Source: Raphanus sativus (lineage: Eukaryota; Streptophyta; Magnoliopsida; Brassicales; Brassicaceae). From it: a stretch of DNA of 64,000 nucleotides. The notes beneath the pieces were generated by a model. The model searched no databases. It was not told the DNA's origin and worked only from the letters and a program-made list of their open reading frames with translations. Below, one piece after another: positions 1-64,000 of the stretch. The DNA lies in contig NC_079516.1 of the NCBI RefSeq assembly GCF_000801105.2, forward strand, positions 50,947,265 to 51,011,264. Reading direction: 5' to 3'. The number at the start of each line of letters is the position of its first letter. The stretch's first letter is position 1. Both the position numbers and the translations under genes were made by a program.

Positions 1-610
1 AGCTTAATTTTGTTAAACTTTTTTAAAACTAAATTTTTGTACTATCCGATCTAATATTTAAATTAATTATTTTGCTCATTTAATATATTTATTTTTTAAG
101 TTGTGCTCATTTTAATATCTAAAGTATACTTGTTTTAATAATAAGTTTCAAACAAAACTTAGTAAATCATTAAAATCCAAAAACAAATCTACAAAATTTC
201 AAAATTTATTTTAACTTTTAAGTATAAGAGTAGCTAAATTTGGATAATATTAATTTTCTTATAATATGAGTTTTAGTTTTAGTTTCAAAATTAATTTGTT
301 TAAAATAATTTATTTATTTTATTCAGAATTATTTTTTCCAAAATATTTAAAATATCATCCAAAATTTAGTTACTTATATTTTAAAATTAAATAGAATTTG
401 AAATTATTAGGATATTTCTTTTGAATTTTAGAAATATTTTGAGTTTTGTTTGAAACTTTTTAATATTTTTGTTTAAAATTAGTATAGTCTAAGTATTAAA
501 ATGAGCACAAATTTAAAAGTAAGTGTACAAAAAATGATAAAATAATTAGTTTAAATATTAAACTGGATATAAAAAAGTTTGGATATTAAAAAGCTTAACA
601 AAATTTAGTT
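1..610. mobile_element. Non-autonomous inverted-repeat element in the LBD15 intron (left end at or beyond the window edge)
   Basis: About 127 bp at the left edge (1-127) is repeated in inverted orientation at about 484-610. Shared blocks include ttttgttaa next to the outer ends and gtgctcattttaat at the inner ends of the arms. The roughly 350-bp interior is AT-rich with no coding potential. This is the structure of a foldback or MITE-like DNA transposon. No target-site duplication can be read because the left end touches the window edge. It lies downstream of the LBD15 exon 1 donor and so is probably intronic. Superfamily not assigned. Confidence 0.6.
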
Positions 611-758
611 GAGATATTTTTTTAGAAAATATTGTTTTTGAATCAGATATTTATAATGAAACCCGGACTAAACTCTGTTTATGTAATTACCAAAGAGGCC
701 AACAAAGCGATGATGATTATCACTATAAAATGATGATATTTGTGTGTTTTGTTATTAC

Positions 759-1028
759 CATTAGCATCTTGGAGACGTTGCTAGCTCCAAAGACTTTGTG
801 GACGGATGCGAACTTAAGAGGCTCATGTGGGGAGAAATAAGGCGAAAAAGGACATTCTTGAGCGCATCTACGGCGCAAAAGTTTACATGCCGCACAAGGA
901 GTAATGGTATTAAGGGCTCCGAGAGGACCGGATATTGGTCTTCTAATTCCTGCCATTTGATGAGGCAAAGCATCTGCTTCTCTTTTGTTCCTTTTCCCTA
1001 TCTCTGATTCAAGTCTCTCCCTAAACAC
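759..1028 (-). CDS. LBD15: LOB-domain transcription factor LBD15, exon 1 only (gene continues off the left edge)
   Basis: The 90 codons from the ATG at 1028 to a GT donor (gtaataac) at 758 encode the N-terminal half of a LATERAL ORGAN BOUNDARIES domain. The zinc-binding block reads CAACKLLRRRCAQECPFSPYF (C-x2-C-x6-C-x3-C), followed by the FASVHKVFGASNVSKMLM segment. In LBD15 the first intron falls directly after KMLM, exactly as here. Plant LOB factors are nuclear DNA-binding proteins of organ boundaries and vascular differentiation; LBD15 is linked to tracheary element formation. The second exon, carrying the GAS/coiled-coil remainder, is not in this window. What follows the donor is AT-rich sequence plus an inverted-repeat element. 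Whether exon 2 survives beyond position 1 cannot be seen, so a truncated pseudogene is possible. The ATG choice follows the family N-terminus and precedes the LOB domain by about 45 residues. Confidence 0.82.
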
Positions 1029-2241
1029 AAGGAACCATATAAGAGCTTTATTTATCCTTTAAAACATGAATATCTAAGACTAAAATGGTAAAAATGAACC
1101 TAAATCATTGTAAATAGAAAAAGGGTCCCAGGCATGCTCTCAGAGGATCGAAAGAAAAGAGATAAAAGTAGAAAGAAACAAAAAGAGAGATACTAATGTC
1201 AAGTGACTTTTAAAGAGGGTGTGAAGGAAGATAGCCGAGGAAGGCTTTAAAAGCAAGTAAAATACCAAGTTAAGATTTAGTGATACATGTGGCGATATAT
1301 AGATATAGATATATAAGTAAACGTTGAGGCTGGCTTCTAATAGACCTTTCAGATGGAGATGAAAGGGGTTTGGTAGCTCGAGTATGTATAACAGTCTCTC
1401 TTTTAAGATGAAAACAACTGAAGATATAGTGAAGACTGAAGGTATTTACTGCCTAAGCACGTGACCAGTGAGGGTTTTAAACTTTATTTATGACCTTATG
1501 AATCTGATCATCACACACAACTATAACTATATATATATAATATACATGCATGTAGTCACTTATTCATCGCCAGGCAAAAACAGATGGATTTCGTGCTTAA
1601 TGACTACTTTAAATGTTTTTGTTTTAGTTGCTCAAAAAAAAAATGTTTTTGTTTTATCATGGCCGCATGTGTACTTTTGCTTCACATTTATAGCATACCT
1701 CTGCCTTCTTTCTTTTTTGATATAAGTCGCACCTCTGCTTTCTTTTCTATAGGAATCAAATTTACGGTTTATACAATGCATCCAAGTTTGCAGGTAAATT
1801 ATTTGTGGCACTTATAGGTTTAAAAGTTTATTATAGTAGAAGTTGGTGTATGATTTATAAATTGTTAGATGTACTTTCTCCAACGTAACATAAAAAGAGT
1901 TCTTTTTCTCAAAAAAAAAAAAAGAGTGAAGAGAATGATAGATAAGGGACTGTTATTGTTAATAAATTGACATGTTAAGTTTTTTTTTTGACTGAAAATT
2001 GACATGTTAAGTTCCTTGTCAAAACTAAGAAACCTCATCATCTTTAATACATAGGGGTTCTTGGTTTTCTTCTTATGTAAAAGAAAAAGATACATATAAT
2101 ATAATCGTACTTACTATTTTATTTCTGTGCGACTCGCATGTATAAGCCATATATAAAAAAATCAACAAATACCATTTTAGGTGATTAGTATTATTTTTGG
2201 TCAGTATATACACACCATATATATTTACAGTTAGCTATCAA

Positions 2242-2387
2242 CAGGGTCGACCCTGAACTGTTTATGTAAAAAAAAAATTTGGAAGCCTAAAAATTTTTTT
2301 TTGGAGCTTATACCTATGTAATTTTCTTCAAAAATTTTGGGGATCTGTTGCAAATATTTCATGATGCATTGTTCAGGGCCGGCCCTG
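2242..2387. mobile_element. hAT-type MITE with perfect 8-bp target-site duplication
   Basis: A 146-bp element. Its termini read cagggtcgaccctgaac on the left and gttcagggccggccctg on the right. They are inverted repeats of each other, each itself nearly palindromic, and begin with CAGGG as hAT elements do. It is flanked by the identical 8-bp duplication gctatcaa at 2234-2241 and 2388-2395, the length typical of hAT transposases. There is no coding capacity, so mobilisation would need a transposase from elsewhere. Confidence 0.88.
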
Positions 2388-2986
2388 GCTATCAACTGTA
2401 GGCCCATCCATATAGTCTCTCTACACCACAATTAGTAATACCAAACATTTTATCAAATATTCTCGTCCATTGCTATAGGCTACTCAAACCTTGAACCACG
2501 AATACGCAACTATCAATGGCCTAGATAGCACTTGCGGTAAGAAAACATGTATTATCGTTATATGTCGTTTTCTTTCATATTCGAACTTTGTTAGAAAGAG
2601 ATACTTTGTAGATTAGGGATGGATTATATTTAATATTTATGATATACCAATTATTGGTTGTGGATGAAAATATATTATGGTTAAGAATTTTGTTGATACA
2701 AAAATGTGATATTGTTGTCACAACATTATTATACATATCAGTTTTAGAATGATCCATGTTTTAGAAAAAACAAATATTTCATAAATATTTTTTTTAATAT
2801 TTTAATGTATTCTATTAGATAATAATAATAATAAATTGTAAATTTTGAAGAAATTAATTATGTTTATTGAATTTTGATTGACTAAAATAATGGAAATAAT
2901 TAATCGCAAAAAATATATCTATAATCAAAATAAAAAATTAATATATATATAAAAACTTTGAAATATTTATTTTTGAAACAGATGTA

Positions 2987-3240
2987 CACTCTTTCCGTTT
3001 TTGAAAATAAGATTTCTAAACATTAAAATAATAAATATTTATTATTAAATTTATTATTATCTTTTACTATAATTTTTCCAAGAACTATTAATCAATAATA
3101 TTTAATCAGTTCAAATAATTTTAACTAATGTTTTTAAAAACTATACAAAGTTACTTTAAAATATATGTATGTATATATTATAAGCGGATCTTTGAATAAC
3201 AAAAAGAAGTCTAAAATACCTTAATTTTGGGAACAGAGAA
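2987..3240. mobile_element. Degenerate Stowaway-like MITE (tentative)
   Basis: The left end (ctctttccgtttttgaaaat) and the reverse complement of the right end (near 3225-3240, gggaacagagaaaa) loosely match each other and the widespread plant CTCCCTCCGTTTC terminal repeat. The interior is AT-rich and non-coding. Decay is strong and the boundaries are approximate. Confidence 0.3.
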
Positions 3241-5317
3241 AAAAGTTATTAATATAAACTATAGATTTGAGTTCAGATGGTTGCATAACAATGAGATTAA
3301 CATATGCCATAAGTTATATATCTTGGTCACGTTGAAATAATTATTATTCAAGTTATCTCAGTTCCAATTCAAAATCCAATAGAAAGAAGAATATTGCTTA
3401 GAGTCTAAGAAAGTTTTGCACTTGTATATTCTTGTTTGACCCGTATTTGTAGCCTAACTCGTCGCCCCGTTGTTCTCTCTTCTTTGTATTTGAATTAGCA
3501 GAGAATATTATATAAACTATTAATTAATAAGTAATTTAAGTGTCTACTTGCAAAATAAAAGAAAACGAAACAAAAATAATTTGGCTGAACAATGTACTTT
3601 TATTTACATGGACCCTAGCCCTTGGAACTTATTATTGGACCATTATTTCGCAGGCCTTACCTCCAAATTTAGTAACTATGTGGTTGATTAAACTTCATGA
3701 ATATCTGGAATATACAGAATTTGAAAATTTGACGCCCAAAAGTTGCATATTCTAAGGAAATCTTCTTTTAATGAAAATCACTTCACAGTTATTAAATGTC
3801 ATACATGCCCAAATAGCATGAACATCAAAACAACTACCCACCATTTCAGGTAACGCTCTCTGTTCTCCTTAATCTTTTGGAAATTTTGTTTTAAAATCAT
3901 AGTCGTTCGACTCTTTTCACACAACTTAATCTTGAAGAACTTTGGTTTTCAAATTATATTCTTCAAGATACAGTTGATTCTTGAAATTCTTTTTTTTTAT
4001 ATGTTTTAGATCAGATTTAGGAATTTTGGTCAAAATTTTACTGTGAATTAAATCTAAAACAACACTTATTATAAACACAAGATTTTTTTTCTTAACAATG
4101 GTACTTATTGTAAACAAGAGTAAAATATAATTTCAAATCTATTTAACTTTTTTGGATTATACAGAGGTATCATGAACTTTACACAAATGGGTCCAGACTA
4201 ATCACGTGTTTACAATTTACGTTTTCAGTCCACGTGTTGATCCTTTGTTTTTGGCGATGTCGAAATATTAATTTCCGAGTGACCATCGGAATTCAAACCC
4301 GGGTTCGTATTGGGGCTGAAGCTCCCTCAAAACAATTAGGCCGTCGTCGTTTGGTTCAATTCTATTTGACATCTTCAAAATGGTTCAAAGGTAGTGTGAT
4401 ATATAGTTTTGAACAAATTTGCTCAAAACACACAAAAGAGCTAGATACCATTGGTTGGAGGAAAAATGATAGAGTTGAGAGGGAAAATTTTGGGGAGAAT
4501 TTGGGTAAGGGATGCAAATATGGAAAAACATGTGTGTATAGATTACAAATATTCTATAGTTTTCAGCTCTTTCTTGTTTCTTATCATCTGATTTTTTATT
4601 GGCGTTGACCATTTTGTTCTTGGTTTACTAATTTGAAGTTTAACCAAGAGACTGAATATGTCTTTTTTTCTTTCAAATTCAAACCTAATTTTAAAAATTA
4701 AAACAGCATGGACAAATGGGACGATATGAATAAGTCCATAAATTCGGGCACATGGTCAGTTAATCGCCCACATTTTTCTTGTCATTAGTTCTTAGATAAA
4801 GCTTGTCGTTGACTTCATAAAATTTAACGTCTACCATGAATTCAAGAAAATTAAATTCACGATCGATAGATTACATTCTAGGCGTACCAAAAGGATTCAT
4901 TAAAATTACAGTAACTCGAAACAATGAAATTAACAACATCACTAGCAATATGATCTAAACATGTGAACATTAGCATTTTAACACAATCAAAAACTAATAT
5001 ACGGTCTCCACTGGATGAGGAGTCGCCTGTTAGTCCAGGCTAGGAATAGATTTCCATTCAGTGCAAAATTACTAATTATTCATATGGTCAGAGATCTCTA
5101 ACTTTATTTGCAAACGACTGGATCTGATTGGCCGTCAATCTCCCATGAGACTAGTCGGGTTGTCTAGTCGGTTGGTCTAGACCGTCGAATAATCCAGGTT
5201 ATCAAAGAAAATAGTGTGTGTTCAAAAAGGCAAAAGCCAAAACATTAAAAGAGCAGTTCTTAAAATCAAGAACCTAGTGTTTATAAGAACAACCGAAATA
5301 GGACAACATGCCATTAA

Positions 5318-5920
5318 TTAAATCAATCTAAGATCATTACGACTAGATCGATGGCTAAGAACAGAACACAAAACCCTCTTGATACTTCCCACTGATGAGC
5401 TAAACCCTCTTTTATAACACAACGCTGTCGTCGGCGAGGACAAACCAATCTCTTCCTCGTCGTCTTCCTTAACTTGCGATCTCGAGCAAGAAAAATAGCA
5501 ACTTTTGGCACGTTGCAGTGACTTAGACCGAGGAGACGCGAAAGAAGAGGAGGAGGAAGAAGAAGAAGAAGACGTTGTAGACGACGACCAAGAAAACGAA
5601 GGACGCGACACGTGACGCTTTGGGTTGAAAAGGGTCTTCACTGATCGAGTTTGTTTCGTTCTATCTTTGCTCAGTATGTTCCCCGAGGACAAGGAGGAGG
5701 AGTAATATGAGGGAGGCGGCGTTAAGGGCGGAAGATGAAATGAATCAGAGAAACGAGAATGTTTAGGTGTGCCTGGCCGTGTCTCCCATAGAAACGGCAC
5801 GGAAGCTCCTCCGTAGTAATAGATTCTCGATGATGAATTGACCTGCGAGCTCTCCTTTACGATTAAATTTGAAGATCTGACTCCTTTAGTTTTGTCTTCT
5901 GATCTTTCTGACATTGTCAC
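5318..5920 (-). CDS. ASG8: ALTERED SEED GERMINATION 8-like, DUF688-type protein
   Basis: A single-exon frame of 200 residues. Near residue 40 it carries the motif VPFLWETRPGTPK, the signature of plant DUF688-type proteins. This is followed by a proline-rich stretch (LPPLTPPPSYY), a serine tract (about residues 115-130) and a basic, serine-rich C-terminus ending near SHRSSRNDLRLI. It matches my recollection of At2g40475 (ASG8) and sits at the expected place between LBD15 and HEME2. Biochemical function is unknown; the Arabidopsis name comes from a seed-germination mutant screen. No signal peptide or membrane segment is visible, and the low complexity suggests a largely disordered protein. Two ATGs (5920 and 5914) are possible starts; the outer one is reported. 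Neighbours are unrelated and give no functional hint. Confidence 0.82.
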   Translation of the reverse strand: MTMSERSEDKTKGVRSSNLIVKESSQVNSSSRIYYYGGASVPFLWETRPGTPKHSRFSDSFHLPPLTPPPSYYSSSLSSGNILSKDRTKQTRSVKTLFNPKRHVSRPSFSWSSSTTSSSSSSSSSSFASPRSKSLQRAKSCYFSCSRSQVKEDDEEEIGLSSPTTALCYKRGFSSSVGSIKRVLCSVLSHRSSRNDLRLI

Positions 5921-7558
5921 TAAATGTTTGTAAGATGTTCGACGTGACCTAGCAAAACTCCCTCTCTTGGATATGTTTTGAGTCAGGTTTTATCAGAACT
6001 AAACTAAGAAAATGAAAAAAAGAAAATGAGACAAATGCTCATCTATTATTGAAAAGTGGTGCTTTGTTAGTGTAAGAGAAGTTTGCGGAATAATTAATGG
6101 ATACTCTATTTGCATGGGATGTGTAAGCAAGCACATGTCATGTGCTTGTGTTATTTTTTCTTTTATTTTTTTTTGTATTATCTGTATTATTTTCTGGATT
6201 TCACAAGGATGAACATATGGAAGATATATATAGGACACTCGAAAACAATTGCAGAGGGCAATAAATGATTTAGATAATTAAAAACCGTTGTGACAATTAA
6301 TTGGGTTGAAAATAATATACTATAAACGAGTACTCGTTGGATGTACAGTTGAGCCGTATTAATGAATAGTAGATGCCGTTCGTGGTCCGTATTGATATTT
6401 TTCTTCAATTCGATAGAGAAATATGAAGACAAAAAGTTAGTTAGAAAAATATAAGGCGTAGCTTCTCCTATTCATTTCATATATCTAAAATTATAGATTC
6501 TAAATTTATAAACAACAGTCTAGATAATTGTCTAGGGCCAGTTAGGTAGTTCTAGTTCAAGAAGTAGTCGGTTAGGTGGTGTAGGCTATAGATTCTAAAG
6601 GGCTGATATGTGTTCTAGACGGCTATTACTCACACCCAGAGATTAAATGGCTAAACTGCATTTAGTGTTGCAATCAAATACACTCCTTCGTTACATCTAT
6701 ACAGTCTACATAACATATGTTACGTTACATCGGTATTGTTTTCGAACTCTAGTTGTATATCGAAAATAAAAGTTGGTTCGGTTTTTAGATTGAAGTAGTT
6801 TCAAGATTGAATCAGATATTTTATACATGTCAAACATCTAATCATAATTTTCTCGAATACTCAATCTTTGTCCTCCTACCATTATAATTCCGAAAAACCT
6901 TAGGAAACTAGTTCGAAAGGTTCAAATATTGGATCAAAATTTCAACAACTGTCATACATATGTGCAAAACTAGTTAATACTAGGATATTACTCCTTATGT
7001 TTCACAAAAATGGCAAAATAACATTTTGTTTGTTGCACAAAAAAATATTTTAAAATTCTAATGCACTTTATAATTATTTTTAATTTAATATTAAATAAAA
7101 ATGCATTGATCATATAAATAATTTAATTTATCTTACATATTAACAGTTAATAAATATAATTAATAAAACATAAAAGTATTTAAATCATTTTCGTAATCTA
7201 TGTAAAAAGTATCAAAACGAAAGAGTGAGTATATTTTTCCGTTCACTTGTATAACTTAAAATGGTTAAAGTCTTAATCAAAATATTAAAAATAAAAATTT
7301 GCAGATATGAAGTTAGGAAATAAAAAAAAAATATTGTAGAACAACAATACTGCAATTTAAATTGAATAACTGTGATTAAACCATTAACTAATATAAACCT
7401 TTTCATGACATGGCAACAATGTGCTGACAAGGCATCACTGAATCCACGTCAGCAGATCATCTCTTCTTCGTCTGCGTTGTAAGAGATGAAGAAGATGTTA
7501 AGATCCCAGAGCAAAGCAGAGTATAACAACAACTGTGCTTCTCTGGGCGATCGGAGAA
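5921..7558. other. Intergenic region upstream of ASG8 and of the HEME2 remnant
   Basis: AT-rich sequence with the presumed ASG8 promoter (from 5921 on -). No gene was recognised. A decayed Stowaway-like element is possible at about 6991-7231. Confidence 0.55.
6991..7231. mobile_element. Degenerate Stowaway-like MITE (tentative)
   Basis: The left end reads tactccttatgtttcac. The right end, reverse-complemented, reads tactcactctttcgttttga. Both resemble the CTCCCTCCGTTTC terminal repeat of Tc1/mariner-derived plant MITEs. The interior is non-coding and very AT-rich. Boundaries and the TA duplication are uncertain. Confidence 0.38.
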
Positions 7559-8383
7559 ATGTCAATCCTCCAACTCTCTACCTTCTTCCAACATTCTCTC
7601 CATCTCTCCGAGAAAATCTCCATCGTCTCCCAAGTCTTCTCGGATAGCTCGTTGTTTCCGTGGAGGGTAATGTATCTTCACAGTCTCTTCGTTTTTTTCA
7701 TTCAGATTTGATTCAATTCTATATGGGTATTTGGAGAACTATACAAAAGTTCTCTCCTTTTTCCGCAAATGTGAATACTTGACTCGAATCACTGTCGATA
7801 CTCTGTTCTGCAGAAGATGATAGATAAAGTATAATGCTTGATTTCAAGAATTGTAATTAGCTAGTGTAATTCTTAATATGTGATCCAACTCATTGTGCAG
7901 GAGCAGGAGCCACTTGAATCTAGGGCATGGGTATTAAAGTTGGAACACCTGAAGAGAACGTTGCACACTTCTTTGAGGTTGCTCAAGGGATTAAATCAGT
8001 GTTCTAAAAAGCGGTCTAGGCGGCCGCCTAGGCGACGCTTAGGCGCTAGGCGTTCCAAAACCGTGGCGATTACTCTTTAAACCGCCTAGATAATTACAAT
8101 ATTGTAATAATAAATAATATATAATTTATTATTCATAAATTATAATAATTAATATATTTTAATATATATTCTTATTATAATAATTTTTATCATATATAAA
8201 TAATAATTTTTCCTATTATTAAGTATAAAACATTACATATATTTAATATATTGTTATAATTTATAAACGCCTAAACCGTTTAACTAATAATCTAGGCATC
8301 CGCTTAGTCACTCTAGGCGCTAGGCGTTAGGTTGTCGCCCGCTTAGCGCCTAGCGCTTTCTTGAACATTGGATTAAATATTAA
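7559..8383 (+). pseudogene. HEME2: HEME2 (uroporphyrinogen decarboxylase 2) pseudogene: first and last exons only, two frameshifts, MITE at the stop codon
   Basis: Exon 1 starts MSILQ (ATG at 7559). After a +1 shift, the frame from 7602 reads ISPRKSPSSPKSSRIARC, a chloroplast transit peptide like that of Arabidopsis HEME2. A GT donor lies at 7667. The next exon begins after the AG at 7899-7900 and is the enzyme's C-terminus: LNLGHG, one inserted base, then IKVGTPEENVAHFFEVAQ in the frame from 7933. All exons between (most of the roughly 390-residue plastid enzyme that turns uroporphyrinogen III into coproporphyrinogen III, including its active-site residues) are absent. A 374-bp MITE is inserted in the last codons. 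Removing it and one copy of its duplication would recover the ancestral ending G-I-K-Y-stop at 8381-8383. The position between ASG8 and the nucleotidyltransferase matches At2g40490. An accidental open frame runs through exon 1 and the last exon in the wrong phase, but it does not encode the enzyme. Functional copies are presumably elsewhere in the genome. Confidence 0.85.
7997..8370. mobile_element. hAT-type MITE inserted at the HEME2 stop codon
   Basis: A 374-bp element beginning cagtgttctaaaaagcg and ending cgctttcttgaacattg, so the ends are inverted repeats. It has GC-rich subterminal inverted repeats (ggcgctaggcgtt words at both ends) around a very AT-rich core. It is flanked by a perfect 8-bp duplication, gattaaat, at 7989-7996 and 8371-8378. 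The 8-bp duplication and CA-GTG type ends fit hAT. No coding capacity. Confidence 0.87.
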
Positions 8384-8907
8384 GAGAAGAATTAGTACAC
8401 TAGACATTCTCTTACACTATGTTTTGTTCTTAAGTTCGGCTTTTTTCATTTATTTCTTTCTCCATTAGAGATGTGTAATCTTTTATGATTGTGTTTTAAC
8501 AGAATAGCTGCTTAATCTGAGATTAAGTTGTTGGTAGTGTACAAGAGACCAACAAAATCAAAGAAAGAGGAAGACCAGAAGAAGGCTAGATCAAACACCA
8601 AACTAAACAAGATTGTTATGGTCCTTTCGGTTTAAGTTGAACAAAACAAAAACAGTCAGTTTATAAATAAATTTCGGTTTATGTCCTGGAATCCAACAGA
8701 CTTGTTTCCTGAAAAAAGGAAATTGTAGGATGTTCAACTCAAAAATATTAATTTGTAAGAAAAAAAAATAGAACAGGACAAAAATAAAAAATAAACATGA
8801 TCTCGTTACAAGAAAAAGTAATTAAATTAAATTAAAAAGGAAATTAAATTAGATAAGAAAAAGAAATTAAAGATGATGGTTAAGAAAAAGAAGAAAAAGG
8901 AAAGGAC
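8384..8907. other. Former HEME2 3' flank and distal promoter of the NAC gene
   Basis: No gene seen. From about 8705 onward the sequence is homologous, in opposite orientation, to the region ending near 30350 (shared words such as ggaaa-tgtaggat and aaagatgatggtt). It is therefore the upstream part of the segment duplicated with the NAC gene. Confidence 0.55.
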
Positions 8908-9790
8908 AAGACTTAGGTTCACCCCCTATGGTGAACCTTTAAATTCACCACCTCCCTAATAACCAATTAAATTGCCAATTAGATTAATAATAAAATAATT
9001 TTAAAATAAATAATATCATATTTAATAATGCTAATGTCACTAGTTAATCCCTAAACTCACACTCTATACCCTAAATTCAAATTCTAAACCCTAAATTTTA
9101 ACTTATAAACTCAAACTCTATACCCTAAACTCAAATCTTAAACCCTAAACCCAAACCATAAATCATAAACCAAAAAATCTAAATTCTAAACCCAAAACTA
9201 TACCCTAAACTCAAACCCTAAACCCAAATCTTAGACTCTAAACCCAAACCATAAACCCTAAACCCAAACCGTAGACCCTAAACCCAAACCTTAGACCGTA
9301 ACCCAAACCTTAGACCGTAACCCAAACCATGAACTCTAAATCCAAAATTTAATTCTTAACCTTAAATTTCAAACAACCTCAATATTAATCTAAATATTTA
9401 GGGTATAGGGTTTGGGTTTTGTATTTACGTTTTGGGTTTAGAGTCTAGGATTTGGGTTTAAGGTATAGGTTTGAGTTTAGAGTTCAGGTTTTTGGGTTTA
9501 GGGTTTAAAATTTGGGTTTAGGCTTTAAGATTTGGGTTTAGGATATAGAGTTTGGGTTTATAATTTAGAATTTAGGGTTTAGAATTTGGATTTAGGGTAT
9601 AGAGTTTGAGTTTATGGATTAGATAGTGACATTAGTATTATTAAAATTGACACTATTTATTTTTTAAATTATTTTGGTTTTTGAAAAAATTATTTAATAT
9701 TTTTTAATCATTAATCTAGTTGGCACTTTGATTGGTTATTAGGGAGGTGGTGAATTTAAAGGTTCACCATAGGGGGTGAACCCAAGTCTT
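8908..9790. mobile_element. Inverted-repeat transposon with telomere-like interior in the NAC promoter
   Basis: An 883-bp element. The outer 100 bp or so on each side are near-perfect inverted repeats starting aagactt(a/g)ggttcacc and containing the hairpin ggttcaccccctatggtgaa. The left half of the interior (about 9040-9360) is rich in degenerate CCCTAAA words and the right half (about 9380-9620) in the complementary TTTAGGG words, so the whole element is one long imperfect palindrome. The second NAC locus copy (29.9-30.1 kb) lacks it and shows uninterrupted sequence at the equivalent point, which supports insertion after duplication. Candidate flanking duplication aaggaaa is imperfect. Superfamily undetermined (MULE-type foldback is possible). 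Confidence 0.78.
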
Positions 9791-9855
9791 AAGGAAATAG
9801 TGATGAGACCACTCTAAAATTTCCTTTTTTGGTGTAACCGACTGAACTATGATCT

Positions 9856-9863
9856 TATAAATA
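9856..9863 (+). promoter_or_regulatory. TATA box of the NAC gene
   Basis: tataaata lies 72 bp before the ATG at 9935. The same box is kept in the second locus copy on - at about 29913-29926. The copies stay similar across this core promoter. Confidence 0.55.
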
Positions 9864-9934
9864 ACGCACGCAGACTCCACCTCTGAAGCATCAAAACAAA
9901 AAAAATACAATAGCTGCTAAAGAAGATAGAGAAG

Positions 9935-11584
9935 ATGACTAGAGACAATGATAAACCTAAGGTTGATGATGAATCTTCATCAAAGTCTGGTGACTCTCTT
10001 CTTGGTCGTGGTGATCAAGAGGGTATTGGTTCTGTCTCTTCCACGAGGGGTTCAAAGTACTTTGAAGAGGGTTCATCTTCTTCTTCTTCCCACAATCACA
10101 TGAACAACCTCGAGGAACACCAGAGACTAATGATGCTTCGCATCAACCAAGGCATGCGTCATCTCCAACATACCGATGATCCCAACAGCACTAAGAAGGC
10201 TCCGGTTTATCCGCCTGGTTCACGGTTTCTTCCAACCGATTTGGGGTGTGTAAGGGTTCATCTTAGGAACAAGGTGGACAAGAAAAAGAGCGGTTTCATA
10301 ACCACTTTGGACGTGTACAAAGACGACCCGTGGCTTCTTGATCACGTGGAAAACGATCTGTTCCCAAGAGGGGAATGGTACTACTTCACTCCTAGGAACA
10401 AAAGAGGTGCGAGTTCATGTAGCAGGACAGTTCGGGGAAGAGGAGGTGGCGGCACATGGAAAACCATATCTGTGAAAGAGGCTATCAAGGACAAAGACAA
10501 GAAGGTGGAAGGTTACATCCAGAGTCTTGTCTATAACAAGACTAATGTCAACGGAGAAATAAAGCCTACTGGCTGGACCATGAAAGAGTATTGCCTTCAT
10601 GAGAAAAATGAAGACGATCTGGTCTTGTGTCATCTCAAAGGAGATTTAAAGAAGAAAGGGTTCGCTGAGGAGGTGAAGAAGGACAACATCTTATCGAACC
10701 AAGTGCAAGATCATGAACAAGAAGAAGCTGGTGCTAATCGAGTTGAGATGAGGACGTTACAGGAAGATCATGGTGACGCCACTCAGCAGCAGCAGCAACA
10801 ACAACAACAACAAGAGCAAGATGCACCGGTTCGTCGTTCTCTTGAAGGTCAAGGTTTAGGATTGGAGACGATGATGACAACGCATAACAACTTGATGACC
10901 ATGGTACATGAAGAAGATCATGGTGATGCCACTCAGGAGCAGCAGCAGCAACAAGAGCAAGGTGCAGCGGCTCTAGGTCTTCCTTCTCATGAGGGTGAAG
11001 ATATATGGTCTGAGACGAACAACTTGATGACGATGCAACATGATGAAGATCATGGTGACGACATCACTGAGCTGGAGCAACAACGACTAGACCAAGATTA
11101 TCCGCTTCCAGATATGCCTCATTATGAAGGTCAATATTCAGGATTTGAGACGATGAGGCAGATGCAGAACGACTTCAGGACGATGCTACAGATAAATCAC
11201 GGTGACTCCTCCACTCAGCAGCAACAAGAGCAAGATGCAATGGCTCTAGATATTACTCCTCTTCATGAAAATCATGAACTAGGGTTTGAGACTATGACGA
11301 CAACGCACAACAACTTGACGACGGTGCAACATGAGGAAGATCATGGTGACGCCACTCAGAAGCAGCAGCAGCAAGAGCAAGATGCACCGGTTCCAGCTCT
11401 TCATCATACTCACGAGGGTCAAGATTTATGGTTTGAGACGATGATGCCGACGTTGGACGAAGACCGACAAAATGATTTTGATGGTTCAGATTTTTTTATT
11501 GACGTCGATGAAGTCATTAAAGATAATGCCAATGAAGCACATTTACAACAACCAGACGTTTCTCAAGCTCGAGATATGCAGTAG
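9935..11584 (+). CDS. Divergent NAC-domain transcription factor with glutamine-rich C-terminal repeats
   Basis: A single-exon frame of 549 residues. Residues from about 90 to 243 form a divergent NAC DNA-binding domain. PPGSRFLPTDLG stands for subdomain A (normally LPPGFRFHPTDEEL), DPWLLDHV and GEWYYFTPRNKR for C, GGGTWKTISV for D, and KPTGWTMKEYCLHE for the TxWxMHEYRL block. The N-terminus (1-85) is Ser/Glu-rich. The C-terminal half holds about five diverged repeats of roughly 50 residues, each with a core like EDHGDATQ, a glutamine run and a LGFETM-type segment. This is a plausible activation region, but that is inferred. It resembles the fast-evolving Arabidopsis NAC cluster at At1g60xxx and is not a classical NAM/CUC member. 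There is no counterpart at this position in Arabidopsis. A truncated second copy lies at 29.0-29.8 kb. An 883-bp transposon sits 145 bp upstream of the ATG. Confidence 0.88.
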   Translation: MTRDNDKPKVDDESSSKSGDSLLGRGDQEGIGSVSSTRGSKYFEEGSSSSSSHNHMNNLEEHQRLMMLRINQGMRHLQHTDDPNSTKKAPVYPPGSRFLPTDLGCVRVHLRNKVDKKKSGFITTLDVYKDDPWLLDHVENDLFPRGEWYYFTPRNKRGASSCSRTVRGRGGGGTWKTISVKEAIKDKDKKVEGYIQSLVYNKTNVNGEIKPTGWTMKEYCLHEKNEDDLVLCHLKGDLKKKGFAEEVKKDNILSNQVQDHEQEEAGANRVEMRTLQEDHGDATQQQQQQQQQQEQDAPVRRSLEGQGLGLETMMTTHNNLMTMVHEEDHGDATQEQQQQQEQGAAALGLPSHEGEDIWSETNNLMTMQHDEDHGDDITELEQQRLDQDYPLPDMPHYEGQYSGFETMRQMQNDFRTMLQINHGDSSTQQQQEQDAMALDITPLHENHELGFETMTTTHNNLTTVQHEEDHGDATQKQQQQEQDAPVPALHHTHEGQDLWFETMMPTLDEDRQNDFDGSDFFIDVDEVIKDNANEAHLQQPDVSQARDMQ

Positions 11585-13963
11585 GAGGATCTGCGCAGAT
11601 TAAGTCATGTTTGCTTTAGTTTGTCGATAGAGTTTACAGTTTTTTACCTGCTTGCATGCACTCGTACCTTCTCTTTTAGTTTGATTGAATTTCGTTATCT
11701 TTGAATTATACTACTCTCTTTATTTACCTTGCAGTCCTTCACTCAGTTTAATGATCCTATGTTTGGATTCCGTAATATAGGATACAATGCTTATAGAAGT
11801 TGTTGTTACTAGCTCACGTGTTACTTCATTTGTTGATCTGGTTAGATAGTGCAACCTGAATACTTCTTTTCTTGGTGGGAATACGAATATAGTTTGAAGT
11901 AATAATATAGTTACTTTGACTTGCACAAATCATAATGGAACCTCGCCGATAAATTCTATATGTGGGTTTTGATTATCTCAAGATTCCTGTTTTTTTTTAA
12001 TACTGGGTAAATCATAAATTACATCAATCTTATAATCTGTAATTCTACTACTTGCAGTTGTATAAAATAAGACTTTATGGCTCATTCAAGAAGTAGGGTT
12101 ATTGTAAAGAAAATAAGTTATATAACAAATAGTATTATCGAGTTTTTTTTGTGTGGTCAAAGTATTATCGAGTTTAAAGATGATAGTAATAATCTGACCC
12201 TCCCTCCTCCTTTACTCCAACACCTCTCCTACAGTGACACCACCTCTCTATGCCTAGCGAATTTTGGATCTGATGAGTGAAATATGCCAATGATAAGGCA
12301 ACGTATATAAAGAAGATGAGTTGAAGTTCATACTTGGTGGTACTGTGAGAAAGAAGTTGTTCTTGGTTTATAACAATGGACAGTGTGAGTGTGTACAGTC
12401 AGTCTAGTCAAGTATCTTATTATCATATATAAATATTAAAAGTCTGAGTTTGTTATTTGACTGGAATGGATGTGTACTGAATATTAATTTGATTTCTTGT
12501 TTTGATATTAATTTGCTACCTGCTTAGACTAATTGTATTAACGACATTAACATTTCAAGTACTTTTCCTTTTAGCCGTTTGTTTTGGTAGGAAACATCTA
12601 AAGGCTATTAATTTGGTAATCTGTCAATTTTTCAGGCTAATTCAGAAGGTAGACAGTTCTGTAAAACTCTTAAACAACTACAATGTTTGTTTTAGAAAAG
12701 AAATAATAGTTTACTCACAATTATGAAAAGGCTATATATACTCGTTTATTATGGACATATATTCTTTTAAATAGCCTACGTACACTCATCATTATGTCTT
12801 ACCAGTTACCAACATGCATTCATATGGGTTTTGAGTAATCAAAATTTTGAAACTCTATCCTTAATCTACAATATTTTTTTCTTTGTAATATATAAATTTC
12901 TCGTAAACAAAACTAATCATAATTAAAAAACACTCAGTAGTCTTGTAGATCCGACCCGATCCTCTCAACAAAAGTATTATTCTCTGTCTATATTTAAGCA
13001 AATACTATTCGTTCCTAAAAAATGGTTATTCTGGAAAAAATTGTTTTTAAAAGATAGTTGTTTTATGTTTTCTATGAAAAGTTGCAAAATTTAAGAAAAT
13101 TAATTGGTTTTGTTGGATTACTATTAGCCAAAAATTATTGAAAATTAAAAACTACAGAAAACAATAAAGTTTATTATAGTGATTTAGTGCGTCTTTTTAA
13201 TATGCGTAAAAACACTAAAAAGTCTATCTTTTAAAAACAGAAAGAATATTGTGCAGTGAAAATATGTATTAAAACTATAAGTTTGTTTTGTACTCTCTTT
13301 CCTCTGTATTACAATAATTAGATTTTAAAGTTTTTGCACATGAATTAAATGAATTAAATGATTATAGATTTTTATTTAATTTTTCTAGCTTGTCTATAAA
13401 TATTAATAATCATGGATGACTCAACCAATAAAATTTTATATTGCGGAACACAAATAGTCAAAAACTTAAATTGAAAAAAAAATTCTTAAAAATCACTTAA
13501 AGAAGGAAATATTAAATATAGAAGATTTCTAAAACACAAGGACGTTTAGATTAGTACTTTTTTGTTCCATTTTAAGTGATGTTCTCACTAATCTAGATAG
13601 AATTTAATATGATTTGAATTTTATGACCAATTATAAAATACTGTACTTTTTTATTATTGGTTAAACTAGTTTTATTTAATGTATTTTTATGTTACCAAGA
13701 TAAACTACATAAAAATATGTGTTTTTTTAATCTATGTGTAATAACCTAAAACATCACATAAAATGGGACAGAGGGAGTATAACTTTATGTATTAAAGAAA
13801 AGTTAATGGTAATATGCTAATTAAGGCTACAATACGTATTTATGCAAATACTAAATTACATAATCCGTGTTTGATTAAGAATCCACACACCGTAGAGATA
13901 TCTATTCTGTCTTCTTCTTTCTGTTTTACGCGTTTACTATATTTCTCTCTCTCGTTCTTTTTA
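11585..13963. other. NAC 3' flank and transposon-rich intergenic DNA
   Basis: The NAC 3' UTR is expected in the first few hundred bases. The rest is AT-rich with no supported gene. A Stowaway-like MITE lies at 13557-13777, just before the Helitron boundary. Open frames at 12077, 12502 and 13814 show no domain. Confidence 0.55.
13557..13777. mobile_element. Stowaway-like MITE
   Basis: The ends are inverted repeats: left cttttttgttccattttaag, right reverse complement ctccctctgtcccattttat, both continuing to a gtgatgtt block. TA flanks both sides (13555-13556 and 13778-13779), the dinucleotide duplicated by Tc1/mariner elements. 221 bp, AT-rich and non-coding. Confidence 0.65.
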
Positions 13964-16879
13964 CTAGGTGCGGATCCCCCGCGCAAGCGCGGGGTCGTTG
14001 ATGGAAGTGTTGCGTTAGGTAATGATGGAAGTGAAAATGGTGTCTTTTCTAGTGTTGGTTTGCATGTGAATATCTGTTATATTATACGTATTTGTTGAGG
14101 TAAAGAGCTGTGGTAAAAATGTATATTATTCTTTGATTATGACTAATCTTTTAGCAGGTGAGTAGTCGAAGTTCGGTGTTTTTTTTTCTTATTTTGTATA
14201 TGATCAAAGAATATATATAATCAAACCTTTTGCGAATGTAGAGACACATGTAAAAATCAAAGAAATGTAGAAATCATTTGAAAGTTAGTGTGAGGATTTT
14301 AGCAAAAAAAAAAAAAGTTAAGTGTGAGGATTTGTAGACTTGGACCTGATTTGGCTTGAAATGAATTAAAGTTTTTGACCTAAGGAAAGTTTAGTATTGG
14401 GCTGTTGTCGCTGGGCCTGTAATCTGAATTCATAGGAAAGAGGAGTGAACAGATGTAGAAGTTGCTGCCTTGTGAAGCTCGGAGAATCCCTGGTATTGCT
14501 TGGGGGTGCTAGTGTGCGATTGTCTTTTGTTTAAAGGGAGTTATAGCTAAATTAAGTTCATGGGTAGCTGTATATGTGAGAGTTGGTATCTTACTCTGTT
14601 TTGGAGAAGGTTTAAACAGTGAAATTTACAATTGATTAATTTACTTTTCCTTCCAGAGAGATATAGTTTTGAGTTGTGAGAATGTTGGAGTTGATGATGA
14701 TAATAACTGTTGATATTTGAAGGATTGGATGTTATTTTCAGTGATATTGTGTGATGCTCTTTTTCTGTAATTTGTTGGTGTTTGTTTGATAATTTTTTAA
14801 TACACTTTTAATTTATCTCTGTATATGAAATTCAGGTGGAGATATGTTTGGAATCATATATATTTTCCTGTTCTCGTAGAAAGATTTTTTAAAACTTTAA
14901 AACAAAACCCATTAACTAAATATAGCATATCAATAATAAAGCTTTGTTATGAAACAACTAATGGAAATGTTGTCTTTATTTTTGCATACTCCTCATTAGT
15001 TTAATCATTAGAATGAGGTGGGAGGCGTCCAGCTTCAATGTCATCTCCTAGATTTGTGTTTTGAATGGGCTCGCTTGTCTGAATACATGTAAAATGTTAA
15101 TCTTTTGCAACTCCCAAACTGCAATGAGGCAGGTTGTTTGAATTTTCTCGTTAATTAAATCATGTGATCGGATGTTAAAAGCGTTTGTGTTGTTACCTTT
15201 TTATGAATTCTTCAATGGGGTAATGTTTGCATCGAAGTAATAGTTGGTGGCTGCCGTCGAGCCTCGACGAACGTAGCCTGAAATCAGGCCAATGTGAACA
15301 ATTTGATTATATTAGTGTAATTTAAAGAACATGAACTCATGCGGGAGGCTCAAATTATGAACAATTTATATATTTTTAAGACTGCAAAGAGAGATGACTT
15401 GACCTCCAAGCAGCTGTGGTTTGGTTGTGGTGACCAGCATTACAGAGTGTCTGTTACCTGGGAGTTCAAGATAGACCTAAACATAGATGCAGCGTTCCCG
15501 TCAAATTCAAGAAGGCCGCCACACCACTGCGATTAAAAAATCTTATAAGGTGGGCTGAAATGCATGGCTGGGAAATATTTGTTTTCTGTTGTTTCTTTAC
15601 CGATCAATTAGGAGACGGATCAGAATAAGGGACCTGACTGCAGGGTTGGTGAGTTATCTAACCCATGCAAATATCATATTTGTCCAACAGCATCAGGATA
15701 TTTAAAAATAAACCCTGAACTTAAATATGATGTAAATGAACTGCAGAGGTGTATATTCTAAATCTGTGTTAGCAAGTGCAAGTAGGTGGTCCAACTTCCG
15801 GACCTTGAACTTGTGGAGGTTGATTACAGAAGGAGCCTTCTGTAATTCATCAATAGTTGTACCTGGGATAATACGTATGACGAATGGATGGTTCGTAATC
15901 TTGTACATGTTAGTGCACCTTGCGACCTGAAAACGACCCAATCTTACTATGGCACCTGTTCTTAAAAATGCACGGAAGTGATTGGCACGAGAAGCTGGGA
16001 CGAAGCCATGGATGAGTGCATTCTGAAAGTAGAAGCAGAAAACATGAAAAAATGAGGATTCGTATAATCGAATCAAAACAATTTTAATAGATAAAGGTTA
16101 TTGATTGAATATGGGTTTACCTTTTCACCGAGTAAGAAGAGTGTGATAACCATGAAATCATCCTTTTGGTTGATGTTGTGGAATCCCAGAGGTGGAGAAG
16201 GCAACCAACAATAAACTGAGGATATCAACCGAGTAAGAAAGAGTCGAATGTTGACTGGCGGTCGTTGTTTTGATCTAACAGAGAAGCAAAGAGAGACATA
16301 ATCAATGAGATTGTATAAGTTACGCTTTTGAGAGAAATCGATAAGTTTTTTATTTGTAATAATTTCTCCTATATGATGAGATTATTGGGTGGTGTTATGA
16401 ATGGGAATCATTATGATGGTTTGAGTAAATATGGGTATCTGTAGAGGCTGAAGGGGAGTAATTGATTTGGTAAATCGAAAAGGTTTCGTAGAAGTGAAAC
16501 TGTATAGCTTCCTTTGGAGAAGAAGATTACAAACAGAGAAAGCGTTTATTGAAACGACAAAGGAGAAAGATGAATTTTCTTTATTTGTCTAAAGTGATGC
16601 AGAAAACCCTAGATTTACTTCAAACGACGACGTCTCACCACATGGGATTCAAATAGAAAACATACAGGAAAAAATATTATGACTCCTTCAATTCGACCCT
16701 CAAAGCCCATCTCTACACACGGCACTCAGTAAAACACAGCCTATACGTGACGCAGCCCATACACGATTTACAAAAACCAGATGAAAAGCCCATTTCGTTG
16801 AGAAAAAATAATGTGGGACCCACCAAAACTGCTGACGTGTCGCCTCAGGAGTGAAGACACTGTCCCATTATATTATAGA
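13964..16879 (-). mobile_element. Helitron (about 2.9 kb, non-autonomous), oriented on the minus strand
   Basis: Read on -, the element begins TCTATAATATAATGGG at 16879 (5' TC) and ends CTAG at 13964. The end is preceded by a GC-rich hairpin (arms ccccgcgc and gcgcgggg, two-base loop, 13977-13994) about 10 bases upstream. The host bases are A before the 5' end and T after the 3' end, as expected for rolling-circle insertion between A and T without duplication. No Rep/helicase frame is visible, so it depends on an autonomous relative. It carries an RPA-like OB-fold fragment (about 15.7-16.2 kb). The remaining interior has no recognised gene. Confidence 0.85.
15714..16190 (-). pseudogene. Replication protein A-like OB-fold fragment carried by the Helitron
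   Basis: On -, an exon ending near 16131 (MVITLFLLGEK, then a GT donor) is followed, after an acceptor at 16023-16024, by an exon reading NALIHGFVPASRANHF, then LGRFQVARCTNMYKI and VIRIIPGTTIDEL. This is the N-terminal OB-fold of the RPA70-like proteins that plant Helitrons carry. In intact proteins it binds single-stranded DNA. The protein ends soon after TDLEYTPLQ, and the later OB-folds and zinc ribbon are missing. It is therefore a fragment, although the exon itself is open. Its presence supports the Helitron call. Confidence 0.65.
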
Positions 16880-18209
16880 TTACCTTTACTTCCCTTTTTT
16901 TTTTGGAATTTTGTGAGGGTAATGTGAACCGATTTTTATTATAAAAAAAAAACAAAACAAAAAGTCAGAATAATTAGTTTTGCCGTGATTATTATATCTT
17001 CGTTAAAGATAGATTTCTACTATTTTCGCACATATTAACTCACTATTAGTTGCACAAAAGAAAAAAAAACTCACTATTATAATGAATCATTTTTAATAAA
17101 TTTTTAATCAATAATAGTTTAATAAATTCAATCAATATAATTTTTTCAAATTTACTGCATAGAAAACATAAAAATCTATATTTATAGTAATATATATTTA
17201 AAAAAATATCTATCTATCTTAGGGAAATAATAATTATTTAACTTGAGCCTACCATTAAATTTCATTGACTTTTTTTATTTTCATTTAATTTTCCCAGCCA
17301 TCGTTTCATTTTCATTCTGCTTTGGTTTTATATCTTCTCTTCCCCTTGTTTAGACGCCAAGCTGCCCCTTTTTCCGCCGGAGTTTCAGTGGGTTTTTTCC
17401 TCTCCTCTTTACTATTGATCTCATCTCTTGAGAAAAAAAAAAAAAACTAATCACCATTGTACACCACCAAACATTTTGGTTGAAATTCTCTGCTTAATTT
17501 CAATTTTCTTTTCCTATTTTTTTTTTATTTGAGGGTGAAACACAAATGTCAATTAAATCACAATCCTAAAACCCTAAATCTGTTTGTTCATCTAAAGTTT
17601 TTTAATTTGTTCATTAATTTTTTAACGTCTATTATTTGCAGGATGAGTTAAAAAGCCAACACGAGTTTTGTCCAAAGGAACGATCTTGACACATGTACTA
17701 AAAGCACAGGTACCTTTTCGTTACTTACAACTCTAAAAGAAAAAAACGAGTTTCTGCATTTCTGCATTTACGAGGTTGATAAAAGGTTTGTTCTTTGAGT
17801 TTATAAAAGATTCAGATTCCTGAAAAACTAGTTTTAAGCTTTGTCGCAATCATTGTGGTGCTACGGAAGCTGGCCAAAGGCAGAATCTTTATGTCAAAGT
17901 TTTAAACTTTTTTTAATGATTATTCATTGTTCCATACTCTGTTTTTAGTTTCTTGATGTGCTTAGAATGTCTTAGTTACTCCCTGGTTTGGCTTTGAATT
18001 GTAATCAAGCATTCATAGGTGGAACTGAGATATCCAATTCAAAGATTTTGTTTTTTTTAGTTCTAATCTTCTCTCTGTGGTCTTAACTGTTTGTGGGATG
18101 TGTTGATATGTCACTTTTCAGACTTGTAAGCTCCCTTGAGAGGCGACTCTTCTTCCTGGCTGATCTTCATCAATCTGAAAGCGAAGTTTGTTTTTGTGTG
18201 TGTTTCAAA
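16880..18209. other. Upstream region and 5' leader of the nucleotidyltransferase gene
   Basis: AT-rich at first, then pyrimidine-rich and leader-like from about 17300. Probable 5' UTR introns end near 17640 (tgcag) and 18121 (ttcag). No separate gene recognised. Confidence 0.5.
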
Positions 18210-20377
18210 ATGGCTGATCTTCAAGAGAGGATGTCACTCTCCTCATCGTCTTTATCCTCCTCATCATCCTCCTCCTCCTCCTCATCATCGTCCTCGTCGT
18301 CTCTGTCACTATCAACAATGCCAATAGACGGAGAGTTCTGGATGCTTGCAGAGGAAAGGGCTCAGGAGATACTAAACGCCATCCAACCTATCTTTGCTTC
18401 AGACAGAAGCAGGAACGAGATCATCAATTATGTCCAGACCCTTATTAAGGATCGTCTTGGTATTGAGGTTGGTTGCTCCAGTCTTGAGACTTGCTTTGTC
18501 TTTCTGTATAACTAGATTTGGAGCCAGGACTAGCTTTAAGCCATACTACACCCACATAACCAAGTTGTAACATTTATCTATAACCAGGTCTTCTTATTTG
18601 GATCGGTGCCACTAAAAACATATCTCCCGGATGGAGATATTGATCTGACAGTCCTAACTCCTCAAGATAAAGAGGAGGACTTGGCTAACACATTGTGCAG
18701 AATGCTCAGATCTGAAAACAGAGAATCTGATTTCCATGTAACTGATGTTCAATACATCCAAGCACAGGTTTTGCTCTTGATTTCTTAAAGTTATGTTTAG
18801 TGCCTTACCTTTAATAAAAAAACTCATCTTCATGCCTTATTATGATGATGATGGTAGGTTAAGGTCATAAAGTGCAGTATCAGGAACATTGCTGTAGACA
18901 TCTCTTTCAATCAAATGGCAGGACTCTGCGCTTTATGTTTTCTAGAGCAGGTAAAACAACTTCATTAGCTCGCTTCTGGCTTAGAAATAGTACTTCTTGG
19001 TGAATCTTTGATATTTTTGGCTTTGTTGCTCGGTTAGGTTGACCAGATTTTTGGGAGAGACCATCTGTTCAAGCGTAGCATCATTTTGATCAAGGCTTGG
19101 TGCTACTACGAGAGCCGTATACTCGGTGCCAACACTGGATTGATTTCGACGTATGCATTGGCTGTACTAGTCTTGCATATCATCAACATCTCTTATTCAT
19201 CACTATCTGGCCCTTTAGCGGTGAGAGTGTGTATAATAAATAACTCTTAGTTTTTTTTTATCTGTGCATTGGTTCTGAGATTTTAATGTCAACAGGTACT
19301 GTTTAAGTTCTTGGATTACTATGCATCGTTTGATTGGGACAGCTACTGTATCACCGTCAATGGTCCAGTACCAATATCTTCTCTACCGGATCTGACTGGT
19401 AAGGATTGCTGAAAATCACACACAAGGACACTTCTCTTCTCTCTCCTCTTTAATTTTGAAACTCTTTCATTTGCTTGCTTTTTCTCCAGAAACTAAGCAT
19501 CATGAAGTTGTCTTGAACGAGAAGTTCTTCAGAGAATGCATTGAGTTATACTCGGTTCCAACTAAACCTGTTGAAGCAAATGGCCATTACTTTCCTGTGA
19601 AGCATTTCAACATAGTGGATCCTTTGAAACACAGTAACAACCTTGGCCGTAGTGTGACACAAGGTAAAACTAACTCTCATTTGAATGATCAAAGATTTTG
19701 TAACGCTGCTAGAGTCCAAAACATAAGCTCTCGTGATTTGGTTTTGTTAGGCAATTTGCAGCGTATAAGACATGCTTTCACTCTAGGAGCTCGTAAGCTC
19801 AAAGATGTGCTCTCGGTACCTGGGGAAACCATGGGCTGGAAACTGGAGAAGTTCTTCAGCAGCTCACTGGAGAGGAACGGTAAGGGACAGAGGCAAGACG
19901 TGGAGGAACCTGTCGTGGCGTTTGGCACTGGGAGATCGGAAGCATCTGATCTCAGAGGAGATTTTGAAGGGAACTCTAAAAGTCTTGTGTATGGGAAATG
20001 GTTCCATGGAGAGGGTCATCAGCATAAGTGGATCCCTCAGGGGCAAGACGCGAGTTCTTGGGACATTGTTCGTTGGTTTGTCACCGGACAGAAGGATGTT
20101 TTCTATAGGAGGAATCTGAATGGTTCATCATCATCATCAGCCTCGTTGCAGAACATGCGGAGATCAAGAGGAACAGGCACTTACATTCCTGAAATGGTAC
20201 CATTCCATTCACTCCTTCACTCGTTTGTTTTATGAGGTTTGTATGATCCGATCCATTGCGTTTTTGGTTCTGCAGAGTCAGCAATCTTATACAGACAGGT
20301 TCAGTAACAAACCGAGCAAAGTGAAGAACTCACTGCCTTCAGCATCTCAGTCTCAACTCGTCAAACAGCGTATTTGA
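18210..20377 (+). CDS. PAP/OAS1-type nucleotidyltransferase family protein (At2g40520-like)
   Basis: Seven exons: 18210-18467, 18588-18767, 18858-18950, 19038-19220, 19296-19398, 19490-20196, 20276-20377. They total 541 residues in one open frame. After a Ser-rich N-terminus, residues about 40-130 hold a polymerase-beta-like nucleotidyltransferase core. Motif FLFGSVPLKTYLPDGDIDL supplies the G-S signature and the two metal-binding aspartates (DGDID); a third carboxylate is likely in VDISFNQ. The PAP/OAS1 substrate-binding domain follows (LFKRSIILIKAWCYYESR, TGLISTYALAVLVLHI). Such proteins add nucleotides to RNA or related substrates; the substrate of this plant clade is not known to me. The C-terminal third is basic and low-complexity. 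The start at MADLQERM follows the Arabidopsis N-terminus; an in-frame ATG at 18093 exists but lies upstream of a plausible leader splice site. Confidence 0.85.
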
Positions 20378-21386
20378 GTTGGTCTCTTAGGTTTGTCTCT
20401 CGCATATTTACAAACAGAAGACAATGAGAGTTTTGTTTGCTATGTTTCTAAATGTGAAAAAAGTTTCAGAGGTTCAAAGCATATGTTTCCTTTTTAGGAC
20501 TTTCCTTTAGGATTTGTAATTCATTATCTTTTGACCGTCTGGAGATTAATGGTTTAGTTTAGTAAATTACAGTAAATCTGATTAGCTCTGAGTAAACAAA
20601 AAAAAATCCCAGAAATTGTGCAAATATATAAATTGTAAGAGATGTCAAAAAGAAAAAATTGTAAGATTGTTATTACATTGCCATGACGCTATCTGACAAG
20701 AAGTCTTTATGTTTGGTCTGATAGAGAGGCTATTCTCACTTGTGTTAGTCGAGAGTTGAGGGTCCACCACCATATGACTCTTCTTTCCATTTTTACTTAG
20801 ATTGCTATGTTCTATGAATGATGACGATATACTTCCAAAGCATTACGTCATCTCTGGCCATCATATTTTTTTTTTTGGAAAGCTGGTTTTCTAATTTTTC
20901 TTTTATAAACCGTATCGGCTGATCCAATCGGTCGAGAGAAATATACTTATGTTACAGAGTGGACTAGTCCGAAAATTTACCACATTGTCTAATTTGAATT
21001 TAGAATATCTTCCGACTAATGATAGAGGGTAAACTGATCATCTATAATTTAAATAAAAGAAATGTAAAATGGTACAAGTTTTTAGGCAGTGTTTTGGGTT
21101 TAAAATAGAAACGATAAAATATCTACAACTTATTGTAACTTTGTAAGTATATCATCTCCTCTATGGTAGAGCGATTCTTTTATTTTTCTCTTGAGCAACT
21201 GATAGAGCGATTCTTTATGCAAGATGTGCTTATGATTTGTATAGTTACATCAATAGTTTGAAAGATCGATGTTAATTATGTTAACTATTAAGTTGGATCA
21301 TATGAGTGATCTTAGCAAGTTTACTGTAATTAGTGTAGTGTTATTACGAAGATGGTGACACATAACTAGGCAAATCTTATTTGTTA

Positions 21387-21623
21387 GAATATCTCCGGTG
21401 TAAACTCTATATTTTACTTCAAAATGAAGTAACAATGGATATTGAATAAAAATGCTTCCATCCTACTTTATTTTTACTCTATAATAGAATTATGAATAAA
21501 TAAAAAATAGATTACTCTATTTATGGAGTAAATTTCATTATGGAATTAGATTGGAGTATTTTTTACTTTATAATCACTTTTACTCCATTTTGAAAGAAAA
21601 AATGGAGTTGAGTTGGAGATAGC
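21387..21623. mobile_element. Tourist/Harbinger-type MITE with TTA duplication
   Basis: A 237-bp element with ends gaatatctccgg and ggagatagc (inverted repeats around tatctcc). It is flanked on both sides by tta (21384-21386, 21624-21626), the 3-bp duplication of PIF/Harbinger elements. Its subterminal regions repeat tttactcc / ggagtaaa words. Non-coding. Confidence 0.7.
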
Positions 21624-21875
21624 TTAAAATAAATGTAAGTTAATATAGTATTTCTCACATTTAGCCCATCACAAGAACGGATCCCAATGTTATTGTTGCA
21701 TACGTGTGTCTATTCTCTATCGGTTACAAACTAACAATTTTATATAACTTGTAGTGCATTTGTAAGCGAGACATGATCATTAGAAGGTAAGAAAACGCAA
21801 TTACTTACTTCCTCTGTGCTGTAATATTATGTCGTTAGATATTATGGACACCTCTGATTACATACTAACCATATA

Positions 21876-22124
21876 CTCCCTCCGTTTCAATATAGTTGAT
21901 GTTTTAGAAAGATAATTTTGTTTCAAATTAGATGAAGTTTTGAGATTTTAAAGTTAACTTTAATTTTATTGGAGACTGTTCAACCAATTAGATTTCACTG
22001 TCTTTTTTATTATTGGTTAATTGATTCTAAAATAATTTTTTTTAAATAATATTTTTAAAAAAATCTAATTTTCTTAATCTTTGTGCACTAAGGCAAAACA
22101 TCAAGTATTATGAAATAGAGGGAG
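21876..22124. mobile_element. Stowaway MITE
   Basis: The left end ctccctccgtttcaatatag and the reverse complement of the right end (ctccctctatttcataata) are inverted repeats that continue to a gatgtttt block. The element is flanked by TA (21874-21875 and 22125-22126). 249 bp, AT-rich, non-coding. Typical Tc1/mariner-derived plant MITE. Confidence 0.8.
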
Positions 22125-22797
22125 TATAATACACTCGAGCCCCCATGCTCTTTATTGGAGCTACCAACAACTGCAGTCTGATCATGGTACCTGTCTCCGA
22201 TGTTTACGTTGCTTGTCCATGATAACAGACGATATATTTACTTTTAAAAATTAAATTATTCGTGCATATCAGTTCCTGTAATTACACTTATAATCCCTTC
22301 ACGAAAAAATGCTAGTCTAATGCATCTTAACTGAAAATTGTATTAATCGTGCTTAGATTTTAAATAAAATAAATTATCAATACATGAATGACTAGTTTAC
22401 AAAAAAAAAAAAAAATACATGAATGACTCACCATCTATATACTGTCTTAATAATTTTCCGACAAATATACGACTTGTCATAGAACAAAGCATGCAATGAT
22501 GGATCATTACGATAAAAAGAAGATAACATTAAGAAAAGAAAAAAAAAGTAAGAATTAGCCATGTTATAAATTCATCATGACTATTGTTTGCCAATTTCAA
22601 CAAAGTTGGCCCTCCAAAATTTTTTATAATTCAATGTTTCTTTCTTATATAGTTATTTAAATATGCTCATTATATTGTAAACAACACCACACAATCTCTT
22701 CTTGGACCCTAAAGACATCAAGAAGAAAGAAGATCCGTATATACAAATTCTCTTATTTTTACCATTTGATTGTGTTCTTAAAAGGTTTCTTCGCGAT

Positions 22798-23106
22798 ATG
22801 GATGAAATGAAGATTAAGCTTCACGTTTTGTTACTCTATTTCTTACTCATCTCCGCAGTTCCTTCGGTTCTCGGGTTCAAAATGAGAGGCACTACTACTA
22901 GATCTGAGCCGGGAGCATTTCTCGGCGGAGAATACTTACCGGCGATGAAGAGCAGGAAGTTGATGGTCACAAACATGGAAGTTGATTATTCAGGTGACTA
23001 TTATGATGGAGCCTCTTCAGCATCACCGTCACCACCTTTGCCTGATTATGATGATGATATCTATAAAAGGCAAGGTGATGTCCCAAGCCCCGGTATTGGC
23101 CACTAG
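22798..23106 (+). CDS. CEP15: CEP15-like C-terminally encoded peptide precursor
   Basis: A single-exon frame of 102 residues. Residues 1-26 form a signal peptide (KIKLHVLLLYFLLISAVPSV). A variable, acidic region follows, and the C-terminus ends in GDVPSPGIGH. The SPGIGH ending is the hallmark of CEP secreted peptide hormones, which are cut from the precursor, hydroxylated on prolines and sensed by CEPR-type leucine-rich receptor kinases. A dibasic KR lies just before the presumed mature peptide. A DYSGDYYD stretch offers candidate tyrosine-sulfation sites but is not known to be used. The position between the nucleotidyltransferase and KUP2 matches At2g40530, which I recall as CEP15. An upstream in-frame extension to 22702 lacks an ATG; the ATG at 22798 puts the signal peptide at the N-terminus. 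Confidence 0.77.
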   Translation: MDEMKIKLHVLLLYFLLISAVPSVLGFKMRGTTTRSEPGAFLGGEYLPAMKSRKLMVTNMEVDYSGDYYDGASSASPSPPLPDYDDDIYKRQGDVPSPGIGH

Positions 23107-25858
23107 TGATACGTTTTCATTTGTATTATGTACACATAAAAACATTTCAGCATTTTGCGTTGATATATATTTATACATACATGTTGTTTACTTGTTCAAG
23201 TATGTTTTTGTTGAATTTTTTTATAAAATAATAATAATATGTTTTTGTCCTAAGAGGCCGTCTCCATATCATCATTTTTATTGCTTTTCTTCATTTTGGT
23301 ATATATACATTTTAAGTATCTTTAAAAATAAAAATAAATGGTGACCTCTTCCGTTGTTTCCTTTTGTTCGATGTGAGTTTCCTGTATGTATGTAACTAAT
23401 ACTCTCTAAAATCTTATTCGGTCATAAAGAAGTTATGTTATATAAAAAATCTTTTCGGTCATAAAGAAGTTATGCTATATAAATTTCTTTCTCTGTACCT
23501 TTCTTAAGAGTTTTACAATTTTGTTATTAATATGTGATTATTTTAATTACTATAACAACGTTGACAACCTTAGTCAAAAGAAAAAACATTGTACAACCTA
23601 TGTAGGAATCCAGTTTTACACTATAACAATTGATGAACCAAATAGGCTTAATTCAGTGTATATGCTATATTTTAATGTTCCAAAATATTAATTTGAGATT
23701 AATAAAAGGGGGCAAAAACACAAAAACATTCCGTTAGTTGGTACTATTAAAAAGGAACACTGTGTCAGTTATACATTACTGACTTTTGAACAATTCACCA
23801 TGACAAAGTGTATTTACAAATTGAAATAACGACAACTATACAATATTAAATCTTTTACATCGGGGAGGTTACTGTGTGTGATATATGATATATCTAACTA
23901 TCTATGCATTGTACCAACGCTCCCTTAAAACAAGACCTTATACTAAAAGAAAACAAAAACTTGTAAATTGACTTGTATCATGAAAATTAGTTTATTTCCA
24001 ACAATTGGCCACAAAATAGCCAAGAAAGAAGCGATCATTAGAATCCAGAGCACATGCTTTTCTTTCGGCAATCAGGAAAATGACGCACAAAATGTGCCAA
24101 ACTGAAAAGAACACCATTCCTAAAATCACGTCTAAAGCTTAAAATGATATAAAAACACATTTGGTGTTTTGCTTTAAAATATCAATGTTGGTGTGAATGT
24201 GTGATCATTTGTCGTCATGCATCGTATATTCGCATGCATATAATAATACGACATTATATGACTCGGTGGAATGTCCCTCTTATGCATGCATTGAATCCAT
24301 CGACCAGTATAAATATACTATGTTTTTAGTTATATAATTATAGAAAGACTGTTGTGAATAGCAAGCTGAATCAATTAGGAATTGGATTCCGATCCAGTTT
24401 TTGTAATTGCTGGAATACAATAATGTCAAAAGTCAGACAGTGGGCTATACAATAAAGGTTGATAGTTGAAACTTCAGCAACACCTAACAAAAGGAGAGAA
24501 AGATTAAAGAAACATAAACAAAGAGTTACAGAAAAAGATGCACGAAAAGAAGGGAATTGAAAAAGAGCACCAACCAATGACTTTTTTTTTTAGAAAGACA
24601 AACCAATGAATTTAGATTCGATATATTTCGTTATAGATATTTAAATATACATAACTATTTAAATAATAATAACAAAATATTATTTTTGAATAATATGCTT
24701 TTGAATTCAAACATTTTTTTCGTTTTTTCCAATTTGTTTTTTCAAAATTTTATTTTGAAATCCAAATTTTTTTTCGAAACCATTTAGTTTTTTTTTTATT
24801 TTAAAATTTTAGTATTTTTATTTATTTTTAAAATCCTAATCCATAATTCTGAAATCCAACTCTAAAATCTAAATTTTAAGTCTATATTAAAATTAGTATA
24901 AATATCTATTTACTTTTTTAATGAAACATTTTGGTCATTATATAAAATTTCTCTTAACTTTACGAAAATAACTAATCACAAAAATTATACATTTATAATT
25001 AAAATTTAATATATTTTATTAATATACTTGAATACACCAAAAAATACATATTTTAGAAACAAATTGTTACAAAATAGATACCACTGCATCCTGTGAACTA
25101 AAAAGTTGTTAACCACACCACCAAAAATAAACGGAAATAAAAAGAGTGTGTGGGGGTTGGCGAATGGCGATGACCAAACTGGGAGGCTGATGGTACAAAG
25201 CTGCATCAATGGCGGAAATTCTGTTGGTAAGCAGAGACAATTAATATGTCTCGGAGGCACTCACGTGTTTCTGTCTCTTCACCTGTTTAATATCCTCACC
25301 ACGTTTGCTCTCTTTCTTATTCCCCTAGAGAGAAACAAAACAAAACAAAAATCAATTTTTGTTTTGGTAGCATGTGGAGACTCTCTATAGCTTCTTCTTA
25401 TCTTCTCCTCAGTATCTTTTATTTCAATGAATAATAAACAGATGCATTTCATTTCACGCTTCAATCTTTTAGAAAGTTTCTGTAAGTGGAAACAAATACA
25501 GGTAGGCGTTGTGAGACAGACAGAATATGGGCAGGAAGAAAAAGAAAAACTAATAATTGATTTTACTCCATTTATGGGCTTATAAAGCTGTTTTTCTTGG
25601 CTATTTTCTCTATGTCAGAATCTCTTATCATGGTGGGTTCTACTTGTTAAAGTTTTAAACTTTACTTCTGGGTATTTTTTCTTGTAGTGTTAGGCTGAAG
25701 ATTTAAAGTAAGATAACAAAGAGTAGATAACAAGTGAAGTCAAATTGTTATGTTATAAGAACAAATGGTGGGTTCTACTTGTTAAAGTTTTAAACTTTAC
25801 TTCTGGGTTTTTCTTGTAGTGTCTTAGGCTGAAGATTTGAAGTAAACATAACAAACAA
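23107..25858. other. Long intergenic region with the KUP2 promoter and leader
   Basis: No gene seen. Contents: the CEP15 3' UTR; a tandem duplication of about 38 bp near 23410-23482 (repeated cggtcataaagaagttatg); AT-rich DNA; and, from about 25380, sequence like a KUP2 5' leader with a probable leader intron ending at ttcttgtag. Confidence 0.5.
25631..25856 (+). repeat. Tandem duplication of about 90 bp in the KUP2 leader, duplicating a splice acceptor
   Basis: 25631-25720 and 25766-25856 are near-identical. Both start tggtgggttctacttg, pass through aaactttacttctggg and ttcttgtag, and continue aggctgaagattt(a/g)aagtaa to aacaaa. The second copy ends just before the KUP2 ATG at 25859. Each copy carries the same polypyrimidine tract and AG, so the leader intron has two possible acceptors. 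Confidence 0.8.
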
Positions 25859-28763
25859 ATGGATCTCAATTTTGGAAAATGCTGTGGTTCTAAAAAGGTT
25901 TGTAGATTTGGTCTCTTGAGATCTGTTCAGTTTTTAGAGCTTTGGAATGTTCCTGATGTGTGTTTTACAACTTGTGCAGAAGGAATCATGGAGGTCTGTT
26001 TTGCTTCTTGCTTATCAGAGTCTTGGTGTTGTCTATGGAGACTTGAGCATCTCTCCGCTTTATGTTTTCAAGAGCACTTTTGCTGAAGACATTCGTCATT
26101 CAGAGACCAATGAAGAGATCTACGGTGTTCTGTCTTTTGTTTTCTGGACACTTACTTTGCTCCCTTTGCTTAAGTATGTCTTCATTGTCCTTCGTGCTGA
26201 TGATAACGGAGAAGGTGAGAGACAGACAGAAAGACATTCTCGAGTAATCTTCTAGTTGCTCGTTGTCTTAATCTAGTTATGTTAAGTTTTGTCTCAGGTG
26301 GAACTTTTGCTTTGTACTCACTCATCTGCCGTCATGTCAAAGTCAGCCTCCTTCCAAACAGACAAGCAGCTGACGAGGCGCTATCCACTTATAAACTGGA
26401 GCATCCACCGGAGAAGATCCATGACTCTTGTGTGAAAAGATATCTGGAGAAGCACAAGTGGTTACACACTGCTCTGCTGATTCTTGTTCTTCTTGGGACT
26501 TGTATGGTTATTGGAGATGGACTTCTCACTCCAGCTATCTCCGGTATGGTTGCCTCTCTCTGTGTGTAGATATCTTAATGTTTAATCATTGGCTAAATGA
26601 GTTTTTTTTTCTTGTTTGTAGTTTTCTCTGCTGTGTCAGGTCTTGAGATGAATATGTCTAAAGAGCATCACCAATGTAAGTACACAAAAGTCTGGTTTAA
26701 TATGAGTTTTGAAATGAATGATATATAACTTTTCAACTGTTGATCAAACGTGCAGATGCTGTGATTCCTATAAGCTGCTTCATATTAGTCTGCCTTTTTG
26801 CGCTTCAGCATTTTGGGACACATCGTCTTGGGTTTGTTTTCGCGCCTATTGTCCTCACATGGCTGCTCTGTATAAGCGGTATTGGCTTGTACAATATAAT
26901 ACAATGGAATCCTCATGTATACAAAGCGCTTTCTCCTAAGTACATGTTCATGTTCTTGAGAAAGACGAGAGTAAGTGGATGGATGTCTCTAGGCGGTATC
27001 TTGTTGTGTATAACTGGTTAGTTATTTAAAAAAAAAACTATGTTGGTCTCTTCACATTCGCTAATGTCTGGTAATCTAACTCTTGTGGAGTCTTTGTATT
27101 AGGTGCTGAGGCCATGTTTGCTGATCTTGGTCACTTCAACTACGCTGCAATTCAGGCAATTTTCTATGCTTTACTTGTTGTTATATCGCCGGAGGTTTGA
27201 GTGACTCTTATGTTTCGTTTGTTGTAGATTGCTTTTACCTTTCTGGTTTATCCAGCTCTCATATTGGCATACATGGGACAAGCTGCTTACCTATCACAGC
27301 ATCACAACTCTGCTCACGCCATTGGGTTCTACGTCTCTGTGCCAAGTCAGTAGCTAGCCTTTGTTTTCAAGTGTTGACTCCATTGAGAAACAGAATCTGA
27401 ACTTTTCTTTTGTTTGGTTTTGATATCAGAATGTGTGCACTGGCCTGTGCTCATGATAGCAATTCTTGCTTCTGTTGTGGGAAGCCAAGCGATCATCAGC
27501 GGCACTTTCTCAATAATAAACCAAAGCCAGTCTCTTGGATGCTTCCCTAGGGTCAAAGTCATTCACACCTCTGATAACATCCATGGTCAGATTTACATAC
27601 CTGAGATTAACTGGATGCTCATGGTTCTCTGCATTGCTGTTACTATTGGGTTTAGAGATGTCAAACACCTCGGAAACGCATCAGGTTTGGCTGTAATGGC
27701 GGTTATGCTAGTGACAACATGTCTTATGTCATTAGTCATAGTTCTTTGCTGGCACAAGCCACCGGTTCTAGCCCTCTTGTTCCTCCTCTTCTTCGGGTCA
27801 ATAGAACTCCTCTACTTCTCGGCCTCGCTCACCAAGTTCCGTGAAGGCGCTTGGCTTCCCATCCTCTTATCCCTATTCTTCGTGATCATCATGTTCGTTT
27901 GGCACTACACAACAATCAAGAAGTACGAGTTTGATCTCCAGAACAAAGTCTCTCTCGAATGGCTTCTCGCTTTAGGTCCAAGCATAGGCATCACCAGAGT
28001 TCCAGGCATCGGTTTAGTCTTCACTGAGTTAACCTCAGGTATCCCTGCCAACTTCTCTCGGTTCGTCACCAACCTCCCTGCTTTCCACCGTGTCCTAGTC
28101 TTCGTCTGCGTGAAGTCCGTCCCTGTCCCTTTCGTTCCAGACGCTGAGAGATACTTAGTGGGACGTGTAGGTCCAGTGGACCACAGGTCTTACCGCTGCA
28201 TCGTGAGGTATGGATACCGTGACGTCCATCAAGATGTTGACTCGTTCGAAACAGAGTTAGTGAGCAAGCTTGCGGACTTCATACGTTACGACTGGCACAA
28301 GAGAACGCAAGAGGAGGAGGAGACTGTTATGTCAAACGAGTCGAGACTGGCTGTGATAGGAACCGTGGCTTACGAGATAGAAGAGAATCTGCAACCAGAG
28401 AGCGTCTCTATAGGTTTCACCACAGTGGAGAGCATGGAAGAGGTCATAGAAAGAGCCACCACCATAAGACGTGTTAGGTTTGCGGTGGAAGAAGAGAGTT
28501 TATCATCATCATCATCGCCGTCGGGAGAAGCAGAGGCGGAGCTGAGGAGTGAGCTGAGGGATCTAGTGGAGGCTCAGGAGGCTGGGACGGCGTTTATATT
28601 GGGACACTCGCATGTGAAAGCGAAGCAAGGGTCGTCTGTGATGAAGAGGTTGGCGGTTAATTTCGGTTATAATTTCTTGAGGAGGAACTGTAGAGGACCT
28701 GACGTGGCGTTCAAGGTACCTCCGGTTTCTCTTTTAGAAGTCGGCATGGTTTATGTTGTTTGA
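25859..28763 (+). CDS. KUP2: Potassium transporter KUP2/KT2 (KT/HAK/KUP family)
   Basis: Eight exons: 25859-25897, 25980-26214, 26298-26543, 26622-26675, 26756-27016, 27103-27155, 27228-27345, 27430-28763. They encode 779 residues, against about 794 in Arabidopsis KUP2. The family signature [13 protein letters not shown] lies at the first membrane helix. About a dozen hydrophobic segments follow, with characteristic blocks [24 protein letters not shown] and [12 protein letters not shown], and then a long cytosolic C-terminus ([25 protein letters not shown] end). It is a proton-coupled K+ transporter; Arabidopsis KUP2 (SHY3) affects cell expansion and KUP C-termini can be regulatory. The intron after exon 6 appears to use a GC donor (cag|gcaattt). 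Shortening relative to Arabidopsis is in the acidic, low-complexity part of the C-terminus. The frame is intact. Confidence 0.95.
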
Positions 28764-29045
28764 ATTAAGAAAAAAACATGTATAAACAAAAAAAAAAACT
28801 AATTTGTTTTGTTGTAAATTGGTGAAGTTTAGCTTCTTGTTTCTGTGTTCATAGATTCCATTTGTGTGTCTTAGTTGTTGTAGTGTCTACTAAGTTCTTA
28901 TGATTAAGAAGAACAATCGTTTCTTATCTATTAATGAGCAGCAACTACCTGATTTCTTTTGAAATTCAATAGAGACAGGGACAAATCGTTTTCTTGCAAA
29001 GCAAGTTAAAAAAAAAAACTCAAAACGACAAAACCAAGATGACTT
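28764..29045. other. KUP2 3' flank between convergent KUP2 and the NAC remnant
   Basis: Presumed KUP2 3' UTR and a short spacer. The homology of the NAC duplicate ends at about 29077, just to the right. Confidence 0.5.
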
Positions 29046-29839
29046 TTAGGGCTTAACTAGGAAAACAAAACCAAGATGGTTCGGTAAGATGTTGTCCTTC
29101 TTCACCTCCTCGACGAACCCTTTCTTCTTTAAATCTCCTTTGAGATGACACAATACCAAATCGTCTTCATTTTTCTCATGAAGGCAATACTCTTTCATGC
29201 TCCAGCCAGTAGGCTTTATTTCTCCGTTGACATTAGTCTTGTTATAGACAAGACTCTGTATGTAACCTTCCACCTTCTCGTTTTTGTCCTTGATAGCCTC
29301 TTTCACAGATGTGGTTTTCCATGTGCCACCACCTCCTCTTCCCCGAACGGTCCTGCTACATGAACTCGCACCTCTTTTGTTCCTAGGAGTAAAGTAGTAC
29401 CATTCCCCTCTTGGGAACAGATCGTTTTCCACGTGATCTAGAAGCCACGGGTCGTCTTTGTACACATCCATTGTTGTTATGAAACCGCTCTTTTTCTTGT
29501 CCACCTTGTTCCTAAGATGAACCCTTACACACCCAAATCGGTTGGAAGAAACCGTGAACCAGGCGGATAAACCGGAGCCTTCTTAGTGCTGTTGGGATCA
29601 TCGGTATGTTGGAGATGACGCATGCCTTGGTTGATGCGAAGCATCATTACTCTCTGGTGTTCCTCGAGGTTGTTCATGTGATTGTGGGAAGAAGAAGATG
29701 ATCCCTCTTCAAAGTACTTTGAACCCCTCGTCAAAGAGACAGAACCAATACCCTCTTGATCACCACGACCAAGAAGAGAGTCATCAGACTTTGATGAAGA
29801 TTCATCATCAACCTTAGGTTTATCATTGTCTCTAGTCAT
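29046..29839 (-). pseudogene. Second copy of the NAC gene: frameshifted and 3'-truncated
   Basis: On -, the frame from the ATG at 29839 follows the intact NAC protein (9935-11584) closely for about 100 residues. A missing G then changes ttggggtgtg to ttgggtgtg, giving D-L-G-V-stop at 29525. The other frame continues with the rest of the NAC domain (DPWLLDHV, GEWYYFTPRNKR, KPTGWSMKEYCLHE) to KKDNILPNH. Homology stops abruptly there (about 29077), so the Q-rich repeat half is absent. Promoter homology, including the TATA box, extends to about 30350. The high similarity implies a young duplication, in opposite orientation about 18 kb away. It could still make a 104-residue N-terminal peptide but not a DNA-binding NAC domain. 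Confidence 0.88.
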
Positions 29840-30126
29840 CTTCTTTATCTTCTTTAGCAGCTATTGTCTATGTTTTTTTGTTTTGATGCTTCAGAGGTGG
29901 AGTCTGCGTGTGTTATTTATAAGATCATAGTTCAGTCGGTTACCCCAAAAAAAGGAAATTTGAGAGTGGTCTCATCACTATTTCCTTTTTTTTTTTGATC
30001 AACGAGTGGCCTCATCACTATTTTCTTTTTCTTTTTGTTTTAAGTTTTAACCATCATCTTTAATTTCCTTTTATTATTTAAGCATGATCGTTACCAAAAA
30101 AAAAGGAAAAAAATAAAAATAAATAA

Positions 30127-30173
<47 letters not shown>

Positions 30174-30528
30174 TGTTTCAGAAAAAAAAATTCCTTTTTT
30201 TTATTTAACGATCATGCTTAATTTCGTTTTTTCTATTAGTGATCATATTTTTTTTTGTTTCCTATCTAATTTCCTTTTTATTTATTTTTAAATTTAATAT
30301 TTATTATATATTTTGTAGTAGAATATCCTACAGTTTCCTTTTCGGTTCTCATCACATAACACAAGCACCAAATGTTTCCTGTGTGTGGGAGTATCACAAG
30401 ACTCTCATCACATAAAACAAAACAGCAAATGTATCACAAAGCTCTCGTCAAACAAACACAAAATAACACTCTTTTTACTCATGTTTAACTTGCGCATGCA
30501 CTTATGTTTAGGCGGGAGAGACGGAGTC
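29840..30528. other. Promoter-derived part of the NAC duplication plus AT microsatellite
   Basis: To about 30350 this is the inverted counterpart of 8705-9934 without the 883-bp transposon. It includes a local tandem duplication (ctcatcacta-ttttc words at about 29970 and 30010), a (TA)n tract at 30131-30170, and flanking inverted words (ttaagcatgatcgtta and its complement). From 30350 to 30528 is the 3' flank of the macro-domain gene. Confidence 0.55.
30131..30170. repeat. (TA)n microsatellite
   Basis: About 20 uninterrupted ta/at units, likely to be length-polymorphic. Confidence 0.9.
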
Positions 30529-31742
30529 TTAAGCTTTTTCTAGCATCTCATTTGCTTTGTTTACCCACACGTTGTAAATATCGTCCGCGGACAAAACAAA
30601 ATGCACCTTTACAAGAATGACAATACAAGATTCTAAGAAAAATTGTCATTTGAATCGATCTAAGGGTAACAATATGTTACCTCTTTAAAGTCATTTGCAA
30701 ACTCTTTGATTGTTGAAATTCCGATCACAGCTGCTTCGTCAAAAGGATATCTAACCACAAAAAAAAAATACATTAAGCCTTTTTTACAAAAAAAAAAAAA
30801 AAAAAATACATTCTAAGAGCAAACCCATATAGGAAAACGAGTTAAGTCTCTGGTTGCAACAACTTTACCCATTAACCCCACAAGATATGGCAGGAAACGC
30901 AATGTACTTGATGTTGTTTTCCTTTGCCACTCTAAGAATGTTTCTATAGCAAACAGAGATATCAACTGAGTTACAGTTCAGAAGAGGAAATGATTGAACA
31001 AGAGAAACTGTTTTTACCTGTAAGAACTGGTGAGGGATTCTCTAGGGTTGACGTCTGAGTCATAGACTGGTCCAACAGTGTGAATCACATGAGATGCATG
31101 CAAGTTGAAACCCCTGTTTCATTTTTTTATAATCCAACATGTTTCATTAATCAACAATCCCTCATTCAAAGTATTATAATTTCATGAGTAGAAAAGGTGT
31201 AACCAACGGAGTGATTCTTGCTTCGCCGGTTGGACAACGCACTCCAGGACGAACTTCAGGGACCTCAGAGCATGCTTCTCTCAGCTGTGGCCCAGCAGCT
31301 CTATGTATCGCTGTCACAAATATTATTATATTTTCCATTAGATTTAAGATTTGTCATAGACTCAATAGCATATGTAACACACAAATACGCAATGGCAATA
31401 GACTTGGTGGAAAACTGAAGAAGACAAGATTCGTCAGAATTACCTCCATCAACGCCACCACCACCTAGCATAAGCTTATTTGCTGGACTGACCTGAAGAA
31501 ACATACTGCATAAGTCAAAGTAACGATGAAGCAATAGCATCTACCTAATGATACAAGAACCTATCGACCATTTTTCATCACAAACCCTCAAGTTTCATCT
31601 AAATTTTAGGATTTTAATTGATTGAGAAGGAGAGAGTTACAATAGCATCGGAGGATGCATCCACGGACCACTCAGTGATGTCACCTTGAAGGATTTTGAG
31701 AAGACTAGAATGAGACAAATTGAAAACAGCTCCAGAAGCCAT
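30529..31742 (-). CDS. Macro-domain (Appr-1-p processing) protein, At2g40600-like
   Basis: Seven exons on -: 31641-31742, 31444-31492, 31208-31310, 31018-31113, 30869-30943, 30681-30750, 30529-30606. They give 190 residues in an open frame. This is a stand-alone MacroD-type macro domain. DAIVSPAN followed by GGGGVDGAIHRAAGP forms the ADP-ribose pocket; later come LRVAKENNIKYIAFPAI and SCGVNGYPFDEAA. Such enzymes bind ADP-ribose and may remove mono-ADP-ribose from proteins or hydrolyse O-acetyl-ADP-ribose or ADP-ribose-1''-phosphate. The pocket asparagine of xAN and the aspartate of GGGVD are kept. The first asparagine of the usual NxAN is serine here. No targeting signal is evident. The location between KUP2 and EXPA8 matches Arabidopsis. 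Confidence 0.88.
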
Positions 31743-32442
31743 GGATTAGACAGTGAGCACTACACGGAAAGTCACTATTAGGAGAAGACAGAACAAACGA
31801 AGAAATAGTAATCACATTTCATATATATTTTCCTTTTTTTTTGTATCATTTGCCTACTATAAATTTGCATTTAACCACTGAATAAAAAAGAAAATATAGA
31901 CCTAACTTTTCTTACACTCAAAATCATTTCATAATTACTTAAAGAGATCTGTTAGCAGCTTAAAACAGAGGAATGCTTACCAACAACAGGAGTTAAATTC
32001 TCTGCAATGAGATGAATACTTATGAATGCTTCACTATACTAGAAAAATATAACATATGCATATATAAACGTGATGTTCGTTCATTCTGACAAACATGCAT
32101 CCACGTTTTTGTTCCAAGATCTAGAAGACGACTGTTTCGAATTTACAGTTGTGCTTTTCATGTCTTGTGAGTTATTAAACAAATTTTATTTTAGAAATTA
32201 GTATTCTTAAAAGACTTTATGTTGTGTTGGATCCTTAAAAGACTTTCTTTAAACAATATGTATTTGACGAACACATTTTTGAGTATATGCCAAAAGGCTA
32301 AGTTCAATAAACATGTAAAACAAAATAAAAACTTGCTCTTCGTAGGCACGATAAATACAACCATTAGAAAGCCAAGCGGGTGCTTATGAGCCACCTCAGC
32401 AATACGCAGCCACATCAGCACACCAAACACATGAGAGAGGAC
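31743..32442. other. Intergenic: macro-domain promoter and EXPA8 3' flank
   Basis: About 700 bp, AT-rich, with no gene seen. The left part should be the promoter of the macro-domain gene (on -) and the right part the EXPA8 3' UTR. Confidence 0.5.
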
Positions 32443-33740
32443 TCAGAACTGACCACCTTGGAAGGTTTGTCCGAACTGCCAATTAGAAGGAGCCACGTCG
32501 TTGCTGACGACGATGCGACCATCGCTGGTTGTGACCTGGAACGAGAGGCTCTGGTCGTTGAGGTAAGAATTGCTCTGCCAGTTTTGCCCCCAGTTCCTAG
32601 ACATTGCTTGCCACAACCCTGATTTTGAGCCTCTGATCGAGACAGCGTGAACGTCTCCTGCTCCTCCTACGTTGGAGATCAGAACAAGGTTGAAGTAAGA
32701 GTGTCCGTTGATTGTAAACCTTATCCCTCCTTTCTTCATACACGGTACTCTGCATTTACACAACAACATAACTCATTAGTTTAGTTTTAATTGTTTTTAA
32801 TGTTTTCCAAATTAATTCATATTTTCTACTTCTACTTTTCACAAAATTTTAGTATCGTTTTAAAGTTGTTTTATGTCATATTTAATGCTGAATGTTCAAA
32901 TAAAAATCCATTTTTAACCCTATTGTTTTAATGTATTAGCTAGAATGAGAATAATATTTGATGTATAAATAAAAGATAAAATAAAGGATAAAATTATTCT
33001 TAAATATGTGTAGAAACTTATAAATGATACAACTGCGAGGACAAATTCAAATTGTGTTTTGAATTTACACATCACTTTTGAAAAAAATGTGAAATCAATT
33101 TGCAAAAATAGCGTTTGAAACAATCACGATTCTGTTACTCGCGAGTGAAGTATCAAGAAAAGTAAAACGGACCTTCGGAAAGAGACAGGGACAATGCCGG
33201 CACGGTACTGAGCGATTTGGAGAAAAGCTGGCTCGGCTAGGTCGAAGTGTTGAAGAGGAGGGTTGCACCATCCTCCGTTATCGTTCGAGAGGCCAAAGTT
33301 CGGTGGACAAAAGTTTGTAGCCGTGACGGTGATTGTGGAACCGACACACCACCTCGGGTCATCGTTGCACTTCATCTCGTAGCACGCGCCGCACGTGAGT
33401 CCGTTGTTGAACAGTGCTGTACTTAAAGCCGCTGTGTTCGTCCCGTAACCTTGGCTATACAGGTTTCCATAGCCACAAGCTCCACCTGAATAGTTAGGTT
33501 AGGCAACGTGTTAGCTAACAGAAGAATATGTATAAAGAGATTAGGTAAGCTAATTAGCTTATATTTAATTTCTTGGTCATACGTACCCATGGTGCCGGAA
33601 GCGTCACCGCCACCGTAGAACGTGGCGTGGCCACCTTGCCAACCTCCATCGTCCCCATGAGTTCCTTGGTGAGAGAACAATAAGCTGAATATGGATAATA
33701 TTGATATTATAGAATATCTGGAAGTTGATGCAATATACAT
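32443..33740 (-). CDS. EXPA8: Alpha-expansin A8
   Basis: Three exons on -: 33587-33740, 33173-33485, 32443-32749, giving 257 residues, the normal expansin length. A signal peptide ([16 protein letters not shown]) is followed by the double-psi beta-barrel domain: [36 protein letters not shown], the conserved disulfide cysteines and the HFDLAEPAF motif that retains the family aspartate. The cellulose-binding C-terminal domain follows ([43 protein letters not shown]). Expansins loosen growing cell walls at acid pH without hydrolysis. Both introns sit at conserved expansin positions. A TATA box (tttatata, near 33841-33848) precedes the ATG by about 100 bp. Gene order matches At2g40610. Intact. 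Confidence 0.95.
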
Positions 33741-36662
33741 TTTGTTTTATCTGGACGGGTTAGTTAGTCGGTTATGACAATCCGAAATGATTTGATAAGA
33801 ATCGTGAGACTGACATGGAATCAAGTGGGGAGGAATTGAGTTTATATAAGAGAGTTTTTGAGTTTGTAATAGTGGTAAGAGATAAAAAAAATAAAAAGGT
33901 TTAGTTATTAAATATATTACTGGTTTGGTGTATTCTCATTTTTATATTCATATTGTATAATATATGTGGACAACAAATTAAACAGTTAAAGGAAAATAAA
34001 TGAAAATGTTTGTATTTATGATTTTAAGATCAGAGGAACTTTGATGGTAATGGCCACATGCAAATGTTGAGGCTAGACCAAATGCGATTCCTAATCAAGT
34101 GGCTCCTACTTGCACATGCTTCAATACACAAGGCTTTATTAGTTTGTCTCTTGCTTCATTTTGCGTTGGTCATATGATCCGATCTCTTATTTGTGTTGTA
34201 TATGTGAAGATTATGTTCAAAGATATATACATAACTTAGAAAATATACATAATCTTCTTTTTGTTATTTACCCATTTACACAAAGATAAATTTAGGTTAA
34301 CTATTTTAAAAGGATTTTCTTATCCTTTTAGAGATTCTTCGATATATTTTTGCTATTTTAGCAGATTTAGATTCAACCTTTTTGTTATCCTTTTTGTTAT
34401 TTAGCAGGTTTAGATTCAACCTTTTTGTTATCCTTTTTGTTATTTAGCAGGTTTAGATTCAACCTTTTTGTTATCTTTTTGTTATTTAGATTTAGATTCT
34501 TCGATATATTTTTGCTATTTTAGCAGATCGAGATTTTCTTATCCTTTTTGTTATTTATCCATTTACACAAAGATAAATTTATGTTAACTATTTTAAAAGG
34601 ATTTTCTTGTCCTTTTAGAGATTCTTCGATATATTTTTGCTATTTTAGCAGCTTTAGATTCAACCCTACTTGTATATCAATGTCATTTCTAAGAAATGAA
34701 TTCGTAATTTGACAAAAAGTAACATGGGCTATCCATAGTACCTACGTAACAAATATTTAAAAGCATCATGCGTGAGTCTCATTCAGAGTTGAAATCATTA
34801 GAAACTTCGAATTAATGTTGGTGAGCTATACTTTTATAGTTCTAATAGTATTGGAACTAATAAACGAACAAACAGATTGATCGTTTGTGTTTCGTCTCTT
34901 TAATCTGATGACCTATATTCTTAATTACTGTTAAACATTTCATATTTTAGCATCGTAAATTTTAGATTGCCTTTTCTCTGTCATTTCTTAGAAAAAGTAT
35001 TCCAACTATAATATTGTTAAGTTTTGTTTTTGGGGTTTGATTACGAATACTATTTTGTTTTAGCTATTTAAATGCTTTGGATTGACTAGAGACACCACTA
35101 ATAGATAAACAAAAATATAGCAAGTGGGACACTAGATGGTCCTTGCATGTCACAAGCACATGCAAGAAGCTCTCGACTTGTGAAGCTCTTCTCATGCATA
35201 TTTCTGATACGTCATTTTCGTGGCCCTTTTATGAATTTTATTAAGTGTCTTCTACGTCTAAAAAATGTAATCAACTTATTATATATGGTACATTTTTAAC
35301 CAAGTTCCTTCATGATTCCCTGAAAATGTAGAAATGTGTTTTTAATATCCGGCAGGAGAAAAACACATTACAGTTTTAGAATTTCAATAGAGAAATGTGT
35401 TTCAATAGTATTCAACATACAATCAAAAAATAACTATTGAATCGTATCCACAAAAAGGTCACGTGAGATCTATCCAAAATGTACCACAAGGAAACAAAAG
35501 GGACCACACTCTAAGCAACCCATCACAAGGGCTTGTCTCTTAGTTTCCCCGAAACTGCTGGGACTAGTCATAACTACGTGCCTGAAGAGTTGCCACTGTT
35601 CCCAAAACAACGTCATTTAAGTGACTCAACTTCTAAGCCGACACAAGATAAACTTAAGTGCAGTTAAGGTTCTCTGAAGATATAGTTCATATAGCTTCTC
35701 ATGTGAGAATTTAATTTTTTTGTTTGGTAGTTAGGATACCGTTCGAGTGGCCTCAACATGACTAGTTTCTAGTTTCAACAGTTTTAATACCTAACCCTGT
35801 TTTGGTTTCTAAGCTTAATTAAGCTTCATATGTTTTGATGAAACTATATTGGTTTGAGGTAGTTGATTCCTAGTATGTTTGGGAATTCGCCTATTCGGGT
35901 ATCCAGTCAGATCGATTCTTTCGAATATTGGTTATGGTGTGTAGGAACCTGAAAGTAACGGGTTTATTCTTTGTATCCAATGTGGGTTTGGATACTCCTC
36001 CGATTTTTGTTGCCCTCGCATTTGATACATGTTTTTAGATATAACAATTTAGGATCCGTTCAAATATTTAAACCGTATCCAATCCAATTTAGGACCTTGT
36101 TTTCGGGTCGATTTTGGATCGTTTTTCTGATGCTAATATTATACCTAACTCTAATTCCTAGTGTCGGTTTAAGAATAGTGAACAACAAAAACTAATTTCA
36201 GAGGTTAGGGTTCTCATAGAAGTCCTGAGAAACTTGTGCTTGAAGCAGAGAAACATGGAGTTGTAAAGTAACAAAATAGAAAGTGATAAACAAACGAGAA
36301 CTGCAAAAGAAAAACAATTCTTGTCTGGTTTTAAGGCAAAGGCAAAGCCAAATCCAAATACAACCATTGTTTACAGGGATGATTGAAGAAGGAACTAGGA
36401 GAAGCAAGAACACATAAATATACATAAAAACATCTGGTTCGGCTTTGATAGCTACCACGGAAGAACAAGATGTAATGAAAAAAAAAGTTTAAACACCTGT
36501 GGTCTCTATGTTGAAACCCCAACACATAAAAAAAATGTTTTACAGAATTAAAAAAAAATGAATCAGACGGTCACAAAGATGTTACCATTTATAGCTAAAG
36601 ACTCCAATGGAGAGCAAAAGAATAGGTTTTATCGACAAAGCTGGAGTCTGCATTAGGCAGCC
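33741..36662. other. EXPA8 promoter region and bZIP18 3' flank
   Basis: About 2.9 kb without a gene. It holds the EXPA8 TATA box and upstream sequence, a nested tandem repeat (34255-34672), AT-rich DNA and, near 36560-36662, the bZIP18 3' UTR. The stretch about 35870-36130 has ggttt/gggtatcc-type words often seen in decayed plant transposons, but I could not define an element. Open frames on both strands here lack domains. Confidence 0.5.
34255..34672. repeat. Nested tandem repeat upstream of EXPA8
   Basis: A block of about 120 bp (acccatttacacaaagataa through ttgctattttagcag) occurs at about 34270-34378 and again at about 34557-34652. Between them a unit of about 40 bp (gtttagattcaacc, then tttttgttatcc, then tttttgttatttagca) repeats about three times. 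Local amplification by replication slippage or unequal exchange is likely. Confidence 0.8.
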
Positions 36663-38663
36663 TCACATGGTGCTGCTGCTTTCACTGACTGCGTCAGACC
36701 TACCAAAGCTTGAGCCTCGTCCACAGCTGCTAATGTCAAGCCCCTGTAACCGTCCAAGAGGGTCTTCATGCATTGCCTCTGCAAAGGAATGAGACTGAGC
36801 CGAGGGATTAGAACCAGCCTGATGCATAAGCTGAGGGTTTTGGCGAGTGGCTGCAGAAGTAACGTTTGGGTTTTGGTTGTTGTTGTTGTTGTTGTTGGGC
36901 TGGAAGAGATGAAACTGATGAGTCATCTGTTGCAGGTTTTGAGCATCGGTTTGTTGCTGATGATGATGATGTTGTTGTTGAAAGAAGGATTGCTGTTGTG
37001 GTTGATGTTGAGCGTACTGCATGTGCGCCATCCCGAGGTTATAAGCATCAGTGTGTGAGGCTTCTCCCGTTGCGAATTTCAGCCTCTCGACTTCCTTTTT
37101 CAGCTGGTCGTTTAGTGCTGCGTAGAGAAGAATCATCTCTGTAAAATGATCTTAAATAACAATAAAAGAAGGGGGAGGAGAGGACATGTTTGTTTTACAT
37201 ACCATCTCGCAACTTGGCTTGTTGTTCCATGACTTGTAGACGAAGCTTGAGCTCGGTATTCTCGGATGACAAACCGGTTGTGTCTCTCTGTAAAGAAGAA
37301 GCAAAGTTATTAGGCACAGTAGAAGAATGTAAATAATGTTATTGAAGTTTTGTAATAAGAAGAAACCTGGAACAAGGAGAGTTGTGCAGAGAGGGTAGTA
37401 GCTTCAGTTTGCAAGGTCTGAACTTTCCTCTCGAGCTCCATAATATACCGAGCCTTCCTCTCTTTTGAACGAGCAGCAGACTGTCGATTAGCTATTATCC
37501 TGCAGAGAGACAGGATTTAGACACATACGGAGCAACCAATCAATCAATAAATAGAAAATGCTGAAATGTTGAAGAGTTTATAAAATAGTACAGAGAGAGT
37601 TTTCTTCACAAACACACTTTTGTTACCATAAATCGTTGAGAACCATTACAAAAGAGGTTCCTCACCATTATGGAAACTCTCAGAGTTTAATGCCCAAAAA
37701 TTTTCAGAACCAAAGCCACTTGACTACTACTAAAAGGGAATGTGAACTCGAAGTACCACACACCAAAAAAGGTAATCATTAGATGGAATCTCTAAACCAA
37801 ACAAGATTGTACAAGTACAACAAGATTAAACAGACAATCCAAACAAAAAAAACTAGTCCAAAAAAAAAAATCTACTTAGGGGCCAATCACATCATCATGA
37901 AAGAGACGTATTGCCATAGAAACTCAAGAATCACATAAAAAGCATTACTTTATGGGACCCTCTTGGTCTCTCTCTCTCTCACCCAAAAAAAGAGTCCTAG
38001 CAAAAAGCAGAACATAGTAGAAGCTAACTAATATTTCAGTTACCGTTGAGATTCAAGAAACAGTGTAATGTAACACGTAACCAAAAAGTACTAATGCATC
38101 ACATCATCAAAACATGAAAAAGTCATAAAGGAACAACCTTTTTTTTTCCCCACGAATTATAAAAAACTGGTCTTTAACGATGAATAAGAAAAAGAATTGA
38201 ATGAAAGACGAAACCTTTTAGCTCTCTTGGGATCAACGACCCAAAGCTCAGCGAGTTTATCAGGAGCCATTGCTTTCTTAGCCTCGATCGACTCCAGACT
38301 CGAAGACCCACCGTCAACGGAGAGGCTGTGCCTGTGCCTAGTCCTACTCGAACTCCCACCTTCCTCTCCTCCTCCTACATTCTCACCGGAAAACGGGTTA
38401 TCGGACCTCGGAGCCGAATCGGATCCGGATCCGAGTTTCTCGATGTCCATGTACGTGCAGAAGATGTCGTCTTCGGATCCAAGCTCCTCGAACCCTCCGA
38501 ACGGTTCCGAGAGATCTAGATCTTCGGGGAGACGGAATTGAACCTCGGAGTGAGCTCGCCGGTGGTACGGTCCTCTGAACGGCGTCGGAGATGGGTTGGT
38601 GGCTAGCGGCTGCTGCGGCGGTGGGCATTGGTTGTTAGATTTCGCGTTCGAAGAATCTTCCAT
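36663..38663 (-). CDS. bZIP18: bZIP18, VIP1-clade (group I) bZIP transcription factor
   Basis: Four exons on -: 38215-38663, 37367-37499, 37203-37287, 36663-37138, giving 380 residues. The N-terminal region has the group I motif [18 protein letters not shown], including an R-x-x-S site typical of 14-3-3 binding, and [12 protein letters not shown]. The basic region spans the exon 1/2 junction: [10 protein letters not shown] then [18 protein letters not shown], with the group-specific lysine at the N-x7-R position. A long leucine zipper follows through exons 2-4. The C-terminus is rich in Gln, His and Asn runs and ends in [16 protein letters not shown]. Group I bZIPs act in pollen, cell wall/vascular development and osmosensory or touch responses. 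The first intron is about 715 bp. A CT-repeat lies in the 5' leader. Order matches At2g40620. Confidence 0.93.
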
Positions 38664-38714
38664 CCTCTCTTCTTGGATCGTCCTTCTTCTCCTCCTCTTT
38701 CTCTCTCTGTGTTT

Positions 38715-38716
38715 CG

Positions 38717-38755
<39 letters not shown>
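38715..38755. repeat. (CT)n microsatellite in the bZIP18 leader
   Basis: About 15 ct units on + (GA on the bZIP18 sense strand), roughly 60 bp upstream of the ATG at 38663. GA/CT tracts in plant leaders can bind BBR/BPC (GAGA-binding) factors; here this is only an inference. Confidence 0.75.
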
Positions 38756-38757
<2 letters not shown>

Positions 38758-40235
38758 TCTATCTGTCGGATTCGGACAGCGAAAAGAGAGATTCAGATTT
38801 CACGTTTCATGTCATGTCTTAAGGGTGATGGAACGGCGTCGTTTGCGGGAGCATTTATTTAATTTTTCCTTTAACCCTTTGACAGTTTGTTTAAAGCTAC
38901 TTTTGATTGAAGCTCTCGTCTTTTGATTACACAAACATCATATAGATTTAAATAACGTTCACGAATTAATTGAAATCTGTGGATTTGCAATTTGGATGTT
39001 TCTTATGCATGATTAGTATCCATCTATCTAGATTTAATTTGAATTATAGTTGGGATAAATTTTTGTGAGATTGCATTCAATATCATAAAAGATGTAATCC
39101 AGCTCTCTTTCGGACTCTAAACTCGTCGAAACATAAATATAGGAATCTACTGAAATATTTAATTGTTGTCATATAATTAATTGTAATCTATCATTTTTTT
39201 TGGACAACATAATTGTAATCTATCATTATAATCTTATAGGTAGGGGTGGATACGATCGGGTATTACCATAATTTTCATATTTATTTCGTATGTTACAGAT
39301 ATCTAATTTTTGGATATACAATATGTTCATCATATTTGACTTACAAAAATACATGTGAATGTTTACTCACTGAATTGTCAAAACTAAAAAAATATGATCT
39401 TCATAACACAAAAACATAAATACCTAGTCCTCTATTACATAAGGTTTGATTGGATGTATGAAGAATACACAAATTTGCAATAGGAGTAACATATGGGATT
39501 TCCGTAACTATTGATACATTCAGGCCATATAGTCCAAAGGTATACAGTTGTACTCTAACATATTGTGTGTTTAATATAGTTAAATCAACTTCATATAAAA
39601 AAAAGAAGATAATAGTATGTAATCATTTTTGTACTCTTTTTCTTCATAAGATTTGTAGTTATGATAATTTTGTGTATATATCTATTGAAAAACTTTTAAT
39701 TGAGTAAAAACAAAAAGGTATTAAATCAAGAATCAAGAGTATTTTAAAACATGAAGTAAATTGACTATCTATTATATAAATTATTTGCTGACCAAAAAAT
39801 ATGAAGTATTAGATATTATGATTTTGAACAATTCACACTTTATGAGGATTTTAGAGAATACACACTTTATGAATTACTAATTAAACAATTAGACAAAACA
39901 TAACATTTGCTAAATAGTATAAGTCGCATGGTTCTCATCGACAATAATATGTCTTCTATCTAACATCACATCTTGTGATTTATTTCCAAAACAGTTATTG
40001 CATTTCGTTTTCTCAAAAAAATGAATGATCTCATGTTATAGTGTTGTAGTTTGCTTACCTCAAATCATCATCCTTGTAACTTGTTTATATGACTCTAGTG
40101 CACTGCTTGCGCAGTGTCTTAGCAGTTTTACATTTATTTGCTATTTGATCAATCAATAAAAATATTGATTAATAATGATAATTAAAAATTATGATATTAT
40201 TGAAATTTTGATCTATTTTTGAACATCTATTTGAA
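38756..40235. other. bZIP18 upstream region up to the MULE insertion
   Basis: AT-rich intergenic DNA with no gene seen. The MULE target-site duplication starts at 40236. Confidence 0.5.
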
Positions 40236-40244
40236 TAATTTAAA
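40236..40244. repeat. Left 9-bp target-site duplication of the MULE
   Basis: taatttaaa, identical to 50321-50329 on the other side of the element. A 9-bp duplication is typical of Mutator-like transposases. Confidence 0.92.
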
Positions 40245-40826
40245 GGGCTTATTGCAAAAGTGACTCAAAACTTGAATTCAAACAGAAAACTAACCTTTTC
40301 TTTTGACTCATTTTTTTTTTGAGTTTTTAACCCCACATCTGCATTTTATCTACGAAAATGCCATTAACCCTTTTTTTTTTTTTTTTTCGAAAATGGCTTC
40401 TTTACTGTCTCAACCTCATTTTCTTCAAGTATTTACAATATTGCCACTGCCATGAATAGTGGGAACAACCTTGTACGAACTGTTTGGAGCTTTTAATGCC
40501 CTTTAATGCACGTAAATCTCTTTACACTCTCTCTGTTTCAATTGTTATGAACTAAAAACAACATTTCTTTCACTTTCTCTCCATATTCATCCAAAAAACT
40601 GAAGCTTTTGATTCAAAATTGTTTGGAGCCATATTTCTTTCGTTTTGACTTACGGTTGCTTTCGTTTGAGGTTCTGGGTGGTTGGAGAAGACCCTGTGTG
40701 CAAACAAAGTCATCTCACCTAGTTGAAGGTACGAATTTGAATTTTTTTCAAAATCTGTTCGCGTAGAAGACTTACAAGTAAGTCATCTGTATGTAGAAGA
40801 CTTACTGATGAGTCTTCTGGTCAAAC

Positions 40827-41521
40827 GGACGACTTAAACTAAGTCGTCCAGCTTTGTTTGGTGAAAAAAAACAGTCCAGACGACTTATATATAAGTCGTC
40901 TACGAGAAACAGGCTAGTTTTGCATTTGACCGAATCGTGTCAGATCTTTGACTATTTCTGGACGACTTATAATTCAGTCGTCTCTCGGAAAGTTAAAATT
41001 TCAATATTTTATTAAACTAGACGACTTACGTGTAAGTCGTCTTAGGTTAGTTTTGTAGTTGAAAAATAAAACTTCATAATTTAATTTTTACCAGACGACA
41101 TAATATAAAGTCGTCCCGTCAGAAGACTTAATTTAAAGTCGTCCGGGGAAAGCAAAGTCGTCCAGAATTTTTCCCAATTAAGTCGTCCAAACCTTGCTTA
41201 TCCCGGACGACCTTAAATTAAGTCGTCTAGCTGGACGACTTTTAGTTAAGTCGTCTGGAGAAAGTTAAATTTCAAGTTTTATTTTTCAATTACAAAACTA
41301 ACCTGGGACGACTTACGTGTAAGTCGTCTAGTTTGAATAAAATATTGAAATTTTTACTTTCCAGAGACGACTGATTTATAAGTCGTCCAGAAATAGTCAA
41401 AGATCTGACACGATTCGGTCAAATGCAAAACTAGCCCGTTTTTCGTAGACGACTTATATATAAGTCGTCTGAATTTTTTTTTTTAACAAACAAAGCCGGA
41501 CGACTTAGAATTAAGTCGTCC
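40827..41521. repeat. Long inverted repeat in the left subterminal region of the MULE
   Basis: About 255 bp (40827-41085) is repeated almost exactly in inverted orientation at 41265-41521. The paired blocks include tgaccgaatcgtgtcagatc, tttcaatattttatt and acgacttacgtgtaagtcgt. The spacer of about 180 bp is also filled with AAGTCGTC motifs. A transcript across it would fold into a long hairpin. Confidence 0.9.
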
Positions 41522-41672
41522 CTTTTAATTTTCAATTGCAAAAGTGACCTCTTTAGACGACTTACCTTTAAGTCTTCTGGACGACTTAAATCTAAGTCGT
41601 CTGCGATAATGTTTGTTGAACTTCTTCATTTTCTCTATGTTTACTAATGTGTTTTATTTTGAATATTTGCAG

Positions 41673-44096
41673 ATGATTTTTAAGTTACATGCAGTGTATG
41701 GAGAATGGTTGTTGAGAGATTTCCGTTGGGATTTTGTGGTTGATGATCTCAAAGGAGCAAGATTGTTTTTATTGAATGAAGATTCAACACATGCTGAACT
41801 TGTTGCAATGGCTCAAGAAGATTATAACCTGGACATGAGATCAGTGACTGTGGAGATTAGCTACTCATTACCAGCAGAAATGATGATGACTCCAAGCAGT
41901 CCTCCCATTCATGTTACAAGTGATAGACAAGTTCGAAACTTGCTCGAGATACTCAAAACGCATAGAGTATGTCTTTGTGTATCAAGCCGCAGCAAGGTGG
42001 AAACGGTTTCAGAGAAAAGAGAAGAAGCTGGTGATAATGATGAAGCTGGTGAATGGGAAGAAGATGTTGGTGATAATGATGAAGCTGGTGAATGGGAAGA
42101 AGATGTTGGTGATAATGATGAGGCTGATGAATGTTTTGAAGATGTTGGTGATAATGAGTCTGTTGAAGATGAAAATCAAGATGGGGAGGAGGAAAATGGG
42201 GAGGAGGAAAATGGGGAGGAGGATGCTGATAACACTATTGTTGGTGAAACGGATCAGAATGGTGGGGATTACAGTCTTTATGGAAAGGTTCTAGATGAGG
42301 ACGAGGAAGATGATGATAATATTTGTTTTGAAGAAATTGAAAAGACATATGCTAAGACAAATGCTATTGAAGGAGGAAAATCGGATTGTACCAGCATCTA
42401 TGTCAACCAGAGTTTTGTTAGCAAGGATGCACTGCTTTCAGAGCTGCGGTTGACAGCAGTGAGGGGTAGGTTTTCTTTCAGAATATACAAATCAACAAAA
42501 ACTCTCCTTGTGGCAATATGTCGGGTTAGCGGTTGTGGATGGAAGATCAGAGCGAGTGTGAAACATGGGTCAAACACGTTTTGGGTAACAAAGTATGTGG
42601 AAAAACATTTATGCTCAATTGGAGACCGAATCGCTCAGCGGAGACACTGTACTCCAAAGTATGTTGGTAGTCTTTTCATTGATCGTGTTGGGATCATTGA
42701 TGGGATAACTCCACAGCATATCACTGATGCAATGAAGAACATGTTTGGCATGACGCTTGATTACACCACTTCATACAGAGCACTGTTATATGCACAGAAA
42801 TTGGTGAGAGGATCAGCAGAAGAAGGGTATTCGCGTCTGCCTTCATATCTCGAGCAAATCTCCATTGCAAATCCTGATTCTATCACGGCTATAGAACTTG
42901 ATTCTGAGAAAAGATTTAAGTATCTATTTCTCTCTTTTGGAGCTTCTATCAAAGGTTTTAAGTATCAGAGAAGGGTCATTGTGGTGGATGGAACTCACCT
43001 AAGTGGAAAGTATGGAGGTGTTATGTTAGTTGCAGCCGCACAAGATGGCAATTTTCAGATATTCCCATTGGCTTTTGGGATCGTGGATGCTGAAGATGAA
43101 CCTTCTTGGGAATGGTTTTTCACAAAATTGGCTAGTTGTATATCTCATGACAAGCCTCTGGTGATAGTCTCTGACCGGCACGCGGCCATTAAAAGTGCGT
43201 GTGAGAAGGTGTTTCCTTGGGCAACCCGAGGAATATGTTATTATCACCTTCAAGATAACATTGTCAAAAAGTTTAAAGGGAAACATCTCATGTACTTGGT
43301 GAAAGGGGCTGCTTATGCGCACACGGTTCACGATTTTAACCGGTACATGGCTGAGATACGGAGTGCAAACCCGGAACTTGCAACGTATTTGGAGAAGGCC
43401 GACGCCAAGCTATGGTCAAGGGTTTATTGTAAGGGGAACAGGTTCAACATAAAAACAAGCAACATCGCTGAATCTATTAATTCCGCACTGAAGCGAGCAA
43501 GAGGATTTCCGATTCCGTTCCTGCTGGAGTTCATAAGGCAGAAGTTAGGAAAATGGTATTGGAAAAGGAGACAAGATGCTTTGAGTCTCCCAACTGTACA
43601 TAGCCGGGGTGTTGAATACTTGCTTGCTGTTCGATCAGAGATAGCGGATACGATGACGGTCGAACCAATTGATGGATGGCGTTTCTTTGTCAAAGGTGGC
43701 AAAATGGACTGTGCGGTTGATTTGGAACATGTAAAGTGTGGTTGTGGTGTCTATGGAGTGGAGAAAATACCTTGCTCTCATGCTATAGCAGCTGGAACAC
43801 ATGCTGGTGTGCATATCGACACACTTGTATGTCCACTTTACTCAAAGAATCATCTGTATGCAGGATACTCAGAGAATATATATCCTATCGTGTCACAACA
43901 TATTGAGGAACGAGAATGCTTTCCTCCAAACGTAAAGCGTGGTCCGGGGAGACAGAAGAAATCAAGATGGCAATCTTGGTTGGAGCTATCTAGGATGAGG
44001 GGACACAAACCCAGGAAGAAACACAGGGCACGGAGATGCTCAAACTGCAAGGAAACTGGCCATACGAAACCACAATGTACACAACCAGTTGACTAG
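41673..44096 (+). CDS. MURA-type MULE transposase
   Basis: An open frame of 807 residues. The ATG at 41673 lies directly after a splice-acceptor-like ttgcag, so a leader intron is likely. The frame is open further upstream to 41613 but that part is poor coding sequence. The N-terminal 100 residues form a conserved MULE N-terminal region. An acidic repeat (GDNDEAGEWEEDV, about 115-180) and a Glu/Asp-rich stretch follow. About 262-316 is the MuDR DNA-binding zinc motif (CRVSGCGWKIRA ... KHLCS). The DDE catalytic core is at about 435-600: VVDGTHLSGKY, SDRHAAIKSA, and the glutamate in NIAESINSAL. The SWIM zinc finger is at about 688-710 (CGCGVYGVEKIPCSHAIAAG), and a CCHC knuckle at about 788-801 (CSNCKETGHTKPQC). 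All catalytic residues are present. It acts in the nucleus to cut and join the element ends. Motif arrays start directly after its stop codon. Confidence 0.95.
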   Translation: MIFKLHAVYGEWLLRDFRWDFVVDDLKGARLFLLNEDSTHAELVAMAQEDYNLDMRSVTVEISYSLPAEMMMTPSSPPIHVTSDRQVRNLLEILKTHRVCLCVSSRSKVETVSEKREEAGDNDEAGEWEEDVGDNDEAGEWEEDVGDNDEADECFEDVGDNESVEDENQDGEEENGEEENGEEDADNTIVGETDQNGGDYSLYGKVLDEDEEDDDNICFEEIEKTYAKTNAIEGGKSDCTSIYVNQSFVSKDALLSELRLTAVRGRFSFRIYKSTKTLLVAICRVSGCGWKIRASVKHGSNTFWVTKYVEKHLCSIGDRIAQRRHCTPKYVGSLFIDRVGIIDGITPQHITDAMKNMFGMTLDYTTSYRALLYAQKLVRGSAEEGYSRLPSYLEQISIANPDSITAIELDSEKRFKYLFLSFGASIKGFKYQRRVIVVDGTHLSGKYGGVMLVAAAQDGNFQIFPLAFGIVDAEDEPSWEWFFTKLASCISHDKPLVIVSDRHAAIKSACEKVFPWATRGICYYHLQDNIVKKFKGKHLMYLVKGAAYAHTVHDFNRYMAEIRSANPELATYLEKADAKLWSRVYCKGNRFNIKTSNIAESINSALKRARGFPIPFLLEFIRQKLGKWYWKRRQDALSLPTVHSRGVEYLLAVRSEIADTMTVEPIDGWRFFVKGGKMDCAVDLEHVKCGCGVYGVEKIPCSHAIAAGTHAGVHIDTLVCPLYSKNHLYAGYSENIYPIVSQHIEERECFPPNVKRGPGRQKKSRWQSWLELSRMRGHKPRKKHRARRCSNCKETGHTKPQCTQPVD

Positions 44097-44560
44097 TTGT
44101 CCAGACGACCTAAATATAAGTCGTCCAGTCTTGATTACCCGTCCAGACGACTAATTTCTAAGTCGTCCAGTGTTTCGTCTACCTTCTACGAAGTCGTCCA
44201 GTGTATTAGACTACCTTCTACTATCCCTTCAAGTGTATTTTTTTAGACGACCTTTTACGAAGTCGTCCAGTGTATTTAAGTCGTCCAGTGTATTTAAGTC
44301 GTCCAGTGTTTAGACTACCTTCTACTATCCCTTCAAGTGTATTTTTGTAAGTCGTCCAGCTGGAAAACCTTCCAGACGACTTATTTGTAAGTCGTCCAGC
44401 TGGAAAACCTTCCAGACGACTTATTTGTAAGTCGTCCAGCTGGAAAACCTTCCAGACGACTTATTTGTAAGTCGTCCAGCTGGAAAACCTTCCAGACGAC
44501 TTATTTGTAAGTCGTCCAGCTGGAAAACCTTCCAGACGACTTATTTGTAAGTTAGAAAAT
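44097..44560. repeat. AAGTCGTC-motif array downstream of the transposase, with a 40-bp minisatellite
   Basis: Irregular motif copies at 44100-44310 are followed by about five tandem copies of a 40-bp unit (44347-44549). The unit reads gtaagtcgtccagctggaaa then accttccagacgacttattt. Each unit contains one motif in each orientation around a cagctg palindrome. Confidence 0.9.
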
Positions 44561-44752
44561 CTATACAAGTTAGAAAATCAAATAAATCATACATGCCCAC
44601 AAACATACAAATAGATTTGTGTAAACAAATAGTTCAAATATACAAATAGATTTGTGTATACAAATAGTTCAAATATACAAATTGATTTGTGTATCTATAC
44701 AAGTTAAAAAATCTATACAAGTTAAAAAATCTATACAAATTGATTTGTGTAT

Positions 44753-47700
44753 CTAATCATACATGCCTACAAACATACCACCATCCTCATTATCTTTCAG
44801 ATGCTGATCAACAAGCTCCGTCCATATAGCCAAAGCCATAGTATCCCTCATAGTCTTCGCATTGGACCTAGCAAAGTCTTTAGGGCTAAAGGGGACCCCA
44901 AGAGCATGACATTCAATGTACTTTGCAGCGTACACGCCACAATCACCATTGTTGGCCGTGGGTACATCTTTGAGGAGTCTCTCATAAGTGTATCGCTCCA
45001 ACCCATGCATCTGGTCTCCGCACTCCACAATCAGATAAGGGACCATCTCGAGAAAAGGCTCCATTATCTCATCCCATCTTTCTGGTATGGTAGTTGAAGG
45101 TATGCTGTCCCAGACGACTATGTGCCTCTTAGGGATCGATATCCAAATAGCCACCCAATGTTTGTTGTCCAAGTTCAGTGGCGCATAGATATCATCAATG
45201 TCCTCCCCCCACTTCTTGTTTGATTGGCAAAATGAAGGCATTGATCCGTCATACAAACTCGCCGCCCCACTAGGTAGCATTTTTCCTAAACCATTGTGAT
45301 CAGACGACGATGTTTTGAAGACCAGATACTGTTCTCTCCAAGACTGGGTAAAGTTGTGATCCAGGAAGCACATTCGCTCGCTCCGGAAACATTGTGGGTT
45401 CTCCTTATACCTCTGCCTCAGCACATTCATCCAAGCATCTATATGCTGCATATAAAATAATACAAGTTAGAACCTTCCAGACGACTTACAAATAAGTCGT
45501 CTGGAAGGTTTTCCAGCTGGACGACTTACAAATAAGTCGTCTGGAAGGTTTTCCAGCTCGAAAACCTTCCAGACGACTTATTTGTAAGTCGTCCAGCTGG
45601 AAAACCTTCCAGACGACTTATATATTTACAAATCTATACAAAGACAAGTTACCAGACGACTTATTTGTAAGTCTTCTGGAAGGTTTTCCAGCTGGACGAC
45701 TTACAAATAAGTCGTCCAGCTGGAAAACCTTCCAGACGACTTATATATTTACAAATCTATACAAAGACAAGTTACCAGACGACTTAAAGATAAGCAGAAG
45801 ACTTACTACGTCTTCCAGCCATGCTTTGGATGTCCGGAGTTTTTGATACCACCAAGTTGGTGATGTACGTGGTTTGTCCTCTTCCTTAGTGAAATAATCA
45901 CTGCAAACAAAAAAGCAATCAGTTTTGGTAGACTAAATCAAGCTATTATGGGTAAAGCAATCACTTACGGATCAGTTTTCAACCAATCAGCGAGCTCCTT
46001 CATCTTAGGTCTGTTTAGTGTGGGAAATGGATTATACTTTCCCACTCTAAGGAGTTTCCTTCTCTCTGCCGTATAAGGAGATATCTGCGTGGGAGCAGGT
46101 TTCTTCGTTCGTTCACTCCTTGCACGCACAGAAGCAGTGGGAGCTGTTTGGTCCAATACAACCAGGCTCGGTTCTGAAGCTGAAGCTGGATCGGTGGAAG
46201 CGAAGCTCGGTTGTTGATCGTTGGAAGCGAAGCTCGGTTGGTCAGTGGAAGTGAGAGGAACAATCTCTTTGGAGGTGACACCATCTGCTTTATCCTCCGG
46301 CAAGATCTTATATACCGAGATCGCCTCATCTGCTGTATCCTCCGGCAACAATCTCTGCAATAAAAGAGAACAAGTTAACCCTGGACGACTTAAATAAAAG
46401 TTGGGAGAGGATTTGGTTCCAGCTGGAGTTCAGACGACTTATTTGTAAGTCTTCTGGAAGGTTTTCCAGCTGGACGACTTACAAATAAGTCGTCTGGAAG
46501 GTTTTCCAGCTGGAAAACCTTCCAGACGACTTATTTGTAAGTCGTCCAGCTGGAAAACCTTCCAGACGACTTATATATTTACAAATCTATACAAAGACCA
46601 GACGACTTAAAGATTTGATATTAACCTCTTTGGGCAGAGGAGAAGGCTGTTTCTTTTGTGGAGAAGGCTTTTTCGTTTGAGGAGCAGGCTGTTTCGTCTG
46701 AGGAGCAGGCTGTTTAGTTTGAGGAGCAGGCTGTTTCGTTTGAGGAGCAGGCTGTTTAGTTTGAGGAGCAGGCTGTTTAGTTTGAGGAGCAGGCTGTTTA
46801 GTTTGAGGAGTAGGCTTTGCCTTTTGAGGAGCAGGCTGTCTGGTGGGAGGAGTAGGATGATTGGTTTGAAGTGGAGGCTGATCCTTTTGAGGAGTAGTCT
46901 GTTTGTTACTAGCCCCGGTTTCTGGGGCTTGTGGGGTAGGGTGTTTTTTACTAACCCCGGTTTCTGGGGCTTGAGGGGTAGCCTGATTGGTGACACCAAC
47001 CTTCTTCTCCACAGCTTCCAATCTATCGGAGATCTTCCTAATCTCCCTGATGCACTTCTTAAACCCCTCTTTCATCATGTCACCTAAGTCCTTGAACATG
47101 TTTTCTAACTCCTCTCTGGTCACCCAACTAGCCTCTTCTCTAGCCTCTTCTGTAGCCTCTTCTGTAGCCTCTGTAGGAGCCTCTTCTCTAGCCTCTTTAG
47201 GAGCCTCTTTAGGAGCCTCTTTACGAGCTTTCTTCCGAGGTCTCTGATTGTCTTCCTCCACCTCCTCCACAACCATCTCTTTGGCTCTTTTCGATGGAGT
47301 CACAAACTTGGGTTTTGTACCAGTGACTTCCCAGCAATCCATGGTCCACTTCCACGGTCTCCGATCATACATCACTTTAATGATGTTCTCCGCGGGCACG
47401 TCATCAACCTCAGAGTCCCATTTTGGCCACATTTCACTAATGTCCTTCTCAACAAAGTTGATCACGCGGGTCTGCAGTAAATAGAAGAAGAATCGAGTTA
47501 GATATTTGAAACAAAATACTAAATAGACGACTTAATTATAAGTCGTCAACTAAGTCGTCCAGCTGGACGACCTTCCAGACGACTTATTATAAGTCGTCTA
47601 CTAAGTCGTCCAGCTGGACGACCTTCCAGACGACTTATAATAAGTCGTCTACTAAGTCGTCCAGCTGGAAGACCTTCCAGACGACTTATAATAAGTCGTC

Positions 47701-49056
47701 TACTAAGTCGTCCAGCTGGAAGACCTTCCAGACGACTTATAATAAGTCGTCTACTAAGTCGTCCAGCTGGAAGACCTTCCAGACGACTTATAATAAGTCG
47801 TCTACTAAGTCGTCCAGCTGGAAGACCTTCCAGACGACTTATAATAAGTCGTCTACTAAGTCGTCCAGCTGGAAGACCTTCCGGACGACTTAATTAAGTG
47901 AAGATGGAAAGGTACCTGACTCAAGATAGCAGCTTTCATGAATCTGCGGCCTCTGCTGCCGTCGTAAGCCAGAATCGGTGGAGACGGACTGTTTGCTCTG
48001 GGTAGACCAATACTAGCACCCAATCCCGGAATAGCTTCGTACGCCCAGACCTGAAGAACTTGTATAAAGCCATCCACGGTGTAACAGCCAGTAATATCTT
48101 TGTTCCACAAAGAGTCCATCAGCACCTTAAACGCGACTCTCCCCCATGGATAATTCTCAAACCTTTCTAAATCCATCACTAGCCTTGCGAGAGTAGCTCG
48201 TGTAGCGCTTGAGAACTTTTTCCCTTCAATGAATCCAGTGAAGATGGAAAGGTACGCGAGTCGCTTGCGATCTTCCCTGGACCAATCCCCGCATCTCTTC
48301 AGTGCTGCTATTATCTGATCAGTACTTGGCCCAGCTTCCCGATGAACTCCCATCATCTCCCAGAAAGAAACCATCTGTGGGGTAACTTCACATTCTGGTG
48401 TCTCAAGGTCCTCGATGTAGTCGCAGTTTAGACCAGTGATGTTTTCAAACTCTAACAGTGAAAACCTCGCAGGTTCTGGACCAACGAGACACCACATCTC
48501 GTACTTCTTCTTAATGTCCAGCTTTAAACCGAGCAAGTGGTGAACCAGCCTTGAAGCCCAACCAAATCCCTGCTCCTTGAACTTGATGAAAACTCCCAAT
48601 CTCGACTCCTTGAGCTCTTCAAATTCAGCATCAGTGAGAGCTTCCCTAAGAGCAGTATGCAACTTCGTGTTATCCGTATGATACGAAATGCTATTGTGGG
48701 GTTCTGGCTCTTCCCCTAATGTGTATAACCTACGGGGGAGTTCTGGAATATCCATCCTTTTTGTCTGCAAAATAATCAAAGACAACAATAGAAGTCAGAA
48801 CACAAGCTAAATCAATCACGCCTTAATTGTTACTCCAGACGACTTAGTAGACGACTTAAATATAAGTCGTCTAGAAAGTCGTCCAACTGGACGACTTAGT
48901 TGACGACTTATATTTAAGTCGTCTGGAAAGTCTTCCAAATGGACGTACTAAGTCGTCCAGGTTGAAGACTTTCCAGACGACTTACTTACAAGTCTTCCAG
49001 TAGAAAAATTTCAAGCGGACCTGATTAGTCGCAGAAGGAGTTCGAGTACTCGTCAT
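44753..49056 (-). CDS. MULE-encoded DUF1985 / ULP1-like cysteine protease protein
   Basis: Six exons on -: 49021-49056, 47916-48764, 46626-47471, 45969-46354, 45807-45900, 44753-45445, giving 967 residues with consistent phases. Residues 13-295 are a DUF1985-like domain (FIKFKEQGFGWASRLVHHLL, LSIFTGFIEGKKFSSATRAT, PWGRVAFKVLMDSL). About 296-577 is a linker with a nuclear-type basic patch (RPRKKARKE), EAPKEA repeats, a short coiled coil and a run of about 10 PAPQTKQ-type repeats. The C-terminal 230 residues are a C48 peptidase fold with the full triad: H833 (KHWVAIW), D850 (VVWDS) and C906 (NNGDCGVYAAKYIE). ULP1 enzymes cut SUMO from proteins. The role in MULEs is unresolved; protection of the transposase or host chromatin interference are guesses. 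Every intron contains AAGTCGTC arrays. Confidence 0.88.
45446..45806. repeat. AAGTCGTC-motif array in intron 5 of the ULP1 gene
   Basis: About a dozen motif copies in alternating orientation, made of the same 40-bp unit type as the array at 44.3 kb, including an inverted pair of units. A 75-bp segment (accttccagacgacttatat through agttaccagacgactta) occurs twice. Confidence 0.85.
46355..46625. repeat. AAGTCGTC-motif array in intron 3 of the ULP1 gene
   Basis: About eight motif copies in both orientations at 46380-46620, closely related to the units in the intron 5 array. Confidence 0.82.
47520..47900. repeat. 51-bp minisatellite of AAGTCGTC motifs in intron 2 of the ULP1 gene
   Basis: About seven tandem copies of a 51-bp unit (aagtcgtccagctggaagac, cttccagacgacttataata, agtcgtctact). 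Each unit has three motif copies, two direct and one inverted. The array fills the intron between 47472 and 47915. The copies are nearly identical, so amplification was recent. Confidence 0.92.
48765..49020. repeat. AAGTCGTC-motif cluster in intron 1 of the ULP1 gene
   Basis: About nine motif copies in both orientations at 48835-49000, not arranged as a regular tandem array. Confidence 0.8.
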
Positions 49057-49179
49057 TGTGGTTATAGATCTGAAAAAATAAACGTGAAACGGTGAGAATG
49101 AGTAAATTGAAAGAGACAACGTTTTATGTTCATCTTTTCCACGAGTTTGATGACTTACCGGCGTTAGGGTTTACAGAGA

Positions 49180-49420
49180 AACGGCGCTACGGTTTACAGA
49201 GAAGAAGCGGCGGCGCTAGGGTTTAGAAGAAGCGGCGGCGCTAGGGTTTAGAAGAAACGGCGGTGCTAGCTAGTGTTTAGAGTAAGCGGCGGTGAGAACG
49301 TTGGTGAGCACGGTGGCGAGGGCGACGGTTTGTTCGGAAATAGTGGAAGCGGGGGCGCTAGGGTTTAGAGGAATCGGCGGCGCTAGGGTTAGAAGAAGCT
49401 GCGGCGACAACGGTGAGAAT
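49180..49420. repeat. GC-rich minisatellite in the presumed leader/promoter of the ULP1 gene
   Basis: A unit of about 25 bp (ggcggcgctagggtttagaa) repeats about five times with variation upstream of the ATG at 49056. Its GC content contrasts with the surroundings. The tagggttt words are telobox-like. Confidence 0.7.
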
Positions 49421-50096
49421 GAAGTGAGATAGATAGCCGACGTTGAGAACGATGGTTGTTCGGAAATAGTGGGAATTCGAATCGCCTTTGATATCGCCGG
49501 TGAGAGAGAACTGTTAGGGTTTCTGTTCGCGGAAAATGAAAAAAAAAAAAAAAAAATCACCTTATATATTGGGTAAATAATCCGGTTAGCTTTAAAAGTA
49601 CATTGGTAAACTTTAAGGTTTGGTCCGGTTTAGACGACTTATTCTGGCTGATAATGTACATCAGACGACCTAATATTTAGTCGTCTGGGAACAGAAGACT
49701 AAATATTAAGTCGTCCAATACCCTAAAATGAACCCCTAAACTAAAATGACTAAATTAACTTACTAACCACGTTATAAAATCAAATTATACTTCAATAGTG
49801 TTTACTATACACAGAAACGAACACGCCTAGGTAATTTTAAAAATTTTCAAAAACGGTTTTAATGCTTTCCAAAATCTAACCCTAAGAACACATACAATAC
49901 TACAACATATGTTGATGAAACATAAACTAAAGAATATCATGACTCACTACTTTCACTCATCTGGGCTGAAAACAATTGAAATTTGTTATATATTAATTTA
50001 TATCTCTTAAGACATATGTTAATTACATAATTCCAATTTTTCACTTATCAAAATATTTTCTACAAAATTTTTAAATTATGTTTAAGAATAACTGTC

Positions 50097-50162
50097 CAGA
50101 CGACTTAACTTAAAGTCGTCTGGACGACTTATTTTCAAGTCGTCTGTTTACAGACGACTTGC
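50097..50162. repeat. AAGTCGTC-motif cluster near the right end of the MULE
   Basis: Five motif copies in about 65 bp (cagacgacttaacttaaagt, cgtctggacgacttattttc and following), mirroring the motif-rich left subterminal region. Further single copies lie at 49630-49720. Confidence 0.85.
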
Positions 50163-50320
50163 GAGGGGTAGAAACGTAAAAAAAAATCCGTTTTTTTGTT
50201 TGTTCACAAGGAGATAGTTGTAATTTCAATAGCCTTTTAAGTTACTTTTGCCTTTGACCCAAGTTGGGGTACTCTTTTGGGTTTGACTCCAAGTTTTGAG
50301 TCACAATTGGTAATTCTCCC

Positions 50321-50329
50321 TAATTTAAA
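50321..50329. repeat. Right 9-bp target-site duplication of the MULE
   Basis: taatttaaa, identical to 40236-40244. Confidence 0.92.
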
Positions 50330-51013
50330 TTCAGAAAACTAAAGGTAAAAAAAATGAATATAAACGAATACTAAAATGTATAAGTTATTGTATGGATGGT
50401 TATTCTAAATCTAAATAAGCAACACAAATATTCAAATTTGTATTTAATCTCATCTAACATTTTTCTTGTATTTGATTTTTTTCGTTCTTATTATTGCTGG
50501 ATATATTGTTTGTTCACATCTTATTTTGTTTAAAATATGTTAAAAATGAAGCATTAATTAATTGAATTGAAAATGAATAAAATTTAAAATAAATCTTATA
50601 CATAGTTATAAAATATACATAAATTTGACATATCACTAATCAAATATATATTAAACATGGATAAAGCAGACATAATTGAATCCGAAAACTCAGAAATTCC
50701 AACAAATTAAATCAAACCAGAATGGATATCCAAATATACTAGTATCAAATTCTGAAAAACTAATATTATTTATTATTTTACATTTAGGTAGATTTTAATA
50801 CATGTGTATGTATATGTGTGCTTTATTTATATTGTAAAGGCCCATATCACTATGGGTTGAGATTAATAGACCCCGATTTATATTTCAGGCCCATAGGAAA
50901 CTGAGATAACGCCGTTAGTTGGAAGTCCGTTATTTTCGAGGCAACTAACCCTATGTAAGAGTGCTTCGGTTTCAGCAAAGAGCCAGCCCCAAAAGAGAGA
51001 AGATAAATTGAAG
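50330..51013. other. Upstream region of the OB-fold gene
   Basis: AT-rich DNA followed by the presumed promoter and leader of the OB-fold protein gene, with two Site II elements. No gene seen. Confidence 0.55.
50839..50894 (+). promoter_or_regulatory. Pair of Site II elements (ggcccat)
   Basis: ggcccat at 50839-50845 and 50888-50894, i.e. ATGGGCC on the other strand, the TCP-factor binding Site II motif common in promoters of plant translation and cell-growth genes. They lie about 120-175 bp upstream of the OB-fold gene ATG, which fits its role in translation. Confidence 0.6.
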
Positions 51014-53243
51014 ATGGATCCAAAGAGGAAGCAGATGATCCTATCAGCTCTCTGTAAACACTTCTCCGTGGACCCCGTAAGTGTAAAATCTTCAAGCTTT
51101 TTTCTTCATGATGTTGTTGTAAAGGTTCTTCTTGCTAAGTAGCTGAGTGTGTTTTGTTCTAAAGATTGGTCTGGGAGGGTCTGGTGAGGATGATATCAAG
51201 ACGATGTATGCTAATGTTTTGAAGGCATCTGCTGCTGCACAAAACAACGCGGAGGTAAGTTTGTTTCCCCCTAAAGATGAAATTTTTATTGAGCTAGCTC
51301 CCTTCTGGTTTAAAGTTACAATGCAATGTCTTGTGTCCATGTGGGGGGTAAAGGATGAGTCTTTATTCGTTTTGGATATTCCAGGTCTTGAAGTGGTTGG
51401 AATTTGCGGAAGGTGTCCCAGCAGATTCAAAGGATTGCTTTACAGCTCTTGAGAAGTTGAATGCAGAGTTAGCAGTCAAGGCGGTGGTCTTGGGAAATGG
51501 ATTGACGCCATCTGCAGCTGATGTTGCTGTCTTTGCAGCTTTGCATTCTTCAGTGGTAATGACTGTTAATCATGTTCTTCTTATCTGTGTTTGTTCCTGT
51601 ACCTGTACACTGTTGAGTTCCGAAAGCGGGCTTTGATAACTAACTGTTTCCTGTTGTTCTCAGGTTGGTCTCTCTGGTTCAGACAAGGAGAAGATCCCAC
51701 ATGTCATAAGATGGATGAACTACATCCAGGTAGGACGAAACATATACAAATTTCTCATTACTATGGAGTTAACACACCTTCTGTGCTATTATTAGCTGAT
51801 GTGTTTGTAATTGTTACTCGCTAATTAATTTTACAGATTAAAGAAGAGTTGTCCACATTGTTTGGACCAATTCCTGTGAAGTTACCACAGTTTGACTTCG
51901 AGGTAAATATTATCTTTTTGATTACAATAACATATCACATTCACATCTTTCCAAAATGTTCTCTCTGATATTCTTCATTTAATCCTAAACGTTAGGTATC
52001 AAAGAGTGTTGTCAAGGTGGATGCAAACGCCAATACAAAGAAAGCTGCAGAGAGTCCAAAGCCTGTTGACAAGTCAGAAGCTCAGCCGAGCACAAAGAAA
52101 ACTGAGCCTGAGGTACTGGTTTTTAACTTTTGAAGTTGTATTTTATTTGATTGCAGAGTCTTGTATTTATATGTTTTTTTTTGTTTTGGTCTAGGAGGCA
52201 AAGAAAAAGGCTACAAAAGAGAAGGATGCCAAGAAAGAAAAGAAGAAGACTGCTGAAGCAGAACCAGCTAACAAAGAGACAGAGCTTAGTGTTAGTTTGC
52301 TAAATATTCAGGTCGGTCTGATTCGCAAAGCATGGAAACACCCTTCGGCAGACAGGTTTGTTGGTCTTATGGCTCTGTTAGTTCATTGTGCATCTTCTTC
52401 TAATATGTTTAAAGACTTGTCTTTTATGTATTGACAAACAATGCAGTTTACTGGTTGAAGAAATAGATGTTGGAGAGGGTAAAGTGAGGCAAGTCGTTAG
52501 TGGATTAGCAAAATTCTGCAGTCCAGATGATCTAGCGGTATAGTCATGACTCGTGATGCATGATGTAGCAGTATAGTGATGTTTTGAAATTTTAAAGCTT
52601 ACTTATCTATATTGTTTGTTGGTTGATGCTGCATTGTGATGATGAAGAACCGTCTTGTTGCGCTCATCACAAATGTCAAACCTGGAAAGCTAAGAGATGT
52701 AATGTCAGAAGGACTGGTAAGATTTTTCTTCTTCTATTAACGATTTGATTATTGCAAAATTCTCAGTCTCTCTATCTCTCTCTCACACTTGTTCTTCTTT
52801 GTTGTTATTTTGGCTACAGGTACTTTGTGCTTCAAATGAAGATCACTCAGTGGTAGAACCGTTGCTACCACCTGCTGGAGCTAAACCGGGAGAGCGTGTT
52901 TCATTCTCAGGGTATGTAATGTTAATGATTGTGTACTTTAAACGTTTCTTGCTCATCACAAACTCTCAAGAAACCTTTTGTGTTGTTGTATAGGGTGGAA
53001 GGAAAGCCAGAAGATGTACTGAACCCAAAAAAGAAGCAACTTGAGAAGATAACTCCGGTATGTACATACAATACATGTTTTATTAGTTTCGATACTGAAC
53101 ATGATGAGAGTACTTACTGATGACACTGCAATTTGCAGCATCTGTACACTGATGAAAGTGGTGTAGCGACATACAAAGGCATACCATTCATGACCTCAGC
53201 TGGACCTTGCACTTCCACCATCCCCAAGGCTTCCATCAAGTAG
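51014..53243 (+). CDS. OB-fold tRNA-binding (EMAPII/Arc1p-type) protein, At2g40660-like
   Basis: Twelve exons: 51014-51076, 51165-51254, 51385-51555, 51664-51729, 51837-51902, 51996-52112, 52195-52355, 52447-52537, 52648-52716, 52820-52911, 52994-53057, 53139-53243. They encode 384 residues. The N-terminal 150 residues resemble a GST-C-like interaction domain (LGNGLTPSAADVAVFAALHS). A Lys/Glu-rich linker (KKKATKEKDAKKEKKK) follows. The C-terminal half is a tRNA-binding OB-fold: LLNIQVGLIRKAWKHPSADS, VRQVVSGLAKF, LVALITNVKPGKLRDVMSEG, LCASNEDHSVVEPLLPPAGA, PGERVSF. This is the layout of yeast Arc1p and animal AIMP1/p43, which deliver tRNA to aminoacyl-tRNA synthetases, so a cytosolic synthetase cofactor role is inferred. 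The acceptor of exon 9 (gatgatgaag) is unusually poor in pyrimidines. The gene is intact and matches the Arabidopsis position. Confidence 0.92.
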
Positions 53244-53719
53244 TAGTCTTCTTCTCTTTTATATTCACAAACGGAAAAAAGAAATTTGTCCAGACTTAAC
53301 TTTGTTCTTGTGTGAGAGCTTTTTGACGAACATTGTTTTTTTTTGTTTTTTTTTTCCGTTATGATGCTTTCTGCTACATGTTTTTTTAATAAGTCCACCA
53401 TTGTACCTTATCATCAGATCAGCCAAACCTGAAAAACAATATCCTAAAAAAACAAATTGAGCTTTTGCAGAGGTTTATGTAGAAACCTCTGAAACTATCT
53501 GATGTTGGGAACTCGTGAATAGTTCATGATGAAATGCATAAGTTGAGCATCAGAGAGTCATATGGCCCTACCATCAACATGTCAATTTCTTGATTCCTTA
53601 TTTGATTGTTTACATGCTCTTTCTGAAAATCAAGAAGTGTTTTCAAGATGTCTAAAAGTAATCTTCACACAAAGGTCATATACACAAAAGAAAAAAAAAA
53701 GGAAGTGTATAAGGAGGGA
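53244..53719. other. 3' flank of the OB-fold gene
   Basis: Presumed 3' UTR and spacer before the convergent small gene on -. Nothing else recognised. Confidence 0.5.
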
Positions 53720-53965
53720 TCAAAGAAAATGATTGTGGTTATGAAGATGGTGACGGTGTCTTCTCTCTTCAAACCCTAAGCAACGAATAAATGGATAACA
53801 CGAGACGAAGAGACATCTCTTTATTCCTCTAATCATTGAAAACGTAGGCGACACGCAATAACAACAACATTGATGACGATGATGATGATTCTCTTCTTTT
53901 GTTTTTTCTCTCTCTTTTCTTCTCTTCTTGTCTCTTTTGCGGCCACGGTTGCACAAGATTGTCAT
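53720..53965 (-). CDS. Possible small basic, Cys/His-containing peptide gene
   Basis: On -, a frame of 81 codons from the ATG at 53965. It starts MTILCNRGRKRDKKRRKERE, then has His- and Cys-rich stretches (HHHRHQCCCYC), a CLFVSCYPFIRC segment and an end rich in Arg and His. The frame lies just inside a strong acceptor (ttttttctcag, exon start about 53994). A leader exon with a clean donor (aatcggag|gtaagtt at about 54132) lies upstream, which suggests a spliced transcript. I do not recognise the family. There is no signal peptide. A shorter product from the internal ATG at 53836 (38 residues, MIRGIKRC) is also possible. The gene could be non-coding or spurious. Confidence 0.38.
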   Translation of the reverse strand: MTILCNRGRKRDKKRRKEREKTKEENHHHRHQCCCYCVSPTFSMIRGIKRCLFVSCYPFIRCLGFEERRHRHHLHNHNHFL

Positions 53966-54662
53966 CGTTTCTGATTTTGAGATCAAATCTGAGAAAAAAT
54001 AAGAAATATATGGAACCTTATTGGACAAGAAACTCTAGGGTTCAATATGAAACAGGGGAATATAAATTACGAGAAAACAGTAAAACAAATCATTTGAATT
54101 GGAACACCATGGAGGTTTCGGTTTAACTTACCTCCGATTTTGAAGAGGAAGAAGATGATGTCCAGAGAGAGAAGGTCTGAAACACGGTGGAGAAATTGTC
54201 CACAAGAATATCCTTATTCAGGACTTGTATGGGGGAGCTTTTTCACGCCACGTGTCATTCCTCTATGTCTTAGTTCTCATTGTTTTTTAGACGGAACCTC
54301 ATGCTCCGACCAACCAAGACTTTTTTATTTGATGTTCTCTTCTGTTGCGTCTTGTATCTCACGATTTCTGCTAGACTTGTAGTAGTATAGTATAATCATT
54401 GTTTTACATTTATGCCACTATTAAACTCTACATTATATGGTACGAGTTATCTAATACTGCAAGTCATTTCTCAATAATTCTGTCCAAAGAGAAAACTAAA
54501 GGTAGGAATCAGCGGAGATGATTGAGTTGAATGGTGGAATTAAATGTTCACCAATTTAAGACCTAACTTACTTAAACAGTTTGAAATCTGAATATGAATC
54601 TGAATATGAATCTGAATCTTTTTTATTTAGATATTTATTGTTCATTTTTGTCAAACTAATGT
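53966..54662. other. Leader/promoter of the small minus-strand gene and AT-rich spacer
   Basis: Contains the putative leader exon ending at about 54133 (on -) and AT-rich DNA up to the LTR element. The word ctgaatatgaat is tandemly repeated at about 54590-54617. No other gene seen. Confidence 0.45.
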
Positions 54663-54667
54663 AGAAG

Positions 54668-54820
54668 TGTTGTGAAAGTGTGTTTTATTATTGAATCAAA
54701 GTGTTCCTTATATAGGAAATATATGGCGACATGGGCCTAAATACAATAGGCCATAAACGGGCCAAGATTACAAGTAAATATCTAATGGGCTTGACATCCA
54801 TAAACATAATATTCATAACA
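54668..54820 (-). repeat. LTR (3' LTR in the element's own orientation)
   Basis: 153 bp, starts tgttgtgaaag and ends cataaca. Same sequence as 60485-60637. Confidence 0.93.
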
Positions 54821-57800
54821 CTCCCCCTTGGATGCCAGAACCATATAGAGCTTGTAGTGTGCTTAATGTTGCCTCATTAAAACCTTACTCGGAAAACCCA
54901 GTGGGACAAAACCGAAGTGAAGGAAAAAGAGTACAACACACACTACTCCCCCTGTTCTGGACCTCCGTTCTTCAAGTCTGGCGCATGGACACTTTGATGG
55001 TTTAGCTTCATGGGCGCCAAGTCTTGAACTGGTCCTTCTGTTGCCATGTCCCAAACGGATAGGTATACTTCATAGATGTGTAGTTGGTGTAGACATGGTG
55101 AAGAAGTCGGCTAACATTTCTCATGACTAAACTTGTAGTACTTTGTGCTTCTTCATCATTCTCCAAATGTGTATAACCTGTTTGAGACTTTGTAAACCTG
55201 TAACATTTATTAAAACCAAACAATCCCTTTTCTTTTGGGTTTGGTTAGTATAAATCAATCTCAAACTTTTAATTCCTTAGAAGGTAACTTAGGATATATT
55301 GATCATGTCTCATTGTCTCATGTTCGGACATGCCAAATTTATCTAAGTAAAGTGCCAATAACACTTATGGCAGGGGACGTGTATGGCTTTAGTATCAATG
55401 TCTTATGATCTGAACATATCCATAAAACTTATCCGACCTAGTATGGCTTGCCATATCAAGGCGCCAATCATATCAATACATTTCTTTTGGTCGGATGTGC
55501 ATAAGTCTTAAAAGTACTTATGTAAAGTCTTTCCTGGACCAAGGACACATGCCTTGTCCATAGCCATACCACGATTTGAATATAGTGGTCACTGGAACCG
55601 GTTTAGTCGGAACATGATCGAGGGGATCGAGCCGAAACGGGGCCGGAACAAGACCGAGATGATTACATGGTCCATCTTTCTTAGATAAATTTCGACCATG
55701 AATGCCTTAGTATATCCATGATCTACTCGGATCATGCTATGTCCATTGTGTGTGTCCCGTTCATAGCTTTTGACCAAACTCTTCATGAACCTTCTTTATT
55801 ATATGTCCATAACTTGTTCATGAATGGCTATCATGCTATAATTTGATGTTCATCAAAACTAAGCCACTTTTGGATCAATATGCCGTTCCCCTTACTATGG
55901 ACGTTTCAGGTCGGACAAGACCGAAGGGAACGGATCGGAACGGGCTGGACTAGAACCAAGATGATTAAGGTCGAACTAGGTTGGACGTGATCCTAGTTGA
56001 TATGGGTCTTTGGTCGTGAATCTGATGGATTCATCCTCTTATTCTCTTTTGACCATATCACATTCTATTCTTGGTACTTTGGATCATAGATCTCAACACA
56101 TATTCATGGCTATCATCTCCACTATAGATCATTGTATTCTTATCATAGCCTGTCCAAGAATCAATCAATCTAATCATCTTTTCTTTAAGTATGAACACAA
56201 GGAATTTCCTTCATAATATAAGCATGGAGTGTTCAGGGACGTTCTTATAGAACTCCTTTCACTAAGTATTACTTAGTCTTATCCTTTACATGCATTATAT
56301 GCCTTATATGCAGCTGCCTTTCGTTTCTGTCCATGAATAGCTTAGGAACAAAACTATTCTATGAGAATTTCTTTTCTCATCTTTCTGATACTCTTATCAT
56401 TTCTTTATCCAGTGATCAATCATGTTGCTTACTACATTTCTCTTTTCTTATATCCAGACCTTTATCACTTTCGGATTTGTAGTAGCATCCACCACATAGG
56501 AGTATATCTCCTTATAATATGTTCCTTGGTCTTTGTGAGTATCCTTGTGTAATCAAGCCATTCCTTGAATGCTTTAAATAGGAATATGAACACCTTAGTC
56601 CATGTCTCACGATTTCTTTTCCTTTCCCACAGAGGACCCATTTTCACTGGTTTTATCTTATCAGATGGTGTTTCTATATATGGCCAATACACCCATCTCT
56701 TTTATAGATTCTTCGAATCTTTCTTAAACCCCCACATTTTCTTTTAGTCTATGAATGCATTCTTGTATTCTCGTGGGTTCTGATCCTCGCTTATATCTTT
56801 TAAACTCAAGTGCTATTTTCTTATGCATCTTTATCTTTTGTGTATGTATGTGTCGACACTTCTTTTATAGTGTTCCATTGTGTTCCAGACATGAACTAAT
56901 CGATTAGAGATTTCATTCTTACTAAGAACCTTTATTACCTTGCAGTTTGGCGTCCCAAACTACATGGTCTGGTATCTTAGATGTTCAGCTGCGCAGCCTT
57001 ATCTAAATGTCTGGTCTGGTTTCCCTTATGACCTCGGATATGTCATTTATTTGCACCTTTCTTTTTATTTCCGAGGTTCTTTATCTTATGGAACATATTG
57101 GTCTATCTTTAGACTCTATAGCAACTTGATTATATCTCTTCTAGGACATTAATTTCGTGGTGCTTAAGCTGGTATGACTTAGTCATTCTTTTTCTTTTCT
57201 TTTCGGGTCTAATCTGTCTGGCATTCTTTTAGCTAGCTTTGTATGATCTTTCTTTGGACGTCTTAAATCATATTCTCTGGTCCGAGGATCTTGCCAAGAC
57301 AAGGATGGTTGATACCATTCCATTTCTTTATACTTGTACCAGCTTATTTCTTTCTCCCCCTGATGTTGGATAGTCGGATTTAATCATGCAATCCGTAAAC
57401 TTGGCCTTAATCTGATCACCCATATTTGGCTCAAGGTTTCTTATAAAATCGTGGGAGAAAGTATTCTCATATCCAACATATATTCCCAATCTTATCTCAT
57501 CTTCTTATGAGGTTCCATCCTAGACGGCACATATTATTGTGGTGGTCTATACATAATCTCTTAGGATGGTCTATGTCTGGATCATGACCCTTTATAATTA
57601 TTAGATGGGAATATCTATGCTCACTTTATATGGCCTGATGCATCTTATCTTTCATACATGTAAATCCATAATGTCTCCAAGCTTATAGACTTTGAAAGTC
57701 TGAACCTTATAAGTTATGGTCTGTTCGACCAAGCTCTTATATCTTATGGCCTGTTTGGCCAGGCTATCACATTCTGTTTGGATATCATGTTCATGTTTTT

Positions 57801-58351
57801 ATAGTATGGTCATGGACCACACTGGGTGTGTATTCTCCCCCTCATGAACATGCTATAAATTTGTTTGTGTAAGGACACTAAACCATTATGCCATTTCGTG
57901 ATGCTTGGGACAATTGAGCCTCATGAGTTTCCCTTGTGTACATGTTTCACAACGTGAGATTTCTATGGGATAACTCTTTGTGCCTTTGTAATATTAAACT
58001 TTGCATCAAGTTTGGACTAGGATGGCTAATCCGGTCATACCATAAAGTGTTTAATTTCGTAGGTCAACCAATCTGGTTACCTAGGCCCTGTGCCTTTATC
58101 ATACTGATCCTTGACATAGTCTAGATCAGTAGAGAATGCAGGTATAGTCTCGACCATTTTCTATGGTCTTGGGCAATTTTTCTGTTCTCATATATCTGAA
58201 GGAACTTTTGTTTCATTTGCCCATTGGTTCAATGCGGAAACCATTCATTTTTAAATCTTTATAACTCAATGGGTCTTTTATTGGGTGTATATAATGCCTT
58301 GGCCGAGTGACTATACTCTTATTTATAAACTCATATATACTCTTATCCATA

Positions 58352-59290
58352 TCATAGAGTTTTGATGCCGAGATTTTTTTTTTTTTTCAAGGCATCTGAA
58401 GTCTCATAATCCATCTGATCATTTTCTTTTTCATGAGATTCATACTCTATTTGATCAGTATGGTCATGATCCATATCATCTTCACCATCTCGGTAAGCCA
58501 TGTTGGCTTCCGGATTTTTCTTCAAACTCTCTATGTAAAGCTCATACAAGTGCTTTGAAGTTTGGAAATTATTTGCCCAGTGATTACCCATACCACATTT
58601 GTGACACAAATAAGATTTTATTTAAGGTTTAAAAGACACACTTCGACCTCGACCACGGCTAAAGCCGGGTGTGGTAATGCGGCCTCGTCCTCGCCCATGT
58701 GTCTTAAATGTGTCACGACCTCGTCCATAACCTTTCCCATGGCTAGGGCCGGAATGGTTGTTGTGCTGGACGAGATTACTTTCTTTCTTAGGCTCCAAAG
58801 TCAGCCTAGAAATGTCGGGTAATGATTTTGTACCGGGAGGTCTCATCTCACTGTTTCTCATTAATAACTCATTATTGGTCTCAGCCAATAGTAAACAGGA
58901 GATCAAATCAGTATATGTGGTGAAACCTCTTTCTCTATACTGCTGTTGCAGTAACACATTAGAGAAAGTCTTGTTCAGTTACTTCTTCACCACATTGTTT
59001 CAACATTGAAACTATCTTAAACAGAACCGAGTTGTATTCATCCACAGACTTATAGTATTGAAATCTCAGGTTCTTCCACTCAAATTTTATCCTTTGGTAA
59101 TAGCACCGTTTTATGGTGATCATATCTCCGCTGTAAGGCGGTCCAAAGTTCTAGTGGATTTTCTTTACTGGGATACTGATTTCTTTAGACTCTCATTTAG
59201 ATGGTGGCTAATAACTAATATTGCCATGTATCAATCTTTCTCGTTTGGCAATATCGCCTTCTGTGATTTATTCACCAAGTCCTTTTGACT
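58352..59290 (-). pseudogene. Degenerate Copia-type gag of the LTR element
   Basis: On -, fragments in different frames follow the UBN2/Copia gag order. Near 59.2 kb is ISHHLNESLK, and near 59.0 kb a YNS/QCGEE-like stretch with stops. From 58957 an open part has LLQQQYRERGFTTYTDLIS, ETNNELLMRNSEMRP and a Gly-Arg-rich segment. From 58609 there is a zinc-knuckle-like CHKCGMGNHWANN in which the last cysteine of C-x2-C-x4-H-x4-C is replaced. Several frameshifts and stops show that it no longer makes a full gag, so mobilisation would need gag as well as pol from a relative. Confidence 0.72.
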
Positions 59291-59494
59291 TTAGGATAAC
59301 CTCGGTATCCAGTGCCCATTTTAAATGATTATCTCTTTAGAGATTTAGGACAGCATAATCCAAGTTGATTTTCGACATCTCATATTGTATATCACTCAAT
59401 CTTTATAAGAAAATCAATCATATAAATCGTGTGATCAAGCAAACAATCGAGTTAATGCTTTCCTAATAAACAAGTCACACGGCTTAGATATATG

Positions 59495-59720
59495 TCTAAA
59501 ATATAAAGTTTTTCTTTTTATAGAACGTTTCTGAAAATATAAATTTTCTGAAAATATAAAGTTTCCCTTTATAGTAAGTTTCTAAAAATAGAAAGTTTCC
59601 TTTTATAGTAAGTTTTAAAAATAGAAAGTTTCCTTTTATAGTAAGTTTCTAAAAATAAAAAGTTTCATTTTCTAGAAATATTCTGAAAATATAAAGTTTC
59701 TTTTTATAGTAAGTTTCTAA
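59495..59720. repeat. Tandem repeat of about 32 bp inside the LTR element
   Basis: About six diverged copies of a unit like aaagtttccttttatagtaa followed by gtttctaaaaata, in the leader part of the element. Confidence 0.75.
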
Positions 59721-60079
59721 GGTTTATAAGAAATCGATCATAATTATGTTTTAGGAGATGATCAACTTCAAAGTTTAAAATCGATTTGATCATTCAGATC
59801 AATGATGTTTTTGAGATTCAGCAAGCCATTGAGGCTGTGATTTTAATTGATTAACAATCTCATATCGAATTTTTGGTTTAAGAGCTCTGTATTACTCATG
59901 AATGGGTTTCGACTTATTAATCTAGGTTGTTAGGAATTTTGCAAGATTTTAATTGTCATAACCTTTAACATCAAACCAAATTCGATTGTTTGTGTTCTCT
60001 TTTAGAGTTTCAGACAGTTTACCTTTGTTTAGAGAAGATCTGAAACCGGACCAACAAGAGAAAGAGAGATCGTAGATAG

Positions 60080-60450
60080 ATTAGGGTTTTGACGGCGCAG
60101 CTTAGAACGGGAGGTGAGCGCGCGTCTGAAATCGGATTGATGTGACGTTTGCGGCACTGGATTCTTCTCGTCGAGAGCTTCAAATTGATAGGTTGATCGT
60201 CATCTGAGTCCTTACGGTTAGAGAGATATGCCAGTTTGAAGTTGCGGCCGAAATTAGGGTTTTAGGTCACTTGACGGCGCGTCTTAGAATAGCGATTGAG
60301 GGCGCGTCCGACGTCAGATAGAGTCGAGGCCGACGGCGTTGGATTCGTCTCGTCAAGAGCTTCAATTTGGTATGTGGCTCGTCGTCTGGATCCTTACGGT
60401 TGAAGAGAACGAGCTGTTTGAAGTGGCACCGTCAATTAGGGTTTTTGAGG
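60080..60450. repeat. Tandem duplication of about 185 bp near the primer-binding-site end of the LTR element
   Basis: Two diverged copies, each with ttagggtttt, gacggcgc-gtcttaga, ggattc-tctcgtc-agagcttcaa and ccttacggtt in the same order (about 60080-60265 and 60266-60450). It lies in the leader of the element on -. Confidence 0.75.
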
Positions 60451-60484
60451 TAGCTCGGGATTTCAGAGTTTCGTGCTGATAACG

Positions 60485-60637
60485 TGTTGTGAAAGTGTGT
60501 TTTATTATTGAATCAAAGTGTTCCTTATATAGGAAATATATGGCGACATGGGCCTAAATACAATAGGCCATAAACGGGCCAAGATTACAAGTAAATATCT
60601 AATGGGCTTGACATCCATAAACATAATATTCATAACA
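60485..60637 (-). repeat. LTR (5' LTR in the element's own orientation)
   Basis: 153 bp, identical to 54668-54820. The primer-binding-site-like sequence adjoins it at 60475-60484. Confidence 0.93.
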
Positions 60638-60764
60638 AGAAGTTTTATTTAAAATTTACATGTTTATAACAAACAGGCTGGTCTTGAGTCTTGACCAGAA
60701 AAAAACAGAGTTTATAACAGGCTGGAAAAGTGGAAACAATAGTGAGGCCTTTTTAGAGATTAAA

Positions 60765-60770
60765 GGCCCA
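60765..60770 (+). promoter_or_regulatory. Site II core (ggccca) upstream of RH17, with nearby telobox-like aaaaccctt
   Basis: ggccca (TGGGCC on -) lies 120 bp before the RH17 ATG, and aaaaccctta lies about 30 bp further on. The combination of Site II and telobox is common in plant ribosome-biogenesis promoters, which fits a nucleolar DEAD-box helicase. The LTR element ends only about 130 bp upstream of this site. Confidence 0.5.
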
Positions 60771-60889
60771 AATAGAAACCGACGTCGTATACGAGGCAAA
60801 ACCCTTACCACTCTGCAGCTTAAGTTATCGAAGACGACGGAGGAGAGAACTAGTTCTTTGTTCTATCGGAGAAGAAGAGGAAGAAGAAG

Positions 60890-63548
60890 ATGTCGAAGAG
60901 AACCCAACAAACGGCGAGAGAGACAAAGCAAGAAGCTAAAGATGGAAACAAAGCCAAGAACGGTTTATTCGCCTCTTGTTCCTTCTCTTCCCTTGGACTA
61001 GATCCCAAACTCTCTGACCAGCTCCAAGGTTCGCTCTTTTTGTTTTGTCTCTTGCCTGTATCTTTATGCCTTGTGTACATAAAACAATTGTCCTAATGGC
61101 TGTTTTGTCTGCAGAAAGGATGGGTTTTGAAGCTCCAACGCATGTACAAGCTCAATCTATTCCTTTTATCCTCTCCGGTCGAGATGTGTAATCCTTTTTT
61201 TTATTTGTCTGAACTATAATTATATTCGAACTAGTTATGTTTTTGTTTCATTTAACCTTGGGAATATAAAATGTACAGACTTGTTAATGCTGCAACCGGA
61301 ACTGGGAAAACTATAGCCTACTTGGCACCAATCATACATCACTTGAACGCTTCTTCTCCCAAGGTTGATCGTTCTCATGGCACTTTTGGTATGTCAGTGT
61401 GTCCCATCTATTTAGTCTTTCTAGAATTTAGTAAGTGATGACATTGATGACTTTTTATGTGGCAGCTTTGGTGATTGTGCCAACACGGGAGCTTTGTCTT
61501 CAAGTGTACGAGACTTTGGAGAAGCTCCTGCATCGGTTCCATTGGATTGTCCCTGGTTATGTCATGGGTGGCGAGAAGAAGGCTAAAGAAAAAGCTAGGT
61601 TAAGGAAAGGTGTGTTGTCTTTTTTTTCTTTGTTTCTTTGTTTCTTTGTTTCTTTGTTTCTTGCATTGTTGTTTACATTGAATCCAAGTTGTTAATGATC
61701 GTTTTCTTTGGTTTCCTTCAGGGATATCTATTCTGATTGCAACCCCAGGACGGCTTCTTGACCATTTGAAGAACACAGCTTCATTCGTGCACAAGAATCT
61801 TCGCTGGGTCATCTTTGATGAAGCTGACTGGTAATAGTTTCTGTACATTGATTCTTCTGTGCTTCCTTTATTTTAACTTCTCTTCCTTTTTGAATTTGGC
61901 AGCATTCTCGAAATGGGTTACGGGAAGGAGACGGAGCAGATCATTAAGCTTCTAGGTTCGAGACAACACGAGGAAGGGGATGAGGAAGACGAAGACGATG
62001 ATATTGTTGTTACAAAGGGTGCTGCTCAGAAGCAGACCTTGCTTTTGTCAGCAACGCTGAACGAGAAAGTTAACCGCCTTGCAAAACTTAGTCTGGATGA
62101 TCCGGTTATGATTGGTCTTGACAACAGCAAATTGCTGCAACAGAAGCTACCACCAATAGAGTCTCCCGCCTCTCCTGATTCCGATGAAGATGATGAAATG
62201 GTGATTCACGTGAACAAATCAGCTAATCCTTCGTCTGAGGACTATGGAATACCATCGCAGCTTGTGCAGAAATATGTTAAAGGTACACTTATCTTCACTT
62301 TTAAGTCATGGTTCTATGTTTGTCCTCTGTGTAACAGATGTCTATTAATATGCAGTCCCATGTGGTGCACGTCTTGTGGCACTTCTCTCTGTTCTCAAGA
62401 ACCTCTTTGAGAGAGAAGCTTCTCAAAAGGTAAATCTTTGTCATAGAACAGTCTGTTTGTTCTCCTATCTTTCGGTTGATTGAGGTTTTGTGTGTTGGCT
62501 AGGTGGTCGTGTTCTTTTCGACACGTGACGCTGTAGATTTTCATCACTCACTTCTAAGTGAATTCCAGTGGCCACCAAAGTCAGAGACGCAACAAGAAGA
62601 GGAGGAGGCGACGACGACGAAGCAGCTGTTTCTGAAGTGCAAAACGTTCCGGTTACATGGAAGTATGGAGCAGGAGGATAGAAGATCTGCGTTTGCCAAC
62701 TTCAAAGCAGAGAGACAAGCCCTTCTCTTGAGTACAGATGTTGCTGCCAGAGGATTGGACTTCCCAAAAGTAAGATGTATTGTTCAATACGACTGTCCCG
62801 GGGAAGCTACCGAGTATGTGCATAGGTAATAACAAACCCACTTTGACGTTTCTAACTTAAATTATTACATTCGTACCTTTGGATTTTTACTGAGCTCATG
62901 TGTGTTTGGTGGGATTCGTGGTTGTAGAGTGGGTAGAACAGCTCGTATTGGTGAAAAGGGAGAAGCGTTGTTGTTTCTACAACCTGTTGAGATAGACTAT
63001 CTTAAGGACCTTAAGAAACATGGTGCAACACTTGCAGAGTATCCTCTTCTAAAAGTACTTGATAAATTTCCTCTGCTCGGCAACATGCCTCGCGTCAAGA
63101 AGGTTATATCTCTTGAATCACATCCCTGGGTCATATCTCTGCAGAGAGGTCTTGAGTTCTTTACTTACGCTGATGTATGCTTCTCTGTCTTTCTCTCTTT
63201 CTATCTTGTCTTCTCCTGCTTGGTGCTCTGATGGGAAAATGATCTTCTCCCCCTGTTTGTGGTTTGTTATATTTGCAGCCGAAGATGAAGAACCTGGCGA
63301 AGAACGCGTTTGTCTCTTGGGTCAGGGGATATGCAGCTCACAAGGGAGAGCTCAAGAGCATCTTTGTGGTGAAGAAGCTTCACTTGGGTCATGTCGCCAA
63401 GAGCTTTGCTCTTAAAGAGCAGCCTTCTTTGGTTGGGAAATCACACCATAAGGAAACTATGAAGAGGAAGAGAGACGAACGCCACAAGGGGCAGCACCCA
63501 AAGAAGAGAAAGAAGATGAGTGGCAATAGAAGTACAACAAAAACTTGA
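60890..63548 (+). CDS. RH17: DEAD-box RNA helicase RH17
   Basis: Ten exons: 60890-61028, 61115-61187, 61279-61388, 61466-61609, 61722-61830, 61903-62282, 62356-62429, 62503-62825, 62928-63174, 63279-63548. They encode 622 residues. Conserved helicase motifs appear in order: Q motif region ([15 protein letters not shown]), motif I AATGTGKT, Ia [10 protein letters not shown], Ib [40 protein letters not shown] and VI HRVGRTAR. Between SAT and motif IV there is an acidic insert (SDEDDEM). The C-terminus is strongly basic (KKRKKM). This resembles the yeast Dbp7/human DDX31 class, so a nucleolar role in large ribosomal subunit assembly is inferred. Introns split motif II after DEAD and motif VI after HR. 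Intact; order matches At2g40700. Confidence 0.95.
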
Positions 63549-64000
63549 TCAAAAGTCCCTTTTGCCTACCATAAACCATGACATGAGTTTTGTAACGAGA
63601 GAACAGTTTTGTTCATTGAAAATTTTGAAGTATTTTAAAAAGTTTGGAAACTTATCATTGTTGCTGAGAACTTCTCTAATGGAGTCTGAGATCTTCAGTG
63701 TATTGAAGAGCTCAAAGAGTAACATGAGATATGAGGATGAGTCCATTTGAACAAGATAATATAATTCTGAATCAATTGTCTTTTACATCATTCCTACTTC
63801 TCGGAAACACTTAGCCATTCTTGGGTTTAAAATGAGCTCAAGTGACATGACATGAGTTTTGTAACGAGAGAACAGTCTTGCATGACATGAGTTTTAACAT
63901 TTTTTTGAAAAATAGTCACCTTTCTGGAAGTTTTCTTGACTACTGGTTCGACTAAAAATTCATTAATGCTTAGGAGGAAATCTGGAGTTTGAACACCGGA
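63549..64000. other. RH17 3' flank to the window end
   Basis: No gene seen. A block of about 30 bp (acatgagttttgtaacgaga, then gaacag) occurs at about 63580-63606 and 63849-63875, followed by a third partial copy (gcatgacatgagttttaac). Confidence 0.5.

Follow-up and report, generated by a model that had tools for sequence, protein, structure and literature searches.

Why should a single Mutator-like element (MULE) carry one 8-bp word, AAGTCGTC or its complement GACGACTT, about a hundred times, and which protein, if any, would recognize it? The element occupies positions 40245-50320 of the window (the whole 64,000-nucleotide stretch of Raphanus sativus DNA that was analysed), is 10,076 bp long and is flanked by a perfect 9-bp target site duplication. 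VANDAL elements have target site duplications of about 9 bp. The terminal inverted repeats are short, at about 30 bp, and imperfect, with a core of 15 identical bp; a long terminal inverted repeat is absent, yet the element is not TIR-free, and non-TIR is the name used for this VANDAL group in a 2026 review (PMC13317346). Our best reading, which we consider probable, is an anti-silencing system of the VANC-DUF1985-Ulp1 (KIU-type VANDAL) kind, in which the word would be read by the element's own VANC-Ulp1 protein. The features are listed below.

40236..40244, no strand: left copy of the target site duplication, TAATTTAAA
40245..40274, + strand: left terminal inverted repeat, imperfect; its inner 15 bp, GTGACTCAAAACTTG, are identical to the right end
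40245..41672, no strand: left subterminal region, upstream of the transposase; carries 24 motifs, of which many belong to dispersed palindromes
41673..44096, + strand: MURA-type transposase ORF (MULE, Transposase_mut, DBD_Tnp_Mut, SWIM); 0 motifs
44097..44749, no strand: gap separating the two convergent genes; 16 motifs; an 18-bp array and a 5.2 x 40-bp array
44750..45445, - strand: exon 6 of the predicted VANC-Ulp1 gene, Ulp1 (Peptidase_C48) domain (PF02902, Pfam E 9e-34) and stop codon
45446..45806, - strand: intron 5; 12 motifs in 40-bp units
45807..45900, - strand: exon 5
45969..46354, - strand: exon 4
46355..46625, - strand: intron 3; 8 motifs
46626..47471, - strand: exon 3, a charged stretch and P/Q/T-rich 7-residue repeats (variable region)
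47472..47915, - strand: intron 2; 22 motifs in 7.4 x 51-bp units
47916..48764, - strand: exon 2, DUF1985 (PF09331, Pfam E 2.7e-27)
48765..49020, - strand: intron 1; 9 motifs in 52-bp units
49021..49056, - strand: exon 1, start codon
49057..50320, no strand: region upstream of the ULP gene and right subterminal region; 7 motifs
50290..50320, - strand: right terminal inverted repeat
50321..50329, no strand: right copy of the target site duplication, TAATTTAAA

The first gene encodes Mutator-like transposase domains (PF10551, 4.4e-23; PF00872, 1.7e-11; PF03108, 2e-7), and an Rfam scan of 40000-50600 returned 0 matches at the gathering threshold. The second was modelled as six exons with GT-AG introns and an open frame of 968 amino acids, with DUF1985 and Ulp1 in one predicted transcript. 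Exon 6 matches yeast Ulp1 (1euv) at E 0.0017. When the DUF1985 exon was compared with the PDB, the sole match at E up to 1 was the anti-silencing protein VANC21 (9lnj/9lnk; E 5.7e-6), a distant match that spans only part of DUF1985; a single-sequence structure prediction of this exon (mean pLDDT 36) was too poor for a fold search. This sequence homology makes the DUF1985/ULP1 protein a homologue of VANC and a strong candidate for the recognizer of the motif. Sasaki and colleagues are said to have described, in 2022, KIU as VANC genes that have captured an Ulp1 domain, found in VANDAL MULEs. VANC proteins carry DUF1985 (PMC5735166), and according to the 2026 review (PMC13317346) the targets of KIU, the VANC genes with Ulp1, are specific motifs in the non-coding DNA of KIU-carrying Vandals. 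Because of these two precedents and the VANC homology, the best reading places the element within the VANC system. The original prediction had compared it with VANDAL elements and their VANC proteins, a comparison that is right and closer than proposed; the separate, merely comparable system with a DUF1985/ULP1 partner that it envisaged is set aside. KIU-carrying VANDALs likewise combine a MULE transposase with a VANC gene bearing Ulp1; the group has three genes according to the same review, whereas two were modelled here, with five stretches of the element scanned against Pfam.

The word occurs 98 times exactly within the element (52 +, 46 -), in agreement with the roughly 100 copies first estimated, and 0 times in the remainder of the window. 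A first-order Markov model of the element predicts 0.4 copies, and the reversed pattern occurs 12,158 times in the 433 Mb genome, about 0.28 per 10 kb. As had been claimed, copies lie in both subterminal regions, the gap after the transposase and the long introns (8-22 each); intron 4, of 68 bp, has 0. Intron 2 of the VANC gene is the densest compartment, at 49.5 per kb, and the right-end region, at 5.5 per kb, is the sparsest of those that contain the motif. The right subterminal region also contains GC-rich 25-bp repeats without the motif, at 49200-49406. The confinement to non-coding parts was correctly noted, with 0 copies in 5,331 coding bp; this absence is uninformative alone because synonymous shuffling predicts just 0.025 copies in the exons, and we rejected it as a sign of function. 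Most copies were said to form inverted pairs. A majority do, as 29 tight palindromes of the form GACGACTT-N(5-6)-AAGTCGTC with 15 different spacers contain 58 of the 98 copies and 56 of 85 neighbouring pairs no more than 60 bp apart are inverted, but the majority is modest, the other 29 having the same orientation. With all motif pairs pooled, spacing has no 10.5-bp phase (scores 0.02-0.22). Same-orientation pairs alone score 0.36-0.75, a figure inflated by tandem arrays and without a null. In most tandem arrays the spacings lie nearer a 13-bp grid, again without a null.

The word itself resembles those of known VANC proteins. Published words are YAGTATTAY for VANC21 and AGTTGTCC/AGTTGTAC for VANC6, present as tandem repeats in non-coding DNA (PMC5735166); VANC21 motifs are dense, of one orientation and mainly non-coding, including introns and ends (PMC5735166). 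By our own comparison, AGTCGTC[C/T], with 101 copies in the element (57 + 44), fits AGTNNT[A/C][C/T], the pattern common to the VANC21 and VANC6 words. The motif had been called different; it is not identical to the VANC6 word, but AGTTGTCC is one base, a transition at a CpG, from AGTCGTCC of this element. VANDAL6 is also similar in its non-coding tandem repeats; it differs in that motif pairs here are palindromic and Ulp1 is fused in the element, whereas the term 'ulp' is absent from the text of PMC5735166. VANDAL21 (Hiun) shares the DUF1985 homology and a dense short motif in mainly non-coding DNA, and differs in the same-orientation arrangement of its word, which is reported for VANDAL21 and not as a rule for all VANDALs. 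We rejected arrays of the VANC6 word in the genome, where tandem AGTTGTCC pairs number 41 against 27 for the control, little above it; three of six loci with such pairs (L062, L063, L065) are copies of this MULE family. A full-text literature search for the 8-mer matched 524 papers; among the 30 listed there was no VANDAL title, and we do not claim that the motif is unpublished.

A motif count across family copies and the genome had been proposed, and it yielded 34,989 copies against the 12,158 control matches (2.9-fold). Left ends of the family number 306 at up to 3 mismatches, against 0 for the reversed control, so the excess is about 75 motifs per left end. This excess is about two thirds of all occurrences of the 8-mer, and the family can account for it. 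Among 100 genome matches listed (the first 2.76 Mb of C1), 41 fall in three clusters, every one in copies of this family, and the other 59 are scattered at a density not above background. Copies examined, including the window element, hold 20-98 motifs; the copy with 20 (L008) is interrupted by an assembly gap, as are L009 (7 motifs) and L010 (4 motifs). None of 487 motifs at nine loci lies in exon-aligned DNA. Because the list of left ends starts with exact ends, the sample favours young copies, and 44 of 50 left ends examined retain 22-24 of the 24 motif copies. In the older copies L067 and L068, whose proteins are 72-90% identical outside the repeat-rich exon 3, 57 and 32 motifs are still present. 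Our reading of the element is a VANDAL/KIU-type MULE with two genes that has multiplied recently.

Could the motif instead be a binding site of the element's own transposase, spread through the element by duplication? The Ac and Spm transposases bind subterminal repeats. Motifs do stand in both subterminal regions, and L069, a complete derivative of 7.2 kb whose target duplication is perfect, retains both ends and 56 motifs. Against this account, density peaks mid-element in VANC introns and is lowest at the right end, the outermost 583 bp of the left end hold 0 motifs, and the motif is VANC-like in an element that encodes a VANC homologue. The motif-free left-end fragment L024/L080 has no right end within the 8 kb examined, so that L024 was rejected as a transposed derivative and the discriminating case was not found. 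We consider transposase binding quite unlikely, and infer that the binder is the VANC protein rather than the transposase.

Passive minisatellite expansion would require no recognizer: copies of one palindromic unit would have spread by duplication to introns and spacers, which tolerate them, and would have been eliminated from exons. This account draws on the true tandem arrays of 40, 51 and 52 bp that hold many copies, the visible relatedness of the 40- and 51-bp units, and the exon absence that chance alone predicts. It fits less well with the 15 palindrome spacers, the match to the VANC pattern and the recurrence of the word in otherwise dissimilar units: the 18-bp unit of the window and the 42-bp unit of L067 share little beyond it, and intron 3 of L067 has a different repeat unit with the word unchanged. 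Conservation speaks on both sides. At the right end and intron 1, aligned in 13 rows (the window and 12 loci that have a right end, L077 kept despite an extra duplicated piece), motif columns are less variable, with changes in 6 of 128 compared with 152 of 1,422 other columns (p = 0.03); the non-CpG columns give 2/96 against 125/1,304 (p = 0.009), and the circular-shift fraction is 0.045. In the left region no such difference is seen: 15/192 motif columns vary against 122/1,241 neighbours in 12 rows (p = 0.43), and in 44 rows motif columns do not differ from other array columns (p = 0.79). The 44 rows are the window and 43 of 50 left ends, seven (L011, L019, L024, L025, L041, L043, L048) being dropped for gaps or deletions; the 12 are ten of the more diverged L011-L040, ranked by identity, with L072 and the window (the split L037 excluded, L041-L060 outside the ranking), and L079 is in no count. 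CpG decay was discarded as support: C>T/G>A changes in 3/48 motif CpG columns against 12/58 others in the 44 rows (p = 0.049) were not repeated in the older left copies (12 rows, any change, 6/48 against 8/60, p = 1), and the right end and intron 1 gave 4/32 against 27/118 (13 rows, p = 0.23). Taken together, we judge passive expansion very unlikely.

We consider it exceedingly improbable that the inverted arrays mainly trigger small-RNA silencing by the host, through hairpin RNA or tandem repeats, with the enrichment being host-driven. In favour of this account, the intron 2 RNA is predicted to form a long near-perfect hairpin (-262 kcal/mol, z = -23.8), 40858-41087 and 41261-41490 form a 230-bp inverted repeat (86%) in the left region, and RdDM targets overlap VANC targets (PMC10398659). 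It leaves unexplained both one 8-bp word common to different units and its retention in 44 of 50 left ends, and it is compatible with VANC binding.

Under the VANC reading, one gene would make the transposase; the second would make a VANC-type protein with DUF1985, a variable repeat region and then the Ulp1 domain, for which (T)AAGTCGTC(C/T) is most likely the DNA word. Through dense arrays in upstream regions, introns and the 3' gap, the protein would coat its own family, and this binding would be anti-silencing: DNA methylation and silencing would be removed, transposase and VANC would be expressed, and copies, defective ones included, could move. Systems of this kind are known; in this element the pairs are mainly palindromic. 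Counting against it are the left-region motif columns, which are no more conserved, palindromes unlike the same-orientation VANC21 words, the partial and distant VANC21 match and the lack of a pooled 10.5-bp phase. A more specific proposal, which we regard as rather unlikely, is that a VANC-Ulp1 dimer reads the CpG-containing palindromic dyad GACGACTTA-N(4)-TAAGTCGTC, that its binding depends on methylation of the CpG, which is absent from the words of VANC6 and VANC21, and so makes a two-state anti-silencing switch, and that Ulp1 strips SUMO from silencing factors at bound copies.

The element offers a clear candidate VANC-Ulp1/target pair, in a family represented by 306 left ends in this genome. 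With VANC21 solved and the words sharing AGTNNT[A/C][C/T], the change of DNA word among VANC proteins becomes directly testable, in an element whose word is one CpG transition away from that of VANC6.

A complete MULE occupies 40245-50320; its terminal inverted repeats are short and imperfect, and its 9-bp target duplication (TAATTTAAA) is perfect. Its features include the following.

41673-44096: transposase ORF, with matches to MULE, Transposase_mut, DBD_Tnp_Mut and SWIM
44344-44552 and 47525-47899: tandem motif arrays
44753-45445, minus strand: Ulp1 domain of the second (VANC-Ulp1) gene
45797-45806, minus strand: intron 5 splice donor, GTAAGTCTTC, one mismatch from the motif
47472-47915, minus strand: intron 2
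49200-49406, upstream of the VANC gene: 25-bp GC-rich repeats (GGCGGCGCTAGGGTTT-like) without the motif

The original prediction of roughly 100 motif copies in 10.1 kb was borne out by an exact count of 98 AAGTCGTC on both strands, where about 0.4 would be expected, and there are no exact matches on either strand in the remainder of the 64-kb window. The 8-mer ranking (AAGTCGTC 98, TAAGTCGT 88, AGTCGTCT 57 and AGTCGTCC 44) shows that the boundaries of the word are sharp. The motif occurs in every intron of the VANC-Ulp1 gene except the 68-bp one. Its reported absence from exons holds across 5,331 bp of coding DNA (0 copies) but is little informative; codon usage predicts 0.025 copies, so the zero tells only that the arrays expanded outside exons. 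Inverted pairing, said to involve most copies, applies to the 58 of 98 in 29 tight palindromes (spacers of 15 different kinds), and 29 of 85 neighbouring pairs within 60 bp share an orientation. Motif start distances in the tandem arrays (13/14, 26, 40, 51/52) appear to lie near multiples of 13 bp rather than 10.5, and GTAAGT, a strong donor word, lies within several array units on the coding strand.

Left ends of the family number 306 in the 433-Mb genome at up to 3 mismatches (reversed control, 0). The motif itself occurs 34,989 times against 12,158 in the control, an excess of 22,831, or 75 per left end. Individual copies carry 30 (L007), 47 (L071), 56 (L069), 72 (L006, where the locus includes a stretch of 100 Ns), 83 (L005) and at least 90 (L070) motifs, while L008, L009 and L010, interrupted by assembly gaps, carry 20, 7 and 4; we therefore infer that the family can explain most of the excess. 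Comparing family copies with the rest of the genome, as originally proposed, agreed with this: among the 100 matches listed (C1, first 2.76 Mb), 41 fell in three clusters, all within family copies, and the other 59 were scattered at about 21 per Mb (control, 28 per Mb). Arranged as inverted pairs, AAGTCGTC-N(0-30)-GACGACTT, the word occurs 6,611 times genome-wide against 6.

Of 24 left-region motifs, 22-24 are retained in 44 of the 50 left ends examined; lower counts were found in L025 (12), L041 (10) and L024 (0), and L011, L043 and L048 are affected by assembly gaps. L005 (C1:7887001-7897000), whose match to the element begins at base 26, is without the transposase, and its VANC exons 2-6 align over their length at 99.4-100% DNA identity. 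L069 has lost much of VANC and keeps a perfect target duplication. L024/L080 (C2:4165300-4173300) is a 371-bp left-end fragment, 96% identical, with no motif or right end in the 8 kb examined; other DNA, LRR-like by eye, follows it. At the older copy L062 (C1, ~18443140), a second, inverted Ulp1 exon match about 1.9 kb away suggests a nested or rearranged insertion.

Columns differing between the window element and older copies L067 and L068, motif versus elsewhere (motif is the union of both sequences, and array alignment favours motif-to-motif pairing)
L067, right end: 0/56 versus 40/1,067
L067, intron 1: 0/76 versus 5/180
L067, intron 2: 2/128 versus 12/207
L067, intron 3 (repeat unit replaced): 3/57 versus 83/185
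L067, intron 5: 1/80 versus 20/179
L067, gap between genes: 22/122 versus 99/444
L068, intron 3: 4/32 versus 36/117
L068, intron 5: 1/80 versus 20/179
L068, gap between genes: 24/152 versus 102/494

Across 13 rows of the right end and intron 1, 6 of 128 motif columns vary against 152 of 1,422 others (p = 0.03; circular-shift fraction 0.045). In alignments of left ends, motif columns vary no differently from other columns, so the comparison suggests constraint on the right side and does not show it on the left.

The second gene is convergent with the transposase and was modelled from splice sites as six exons with GT-AG introns, open throughout its 968 aa. Exon 2 is a DUF1985 domain (E 2.7e-27) and exon 6 an Ulp1/Peptidase_C48 domain (E 9e-34). 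A match between the Ulp1 exon and yeast Ulp1 (1euv, E 0.0017) aligns H, D and C, which we take to be the catalytic residues. PTANNG precedes DCG where yeast has PQQPNG, and the glutamine that aids catalysis seems, from the alignment, to be replaced. Against PDB, the single exon 2 match at E up to 1 was VANC21 (9lnj_A, E 5.7e-6; residues 81-249 versus 102-276). The original prediction named no recogniser; the protein encoded by this DUF1985-Ulp1 gene is a strong candidate.

Sasaki and colleagues (2022) reportedly name DUF1985, DUF287 and Ulp1 as domains associated with VANC, and at least ten systems. In the available part of Hosaka et al. (2017, PMC5735166), the VANC proteins of Arabidopsis VANDALs are drawn with DUF1985 and DUF287, bind or act through short motifs in their own family's non-coding DNA and bring about a loss of DNA methylation; the motifs, YAGTATTAY for VANC21 and AGTTGTCC and AGTTGTAC for VANC6, accumulate by tandem repeat formation. 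The available text of a 2026 review (PMC13317346, citing Sasaki et al. 2022) gives KIU, the VANC genes that carry Ulp1, the same mode of action on KIU-carrying Vandals, and a meeting report, as far as available, mentions a VANC21 crystal structure then unpublished (PMC8756742). A single base separates the element's AGTCGTC[C/T] from AGTTGTCC, a C/T difference at the CpG. In a post hoc comparison, it and the three published words all fit AGTNNT[A/C][C/T], as a random 8-mer would about once in 1,000, or once in 170 with two strands and three registers. VANC21 motifs are described by Hosaka et al. as lying in the same orientation, an arrangement that is in the minority here.

The closest rival, that the element's own transposase binds the motif, we consider improbable. 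The best-supported account is that the element is probably a VANC-DUF1985-Ulp1 anti-silencing system reading TAAGTCGTCY. A comparable system with a different motif had been suggested and would have been new; the kind is already known (VANC/KIU), and as far as the literature covered extends, the element adds its word, the CpG within it and the palindromic pairing. Host RdDM and VANC have overlapping non-coding targets, according to the available part of PMC10398659. The predicted fold of intron 2 RNA, which follows from the inverted arrays, is a long, near-perfect hairpin (-262 kcal/mol, z -23.8). This hairpin is a plausible candidate for generating small RNAs that target the element, and thus a plausible entry point for the host.
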